Assembly (NCBI GenBank): GCA_024688225.1
Contig: JAILEI010000095.1
Span: 1 to 33,740, forward strand
DNA length: 33,740 nucleotides
Direction: 5' to 3'
Source of the DNA: Succinivibrionaceae bacterium
GTDB lineage: Bacteria > Pseudomonadota > Gammaproteobacteria > Enterobacterales > Succinivibrionaceae
This document shows positions 1-33,740 of this stretch, piece after piece. Position 1 is the stretch's first letter. Each line of letters starts with the position of its first letter. Under the pieces are notes generated by a model. It was not told where the DNA came from and ran no database searches. It saw only the letters and a list, made by a program, of their open reading frames with translations. A program made the position numbers and the translations under genes.

Positions 1-3000
1 GGGGCTGACACCCCGCAGCCCGCCGACCAGGAGCTCGAGCAGCGCCGGCAGGCGGCCATCGCGCAGGTGGAGCGCCTGGCTGCCCAGGAGCTCGAGCTCG
101 CGGACACCGTGGCGCGCGCCGATGAGCTGCGCGAGAGCTACCGGCAGGAACTGGGCGCCACCGAGTGGCAGTCCACCGCCTACCAGGCGGCGGAGATCAA
201 GGAGATGGACGCCAAGGCCATCGCCGCCGCGATCAAGGATCTCGAGAAGCGCCTCCACGACGAGCAGGAGCGCCTCAACGCCGCCAACCAGGCGCTCTCC
301 GACCTGCAGACCCTGCCCAGCCGCACCCAGAACACCATCACCAAGAACACCGAGCGCGGCAACGCCCTCGCCGCCCGCCTCAAGGAGCTGGGCGACCGCA
401 CCCTGCCCGAGGCGCAGGTGATCACCCTGGAGATCCAGGCCCTCGAGGCCGAGCGCGACTACCTCGAGCACAGCCTCGCCGAGCAGAGCACCCTGCAGGA
501 CCTCAGCGACTACCGGCAGCGCATCGCCGCCAGCAAGGTCAAGGCGCTCAGCGAGCTGCTGCGCGAGGCCCAGGCCCGCCAGCGCGAGCTGTCCTTCGCC
601 GCCATGGAGAGCAGCAACGCGGACCGCCAGCGCGAGTATGAGTCGGTCCCCGAGCTCAAGCACGAGTACGAGACCAACCAGATGTTCATCCGCGAGCTTG
701 ACCTGTGCCTCAAGAAGGGGCACACCGTCGAGCAGCAGCTCAACGAGCTCAACCAGCTGCTGGCCACGCTGCGCCAGATCACCCAGGCCACCGAGGCCCA
801 GATGGAGGAGCTGAGCGGATCCCTGGTGCTCTCCAAGCTGCTCAACCGCCAGCTGGGGGCCCTGCCCTCCTTCACCCTCAAGGAGGATCCCGACGACCTG
901 ATCCCCAACATCAGCCTCGGGATGTACGACCTGCAGACCTACCGGGAGAGCTTCTTCAACATCGACAGCTTCGTTGACGGGCTGGTGGCCCAGACCCCCA
1001 GCCTGGCCCTGTACCGCCAGCAGGTGCATGAGCTCATCTCCAACCGCAAGGAGCTGATGGACCACCTCTACATCGAGGTGGGCAAGCTGCTGGGCAACGC
1101 CGCCAACCTCAAGGTCAAGCATGAGGAGTACCTGCGCCTGAGCGGCGACCTGAGGACCAAGATCAACGAGCGCCTGTTCTGGCTGGCGAGCAACCAGCCC
1201 CTGGGCCCGGAGATGCTCCGCACCCTGCCCTTCAGAATCGCCTTCCAGTTCCGCAACTTCGTCAAGGGGCTCAGCGCCGAGGGCATCATCACCACCTCCG
1301 TGCCCTCCATCGCGCTGCTGCTGGCCATGGCGGCCATCTCCATGCTCATCATCACCCGCCGCAAGGCGCTGCGGCGCCTTGACTGCCACCTCGCCATGCG
1401 CCTCGACAAGGACACGGACGGCCACCTGGTCACCCCCACGGCAATCGCGGTGTCGCTGCTCACCGCGGTGGGGCGGGCCCTGCCGCACGCCATCGCCGGC
1501 GCCCTGGTGGTGATCCTGCTCGGCGGCCAGGCCTCGGGGCAGCTGTCAGTGCTGCTGATGGTCATCCTGCACATCATCGCCTTCAAGTTCTTCCTGGAGA
1601 TCCTTTCCCCGAACGCGCTGGCGCAGCGCCACTTCGCGATCCCGCCCGGGCAGCTGCGGATGCAGGAGGCACTGCTGCGCAAGATTTACTGGACCCTCAT
1701 CCCCATCCTGGTGCTGGCCAACATCCGCGAGGCCAACGCCCTCTCCATCGACCAGGACTCCATCGGCTACCTGCTGATGCTCTGCTGCACCATCGCCATG
1801 CTGGTGATCATCGTGCGCACCTACGTGCAGGCGCTGCGCCACGGCGAGGCGCGATCCCTGGGGGCGACGCTGTTCTGGCTGCTGGCCATCGCCCTCTCGG
1901 CGGGGCTGCTGGTCACGCTGGCCCTGGGCTACTACCTGACCGCCATCAAGCTCATCAACCGCGTGGCCTTCACCCTCTACACCTGCATCGGCTGCGTGAT
2001 CCTCGGCGACCTCGCCCGCCGCGAGATTGCGGTGACCAGCGCGAGGATGCAGCGGCGGCTCATCGCCGACACCCTGGCCGAGGACCGGGAGTCCCTGCAC
2101 CGGCGCGGCCCCGCCCCCCAAAGGAGCAAGGCGCAGATCCTCTCCGAGATCGACCAGCGGGTGCGCGGGCAGGGGGCGCGGGTCAAGCGCCTCGCCTCGG
2201 CCACGCTCATCTCCCTGGGCGCCATCCTGGTCTACCAGCAGTGGAACGACCTGGCCGGGGTGCTCAACTACCTCGACACCCTGAACCTCTGGGAGAGCGT
2301 CAGCCTGCTCGACGGCAAGGAGATCATCTCCTCGCGCCTGAGCCTGCTCAACGTCTGCGAGGCCCTGCTGGCCATCGCGGTGATGGTGCTGCTCCACCGC
2401 AACGTGCCGCAGCTCCTGGAGCGCGCGGTGACCCTCAGGCGCGCCACCGGCGGGTGGAAGAGCGCCGGGTACACGGTGCGGATCATCGCCTCCTACATCA
2501 TCACCACCATCGGCCTGCTGGTGGCCGCGGGGTTCCTCGGCATCGGCTGGGACAACCTGCAGTGGCTGGTGGCGGCGCTGTCCGTCGGCCTGGGCTTTGG
2601 CCTGCAGGAAATCTTCGCCAACTTCGTGTCCGGCATCATCATCCTCTTCGAGCGCCAGATCCGGGTGGGCGACATCATCACCCTCGGCGACCTCTCGGGC
2701 ACGGTGCAGCGCATCAGGATCCGCTCCACCGCGGTCTTGTCCTTTGACAACAAGGAGGTGATGATCCCCAACCGGCAGTTCCTCACCTCGGCGCTGACCA
2801 ACTGGGCGCTGACCAGCACCACCACCCGGGTGGAGTTTGAGGTGGGGATTTCCTACGAGGCGGACGCCGCGGCCGCGAAGTCCATCCTGCGCGAGATCGT
2901 TTCCGAGTGCCGCTGGCTGGACACCACCAAGCAGAGCGCCATCTTCATCAATGGGCTCTCGGACAGCGCGGTGACCATCCTCTGCGAGGTGTTCGTCAAG

Positions 3001-3174
3001 GAGATTGGCAACCGCAAGGCCACCTTTGACTACCTGAGCTCAAGGACGCTGCAGCGCTTTGCCCAGGCGGGGATCGAGATCCCGTACAACCAGCTGGACG
3101 TGAAGATCAAGAACCTCGGGGAGCTGGCCGCCACGGGGCAGGAAGGGGAGGAGTCCGCCCGGCAGGGCGGCTAG
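1..3174 (+). CDS. mscK: Mechanosensitive channel MscK/KefA-like protein (MscS family), 5' end outside window
   Basis: Frame open from base 1 (ORF track starts at an internal GTG at 67). Long coiled-coil N-terminal region, many TM segments, and MscS pore/beta-domain motif GLGFGLQEIFANFVSGIIILFERQIRVGDIITLGDLSGTVQRIRIRSTAVLSFDNKEVMIPN near the C-terminus. Confidence 0.85.
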   Translation, partial: GADTPQPADQELEQRRQAAIAQVERLAAQELELADTVARADELRESYRQELGATEWQSTAYQAAEIKEMDAKAIAAAIKDLEKRLHDEQERLNAANQALSDLQTLPSRTQNTITKNTERGNALAARLKELGDRTLPEAQVITLEIQALEAERDYLEHSLAEQSTLQDLSDYRQRIAASKVKALSELLREAQARQRELSFAAMESSNADRQREYESVPELKHEYETNQMFIRELDLCLKKGHTVEQQLNELNQLLATLRQITQATEAQMEELSGSLVLSKLLNRQLGALPSFTLKEDPDDLIPNISLGMYDLQTYRESFFNIDSFVDGLVAQTPSLALYRQQVHELISNRKELMDHLYIEVGKLLGNAANLKVKHEEYLRLSGDLRTKINERLFWLASNQPLGPEMLRTLPFRIAFQFRNFVKGLSAEGIITTSVPSIALLLAMAAISMLIITRRKALRRLDCHLAMRLDKDTDGHLVTPTAIAVSLLTAVGRALPHAIAGALVVILLGGQASGQLSVLLMVILHIIAFKFFLEILSPNALAQRHFAIPPGQLRMQEALLRKIYWTLIPILVLANIREANALSIDQDSIGYLLMLCCTIAMLVIIVRTYVQALRHGEARSLGATLFWLLAIALSAGLLVTLALGYYLTAIKLINRVAFTLYTCIGCVILGDLARREIAVTSARMQRRLIADTLAEDRESLHRRGPAPQRSKAQILSEIDQRVRGQGARVKRLASATLISLGAILVYQQWNDLAGVLNYLDTLNLWESVSLLDGKEIISSRLSLLNVCEALLAIAVMVLLHRNVPQLLERAVTLRRATGGWKSAGYTVRIIASYIITTIGLLVAAGFLGIGWDNLQWLVAALSVGLGFGLQEIFANFVSGIIILFERQIRVGDIITLGDLSGTVQRIRIRSTAVLSFDNKEVMIPNRQFLTSALTNWALTSTTTRVEFEVGISYEADAAAAKSILREIVSECRWLDTTKQSAIFINGLSDSAVTILCEVFVKEIGNRKATFDYLSSRTLQRFAQAGIEIPYNQLDVKIKNLGELAATGQEGEESARQGG

Positions 3175-3362
3175 ACGGTGCGCGAGGGGATCTCGCGCTC
3201 CTCGATGGCGCCGAACTCGCAGACGTCCATGCAGGCCCCGCACTCTGCGCAGAGATCCGGGACCACCTCGCAGCAGCCGTCGCGCTCCTCGATGGCCTCG
3301 CAGGGGCAGACGTCGCGGCACTCGCCGCAGTCAGTGCACTTCTCCCGATCGATGACAAACAT
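3171..3362 (-). CDS. 2[4Fe-4S] ferredoxin-like protein, 63 aa
   Basis: Two CxxCxxCxxxC motifs: CTDCGECRDVC and CAECGACMDVC. Confidence 0.85.
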   Translation of the reverse strand: MFVIDREKCTDCGECRDVCPCEAIEERDGCCEVVPDLCAECGACMDVCEFGAIEEREIPSRTV

Positions 3363-3430
3363 AGGGCATTACCATCCATTGAAGTCTATAATTGGCGAGC
3401 GCCCATTATCCCCCAAAAGCCCTGGCAATA

Positions 3431-4132
3431 ATGATTAGTGAAAATATCTCTCAGCTCCGCGCCCGCATCGCTGGCTGCTGCCGCGCCTGCGGCCGCGACC
3501 CGGCCGGGGTGACCCTCCTGTGCGTGAGCAAGACCAAGCCCTGCGAGATGATCCTCGAGGCCTACGCGGCCGCCGAGCGCCACTTCGGGGAGTCCTACGC
3601 CAAGGAGGCCGCGCTCAAGATTGACACCCTGCGCGCGCAGGGCCTGGGCGCGGGCATCACCTGGCACTTCATCGGCCCGCTGCAGGCCAACAAGACCCGC
3701 CCGGTCGCCGAGCGCTTTGACCTGGTGGAGAGCGTGGACCGCCTCCGCGTGGCGCAGCGCCTGAGCGACCAGCGCCCTGAGGGCATGGCGCCCCTGGGGG
3801 TGCTCATTGAGGTCAACATCGGCGGCGAGGCGCAGAAGTCGGGCTGCCCGGCAGGGGAGGCGCAGGGGCTTGCCGACGCGGTGGCCGCGCTGCCGCGCCT
3901 TGAGCTGCGCGGCTTCATGGGCATTGCCCGCGACACCCCCGACCAGGAGGAGATCCGCCGGGAGTTCATGCTGCTGCGCGGGATCTACGAGGCGGCGCGC
4001 GAGCGCCACCCGGGGGTTTCCTGCCTCTCGATGGGCATGACCCACGACCTGGAGATTGCCATTGCCTGCGGCGCCACCGAGGTGCGGGTGGGCACCGCCA
4101 TCTTTGGGGCGCGCGGCAAGCCCCTGGCCTAA
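3431..4132 (+). CDS. yggS: YggS/PLPBP family pyridoxal-phosphate homeostasis protein
   Basis: TLLCVSKTKP, HFGESYAKEA, WHFIGPLQANKTRPV, LSMGMTHDLEIAIACGATEVRVGTAIFG. ATG at 3431 (MISENISQLRARI) preferred over the ORF-track start. Confidence 0.92.
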   Translation: MISENISQLRARIAGCCRACGRDPAGVTLLCVSKTKPCEMILEAYAAAERHFGESYAKEAALKIDTLRAQGLGAGITWHFIGPLQANKTRPVAERFDLVESVDRLRVAQRLSDQRPEGMAPLGVLIEVNIGGEAQKSGCPAGEAQGLADAVAALPRLELRGFMGIARDTPDQEEIRREFMLLRGIYEAARERHPGVSCLSMGMTHDLEIAIACGATEVRVGTAIFGARGKPLA

Positions 4133-4148
4133 ACCTGAGGACCTGAGC

Positions 4149-4967
4149 ATGGCATCGATTGCCTTCATTGGCGGCGGCAACATGGCCCGCTGCATCTTCG
4201 ACGGGCTGCCCGCGGGCAGCGCCGGCCCCATCACCGTCTCCGGCCCGCACCCGGGCAAGCTGGGCCACTTTGCCGAGCGCGGGGCCCGGGTGACGGCCTC
4301 CAACCTTGAGGCCGCCCAGGGCGCGGACCTGGTCTTCCTCGCGGTCAAGCCGCAGATCCTCCCCTCCGTGCTCGGGGAGCTCGCGGCGGGCATTGGCAAC
4401 TGGACGGGCAAGCTGGTGGTGAGCATGGCGGCGGGCTTTCCCCTCGCGCGCGTGGCAGGGGCACTGCACAGCGAGCGGGTGGTGAGGATCATGCCCAACA
4501 CCCCGGCCCGGATTGGCCTTGGGGTCATCGGCACCTGCGCCCTGGGCGGGGCCAGCGCGGCGGACCTTTCGCTGGTGCGCACCCTGCTCTCCCCCCTGGG
4601 CACCCTCATCGCCACCGATGAGGCCGGCATTGACGTGATTGGGGTGGCAGGCGGCTGCGGCCCGGCCTTCGTCTACCGCTTCCTCGAGGCGCTCACCCGC
4701 GAGACCGCGGCGCGCGGCTTTGCCCCGGAGGAGGCCCGCGCCATCGCCGAGGCCACCGCCATCGGGGCCGCCACCCTCGCCGCCCGCAGCCATGGGGAGA
4801 GCCTTGAGGCGCTGCGCGAGGCGGTGACCTCCAAGGGCGGCACCACCTATGCCGGGCTGTGCGCGCTCAGCGCCGCGGGCTTTGACGAGTCCATCGCCCG
4901 GGCCTTCGCCGCCTCGATGGAGCGCACCCGCGAGCTCTCAGGCGCCACCAACCCAAGCAAGGAGTGA
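4149..4967 (+). CDS. proC: Pyrroline-5-carboxylate reductase
   Basis: N-terminal IAFIGGGNMARCIFDGL, FLAVKPQ, MPNTPA, and C-terminal VTSKGGTTYAGL typical of ProC; ATG at 4149. Confidence 0.93.
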   Translation: MASIAFIGGGNMARCIFDGLPAGSAGPITVSGPHPGKLGHFAERGARVTASNLEAAQGADLVFLAVKPQILPSVLGELAAGIGNWTGKLVVSMAAGFPLARVAGALHSERVVRIMPNTPARIGLGVIGTCALGGASAADLSLVRTLLSPLGTLIATDEAGIDVIGVAGGCGPAFVYRFLEALTRETAARGFAPEEARAIAEATAIGAATLAARSHGESLEALREAVTSKGGTTYAGLCALSAAGFDESIARAFAASMERTRELSGATNPSKE

Positions 4968-4969
4968 AC

Positions 4970-5530
4970 ATGCAACCCAACCCTGGCACCTTCCACCTGC
5001 TGATCCTGCTGTCCATGGCCGTGGTGATGCTCTTTGAGCTCCGCACCCTGCTGCAAAGCTCGGGGGCGGACTACTACCACCGCGTCTCGCAGGCGGTGGT
5101 GCGCCTCACCAACCCGCTGGTCAGCCTGCCCTTCCTCAGGCAGCTGCGCTGGGGCCCCATCGCCCCGGCGGGCCTCATCGTGGCCTTTGCCATCGCCCTC
5201 GTGGCCTGCGCGCTGATCTTCTGCGCCTGGCTGGGGATCCCCCTGCCCTACGCCCCCCTCCTGGCCCTGGTCATGACCCTCAAGTGCCTGGGCTACCTCA
5301 TCGTGGGGCTGCTCCTCGTGCAGGCCCTGGCCTCCTGGCTGCCCGCGACGCAGCCGCTGAGCGCCTTCATCGGGCAGGTTACCCACCCGCTGGTGGCGCC
5401 CATCCAGCGGATCATCCCGCCGATTGGCATGATTGACCTCTCGCTGATGGTGCTGCTGCTGTTGCTCTTCATCGCCAACCGCGTCTGCTACGCCATCCCC
5501 TACCTCGGGTCGTTCTGGGCGATCTTCTAG
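4970..5530 (+). CDS. yggT: YggT family integral membrane protein
   Basis: Hydrophobic, two YggT-like repeats (LVSLPFLRQLRW..., THPLVAPIQRIIPPIGMIDLSLMVLLLLL); proC-yggT neighbourhood. Alternative GTG start at 4964 overlaps the proC stop. Confidence 0.85.
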   Translation: MQPNPGTFHLLILLSMAVVMLFELRTLLQSSGADYYHRVSQAVVRLTNPLVSLPFLRQLRWGPIAPAGLIVAFAIALVACALIFCAWLGIPLPYAPLLALVMTLKCLGYLIVGLLLVQALASWLPATQPLSAFIGQVTHPLVAPIQRIIPPIGMIDLSLMVLLLLLFIANRVCYAIPYLGSFWAIF

Positions 5531-6291
5531 CCAGCGTCCCGCCCCGGGGGCAGCTCATAGCCCGCGGGGCGGCGCGCCCGCCGGTCCAGCTCATGCATCC
5601 TGGCAACCATGTCCGCGCGCAGCCGCTGCGTGGCGGCGGACAGTTCCTGCCGCCCCAGCGCCGCCCCGTCCACGGTGGGCAGGATCGAGATGTGGATCTC
5701 CCCGTTGTCCCAGCGGCCGAGGTCAATCTGGCCGGAGTAGGTGGAGGTCACGAAGGGCACCACCCGGGCCTTGGCGAGCATCGCGGTGTGCATGGCGCCG
5801 CTGCGGAACTTGCCCACCGGGCCCCGCCCGGAGCGGGTGCCCTCGGGGAACATCCACACCGAGCCCCCGGAGTTGAGGCGCTGCACAATGCGCAGCAGCG
5901 CCTCCCCGGAGCGCGAGCGGCTCTCGCGGTCGAGGAGCACGTTGCCTGACAGCCAGAACAGGATCCCGAAAATCGGGGCGTAGATGAGGCTCTTCTTGCC
6001 CACGCACACCAGCCCCGGCTGGGGCAGGTCGGCCATGGTGATGATGTCCCAGTTGCTCTGGTGCAGGCCCACAAAGATGGCGGGCATGCGCGCGCGCAGG
6101 TCCGCGTAGGTGAAGTCCATCACCACCCTGACGCCCAGCACCGGCTGCGCGAGGCGCAGCATCTGGGTGAGCGCGTAGACATTGCCGCGGTGCATGGGCC
6201 GCAGCAGGCACACCAAAAGGCCTGCCACCAGCCAGCACAGCGCCATCAGCGCCAGTGCCACAACCCGCAGTGAAAAAATGATGGGGCGCAT
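5527..6291 (-). CDS. plsC: 1-acyl-sn-glycerol-3-phosphate acyltransferase (PlsC family)
   Basis: HQSNWDIIT (HX4D box), FPEGTRSGRG; adjacent to parC. Confidence 0.9.
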   Translation of the reverse strand: MRPIIFSLRVVALALMALCWLVAGLLVCLLRPMHRGNVYALTQMLRLAQPVLGVRVVMDFTYADLRARMPAIFVGLHQSNWDIITMADLPQPGLVCVGKKSLIYAPIFGILFWLSGNVLLDRESRSRSGEALLRIVQRLNSGGSVWMFPEGTRSGRGPVGKFRSGAMHTAMLAKARVVPFVTSTYSGQIDLGRWDNGEIHISILPTVDGAALGRQELSAATQRLRADMVARMHELDRRARRPAGYELPPGRDAG

Positions 6292-6312
6292 GCTTGTTGT
6301 CCCTTCCCTGTA

Positions 6313-8589
6313 TCAGTCCCCCGCTGGGGGCACCACCTCAACCCATTCCACCTTCTGCAGCCCCCGGGGCAGGGTCTCGCCCGCCTGGGCGCGATGGCCC
6401 GCGTGCGCGATGAGATCCCGCCAGGCAAGGCGCAGGAAGCGCTTGGCGCAGTGGATGACCACCGTGCCGCCCGGCGGCACCACCACCGCCGCGGCAATGC
6501 CGTCGGCCCCGACCTGCAGGCGCTGGGGGGTGATGCCCATGAGGCGCACGCCCTTGCCATGGGCCATGACCGGCAGCTCCGAGCAGGGGAAGGTGAGCAT
6601 CCTGCCCTGGCGGCTCACTGCCACCAGCAGGTCCTGGGAGGGATCGGCGCTCACGCAGGGCTCGAGGAGCGCCTCGCCCTCCTGGAGGTTGATCGCCGCG
6701 TGCCCGTTCCTCAGGCGCGAGGGCAGGTCCGAGCCCAGGCAGAGGAAACCATAGCCGTGATCCTGCGCGAGCAGCACATGGCAGCCCGGCGGGGGGCAGA
6801 TGATGCGCTCGACCATCTCCCCGGGCTGGAAGTTGAACAGCGAGGAGAGGGGGTTGCCCTGGCTGCGCGCCGAGGGCAGGTCGCGGATCACCGTGGAGTA
6901 GGCGCGCCCGCGGGAGGTGAGGATCACCACCTGCTCGTTGGCGTGCCCCGGGGTCTTGGCGAGGAATTCGTCGCCGTCGCGGAAGGACAGCGAGGAGTGG
7001 TCAAAGTCCGCGCTCGCCGCGGCGCGGATCCAGCCCATCCTCGAGACGATGACCGTGGCCGGGGCCCCGGGGCCGGTCTCCTCGGGGGAGACGGCCACGG
7101 CGGCCGCACGGGGCACGATCGCGCACTTGCGCTCATCCCCATAGAGCTTGGCGTCGGCATTGATCTCGCGCTTGATGAAGGCGCGCAGCCGTGACTCGCT
7201 GCCCAGCAGCTCCTCTAGGCCGCCCTGCTCCCGGAGCAGTTTCTGGCGCTCCTTCTCGAGCTCCATCTCCTCAAGGCGGGCCAGGGAGCGCAACTTGGTG
7301 TCGAGGATGTAGTCCGCCTGCTCATCGGTCAGCGAGAAGCGCGCGATGAGCTCGGGCTTGGGCTTGTCCGACTCGCGGATGATGCGGATCACCTCGTCGA
7401 GGTTCAGGAAGACGGTGCGCAGCGCCTCGAGCATCAGCAGCCGCTGGCGCACCTGCCCGAGGCGGTGCTCGAGGCGGCGGCGCACCGTGGCGGTGCGGAA
7501 CTGCAGCCACTCGCTGAGGATGGTCCTAAGATCCTTGACCTGGGGGTTGCCGTCGAGGCCGAGGATGTTGAGGTTGACCTGGTAGCGGTTCTCGGCCCTT
7601 GTGGAGGCGAAGATGGTGTTCATCACCTCCTCGGGATCCACCCGCCCCGAGCGCAGGGTGAGCACGATGCGGCAGGGGTTGTTGCGGTCGGAGGAGTTGA
7701 TGATGTCCTGGACCTGGGGCAGCTCGCGCCTTGACATGAGCTCGGCGATCTCGCGCACCACGTCCCCGCCCGAGACCTGGTAGGGCAGGGCGGTAATCAC
7801 GATCTCGCCCTTGCCGGCCTGCCACACCGCGCGCTGGCGCACTGAGCCCTGGCCAGTGCTGTAGATGGACAGCAGCTCCTCAGGGGAGGAGGTGATCTCC
7901 GCCCCGCTGGGGTAGTCCGGGCCCTTCACGAAGGCCATCAGGTCCGCGACCGTGGCCTCGGGGTGCTCAAGCAGGTGCACCGCGGCGGCGCAAAGCTCCC
8001 GGAGGTTGTGGGGCGGGATGCTGGTGGCCATGCCCACCGCGATGCCCATGGTGCCGTTGAGCAGGATGTTGGGCAGCCGCGCGGGCAGCGCCCGGGGCTC
8101 CTCGGTGGTGCCGTCGAAGTTGGGGATGAAGTCCACGCAGCCCTGCTTGAGGTCCTGCAGCAGCGCCATCGCGTAGGGGGCGAGCCGCGACTCGGTGTAG
8201 CGCATGGCGGCAAAGGACTTGGGATCCTCGATGTCGCCCCAGTTGCCCTGCCCGTCGATGAGCGGGTAGCGGTAGGAGAAGGGCTGGGCCATCAGCACCA
8301 TCGCCTCATAGCAGGCGCTGTCGCCATGGGGGTGGTACTTGCCCAGCACCTCGCCCACGGTGCGGGCCGACTTGACGTGCTTCTCCCCGGGCATGATCCC
8401 GAGGCGCGCCATCGCGTAGATGATGCGCCGCTGCACCGGCTTGAGCCCATCGGTGACCGAGGGCAGGGCGCGATCGCGGATCACGTTCATCGAGTAGTTG
8501 AGGTACGCGCCCTCGGCGAAGGTGGCGAGCGGCATGCGCTCGATCCCCTCAAGGCTCAGCCTCGGCGCGTCATTTTCTTCTTCTGCCAT
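6313..8589 (-). CDS. parC: DNA topoisomerase IV subunit A
   Basis: [65 protein letters not shown] (catalytic Tyr). At 758 aa the length fits ParC. Confidence 0.95.
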
Positions 8590-8685
8590 GCGTGCTTATT
8601 CAGGAAACCAAAAAATACCTTACAATGTCCACCCACGGAAGTTTATTTTGCAACCCCTTGCTTGGCAAGGGATTAGGAAGGCAAA

Positions 8686-9309
8686 TTGAAAGTGACCAAG
8701 GCCATCATCATGCTGGCGGCCCTCTTGTGGATGCTGCCGGCCCAAGCCCTCACCACCGCCCAGGAATTCCTGTTCTCGCGGGCGGTCTCCTCCGCGGTCG
8801 AGTATGACCGCGAGTTTGACTACCAGCGCCTCGGCAAGGTCGACGGGCTGCGGATTTTCCCCGAGGGCTACCGCCCCCGCAAGAACCTGGTCGACGAGGT
8901 GGTGGTCAACAAGGCGCACCACCAAATGTTCCTGATGAAAAAGGGCAAGGTGGTCAAGTCCTACTGGATCGCCCTCTCCAACCGCCCGGTGGGCAAGAAG
9001 CAGTTCCAGGGCGACCGCCGCACCCCCGAGGGGCGCTATACCCTGGACTACATCAAGGAGCACTCCTCCTTCTACAAGGCCTTCCACATCTCCTACCCCA
9101 ACCGCGCGGACATCGCCTTTGCGCGCAGCCAGGGTCGCCAGCCCGGGGGGCTCATCATGGTCCACGGGCAGCCGCCCTCGAAGTCCGGCTACCACGACAG
9201 CGTGCAGCGCTCGGACTGGACCAACGGCTGCATCGCCATCCTCAACCCGGAGATGGATGAGTTCCTGAGCCTCGTGGATCCGGGCACCCCGATCACCATC
9301 AACCCCTAG
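8686..9309 (+). CDS. L,D-transpeptidase (YkuD-domain, YafK-like) with signal peptide
   Basis: Signal-like MKVTKAIIMLAALLWMLPAQA; MVHGQPPS...DWTNGCIAI catalytic His/Cys motif. Probable TTG start at 8686 with AGGAAG upstream. Confidence 0.85.
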   Translation: MKVTKAIIMLAALLWMLPAQALTTAQEFLFSRAVSSAVEYDREFDYQRLGKVDGLRIFPEGYRPRKNLVDEVVVNKAHHQMFLMKKGKVVKSYWIALSNRPVGKKQFQGDRRTPEGRYTLDYIKEHSSFYKAFHISYPNRADIAFARSQGRQPGGLIMVHGQPPSKSGYHDSVQRSDWTNGCIAILNPEMDEFLSLVDPGTPITINP

Positions 9310-9323
9310 CCCCCACCAAACAG

Positions 9324-9348
9324 TGCGGCCGGCATAAAGCCGGCCGCA
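9324..9348. terminator. Strong hairpin between convergent ldt and rpoA genes (possible bidirectional terminator)
   Basis: TGCGGCCGGC-ATAAA-GCCGGCCGCA, 10-bp perfect stem; no long U-tract on either side. Confidence 0.5.
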
Positions 9349-9355
9349 ATCCATC

Positions 9356-10351
9356 CTAGAGGGACATGTCGAGATCTGGCGGCGGCCAGTTCTCGAGGCG
9401 CATGCCCAGGGACAGCCCGCGCTCGGCAAGCACGTCCTTGATCTCGGTCAGGGACTTCTTGCCAAGGTTCGGGGTCTTGAGCAACTCGACCTCGGTGCGC
9501 TGCACCAGGTCGCCGATGTACTTGATCCCCTCGGCCTTGAGGCAGTTCGCCGAGCGCACGGTCAGCTCCAGATCCTCGACCGGGCACACCAGCTTGGGAT
9601 CGATGAGCGGGCGGAAGCTCGAGCTCTCAGTGCTCGGCACGCTGTTGCGGATGTCCACGAAGCAGTTGAGCTGGTCGGCCAGGATGGTCGCAGCAGCGCT
9701 GATCGCGGTATCCGGGGCAATGGTGCCGTTGGTCTCAAGGTCGAGCAGCAGCCGCTCGGTCCCGTTGTCGAGGGACTCGACATGGACCGCCACGTTCTGC
9801 ACCGGGCAGTAGTAGGCGTCCATCATCAGGCGGCCGATCATGCGGTTCTCGGTGCCCTCGATGTGGGGGCGCGCCACTGCCTGCACATAGCCGCGTCCGC
9901 GGCTGACATGCAGGGTCATGTGCAGCTTCACCTCAGGATCGGTGATGTGGCACAGCTCAAGCTCGGGGTTCTTGATCTCGATGCCGGCCGGGCACTGGAT
10001 GTCGCCCGCGGTAACGGTCCCCACCCCCTGCTTGGACAGTTCGAGGATCTGGTCCTGCTGCTGGGTGTCGGTGCACTGCACCGCCACGTCCTTGAGGTTG
10101 AGCAGGATGATGAGGATGTCCTCCTTGACCCCCTCGAGCGCGCTGTACTCATGCACCACCCCGTCGATCTCGGCCTCGGTGATGGCGTTGCCCGGGATCG
10201 AGGAGAGCATGATGCGGCGAAGCGAGGTGCCCATCAGCTGCGCGCAGTCACGCGCAAAGGGCTCAAGCACCACCCGGAAGTGGTTGTGCTCCACTTCCTT
10301 GACCTCGGTGATGCCCGGCTTCAAAGTTTCTAGGATTTGATCCACTCTCAC
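9356..10351 (-). CDS. rpoA: RNA polymerase alpha subunit, second copy (beta-contact type), downstream of rplQ
   Basis: N-terminal [59 protein letters not shown] and full alpha-CTD. GTG at 10345 may be the true start (better SD spacing). Confidence 0.96.
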
Positions 10352-10367
10352 ACCTTACAAGTCTGAA

Positions 10368-10415
10368 ACGAAATTTGCCCTAAGGCGGGTTTCGTGGGGG
10401 CGCTCTCGCGCCCCC
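10368..10415 (-). promoter_or_regulatory. Two adjacent hairpins between rplQ and the second rpoA
   Basis: GGGGGCGC-GAGA-GCGCCCCC (10396-10415, 8-bp stem, GNRA-type loop) directly followed by ACGAAA...TTTCGT (10368-10395). Confidence 0.55.
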
Positions 10416-10421
10416 TGCGGC

Positions 10422-10841
10422 TTACTCGGCTGCGGGAGCGCTCTCCTGCGCGGCGGGCGCGGGGGCGGCCTCCTCGGCCACGTCCTCGCGGTCGACCAGC
10501 ATGATGTAGGCCATCATGGCCTGGTCACCGGGGCGGAAGCCGCACTTGAGGATGCGGGTGTAGCCACCGGGGCGGTTCGCGGAGCGCTTGCCCACCTTGT
10601 TGAACAGCTTGGCGACCACGCCGTTGTCGCGCAGCCGGGCAAAGACCAGGCGGCGGTGGGCGACGGAGTCCTCCTTGGCGATGGTGATGAGCGGCTCGAC
10701 AAAGCGGCGCAGCTCCTTGGCCTTGGGGACGGTGGTCTTGATGCACTCGCGAATGATCAGGGCGTTGGCGAGATTGCGGTACAAAGCCGCGCGGTGCGCG
10801 GCGGTGCGGCCGAGGTGGCGGCCAGCATGACGATGACGCAT
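10422..10841 (-). CDS. rplQ: 50S ribosomal protein L17
   Basis: [30 protein letters not shown]-terminal Ala/Pro/Glu-rich tail [17 protein letters not shown]. Confidence 0.96.
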
Positions 10842-10872
10842 TTCTAGTTCCTTCTCAAAACGTTATCTATGG

Positions 10873-11853
10873 CTACTTGAGTCCAGGCGGCGGCCAGTTG
10901 GCCACGCGCATGCCCAGCGAGAGGCCGCGCTGCGCGAGCACGTCCTTGATCTCGGTGAGGGACTTCTTGCCCAGGTTGGGGGTCTTGAGCAGCTCGACCT
11001 CGGTCCGCTGCACCAGATCCCCGATGTAGATGATTGACTCCTGCTTGAGGCAGTTCGCCGAGCGCACGGTGAGCTCGAGGTCATCGACCAGCTGCATGAG
11101 CACCGGATCCGGCATGGGGGGAGCGGCAGGCGCCATGGCCTCCCTGGCCATGTCATCACGGTTCACCAGGTTGGCGAGGCTCGCGCCCAGGGACTCCGCG
11201 GCGCTCATGAGCGCCTTGTCCGGGGTCACGGTGCCGTCAGTCTCGATGTCGATGACCAGCTTGTCAAGGTCAGTGCGCTGCTCAACGCGGGCGGACTCGA
11301 CCTCATAGACGAAGCGGCGCACCGGGGAGTAGGAGGCGTCGATCAAGATCTCGCCATCCTGGTCCGCGGGCATGTGCAGGCTGGAGCCAGCCGGCACGTA
11401 GCCTGCGCCCTGGAGCACCCTCAGCTTCATCGAGATGGCGGCCTTGTCGCCCTGCAGGTGGCAGATCACGCAGTCGGGGTTGACGATCGAGATCCCCTCA
11501 GGGCACTCAATCTCCCGCGCCGTGACCTCGCCCTCGCCCTTGTGCTCGAGGGTCAGCCAGATGGGAGCGGCAACCGGGCCGTTCCCGCTGACCGCGACGG
11601 ACTTGATGTTCATCACCAGCTCCACGACGGACTCCACAAGGTCGTCCTTCGCGGCGTTGGGCGAATCCACGCCCTCGATGCGGATGGCATCGATGGCAAG
11701 CCCGCCCATGGCCTTGAGCAGAATCCCGCTCAACGCCACGCCCAGGGTGCTGCCATAGCCGCGCTCCATGGGCTCGAGCACGAGCCGCGCGCGGTTTTCA
11801 CCAGTCTCGGAATAACCGACTGGCTTGGGCTTCAGCAGTTCGCTTACTGGCAC
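10873..11853 (-). CDS. rpoA: RNA polymerase alpha subunit, canonical-slot copy (beta'-contact type), between rpsD and rplQ
   Basis: [73 protein letters not shown], and full alpha-CTD. Confidence 0.96.
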
Positions 11854-11895
11854 AGTAGCCTCCTCATCAATCCATGGGCCCTAAGGCAGTCATTC

Positions 11896-12522
<627 letters not shown>

Positions 12523-12555
12523 TTGTCATTATTCTCCGAATTCTGTACGCGGCGA

Positions 12556-13011
12556 CTAGACGCGGCGCTTCTTGGGCGGACGGCATCCGTTGTGCGGGAT
12601 CGGGGTCACGTCGGTGATGCTGGTGATGAGGTAGCCGATGCTGTTGAGGGCCCGGATGGAGGACTCACGGCCGGGGCCAGGGCCCTTGACCATGACGCTC
12701 AGCTTCTTGAGCCCAAACTCCTGGGCGGCGCGGCCGGCCCGCTCCGCGGCAACCTGCGCCGCGTAGGGGGTGGACTTGCGCGAGCCGCGGAAGCCCGAGC
12801 CGCCAGCGGTGGCCCAGGTCAGCACGTTGCCCTGCACGTCGGAGATGGTGACGATGGTGTTGTTGAAGGAGGCATGGATATGCGCCACGCCCTCGGCAAC
12901 CTGCTTCTTGGAGCGCTTGCCGGTGCGGCGGACGGCCGGGGTGGCCTTGGCCTCGGCGGCCGGGGCGGACTCGGCAGGGGCCGCAGTGTTCTCTTTGATT
13001 GCGTCTGACAT
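12556..13011 (-). CDS. rpsK: 30S ribosomal protein S11 with N-terminal extension
   Basis: [18 protein letters not shown]...[11 protein letters not shown]; extra N-terminus [27 protein letters not shown]. Confidence 0.97.
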
Positions 13012-13021
13012 GTCTAGGCTC

Positions 13022-13378
13022 CTACTTCTTTATGCTCTTGCGCGGGCCCTTGCGGGTGCGGGCATTGGTCTTGGTGCGCTGCCCGCGCACGGGCAGGCCG
13101 CGGCGGTGGCGCTGGCCACGGTAGGTCCCGAGGTCAATCAGGCGCTTGATGTTCATGGACACCTCGCGGCGCAGGTCGCCCTCGACGGTGTACTTGGACA
13201 CTTCCTCACGGATCTTGTCCACGAGGTTCTCCGCGATGTCGCGGAACTTGGTGTTGGGGTCGACGCCGACCGCCTCGCAGATCTTGCGGGCGCGGGTCGG
13301 TCCAATGCCGTAGATCGCCTGGAGGGCGATTTCGGCATTCTTGTGGTCAGGCACATTGATGCCAGCTATACGGGCCAC
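13022..13378 (-). CDS. rpsM: 30S ribosomal protein S13
   Basis: [30 protein letters not shown]...; GTG start with AGGAG upstream. Confidence 0.97.
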
Positions 13379-13381
13379 TAT

Positions 13382-13465
13382 CTATCTCCTGTTAAAGGCA
13401 GTTACTAACAAACGCCACCGCAAAGCCCGTGAGGATACGCGGCGGCAGGAAGTGCGCTTACGCAT
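13382..13465 (-). CDS. Candidate upstream ORF (27 aa, Arg-rich) ending 3 nt before rpsM
   Basis: MRKRTSCRRVSSRALRWRLLVTAFNRR*, with GGCGGGGG just upstream of its ATG; lies in the rpsM leader. Confidence 0.3.
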   Translation of the reverse strand: MRKRTSCRRVSSRALRWRLLVTAFNRR

Positions 13466-13610
13466 GGCACCCCCGCCAAGGGCGGGTTTCCCCGGCCCTG
13501 TGGGGCCAGGCAGGGCCGTGCCGGCCCTGGTAACTTGATGGCCGCGCCCGGCGGGTTGCCGCCAGGCGCGAAATAAATTGCGGCAGGGCAGACCCGCCGC
13601 AAAGCGATGC

Positions 13611-13640
13611 ATTATAGTTTTTTGCCGTGCCGGCCGTCAA
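13611..13640 (-). promoter_or_regulatory. Near-consensus sigma70 promoter for the alpha operon
   Basis: Minus strand TTGACG (13635-13640), 18-nt spacer, TATAAT (13611-13616); gives a roughly 225-nt leader before rpsM. Confidence 0.8.
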
Positions 13641-13649
13641 GGCCGCGCA

Positions 13650-13763
13650 TTAACCCTGGCGCTGCTTGTGCTTGGGGTTGTCGCAGATGATGCGGACCAC
13701 GCCGTGGCGACGGACCACCTTGCAGTTACGGCACATTTTCTTTACTGAGGCACCAACTTTCAT
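13650..13763 (-). CDS. rpmJ: 50S ribosomal protein L36 (absent from ORF track because short)
   Basis: Manual translation [37 protein letters not shown]; Zn-type CxxC...CxxxxH. Confidence 0.95.
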
Positions 13764-13817
13764 CTCTCACATACCGCCTCGCGGCGGCCTCCTCTGGTTA
13801 ACAGCTAAAACCTATAC

Positions 13818-15170
13818 CTAGCGACCATAGCTCTTGAGGTTGGCCTTGCGCATGATGTCGCCATATTGCTGGTTCATCATGTGGCTCTGCAGCTGCGCCA
13901 CAAAGTCCATCAGCACCACCACGATAATGAGCAGTGACGTGCCGCCGAAGTAGAACTGGACGTTGAACCAGTTCATCAGCAGCTGCGGCACCAGGCAGAC
14001 GAAGACCATGTAGATGGAGCCATTCATGGTCAGGCGGGTCATCACCTTGTCGATGAAGAGCGCCGTCTGCTCGCCCGGGCGGATGCCCGGGATGAAGGCG
14101 CCGCTCTTCTTCAGGTTCTCCGCCACCTCGCGCGGGTTGAACACCAGCGCGGTGTAGAAGAAGGTGAAGAACACGATCGCCGCCGCGTACATCAGCTCAT
14201 AGAAGGGCTGGCCAGGCTGCAGGAACAGCGAGACCGTCCCCAGCACCTCCGACACCACATTGTCGCCCTGCCCGAACCAGGACACGATGGTGCCCGGGAA
14301 GAGGATGATCGACGAGGCGAAAATCGCGGGGATCACGCCTGACATGTTGATCTTGAGCGGCAGCGTGGAGCTGGGCTGCGAGTAAATGCGGTTGCCCATC
14401 TGGCGCTTGGCGTACTCGATGACTATCCTTCGCTGCCCGCGCTCGACGAACACCACGAAGAAGGTCACCGCCACCACCACCAGGCCGATGATGAGCAGCG
14501 CAATGGTCGAAAGGTCACCCTGGCGGGCCTGCTCGAAGGTTCTCGCAAGCGCGCTGGGCAGCCCGGCCACGATGCCGGCGAAGATGATGAGCGAGATGCC
14601 GTTGCCGATGCCGCGCTCAGTGATTTGCTCACCAAGCCACATCAGGAACATCGTGCCCGTCACCAGGCTGACCGTGGTCACAAAGTAAAAGCCAAAGCCC
14701 GGGTTGTCCACCAGCCCTGGCATCATGTTGGGGATGCCGGTGGCGATGCCCAGCGCCTGGAAGGCGGCCAGGAACAGCGTGGACACACGGGTGTACTGGG
14801 TAATGCGGCGGCGCCCCGACTCGCCTTCCTTGCGGATTTCGGCAAGCGTGGGGTTGATGACCGCCAGCAGCTGGATGATGATGGCCGCCGAGATGTAGGG
14901 CATGATCCCCAGCGCAAGCACCGAGGCACGCTCAAGGGCGCCACCGCTGAACATGTTGAACATGCCAATGATGGTGCCGCTCTGCTCCTCGAACACGCGC
15001 TCCAGCACGTCAGCGTTCACCCCCGGGATGGGGACGAACGAGCCGAGGCGGAACATGATGAGGCCGAGCACCACGAAGAACAGGCGCTGGCGGAGCTCGC
15101 CATTGCCCTTCTGCCCTTCCTGGCGCGCCGCCATCTCGCGGCTCTTGTCGAACAGGGATTTTCTGGCCAT
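13818..15170 (-). CDS. secY: Preprotein translocase subunit SecY
   Basis: [52 protein letters not shown]. Confidence 0.97.
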
Positions 15171-15204
15171 TCACTCATGGCGGGCGCCAAGGCGCCCGCT
15201 CCCA

Positions 15205-15819
15205 TTAATTGGACTTGGAGGCCTTGGCCTTCGCGGCCTTGGCTGCCTTGTCCTTCTTGGCGGGACGCTGGATCCCATTCTTCATCAGCGCATCGAGCAG
15301 GGCCTGGCGCTTGGCGGCGCTGCGGCGCTGGTTCTTCTCGTGGCGCTCCCTCTGGCTGAGCACGAACTGCGAGATCTCAACGGTGCCGCCCGCAGCCTCG
15401 ATGGCCGCCTGCGCGCCGCGGGTCACGCCCACGCCCTCAACCTTCACCTTGCGGGTGAAGTTAGGGACATGCGAGAGCACGATCTTGACGAAGCGCACGC
15501 GGCTGTTGATGAGGCCAGCCTCGCGCAGGGTCTTGAGGTTGACCAGATCGCCCTCGACCTTGTTCAGGGAATTGAGCGGCACCTCGTCGGTGAGGTAGGC
15601 CTTGCGGGACCAGAAGCCGAACTTCGGCAGCCTGATCTTCAGCGGCATCTGTCCGCCCTCAAAGCCCGGGCGCTTGTTGGGGCTCTTGCGGGCCCCGGAA
15701 CCCTTGACACCACGGCCGCAGGTCTTGCCCAGACCCGAGCCAATGCCGCGGCCCACCCGGAACTTGCGCTTGTGCGCGCCCTTGCCGGGTTTCAGCGTAT
15801 AAAGTCGCAAATCTTCCAT
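15205..15819 (-). CDS. rplO: 50S ribosomal protein L15 with long C-terminal extension (204 aa)
   Basis: GRGIGSGLGKTCGRGVKGSGARK...FEGGQMPL...; Lys/Ala-rich tail ...KKDKAAKAAKAKASKSN. Confidence 0.95.
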   Translation of the reverse strand: MEDLRLYTLKPGKGAHKRKFRVGRGIGSGLGKTCGRGVKGSGARKSPNKRPGFEGGQMPLKIRLPKFGFWSRKAYLTDEVPLNSLNKVEGDLVNLKTLREAGLINSRVRFVKIVLSHVPNFTRKVKVEGVGVTRGAQAAIEAAGGTVEISQFVLSQRERHEKNQRRSAAKRQALLDALMKNGIQRPAKKDKAAKAAKAKASKSN

Positions 15820-15822
15820 TGC

Positions 15823-16008
15823 CTATTCCTCGACCTTGACCATGTAGCTGACCTTGCGGATCATCCCGCGAACCGACGGGGTGTCCTCAAGCTCGACAGT
15901 GTGGCGGATGCGGCGCAGCCCGAGGCCAACCATGGTGGCCTTGTGGTCAGGCTTGCGGCCAATGGTGCTCTTAATCTGCGTCACCTTGATGGTTTTCTTC
16001 TCAGCCAT
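15823..16008 (-). CDS. rpmD: 50S ribosomal protein L30
   Basis: [46 protein letters not shown]. Confidence 0.96.
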
Positions 16009-16011
16009 TTC

Positions 16012-16524
16012 CTACTCCAGAATCTCGCGGATGGACATGCCGCGCTTGGCGGCAACCACCTCAGGATTGCGCATGGCGGTCAGGGCGGCAATGGTGGCGC
16101 GGACCACGTTCACCGGGTTGGTGGAGCCGTAGCACTTGGCCAGCACGTTGCGCACCCCGGCAACCTCGAGGACCGCGCGCATGGCGCCGCCGGCGATAAT
16201 GCCGGTACCCTCGGAGGCGGGCTGCATGTAAACCTTGGCGCCAGCGTGCGCACCCTTGACCGAGTGGTAGAGGGTGCCGTTGTTGAGCACAATCCTCTCG
16301 GTCAGGTTGCGGTGGGCCTGCTCGATCGACTTCTGGATCGCGGCAGGGACCTCAGCGGCCTTGCCATAGCCCAGGCCGATGCGGCCCTTGCCATCGCCGA
16401 CCACGGTCAGCGCGGTGAAGGAGAAGATCCGTCCGCCCTTGACCACCTTGGCGACACGGTTGACCGCCACCAACTTCTCAGTGAACTCGTTGGCCGAGCT
16501 GTCATCTTTACGTTGCATCATCAT
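16012..16524 (-). CDS. rpsE: 30S ribosomal protein S5
   Basis: [41 protein letters not shown]. Confidence 0.97.
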
Positions 16525-16527
16525 CTC

Positions 16528-16881
16528 CTAGAATTCCAGTCCGGCCTCACGGGCGGCGGTGGCCAGGGCGGCGACGCGCCCGTGGTACTTGTTGCCCGAG
16601 CGATCGAAGGCAACCTGCTTGACGTTCACCGCCAGGGCGCGCTCCGCGATCGCCTTGCCGATGACCTTGGCGGCCTCGATGTTGCCGGTGTACTTGAGAC
16701 CCTCGGCAAGGGACTTCTCAACGGTGCTCGCCGCGGCCAGCACATGATGGTCCTTGTTGATGATCTGGGCATAAATGTGGCGAGGGGTGCGGGTGACGAC
16801 CAGACGGGTGACCCCGAGCTCCTGCATCTTGCAGCGCGCCTTCTTGGCACGGCGAAGGCGGGCAACCTTTTTATTGAACAT
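16528..16881 (-). CDS. rplR: 50S ribosomal protein L18
   Basis: [28 protein letters not shown]...[26 protein letters not shown]. Confidence 0.96.
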
Positions 16882-16893
16882 GGCGCTTCACTC

Positions 16894-17427
16894 CTACTTC
16901 TTCTTCGTTTCCTTCATGCGCACCACCTCATCGGCGTAGCGCACACCCTTGCCCTTGTAGGGCTCAGGCGGACGGTAGGCGCGGATCTCAGCCGCGACCT
17001 GGCCAAGCAGGCACTTGTCGTGCGACTTGAGAACAATCTCAGTCTGCGAGGGGCACTCGCAGGTGATGCCATCCGGGAGCGCGTGGTCGACCGGGTGGGA
17101 GAAGCCAAGGTTCATGTTGAGCACCTTGCCCTTGACCTGGGCGCGGTAACCGACGCCGATCAGGGTGAGCTTCTTCTCGTAGCCCTTGTCGAGGCCCACG
17201 ACCATGTTGTTGAGCAGCGCGCGGGTGGTGCCGGACTGCATGTTGGCCTCAGCGCTGTCGTCCTTGACGGAGACCTTGATGGCCCCGCCGTCGACGGCCA
17301 CGCCCACCAGCGGGTGGACGTTCAGCACTGACTCGGCCTTCTTGGACTTGACCGTGACCTTCTGGCCGTCAATTGCCACCTCAATGCCCTGGGGCAGCAC
17401 AATGGGTTCCTTACCAATGCGTGACAT
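16894..17427 (-). CDS. rplF: 50S ribosomal protein L6
   Basis: [27 protein letters not shown]...; start trimmed to MSRIGK at 17427. Confidence 0.97.
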
Positions 17428-17438
17428 TTGTGCCTCCC

Positions 17439-17837
17439 TTAAGCGACGTAGCAGATGACTTCGCCGCCGAGCCCGTCCTTGCGGGCGGCGCGATCGGTCA
17501 TCAGGCCCTTGGAGGTGGAAATCACGGCGATGCCCAGGCCATTCATGATCCTGGGAAGGTCGCGGCACTTCTTGTAGATGCGCAGGCCAGGGCGCGAGAC
17601 GCGCTGGATCTGCTCCACCACCGGACGGCCCTCATAGTACTTGAGGCCGACCTCGAGGGTCTTCTTGTTGCCCGGCTCCTCGGTCTCGTTCACCGAGGAA
17701 ATGTAGCCCTCCTTCATCAGGAGGTTCGCGATCGCCACCTTCAGCTTGGAAGAGGGCATGGTCACGGAAACCTTGCGGGCCGCCTGGCCATTGCGGATGC
17801 GGGTCAGCATGTCCGCGATCGGATCTTGCATGCTCAT
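17439..17837 (-). CDS. rpsH: 30S ribosomal protein S8
   Basis: [20 protein letters not shown]...[26 protein letters not shown]. Confidence 0.97.
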
Positions 17838-17851
17838 TGCTGTCTCTCCTC

Positions 17852-18157
17852 CTACCAGCTGGCCTTGCGCAGGCCGGGGATCTCACCCTTCATCATGTGC
17901 TCGCGCACCTTAATCCGGCACAGGCCGAACTTGCGCAGGTAGCCATGGGGACGGCCGGTCTCAGCGCAGCGGTTGCGCTGGCGGCAGGGGCTGGAGTCGC
18001 GCGGCAGCGCGGCGAGGGCCTGGACGGCCGCCCAGCGCTCCTCGGCGGTGGACGACACGCCTGAGATAATCTTCTTGAGTTCCTGGCGCTTCTCGCGATA
18101 CTTCTCGCAAAGGGCCTTCCGCTTGATTTCGCGGTTAATCATTGAGGTCTTAGCCAT
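17852..18157 (-). CDS. rpsN: 30S ribosomal protein S14
   Basis: [20 protein letters not shown]...[37 protein letters not shown] at 18157. Confidence 0.96.
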
Positions 18158-18172
18158 TGTGTTCAACCCTCC

Positions 18173-18718
18173 CTAGTTGCCCTGACGGAACGGGAAATTG
18201 AAGCCATCGAGAAGCGCGCGCGCCTCCTCGTCAGACTTCGCAGTGGTGGTGATGGTAATGTCCAGGCCGCGCAGCGCGTCGATCTTGTCGTAGTCAATCT
18301 CCGGGAAGATGATCTGCTCACGCACGCCCATGGAATAGTTGCCACGCCCGTCAAAGGACCTGGGTGACAGCCCGCGGAAGTCGCGGATGCGCGGGATCGC
18401 AATCACGATCAGGCGCTCGAGGAACTCCCACATGCGCTCGCCGCGAAGGGTGACCTTGCAGCCAATGGGGTAGCCCTCGCGGATCTTGAAGCCCGCCACG
18501 GACTTGCGAGCCTTGGTGATGAGCGGCTTCTGGCCGGAAATGGTGGCCAGGTCGCGAGCGGCGTTGTCGAGGACCTTCTTGTCCGCGACCGCCTCACCAA
18601 CACCCATGTTCAGGGTGATCTTCACAATCCGAGGGACTTGCATGACCGAATGATAACCAAACTTCTCGGTTAGCTTTTTGACTATCTCCTGCCGGTACAT
18701 ATCATGCAGTTTCGCCAT
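18173..18718 (-). CDS. rplE: 50S ribosomal protein L5
   Basis: [26 protein letters not shown]...[21 protein letters not shown]. Confidence 0.97.
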
Positions 18719-18742
18719 CGTTAAAACTCCTGTTACAACGAA

Positions 18743-19081
18743 CTACTTGCCCTTGGGCGCGCTCTCGGGGACCGTGGCGCCGGTGCTCTTGAAGTAACGC
18801 ACCTTCTTGCCGTCCTCGAAACGGAAGCCCACGCGATCCGCCTTCTTGGTCTCAGGGTTGTACAGAGCGACGTTGGAGACGTCGATCGGCGCCTCGATGT
18901 CGATGATCCCGCCCTCGATGCCCTGCTGGGGGTTCGCCTTCTGGGTCTTCTTGTGGATATTGATGCCCTCGACCACCACGCGGTGCTCCTTGGGGATCAC
19001 GCGGGTGACCTTGCCGGTCTTGCCCTTGTCCTTGCCGGTGATGACGATGACCTCGTCATTGCTGCGGATTTTTGCTGCCAT
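18743..19081 (-). CDS. rplX: 50S ribosomal protein L24
   Basis: [29 protein letters not shown]; start trimmed to 19081. Confidence 0.96.
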
Positions 19082-19094
19082 CGCTAGTTCCCCG

Positions 19095-19463
19095 TTAGAG
19101 TACTTCGGGAGCCAGGGACACAATCTTCATGAACTGGTCGCCGCGGAGCTCGCGGGTGACCGGTCCGAAGATGCGGGTGCCAATCGGCTCGTGCTGGGCG
19201 GTCAGGAGGACCGCCGCGTTCTTGTCGAAGCGGATGAGCGAGCCGTCCTGACGGCGCACGCCTTTCTTGGTGCGCACCACCACTGCGTCAACAACATCCC
19301 CTTTCTTGACCTTGCCGCGCGGGATCGCTTCCTTGACGGACACCTTGATGATGTCGCCAATGCCAGCGTAACGGCGGTGGGATCCTCCAAGGACCTTTAT
19401 GCACATCACGCGGCGCGCGCCCGAGTTGTCGGCCACGTCAAGCATGCTTTGCATCTGAATCAT
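19095..19463 (-). CDS. rplN: 50S ribosomal protein L14
   Basis: [57 protein letters not shown]; start trimmed to 19463. Confidence 0.97.
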
Positions 19464-19484
19464 TGCAAATGCTCCATTGAGATG

Positions 19485-19516
19485 AAAAAACTTCTCGGCC
19501 GTCACCAGCCGAAAAG
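19485..19516 (-). terminator. Intrinsic terminator/attenuator-like hairpin with U6 tract in the rplN leader
   Basis: Minus-strand RNA CUUUUCGGC-UGGUGACG-GCCGAGAAG followed by UUUUUU; 9-bp stem with one G-U pair. Confidence 0.65.
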
Positions 19517-19523
19517 GCGCTAA

Positions 19524-19552
19524 ATGTTAGCACAGGCGGGGCACCTCCGCAA
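19524..19552 (-). promoter_or_regulatory. Candidate spc operon promoter upstream of rplN
   Basis: Minus strand TTGCGG (19547-19552), 17-nt spacer, TAACAT (19524-19529), preceded by an extended -10 TG. Confidence 0.5.
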
Positions 19553-19567
19553 GGGAGGCGCCCCGCC
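19535..19567 (-). promoter_or_regulatory. GC-rich hairpin immediately after rpsQ
   Basis: GGCGGGGCGCCUCC-CUUGC-GGAGGUGCCCCGCC; 14 paired positions including one G-U on the minus strand. Confidence 0.65.
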
Positions 19568-19574
19568 GCTCGCG

Positions 19575-19844
19575 CTAGATCTTCGCCGCGCGCTCCACCA
19601 CCGAAACCAAGGTCCAGGCAATGGTCTTGGAAATCGGGCGGCACTCCCTGATCTCAACGAGGTCGCCAACGTGGGCGGTGTCCTCGCGATCCTGGACGTG
19701 CAGCTTGGTGGTGCGGGTGATGATCTTGCCGTAGATGGGGTGCTTGACCCTGCGCTCGACGGCCACGACAATCGCCTTCTGCATCTTGTCGCTCACCACG
19801 CGGCCCCTGAGGGTCGGCGCGGAACTGGTCTTCTGTTCAGACAT
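19575..19844 (-). CDS. rpsQ: 30S ribosomal protein S17
   Basis: [42 protein letters not shown]. Confidence 0.96.
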
Positions 19845-19855
19845 GGGTCACTCCT

Positions 19856-20068
19856 CTACTTGGCGCCTTCCTCGGCGCGAAGCTTCTCGGTAAGAACGGT
19901 GTAGGCACGGGCGATGTTGCGGCGCGCCTTCCTAACATTGTCAGTCTGCTTGAGCGTCCCGCTGGTCAGCTGGAAGCGCAGGTTGAAGTGCTCGCGCTGG
20001 AGCTTGGAGATCTCCTGCTTGAGCTCGTCGACTGACATGCCGCGGAATTGTTCGAGAACCTTATTCAT
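19856..20068 (-). CDS. rpmC: 50S ribosomal protein L29
   Basis: MSVDELKQEISKLQREHFNLRFQLTSGTLKQTDNVRKARRNIARAYTVL. Confidence 0.95.
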   Translation of the reverse strand: MNKVLEQFRGMSVDELKQEISKLQREHFNLRFQLTSGTLKQTDNVRKARRNIARAYTVLTEKLRAEEGAK

Positions 20069-20481
20069 CAGAGCACCGCCTTGCGAACAAAAGTAGTGGT
20101 AACCGAGAGCTTGGCAGCGGCGAGGCGGAAGGCCTCACGGGCCACCTCCTCGGGGATGCCGGCGATTTCGAACAGGACACGGCCCGGCTGAATCGGGCAG
20201 ACCCAGTACTCAACCGCGCCCTTGCCCTTGCCCATACGGACGCCGAGCGCCTTCTTGGTCATCGGCTTGTCGGGGAAGATCCGGATCCAGACCTTACCCT
20301 CACGCTTCATCTCGCGGGTGAAGGCACGGCGGGCGGCCTCGATCTCGCGGGCCGTGATGGCGCCGCGGGAGGTGGCCTTGAGGCCGTACTCCCCGAAGTC
20401 TACGTTGCATCCGCTGTGGGCGAGGCCCTCGTTGCGGCCCTTCTGGGTCTTGCGGAACTTGGTGCGTTTAGGCTGTAACAT
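20068..20481 (-). CDS. rplP: 50S ribosomal protein L16
   Basis: [40 protein letters not shown] overlap with rpmC. Confidence 0.97.
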
Positions 20482-20494
20482 TCAACTATCCCCT

Positions 20495-21298
20495 CTACTC
20501 GGCAGGCTTCTGCTCAGCGGCAGCGCCTTCCTGGGAACGGCGCGGGGCGGACTTCTTGTCCCCACCGCGGCCACGGCGCGGGCCGCGCGGCCCGTCGTCA
20601 CGGCGGCCCTTGCGCGCGCCCGGCGCGCCAGCGCCCTCATCGGACTCCTTCCCCGTCTCAAGCGGCAGCTCGCCGAGGATTTCGCCCTTGAAGATCCAGA
20701 TCTTCACCCCGATGGTGCCGTAGGTGGTCACCGCGGTGGAGACTGCGTAGTCGATGTCGGCACGCAGGGTGTGCAGGGGCACGCGGCCCTCGCGCAGCCA
20801 CTCGGTGCGGGCAATCTCGGCGCCGCCCAGGCGGCCGGAGACCTCGACCTTGATGCCGAGGGCGCCGTCGCCCATGGCACTCTGCATCGCCTTCTTCATC
20901 GCGCGGCGGAACATGACGCGGCGCTCGAGCTGGCCGGCGATGGAGTCGGCCACCAGCTGCGCGTCAAGGTTGGGCTTGCGGATTTCGGCAATGTTGACCT
21001 GGGCGGGCACGCCGGCGATCTTGGCGATGCGCTGGCGCAGCTTGTCCACGTCCTCGCCCTTCTTGCCAATCACGATGCCCGGGCGCGCCGTGTGGATGGT
21101 GACCCGGATGCTCTTGGCGGGGCGGTCAATGACAATCTTCGACACCGAGGCGTTCTTCAGCTCCTTGGTCAGGAACTTGCGGACCTCAAAGTCGCCCTTG
21201 ATGTTGGCCGGGAAGGTCGCCGAGTTGGCGTACCAGACCGAGGAATAGGGCTTGGTGATGCCGAGCCTGATTCCAATGGGATTAACTTTCTGACCCAT
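20495..21298 (-). CDS. rpsC: 30S ribosomal protein S3 with Arg/Gly-rich C-terminal extension
   Basis: [25 protein letters not shown]...; tail [41 protein letters not shown]. Confidence 0.97.
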
Positions 21299-21310
21299 CT
21301 GCTGCTCCTG

Positions 21311-21643
21311 TTAACGTTCCGCGACCACAATGAAGATGTGCGAGGTGCGCTTGACGATCCGGTCGGCGCGGCCCTTGGCACGCGGGCGGATGCGCTTGAG
21401 CGACGGGCCCTCGTCGATCTGGATGCGCTTCACGAAGAGGGTGTCCACATCGAGCTGCGCGTTGTTCTGGGCGTTGGCAATGGCAGACTGCAGCACCTTG
21501 TAGATAAGGGCGGCCGCCTTGCGGGGGCTGAACTTGAGCAGGTCGAGCGCCTTGCCGACGGGGAGGCCGCGAACCTGATCAGCGACCAGGCGCGCCTTCT
21601 GCGCGGAAGAGCGTGCGTAACGGTGAATTGCTCTAACTTCCAT
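21311..21643 (-). CDS. rplV: 50S ribosomal protein L22
   Basis: [42 protein letters not shown]. Confidence 0.97.
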
Positions 21644-21660
21644 TTAATTGACACACTCCA

Positions 21661-21939
21661 TTAGGCTTTCTTATCAGCGTCGCCACCGTGGCCCTTGAAG
21701 GTCCGGGTGGGGGCGAACTCACCAAGCTTGTGGCCGATCATCTCATCGGAGACGAACACGGGCACGTGCTGGCGGCCATTGTGGACGGCGATGGTCAGGC
21801 CAATCATGGCCGGGACAATCATGGAACGGCGTGACCAGGTCTTGATCGGCCGCTTGTCGCCCGACTGCGCGGCCTGCTCCACCTTCTTGAGCAAGGAGGC
21901 GTCGATGAACGGGCCTTTTTTCAGAGAACGTGATGACAT
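21661..21939 (-). CDS. rpsS: 30S ribosomal protein S19
   Basis: [23 protein letters not shown]...[31 protein letters not shown]. Confidence 0.97.
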
Positions 21940-21960
21940 TTTCTATCCTCAGGAAAACTG

Positions 21961-22773
21961 CTAGCGATGACGGACAATGTACTTCTCGGTACGCTTGTTC
22001 TTGCGGGTCTTGTAACCCTTGCACGGCACACCCCAAGGAGTGCGCGGCTGGATGCCCTTGTTGCGGCCCTCGCCACCACCATGCGGGTGGTCGATCGGGT
22101 TCATCGCCATGCCGCGGACGGTCGGGCGGATGCCACGCCAGCGCTTCGCGCCAGCCTTGCCCAGCTGCTCGAGCATGTGCTCGGCATTGCCGACCTCGCC
22201 GAGGGTGGCGCGGCCATTGGCCAGGACACGGCGCATCTCGCCGGAGCGCAGGCGCAGGGTCACATAGGTGCCCTCACGCGCCAGGAGCTCGCAGTAGCAG
22301 CCCGCGCTGCGCGCCAGCTGGCCGCCCTTGCCCGGGGTGAGCTCCACGTTGTGGATGGTCGAGCCGAGCGGGATGTTGCGCATCGGGAGGGCATTGCCCA
22401 CCGAGATCGGCGCATCGTCGCCGGACTGGATCATGTCACCGGGGTTCAGGCCCTTCGGCGCCAGGATGTAGCGGTGCTCGCCGTCGGTGTAGCACACCAG
22501 GGCGATGTGGCAGCTGCGGTTGGGGTCATACTCAATGCGGACAACCTTGGCCTGCACGCCGTCCTTGTCACGCTTGAAGTCGATGAGACGGTAGCGCTGC
22601 TTGTGGCCGCCACCGATGTGGCGCACCGAGATGCGGCCCGTGTTGTCACGGCCGCCAGTCTTGCGCTTCTGCTCCACGAGGGCCTTGAAGGGCTTGCCCT
22701 TCCAGAGACCGGGGGTCTTGACTGAAACCTTGTGACGACGCCCAGGTGAAGTGGGCTTTGCCTTGACGATCAT
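21961..22773 (-). CDS. rplB: 50S ribosomal protein L2
   Basis: [22 protein letters not shown]...[23 protein letters not shown]. Confidence 0.98.
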
Positions 22774-23096
22774 TACTTGCTCTCCTCAGTCTTGACAGCC
22801 GCTCCCAAGTCGACGGTCTGGCCCGGCTCCAGGGTGACATAGGCCTTCTTCCAGTCGGAACGCTGGCCAATGCCATAACGGGTGCGGCGGGTCTTGCCCT
22901 TGACATTGAGGGTATTGACGCTCTTAACCTTTACCTTGAACAACATCTCAACCGCGGCCTTGACCTCGACCTTGTTGGCATCGCGCAGCACCTCGAGGAC
23001 GAGGAACTGGTTGGGGTCATGGCGCACCGTGCCCTTCTCGGTCACGATCTGGCGGCGGATGATGGACAGCAGACGTGCTTCTTGCTCTTGAATCAT
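22773..23096 (-). CDS. rplW: 50S ribosomal protein L23
   Basis: [45 protein letters not shown] overlap with rplD. Confidence 0.95.
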
Positions 23097-23704
23097 TTCA
23101 GCAGCTCCTCAACCCTCTTGACGGCGGCAGAGGTCATCAGGACCTTGTCGAAGTTGATGAGGTTCACGGGGTTGAACATCGAGGTGCCCGGCTGGCAAAC
23201 CTCAACCTTGTAGATGTTGCGGGAGGCCAGGTACAGATCCTCGTTCACCTTGTCGGTGACGATCAGCACGCGCTTGAGGTCCATTTCCTTGAGCTTGCTG
23301 ACCAGGGTCTTGGTCTTGTGGTCGGCGATGGTGAAGTCGTCGACGACCAGCAGGCGGCCCTCGCGGAGCAGCTCAGAGAGGATGCAGCGCATCGCGCCGC
23401 GGTACATCTTGCGGTTGACCTTCTTGCTCCAGTCCTGGGGCTTGGCGGCAAAGATGGTGCCGCCGCCGCGCCACAGCGGGGAACGGCTCGAGCCGGCGCG
23501 CGCGCGCCCGGTGCCCTTCTGGCGGAAGGGCTTCTTGCCGCCGCCCGACACCTCGGAACGGGTCTTCTGCGCCCGGGTCCCAGCGCGGCCGGTGCTCAGG
23601 TAGGAAACCACCACCTGGTGCACAAGGGCGTCGTTGAACTCGCGGCCGAAAGTAGACTCGGAGACCTCGATCTGCTTGTCAGCGCCTAACAGCTTTAATT
23701 CCAT
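23093..23704 (-). CDS. rplD: 50S ribosomal protein L4
   Basis: [60 protein letters not shown]. Confidence 0.97.
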
Positions 23705-23721
23705 GATCCAATAACCTCGCG

Positions 23722-24366
23722 TTACGCTTTAACACTCGGACGAACGATAAGGTCGCCATTGTTGGCGCCCGGCACGGCCCCCTTGACGAGAAGCAGGTTG
23801 CGCTCATTGTCGATGCGCACGAGGTCAAGGCACAGCACGGTGACACGCTCATTGCCCATGCGCCCGGCCATCTTCTTGCCCTTGAACACATGGCCCGGGG
23901 TCTGGTTCTGGCCGGTGGAGCCAGGGACGCGGTGCGAGCGCGAGTTGCCGTGGGTGTAGTCCTGGTGGCGGAAGTTGTAGCGCTTGATGGTGCCCGCGGT
24001 GCCCTTGCCCTTGGAGGTGCCGGTCACGTCGACCTTCTTCACGTCCTTGAAGGCATCAACCTTGATCTCGGTGCCCACGGGGTAGGCGGCGAGATCCTGC
24101 TCGTCGAGGCGGAACTCCCACAGGCCGCGGCCCGCGGCGACGCCGGCCTTGGCGAAGTGCCCGGCCTCGGGCTTGGTGAGGCGGCTCGCCTTGCGCTCGC
24201 CAGTGGTGACCTGGATGGCGCAGTAGCCATCGGTCTCATTGTTCTTCACCTGGGTGACCCGGTTCGCCTCGACCAGGATGACGGTGACGGGAATGGTCTT
24301 GCCATTCTCGTTGAACACTCTCGTCATTCCCAGCTTGCGGCCAATCAAACCAATTGACATTGTCAT
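23722..24366 (-). CDS. rplC: 50S ribosomal protein L3
   Basis: [28 protein letters not shown]...[38 protein letters not shown]; start 24366 or 24360. Confidence 0.97.
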
Positions 24367-24377
24367 TTTCCCTCTTT

Positions 24378-24868
<491 letters not shown>

Positions 24869-24874
24869 GCGAAC

Positions 24875-24903
24875 ATTCTACACGAATAATCGGGGATTGC
24901 CAA
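24875..24903 (-). promoter_or_regulatory. S10 operon sigma70 promoter
   Basis: Minus strand TTGGCA (24898-24903), 17-nt spacer, TAGAAT (24875-24880). Confidence 0.75.
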
Positions 24904-24924
24904 AATTTTGTGCGCGCCTATGAT
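24897..24924 (+). promoter_or_regulatory. queH promoter, overlapping the S10 promoter -35
   Basis: Plus strand TTGCCA (24897-24902), 16-nt spacer, TATGAT (24919-24924). Confidence 0.6.
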
Positions 24925-24956
24925 GTTCAGGTTGGTCACGCAAGGGGGGAAGGGCC

Positions 24957-25610
24957 ATGCTTGAACTCGATCACCGTCCCTGGGAGGGGGCGCCGGGCGG
25001 CCTGCCCGCGGACTTCGGGGACACCCCGCTCTCAGGGCTGCGCCTGCCCGACGGCAGCCGCGACCTGCTGCTGCACTGCTGCTGCGCCCCCTGCTCGGGC
25101 GCGGTGCTCGAGGCGCTGGTCAGCAATGGGCTGCGCCCCATCGCCTACTTTGGCAACCCCAACATCCAGCCCGACGCTGAGTGGCGCCGCCGCCGCGATG
25201 AGCTCCTGGCCTTCGCCGCGCGCCTTGGGGTGCAGTGCGTGGTGGACACCACCCCCCACTCCGAGTGGCGGCGCCTCATCGCCGGCATGGAGGGCGCCCC
25301 CGAGCGGGGGCGGCGCTGCCTGGCCTGCTTTACCCTGCGCCTGAGGGCCGCGGCGCGCTTCGCTGCCGCCCTGGGGCTGCCCTACCTCGCCACCACCCTC
25401 GCCACCTCGCGCTGGAAGAGCAAGCCCCAGGTGGACATGGCGGGGCGCGCCGCCACCGCCACGGTGCGGGGGGTGGAGTACTGGGACCAGGACTGGCGCA
25501 AGCAGGGCATGGCCGAGCGCCGCAACTGCCTGGTGCGCGCCATCGGCTTCTACAACCAGGAGTACTGCGGCTGCGAGTTCAGCTCGCGCTACCCGCGTCA
25601 GGCGCCGTAG
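24957..25610 (+). CDS. queH: Epoxyqueuosine reductase QueH (DUF208)
   Basis: [67 protein letters not shown]. Confidence 0.92.
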
Positions 25611-26239
25611 CGCTCGCGGTAGTCAAGCATCGCCGGGAGGTGCTCGCCCAGGGTGGGGCTGCCCTCGAGGTAGGCGATGAGGTCGGAGAGGCGGATGATG
25701 GGCACCACCCTAATCCCCAGGTCGCGCTCGGCCTCGGGGATGGCCCCCATCCCGCCCTGGCCGCGCTCCTCCCGGTCAAGGGCAATCACCGCGCAGGAGA
25801 GGTGCCCCCCGGCGGCGCTGATGATCCCGTGCCCCTCGCGGATGGCGGTGCCCGCGGTGATGACGTCGTCCACCAGGGTCACCTCGCCCTGGAGCGGCGC
25901 CCCCACGATGGAGCCGCCCTCGCCGTGATCCTTCTTCTCCTTGCGGTTGAAGCTCCAGGGCAGGCTCAGGCCATGCTCCTGCGCCAGCGCCATCGCCATG
26001 GCGCAGACCAGGGGGATGCCCTTGTAGGCCGGCCCGAAGAGGGTGTCGCAGGGCACCTTGGCCGCGGCAAAGGCCGCTGCGTAGCAGCGCCCCAGCTCCA
26101 GCAGGTCCTCGCCGGTGCAAAAGCCGCCGGCATTGAAGAAGTAGGGGCTGACCCGCCCGGACTTGAGGGTGAACTGCCCAAAGCGCAGCACCTCGCGGCG
26201 AATGGCCAGGTCGATGAACCGCTGCTGGTAGTCTTGCAT
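25598..26239 (-). CDS. pyrE: Orotate phosphoribosyltransferase
   Basis: [60 protein letters not shown]. Confidence 0.96.
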
Positions 26240-26289
26240 GACCGCCTCCTTGTGGTGGTGCCCCGGGCCCCTGCCCGCGGCGTGCTGCG

Positions 26290-26328
26290 ATTATAGCCCA
26301 AGCGGGGCGCCCCGCCCTCTGCTAGAAT
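26290..26328. promoter_or_regulatory. Divergent pyrE/yicC promoter region with 14-bp GC palindrome
   Basis: Minus TATAAT at 26290-26295, plus TAGAAT at 26323-26328, GCGGGGCGCCCCGC at 26302-26315 between them. Confidence 0.5.
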
Positions 26329-26365
26329 GCCCTCGGTTCCCAGGCACGGCAAGGAGGATGGCAAC

Positions 26366-27217
26366 ATGGGCAGGATCATGAGCATGACGGGCTTTGCGAC
26401 CCGCACGATGGCGGGCGGGGGATCGTCCTACACCTGCACGGTGAGGAGCGTCAACGGGCGCTTCCTCGACCTCTCCTTCCGCCTCCCCGAGGGCTTCCGG
26501 CACCTTGAGGGGCAGCTGCGCGAGGCGGTGCGCCGGCGGCTCTCCCGCGGCAAGGTGGACATCACCATCACCGAGGAAGCCAGCGTGGGGGGCGAGCTCA
26601 CCCTCAACGAGGAACTGCTCCGCAAGCTCGGCGGCGCGGCGCGGCGGATCTCCGAGGCCGTGGGCGGGGCAAGCGTCGACGCCACCGCGCTCCTGGCCTG
26701 GCCGGGCATGGTGGTCCAGCCCGCCGGCCTGGGGGAGGGGATCGTGGCCCTCCTTGACAGCGCCCTGGAGGGGCTGCAGGAGGCCCGCGCCGAGGAGGGC
26801 GCCCGCCTCCGCGACTTCCTCCTCGAGCGGCTGCAGGTGATCGAGCGCGGCCTTGACCAGGTGCGGGAGATGCTCGACAGCCTCACCCAGGGGGAGCGCG
26901 ACCGCCTCCTGCAGCGCCTGGAGGCGCTGGGCGCCGAGGCCGAGCCCGGCCGCCTCGAGCAGGAGGTGGCGCTCCTGGCCCAGCGCAGCGACGTGCGCGA
27001 GGAGCACGATCGCCTGCGCGCCCACATCGCCTCGGCCCGCGGGATCCTCGAGGCGGGCGGGGTGTGCGGCAAGCGCCTCGACTTCCTGATGCAGGAGTTC
27101 AACCGCGAGGCCAACACCACGGCCTCCAAGTCCACCAGCATCGAGCTCACCCGGATCGCCATCGAGTTCAAGGTGGCCATCGAGCAGATGCGCGAGCAGG
27201 TGCAGAACCTCGAGTAA
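26366..27217 (+). CDS. yicC: YicC family protein (endoribonuclease-like stress protein)
   Basis: MSMTGFATR...VRSVNGRFLDLSFRLPEGFRHLEGQLREAVRRRLSRGKVDI...C-terminal KRLDFLMQEFNREANTTASKS; start trimmed to 26366. Confidence 0.93.
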   Translation: MGRIMSMTGFATRTMAGGGSSYTCTVRSVNGRFLDLSFRLPEGFRHLEGQLREAVRRRLSRGKVDITITEEASVGGELTLNEELLRKLGGAARRISEAVGGASVDATALLAWPGMVVQPAGLGEGIVALLDSALEGLQEARAEEGARLRDFLLERLQVIERGLDQVREMLDSLTQGERDRLLQRLEALGAEAEPGRLEQEVALLAQRSDVREEHDRLRAHIASARGILEAGGVCGKRLDFLMQEFNREANTTASKSTSIELTRIAIEFKVAIEQMREQVQNLE

Positions 27218-27220
27218 CCC

Positions 27221-29002
27221 CTACCCCAGCACCATCGGGCTGCGCCCCAGGCGCTGGGCCTTGTACATCATCATCCTGAGCAGCCGCGGCACGCTGTCCG
27301 GGCCGCGGGCGCGCATCTCATCGAGGATGGTGAGCGCAAGGCCCGGCTTGCTCTGGCGGTGGATGGCGGTCTCAATGACCTTGTCCACCGTTTCCCCCCG
27401 CCGCAGCGGGCGGTTGATCCCCGCCGCCTGGCGGAAGGACTCCGCAAAGCCGTTGGCATAGAGGAAGTGCTCGATGTCGAGGCTGGGGAGGATGAGCAGG
27501 TGGTCGCCGAGGTTGTAGTCGGTGAAGGACATGACCGTCTTGGCGTAGCGCTGCCCCGCCTCGTCGCCGTCGGTGAGCACGAAGAAGGAGATCCCCAGCT
27601 GCCTGGAGAGCTTGAGCAGGGGGTGCAGCCCGCACTGGGCAAACTCGAGGATGCGCAGCCCGCAGCAGGGCAGGCTGATGCCCATGAGGTTGGCCACCTC
27701 ATTGAGGATCCACACCTCGGTCTCCCCCTCGACCAGCAGCCAGGCCCGCGCGAAGAAGGCAATCGGGCGGCTCATGCGGACGTGGAAGGCGATGCGCCTG
27801 AGATCCTGGGCGCTGAAGCGCTCGGAGTTGAGCCTATAGCAGCGCGTGTCGTAGCGCAGGCGGCAGAGCCGGCGCAGCGAGGACAGCGGCTGGGCGCTGA
27901 CAAAGTCGCAGGAGTTGGTGGTGATGATCTTCTGGGTGGGGAGGGTGTTCACCACCGACCAGAAGGAGAGCAGCATCGAGGGGTGGAAGCGCGACTCGAT
28001 GTCCTCGAAGATGAGGATGGGCCGCGCCTGGGGATCGAACCTGCGCTTGCCCTTGGAGAGGGTCAGGGAGCTGATGAGGTAGGTCGCCAGCAGCTTGTTG
28101 ACGCTCAGGTCGTCGGACTTGAGCAGCGACTGCAGCGAGGTCATCGACTCCAGGGAGTAGGGGCGGTTGACCACCTCGCGGATGGACTCGGGGGTGCGGC
28201 GGTTGACCCGGCGCACGAAGCTGCCGTTGTAGTTGGTCAGGTACTTGTAGAAGACCTCGTCGAGGGTGCGCACGCACTCGTTGATTTCCTCGGCGCTGGC
28301 ATCGGTGCCGGTGGCGAGCTCCACCACCTTGCGCGAGACCTCCAGGCTGTCATGATCAAGGCCCGGGGCGTCGCCATCCACGGTGGGCACGTCCTGGGGG
28401 TGCACGCGGCTGTCGCGCAGCCTCAGCACCGGGTTCATCTCGATGAGCAGCGCCACCTGGTCGGGCACGTCCACACCCTTAATTTCCCTGCCGTGCTGGT
28501 CAAGGAAGCAGTGCGTGGTGGCAAAGCCCCCCGTGGTACGGCCGCCGCGGGCGCGCCAGCGGATGCGCATGAACCCGTCGCGCGAGCTCGACCACACCGG
28601 GGCCAGGCGCCTCAGGCGCCGAAAGCGGGTGGCGTCGCCCGGGTGATCCTCGCGGAAGGTCAGCTCCACCACGATCGCGCCGGGCTCACACTCGTAGACG
28701 TCATGGCGCAGGAAGCGGCTGTCCTCGCGGCGGTAGTCCGCGTCCTCGGCCGCCGAGGGGGCACCCCCCTCCTCCCCGCCCCCCTCGGGGGCGGCGGAGT
28801 CAACGCGGATGGGCAGGTAGAGATCCTGCTCCTCGAAGCTGCAGGGGGCGGCGTCGCGCCCCAGCATCACCCACAGCGCCCGGAGCAGCGAGGTCTTGCC
28901 CCAGGTGTTCTCGCCGATCAGGGTGGTGGTGTCCTGCTCGAGGTCCAGGCAGACGCTGCGCAGGCCCCGGAAGTTGTGGGCCTCAACGCGCTCCAGGTGC
29001 AT
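27221..29002 (-). CDS. ybjD: OLD-family ATP-dependent nuclease, YbjD-like (DUF2813)
   Basis: MHLERVEAHNFRGLRSVCLDLEQDTTTLIGENTWGKTSLLRAL (Walker A) and Toprim-like WLLVEGETEVWILNE...FFVLTDGDEAGQRYA. Confidence 0.85.
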   Translation of the reverse strand: MHLERVEAHNFRGLRSVCLDLEQDTTTLIGENTWGKTSLLRALWVMLGRDAAPCSFEEQDLYLPIRVDSAAPEGGGEEGGAPSAAEDADYRREDSRFLRHDVYECEPGAIVVELTFREDHPGDATRFRRLRRLAPVWSSSRDGFMRIRWRARGGRTTGGFATTHCFLDQHGREIKGVDVPDQVALLIEMNPVLRLRDSRVHPQDVPTVDGDAPGLDHDSLEVSRKVVELATGTDASAEEINECVRTLDEVFYKYLTNYNGSFVRRVNRRTPESIREVVNRPYSLESMTSLQSLLKSDDLSVNKLLATYLISSLTLSKGKRRFDPQARPILIFEDIESRFHPSMLLSFWSVVNTLPTQKIITTNSCDFVSAQPLSSLRRLCRLRYDTRCYRLNSERFSAQDLRRIAFHVRMSRPIAFFARAWLLVEGETEVWILNEVANLMGISLPCCGLRILEFAQCGLHPLLKLSRQLGISFFVLTDGDEAGQRYAKTVMSFTDYNLGDHLLILPSLDIEHFLYANGFAESFRQAAGINRPLRRGETVDKVIETAIHRQSKPGLALTILDEMRARGPDSVPRLLRMMMYKAQRLGRSPMVLG

Positions 29003-29023
29003 GCGGACTCCTTGCGCCAGGCG

Positions 29024-30403
29024 CTACTTGAGGTGCCAGGTGGTGCCCGCCGGGCCGTCCTCGATGACCACGCCCATGGCAGTGAGGCGGTCGCGCGCCT
29101 CGTCCGCCGCCTTGAAGTCCCGGCGCTCGCGCGCCGCGCGGCGCTCGGCGATGAGGGCCTCGATGGCGGCGCTGTCCACCCCGGACTCCGAGCCCGCGGC
29201 CCCCTTGAGGAAGGCCTCTGGATCCTGGCCCAGCAGACCGAGCACCCCCGAGAGCTCCAGGAGCCGGCCGACCAGGCCCGCGCACCGCCCCTCATCAGCC
29301 TCGCGGTTGACGAGGCGGGCCAGCTCAAAGAGCACCGAGAGCGCGCCCGGGGTGTTGAAGTCATCGTCCATGCACTCCACGAAGCGGGCCACCAGATCCT
29401 CCCCGCCCGCGGGGGCGCCGCGCCAGCGCCCGCGCACCGCGGTGTAGAGGCGGGTAAGGCCCGCCCGCGCCTGCTCGAGGTTCTGGCGCGAGTAGTTGAG
29501 TGGGCTGCGGTACTGCCCGGACATGAGGAAGAGGCGCACCGTCTCGGGGTCATACTCACGGAGCACGTCGCGGATGGTGAAGAAGTTGTTGAGCGACTTG
29601 GACATCTTCTCGTCGTTGATCATCACCATCCCCGAGTGCATCCAGTAGTTGACGTACGGGGTGTGGTAGGCGCAGCGGCTCTGGGCAATCTCGTTCTCAT
29701 GGTGCGGGAAGAGCAGGTCGGACCCTCCGCCGTGGATGTCAAAGTGGGCGCCCAGGTGCCGGCAGTTCATCGCCGAGCACTCGATGTGCCACCCCGGCCG
29801 GCCCTTGCCCCAGGGCGAGTCCCAGGCCGGCTCGCCGGGCTTGGACATCTTCCAGAGCACAAAGTCGTTGGGGTTGTGCTTGTCGGCGTTGACCCCCACC
29901 CTCGCCCCGGCCTCGAGGGCGTCCATGCGCTGCCCCGAGAGGCGGCCGTACTCCGGGAAGGAGTCTACGTTGAAGACCACGTCGCCGCCCTCGAGCACAT
30001 AGGCGTGCCCCTCCTCGAGGAGGCGGGCGGTGAGGCTGATGATTTCCGCGATGTGGTCAGTCGCGCGCGGCTCGAGGCTGGGGCGGAGGATGCCCAGCGC
30101 GTCAAAGTCGCGGTGCATCTCCACGATGTACTCCTCGGCGAGGTCGTGCGGGTCGACGCCCCGCTCATGGGCGCGGCGGATGATCTTGTCATCGATGTCG
30201 GTGATGTTGCGCACGTAGTTGACCTCGTAGCCGCGGTAGCGCAGGTAGCGCACCACCACGTCGAAGTTCACGAAGGTGCGCGCGTGGCCGATGTGGCAGA
30301 GGTCATAGACCGTGACCCCGCACACGTACATGCCGATCTTGCCCGGCTCAATGGGGGTGAAGGGTTCCTTGCGCTTGGTCAGTGAATTGTGAATCTGCAG
30401 CAT
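29024..30403 (-). CDS. cysS: Cysteinyl-tRNA synthetase
   Basis: [55 protein letters not shown]. Confidence 0.97.
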
Positions 30404-30405
30404 GG

Positions 30406-30423
30406 TTAAGGAAATTTCCTTAA
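30406..30423. promoter_or_regulatory. 18-bp perfect palindrome overlapping the cysS ribosome-binding region
   Basis: TTAAGGAAATTTCCTTAA, 2 nt upstream of the cysS ATG (minus strand). Confidence 0.7.
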
Positions 30424-30432
30424 TAACAAATG

Positions 30433-30461
30433 GTTATATGTGAAACTGGAAGCCCTGGCAA
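30433..30461 (-). promoter_or_regulatory. cysS sigma70 promoter
   Basis: Minus strand TTGCCA (30456-30461), 17-nt spacer, TATAAC (30433-30438). Confidence 0.65.
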
Positions 30462-30462
30462 T

Positions 30463-30491
30463 TTGAAACCCCAGCACTGCCACGCTATAAT
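30463..30491 (+). promoter_or_regulatory. ppiB sigma70 promoter
   Basis: Plus strand TTGAAA (30463-30468), 17-nt spacer, TATAAT (30486-30491). Confidence 0.75.
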
Positions 30492-30569
30492 TGTGTGGAT
30501 TGCGCGGCAAAAATCAACCGCCGCGGGTGGGCGCGCCGCGCGCGCGCTGTTTTGCAACGGAAAAAAGAC

Positions 30570-31088
<519 letters not shown>

Positions 31089-31093
31089 CCACC

Positions 31094-31846
31094 ATGGCCG
31101 CCTACGTCATCGCCGACCTGCACCTTTCGGAGCACCGCCCCGCGCTGCTCGCCGCGCTGCGCGACTTCATCGGGCACCTGCTCATGGATGACCGGCTGAT
31201 CATCGCAGGCGACCTCTTCGACTACTTTGTGGGGGTGAGCGAGAGCGACCCCCTGCACCAGGCGGTGCGGGACCTCTTCCATGAGGCCGCGGACCATGGG
31301 GTGCAGGTGCTGTTCCAGCATGGCAACCGCGACTTCCTCATGAACCGCGCCGACGCGGCGTGGCTGGGGGTGCGGCTGCTGCCCCCGCTCTTCGTGCTCA
31401 CCACCACCCTGGGCCCGATGCTCATCATGCACGGCGACCAGCTGTGCACCAATGACCATGCCTACCAGCGCGCCAGGAAAATCTTCAGCTGGCGCTGGCT
31501 GCAGGCCTTCTTCAGGATGTTCCCCTACTCCACCCGGGAGGGCGTGGCCCTCACGATGCGCGAGCACAGCAAGCGCAGCAAGGCGGTCCGCAGCACCGAT
31601 CCCAACGTGTTCCGGGTGGTGAACGAGACCATGGCCCAGGCGCTCGCCAGCATGGAGTGCGTCGCGCTGGTCCACGGGCATGTGCATGCCTTCGCGCAGT
31701 ACCACGACCCCATTCCCGGGTGCAAGATCCGCATGGTGCTGGGCGCCTGGGGCCGCAAGTTCAGCTACGTGCGCGCCGACAGCAACGGCGTGACCACCGC
31801 CGAGCGGCCCCTTGAGTCCCTCAAGTCCGCCCAGCTGCTGCTCTAG
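31094..31846 (+). CDS. lpxH: UDP-2,3-diacylglucosamine diphosphatase
   Basis: VIADLHLSEHRPAL, IAGDLFDYFVG, FQHGNRDFLM, IMHGDQLCTND, LVHGHVHAF metallophosphoesterase motifs. Confidence 0.93.
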   Translation: MAAYVIADLHLSEHRPALLAALRDFIGHLLMDDRLIIAGDLFDYFVGVSESDPLHQAVRDLFHEAADHGVQVLFQHGNRDFLMNRADAAWLGVRLLPPLFVLTTTLGPMLIMHGDQLCTNDHAYQRARKIFSWRWLQAFFRMFPYSTREGVALTMREHSKRSKAVRSTDPNVFRVVNETMAQALASMECVALVHGHVHAFAQYHDPIPGCKIRMVLGAWGRKFSYVRADSNGVTTAERPLESLKSAQLLL

Positions 31847-33740
31847 CTAGTGCGCCTCGCCCCAGCTGCGGGCGCACCCCACCCCCACGGTCAGCGGCAC
31901 GCTGAGCTCCACGGCATGCTCCATGAGGGGCACGATTTTGCCCTGCACCTCGGAAAGCAGCTCGTCCCGCACCTCAAACACCAGCTCATCGTGCACCTGC
32001 AGCACCATGCGCACGCTGCCCGGGGGCAGGGTCGAAAGGTAGCGGTCGATGGCGACCATGGCAATCTTGATGATGTCGGCGGCGCTGCCCTGCATGGGGG
32101 CGTTGATCGCCTGCCGCTCCCCGGCGCGCGCCTGGCGGTCGCTTGACGACTGCAGCTCGGGGATCATGATCCGGCGCCCGGTGATGGTGGACACGAAGCC
32201 GTCGCGGCGCGCCCGCTCCTTGAGCCCCTCCATGTAGGCGCGCACCTTGGGGTAGCGCTCGAAGTAGCGGTCGATGTAGGCCTTGGCCGCCGCCACCGGC
32301 ATCCCGGTCTGGCGCGACAGCCCGTAGCTGCCCATCCCGTACATGAGGCCGAAGTTGGTGGCCTTGGCATGGGCGCGCTCCTCGTCGCTGACCTCAGCGA
32401 AGGGCTTGCCCAGGACCTCCGCCGCGGTGGAGCGGTGAATGTCCCGCCCCGCGATGAAGGCCGCGGTGAGCGACTCGTCGCCGCTGAGGTGGGCAATGAG
32501 CCGCAGCTCAATCTGCGAGTAGTCGGCGCTGAGGATGGTGTACCCCGCGGGGGCGGTGAAGGCCAGGCGGATGCGCTTGCCCTCCTCGGTGCGCGCCGGG
32601 ATGTTCTGCAGGTTGGGATCCGAGGAGGAGAGGCGCCCGGTGACCGTGCCCGCCTGGTTGAAGGAGGTGTGCACCCGCCCGGTGCGCGGCGAGATCTCCT
32701 GCTGCAGCTTGTCGGTGTAGGTGGAGATGAGCTTGGAGAGGGTGCGGTGGCGCAGCACCAGGTTGGCAAGGTCCAGGGTGGGCGCCAGCTCGGTGAGCAC
32801 GTCCTCGGCGGTGGAGTAGGTCACCACCCCGCCCCGCTCCTTGCGCGCCCCGCGCGGCGGCTTGGCGCCGATCTTCTCGAAGATGATGTGCCCGAGCTGC
32901 TTGGGGGAGTTGATGTTGAACTCCTCCCCGGCCGCGGCGAAGACATCGCGCGACACGGTGGCCAGCTCGGCCTTGAGGGCCTGCCCCTGGCGCGCGAGCT
33001 CCTGCGCGTCCACCCGCGCCCCCTCGCGCTCCATGCGGTAGAGCACCATGAGCAGGGGCATCTCCACCTCGCGGAACCACTTCAGGGCGGTGGCGTCAGC
33101 CTCGAGGCGGGGCAGGAGGCAGTGGTAGAGGCGCAGGGTCACCTCGGCGTCCTCGGCGGCGTAGGGGGTGGCCGCCGCCACGCTGGCCTCGGCGAAGGAG
33201 GACATGCCGCGGGTGACCACCTCCTGGTAGCGGATGTCCCGGTAGGAGAGCAGGGACAGCGCCAGCTCGTCCATGCCCACCCGGGCCGCCGAGTCGAGCA
33301 GGTGGGCCATGACCATGGTGTCGGCATGCACCCCCTCCACCTCAAGGCCCGCGTAGTGCAGCACCAGGAGGTCAAACTTGAGGTTGTGCCCCACCTTGAG
33401 GATGGCCGGGTCGCGCAGCAGCGGCCCCAGCGCCGCCGTGACGTCCCCCAGGCTGAGCTGCGCGCTGGTGAGGTCGCTGTGGGCAATGGGCAGGTAGAAG
33501 CCCTCGCCCTCCGCGATGGACACGGAGATGCCCACCATGGTGCAGTCCGCGGGGCGCAGCGAGGTGGTCTCGGTGTCGATGGCCATGAGGCCCGCGGCGC
33601 GGATCCGCCCCGCCAGTTCCTCAAGTCCCTCGCGGGTGGTAATCGCGGAGAGCCTCAGCCCGCGCGAGCGGAAGTCCTCCGGCTCGGGCCCCCCGGCCTC
33701 CGGGGCGGGGGACGGGGCGGCGGGGGCAGCGCCCTGGGGG
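31847..33740 (-). CDS. polA: DNA polymerase I, C-terminal part (3'-5' exonuclease plus polymerase); N-terminus outside window
   Basis: MAIDTETTSLRP (exo I), SADYSQIELRLIAHLSGD, HAKATNFGLMYGMGSYGL, QVHDELVFEV. The frame stays open to the window edge through an Ala/Pro-rich linker (QGAAPAAPSPAPEAGGPEP). Confidence 0.95.
   Translation of the reverse strand, partial: PQGAAPAAPSPAPEAGGPEPEDFRSRGLRLSAITTREGLEELAGRIRAAGLMAIDTETTSLRPADCTMVGISVSIAEGEGFYLPIAHSDLTSAQLSLGDVTAALGPLLRDPAILKVGHNLKFDLLVLHYAGLEVEGVHADTMVMAHLLDSAARVGMDELALSLLSYRDIRYQEVVTRGMSSFAEASVAAATPYAAEDAEVTLRLYHCLLPRLEADATALKWFREVEMPLLMVLYRMEREGARVDAQELARQGQALKAELATVSRDVFAAAGEEFNINSPKQLGHIIFEKIGAKPPRGARKERGGVVTYSTAEDVLTELAPTLDLANLVLRHRTLSKLISTYTDKLQQEISPRTGRVHTSFNQAGTVTGRLSSSDPNLQNIPARTEEGKRIRLAFTAPAGYTILSADYSQIELRLIAHLSGDESLTAAFIAGRDIHRSTAAEVLGKPFAEVSDEERAHAKATNFGLMYGMGSYGLSRQTGMPVAAAKAYIDRYFERYPKVRAYMEGLKERARRDGFVSTITGRRIMIPELQSSSDRQARAGERQAINAPMQGSAADIIKIAMVAIDRYLSTLPPGSVRMVLQVHDELVFEVRDELLSEVQGKIVPLMEHAVELSVPLTVGVGCARSWGEAH

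Follow-up and report, generated by a model that had tools for sequence, protein, structure and literature searches.

Reciprocal interface loss in tandem RNA polymerase alpha genes of Succinivibrionaceae suggests an oriented alpha heterodimer

Two diverged genes for the alpha subunit of RNA polymerase (RNAP) lie on either side of rplQ in the alpha operon of a Succinivibrionaceae genome (2.05 Mb, 96% complete), and each copy has lost much of one of the two interfaces with the large subunits. They were analysed in a window of 33,740 nucleotides (contig JAILEI010000095.1, positions 1 to 33,740; contig 31 of genome G000), where the copy that follows rpsD, in the canonical slot, is referred to as u and the second copy downstream of rplQ as d. 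The two products very probably form an obligate oriented heterodimer, alpha(d)-beta/alpha(u)-beta', which would have arisen by tandem duplication and reciprocal specialisation. An orientation-fixed heterodimer had been proposed in an earlier note on this DNA; the reciprocal interface loss on which it was based was confirmed here, and the heterodimer stands as the best, partly supported, explanation of the sequences.

The gene order on the minus strand of the window is rpsM-rpsK-rpsD-rpoA(u)-rplQ-rpoA(d). The operon starts with rpsM (S13) and rpsK (S11; PF00411) at 12556..13378, followed by rpsD (S4; PF00163 and PF01479) at 11896..12522, rpoA(u), predicted to encode the beta'-facing alpha, at 10873..11853, rplQ (L17; PF01196) at 10422..10841 and rpoA(d), predicted to encode the beta-facing alpha, at 9356..10351. 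Both rpoA genes are intact at the coordinates given in the earlier note, with rplQ between them, and the peptides quoted there are exact. Each of u and d contains RNA_pol_L, the RpoA insert and the alpha C-terminal domain (CTD) in order, all above Pfam cut-offs, and the whole genome has two PF01193 loci only, u and d, with no third alpha. The second GTG of d, at 10345, is more likely to be its start than that at 10351 because of a better-placed AAGG and a match to the family start M-D-Q. A terminator-like hairpin of 10 pairs (9 GC) follows right after the d stop (9324..9348, minus strand) and likely marks the operon end; its T tail is weak and the count of such sites in the region is not above that in shuffles. 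A GC-rich hairpin lacking a T tract, GGGGGCGC GAGA GCGCCCCC, was also observed between rplQ and rpoA(d) (10396-10415, minus strand), and may be an attenuator or what is left of an earlier operon end. Elsewhere in the window (27221-29002, minus strand), a 593-aa protein with a DUF2813 match and an OLD-like TOPRIM domain is possibly an ATPase-nuclease. For the u copy, an AlphaFold2 model built with a family alignment of 35 sequences reached a pLDDT of 85 and had E. coli alpha as its top PDB matches; a single-sequence model of u (pLDDT 32) was discarded, as was the codon-adaptation index as a proxy for expression, which gave no separation of genes in this high-GC3 genome.

In E. coli, the determinants of beta binding in alpha comprise R45, L48 and footprints at residues 30-55 and 65-75, and those of beta' binding comprise footprints at 175-185 and 195-210 together with K86 and V173 (PMC3294249). 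R45 is needed for beta binding, and its loss alone blocks formation of the alpha2-beta complex (PMC3294249). As the earlier note had reported, the window's u has S and G in place of R44/R45 (11725..11730, minus strand), and it also lacks H66 and Y68 but keeps the beta'-side segment ARVEQRTD (E. coli 190-197; 11269..11292, minus strand). The reverse applies to d, which keeps R44/R45 (10214..10219, minus strand) and HEYS, while ARVEQRTD is replaced and four residues are deleted (9755..9775, minus strand), again as first noted. The pattern extends to relatives with the same architecture, termed type A: R44, R45 and H66 are absent from u in 27/27 cases, with ARVEQRT kept in all 27 and K200 changed to R in 26, whereas d keeps R44, R45, H66 and Y68 and has lost 190-197 in every one, with the 4-residue deletion in most. 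Neither type A copy thus has both large-subunit interfaces.

The contrast was quantified by scoring lost positions at columns with at least 85% conservation among single-copy alphas, with contact residues taken from the published footprints rather than from a structure of this enzyme. In type A, nine positions of the beta footprint were lost in u alone versus four in d alone, and across 173-210 none was lost in u alone versus 11 in d alone (Fisher p = 0.0006; p = 0.011 with the strict footprint). The window's own pair gave 9 versus 7 on the beta side and 1 versus 12 on the beta' side (u-only versus d-only, p = 0.008). A permutation control gave p = 0.0005, and a stricter circular shift was borderline (6/101). 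The earlier note had described d as keeping the region of residues ~30-90 and the two copies as exact mirrors. R44/R45 are indeed kept in d and the reciprocal loss is real and lineage-wide, but residues 30-42, which lie inside the beta footprint at the start of dimer helix H1, are more altered in d than in u, especially at 33-42; the d peptide quoted in the note began just past most of these residues. At the level of sequence, the reciprocal loss is real and the mirror is inexact.

The dimer contacts of the two copies have also diverged. The E. coli dimer has residues 35, 38 and 39 from one monomer packed against 46, 50 and 227 from its partner (PMC3294249). In type A, d has Y at 35, I or V at 38 and mostly a change at 39, with I46, S50 and Q227 kept; u retains T38 in all 27 copies and, in most, F35 and L39, but differs at S50 in 26/27 and at Q227 in most. 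Pairing u with d would bring ancestral residues together at one contact cluster and changed residues together at the other, whereas in a homodimer each cluster would combine an ancestral side with a changed one. This pattern, drawn from six positions, suggests a preference for the heterodimer.

Identity between u and d is about 33% in the N-terminal domain (NTD) and about 78% in the CTD, so that it is mainly the assembly domain that has diverged. R265, N268, C269, G296, K298, S299 and E302 are invariant in the CTDs of u and d, and both CTDs retain the classical DNA- and activator-contact residues. Gene conversion of the CTD was considered and rejected, since the identity of type A u and d CTDs is 0.777 both within and between genomes and the CTDs cluster by copy, not by genome.

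The nearest named relatives of the source genome are Succinivibrio, Succinatimonas, Anaerobiospirillum and Candidatus Avisuccinivibrio (u identity 63-67%). The order S13-S11-S4-alpha-L17-alpha was shared by all 42 two-copy loci examined, from 37 distinct genomes, including that of the isolate Succinivibrio dextrinosolvens DSM 3072; the survey of sister genomes proposed earlier thus recovered the same layout throughout, and its recurrence in 42/42 loci, cultured isolates among them, rules out an assembly artefact or chance. Single-copy relatives have the order S13-S11-S4-alpha-L17. Two alpha loci were found in 46 of the 57 Succinivibrionaceae genomes searched and one in six (genera g5 and g11); the remaining five comprised one with a match cut by a contig end and four with no detected alpha, of which three are <90% complete and one is at 89% or less. 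Other families of the order had one alpha in 24/24 sampled genomes. Among 369 evenly sampled Gammaproteobacteria, two diverged alphas occurred outside Succinivibrionaceae only in three genomes of a single family (f74), one of which encodes two proteins matching Francisella alpha 1 and alpha 2 of PDB 6wmp with 564.7 and 563.1 bits. In another genome, G293, two alpha copies, both canonical, lie on separate contigs. Three candidates were rejected as two-alpha genomes: G380, which is fragmentary, and G240 and G301, in each of which one alpha is split by an insert. The lone alpha of the latter two (L167 and L168) carries an insertion that splits the dimerisation-domain match, and the CTD of G240 is unusual.

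In a tree of beta and beta', the single-copy genera were sister to all two-copy genera, which fell into two clades, type A and a second group, type B. The alpha trees united the u copies of types A and B (98) and likewise the d copies (98), and both clades persisted when the interface columns were removed (97 for u, 96 for d); a single duplication therefore explains both types. Type B u keeps R44/R45 and ARVEQRT and hence both interfaces, so that a u-u homodimer is possible in type B. Type B d keeps R44/R45 and has lost 190-196 without the 4-residue deletion. The simplest order, as read from these sequences, would be duplication, then loss of the beta' side by d, then loss of the beta side by u in the type A lineage only; a history in which g5 and g11 had the duplicate and lost it would be less simple. 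Between close relatives the NTD dN/dS was 0.03-0.21 for both copies versus 0.05-0.07 for single-copy alphas, and no frame damage was found in the loci examined. Both u and d are under purifying selection.

Several insertions were observed in the polymerase subunits of these genomes. The beta subunit carries an insertion of 133-148 aa in 14/14 two-copy genomes examined (rpoB, L142-L158; contig 137 in G000); in all six whose insertion site was inspected it follows E. coli beta residue 414. The insertion is absent from three single-copy family members and from outgroups and falls on the same branch as the alpha duplication. In five type B d copies (L116, L117, L119, L121 and L137), 15 residues are inserted after E. 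coli alpha residue 106, with further small inserts close to 94 and 160. Type B beta' (L151-L153) contains 59-60 additional aa after E. coli residue 1072, and beta' of G005 a further 160 aa after residue 502.

One alternative is that u and d are interchangeable alphas, kept for dosage or to provide several RNAP species (homo- and heterodimers) in a regulated ratio. Both genes do lie in one operon, both CTDs carry the classical contact residues and type B u has both interfaces. However, the R45 whose loss blocks alpha2-beta formation in E. coli (PMC3294249) is missing from type A u in all 27 cases, d is as uniformly devoid of the beta' segment, and the divergence is concentrated in the NTD, all of which makes interchangeability quite unlikely. 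It is scarcely credible that one copy has left the polymerase for another role or is decaying: both NTDs are far from E. coli alpha (45% and 49% identity), but purifying selection acts on both copies, the loci examined show no frame damage and neither copy alone keeps both large-subunit interfaces in a genome that has no third alpha.

A different question is whether the two-alpha system was transferred from, or shares ancestry with, the pair of Francisella. A reduced alpha tree joined u to Francisella alpha2 (98), and a grouping of d with alpha1 was not rejected by AU tests. Because of long branches, however, the alpha trees and their AU tests do not discriminate between a shared and a separate origin, and neither does restricting them to the CTD or to non-interface columns. 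In type B, u has retained R45 and d is free of the 4-residue deletion, yet both join their type A counterparts at 98, which implies that these type A losses postdate the A/B split and makes common descent with the Francisella pair unlikely for them. Francisella has its second gene at a separate genomic site and a beta-type copy in the operon, the reverse of the arrangement here (PMC3294249), and among the 369 Gammaproteobacteria sampled two diverged alphas were confined to Succinivibrionaceae and Francisella. Shared origin of the whole system is accordingly improbable, and an oriented heterodimer that evolved within Succinivibrionaceae remains the preferred reading.

The similarity to Francisella, so far the only bacterium with a known heterodimer of this kind, is nevertheless close. 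There, an alpha1/alpha2 heterodimer was demonstrated by pull-down, two-hybrid and reconstitution assays (Mukhamedyarov et al. 2011, PMC3294249), and its orientation was proposed from reciprocal changes, R45 being gone in alpha2 and K200 in alpha1 (PMC3294249). Both systems have two diverged alphas, one with R45 and without the 190-196 segment and the other the reverse, and in both the dimer contacts are changed, among them T38, which is I in the beta-type copy; Francisella alpha1 carries T38I and G36A. In sequence comparisons d scored higher against alpha1 (213.7 bits) than alpha2 (133.6 bits), and u higher against alpha2 (198.1 bits) than alpha1 (152.1 bits). The positions lost in type A u overlapped those lost in alpha2 (19 versus 11 expected, p = 0.0003) and those lost in type A d overlapped those lost in alpha1 (13 versus 8 expected, p = 0.012), whereas the crossed pairs (type A u with alpha1, type A d with alpha2) showed no enrichment in lost-position overlap. 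On all sequence criteria the Succinivibrionaceae pair is a predicted oriented heterodimer of the Francisella type. It differs in gene arrangement: Francisella has its two genes at unlinked sites, with a beta-type alpha in the canonical operon, whereas in Succinivibrionaceae both flank rplQ in tandem and the canonical slot holds the beta'-type. Succinivibrionaceae also still include single-copy sisters and one-sided intermediates, and their u and d CTDs have stayed about 78% identical.

An alpha heterodimer with reciprocal loss is therefore not new as an idea, having been proposed for Francisella in 2011, with further cases predicted by the same authors (PMC3294249), and the novelty claimed in the earlier note was overstated in part. 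No paper on Succinivibrionaceae and rpoA or a duplicated alpha was retrieved in the literature searched, outside which most subscription journals fall; within the papers searched, the second lineage, the tandem layout around rplQ and the intermediates look undescribed. Chloroflexus and Streptomyces avermitilis likewise have two rpoA genes per genome, but the dimer and beta/beta' positions of the Chloroflexus pair are reported not to be drastically changed, and the pair of S. avermitilis is described as a fairly recent duplication (PMC3294249).

Textbooks treat the alpha homodimer as a constant of bacterial RNAP; archaea and eukaryotes use an oriented heterodimer. The Rpo3-Rpo11 (Rpb3-Rpb11) subunits are far more divergent than u and d, differ in size and lack a bacterial alpha-CTD. 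They resemble the present pair as an asymmetric alpha pair, in which the large subunit touches the beta-like subunit, but depend on Rpb10/Rpb12 (PMC3294249). On balance, Succinivibrionaceae appear to preserve a series from homodimer to obligate oriented heterodimer, independent of Francisella and parallel to Rpb3/Rpb11. Its first stage would be the one bifunctional alpha of the single-copy genera. The alpha gene would then have been duplicated in tandem around rplQ, inside the alpha operon, in the ancestor of most Succinivibrionaceae, with a one-sided loss still represented by type B, in which d may be beta-only and u bifunctional. In type A, d would have kept the beta-binding patch (R44/R45, 65-75) and lost the beta'-contact segment, u would have kept that segment and lost the patch, and a heterodimer-specific dimer interface would have been added, the complementary changes at 35/38/39 in d and 50/227 in u probably disfavouring homodimers. 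In the resulting RNAP, alpha(d)-alpha(u)-beta-beta', d would invariably dock on beta and u on beta', and this orientation would fix which CTD sits on which side.

If this is true, the beta-side alpha-CTD of type A enzymes would be fixed, which bears on models of class I and class II activation. A nearly family-wide second bacterial case, with intermediates and unduplicated sisters, would make the step from symmetric to asymmetric alpha testable in extant enzymes. The hosts of this system are gut and rumen bacteria, among which S. dextrinosolvens is cultured, so that its biochemistry is within reach.
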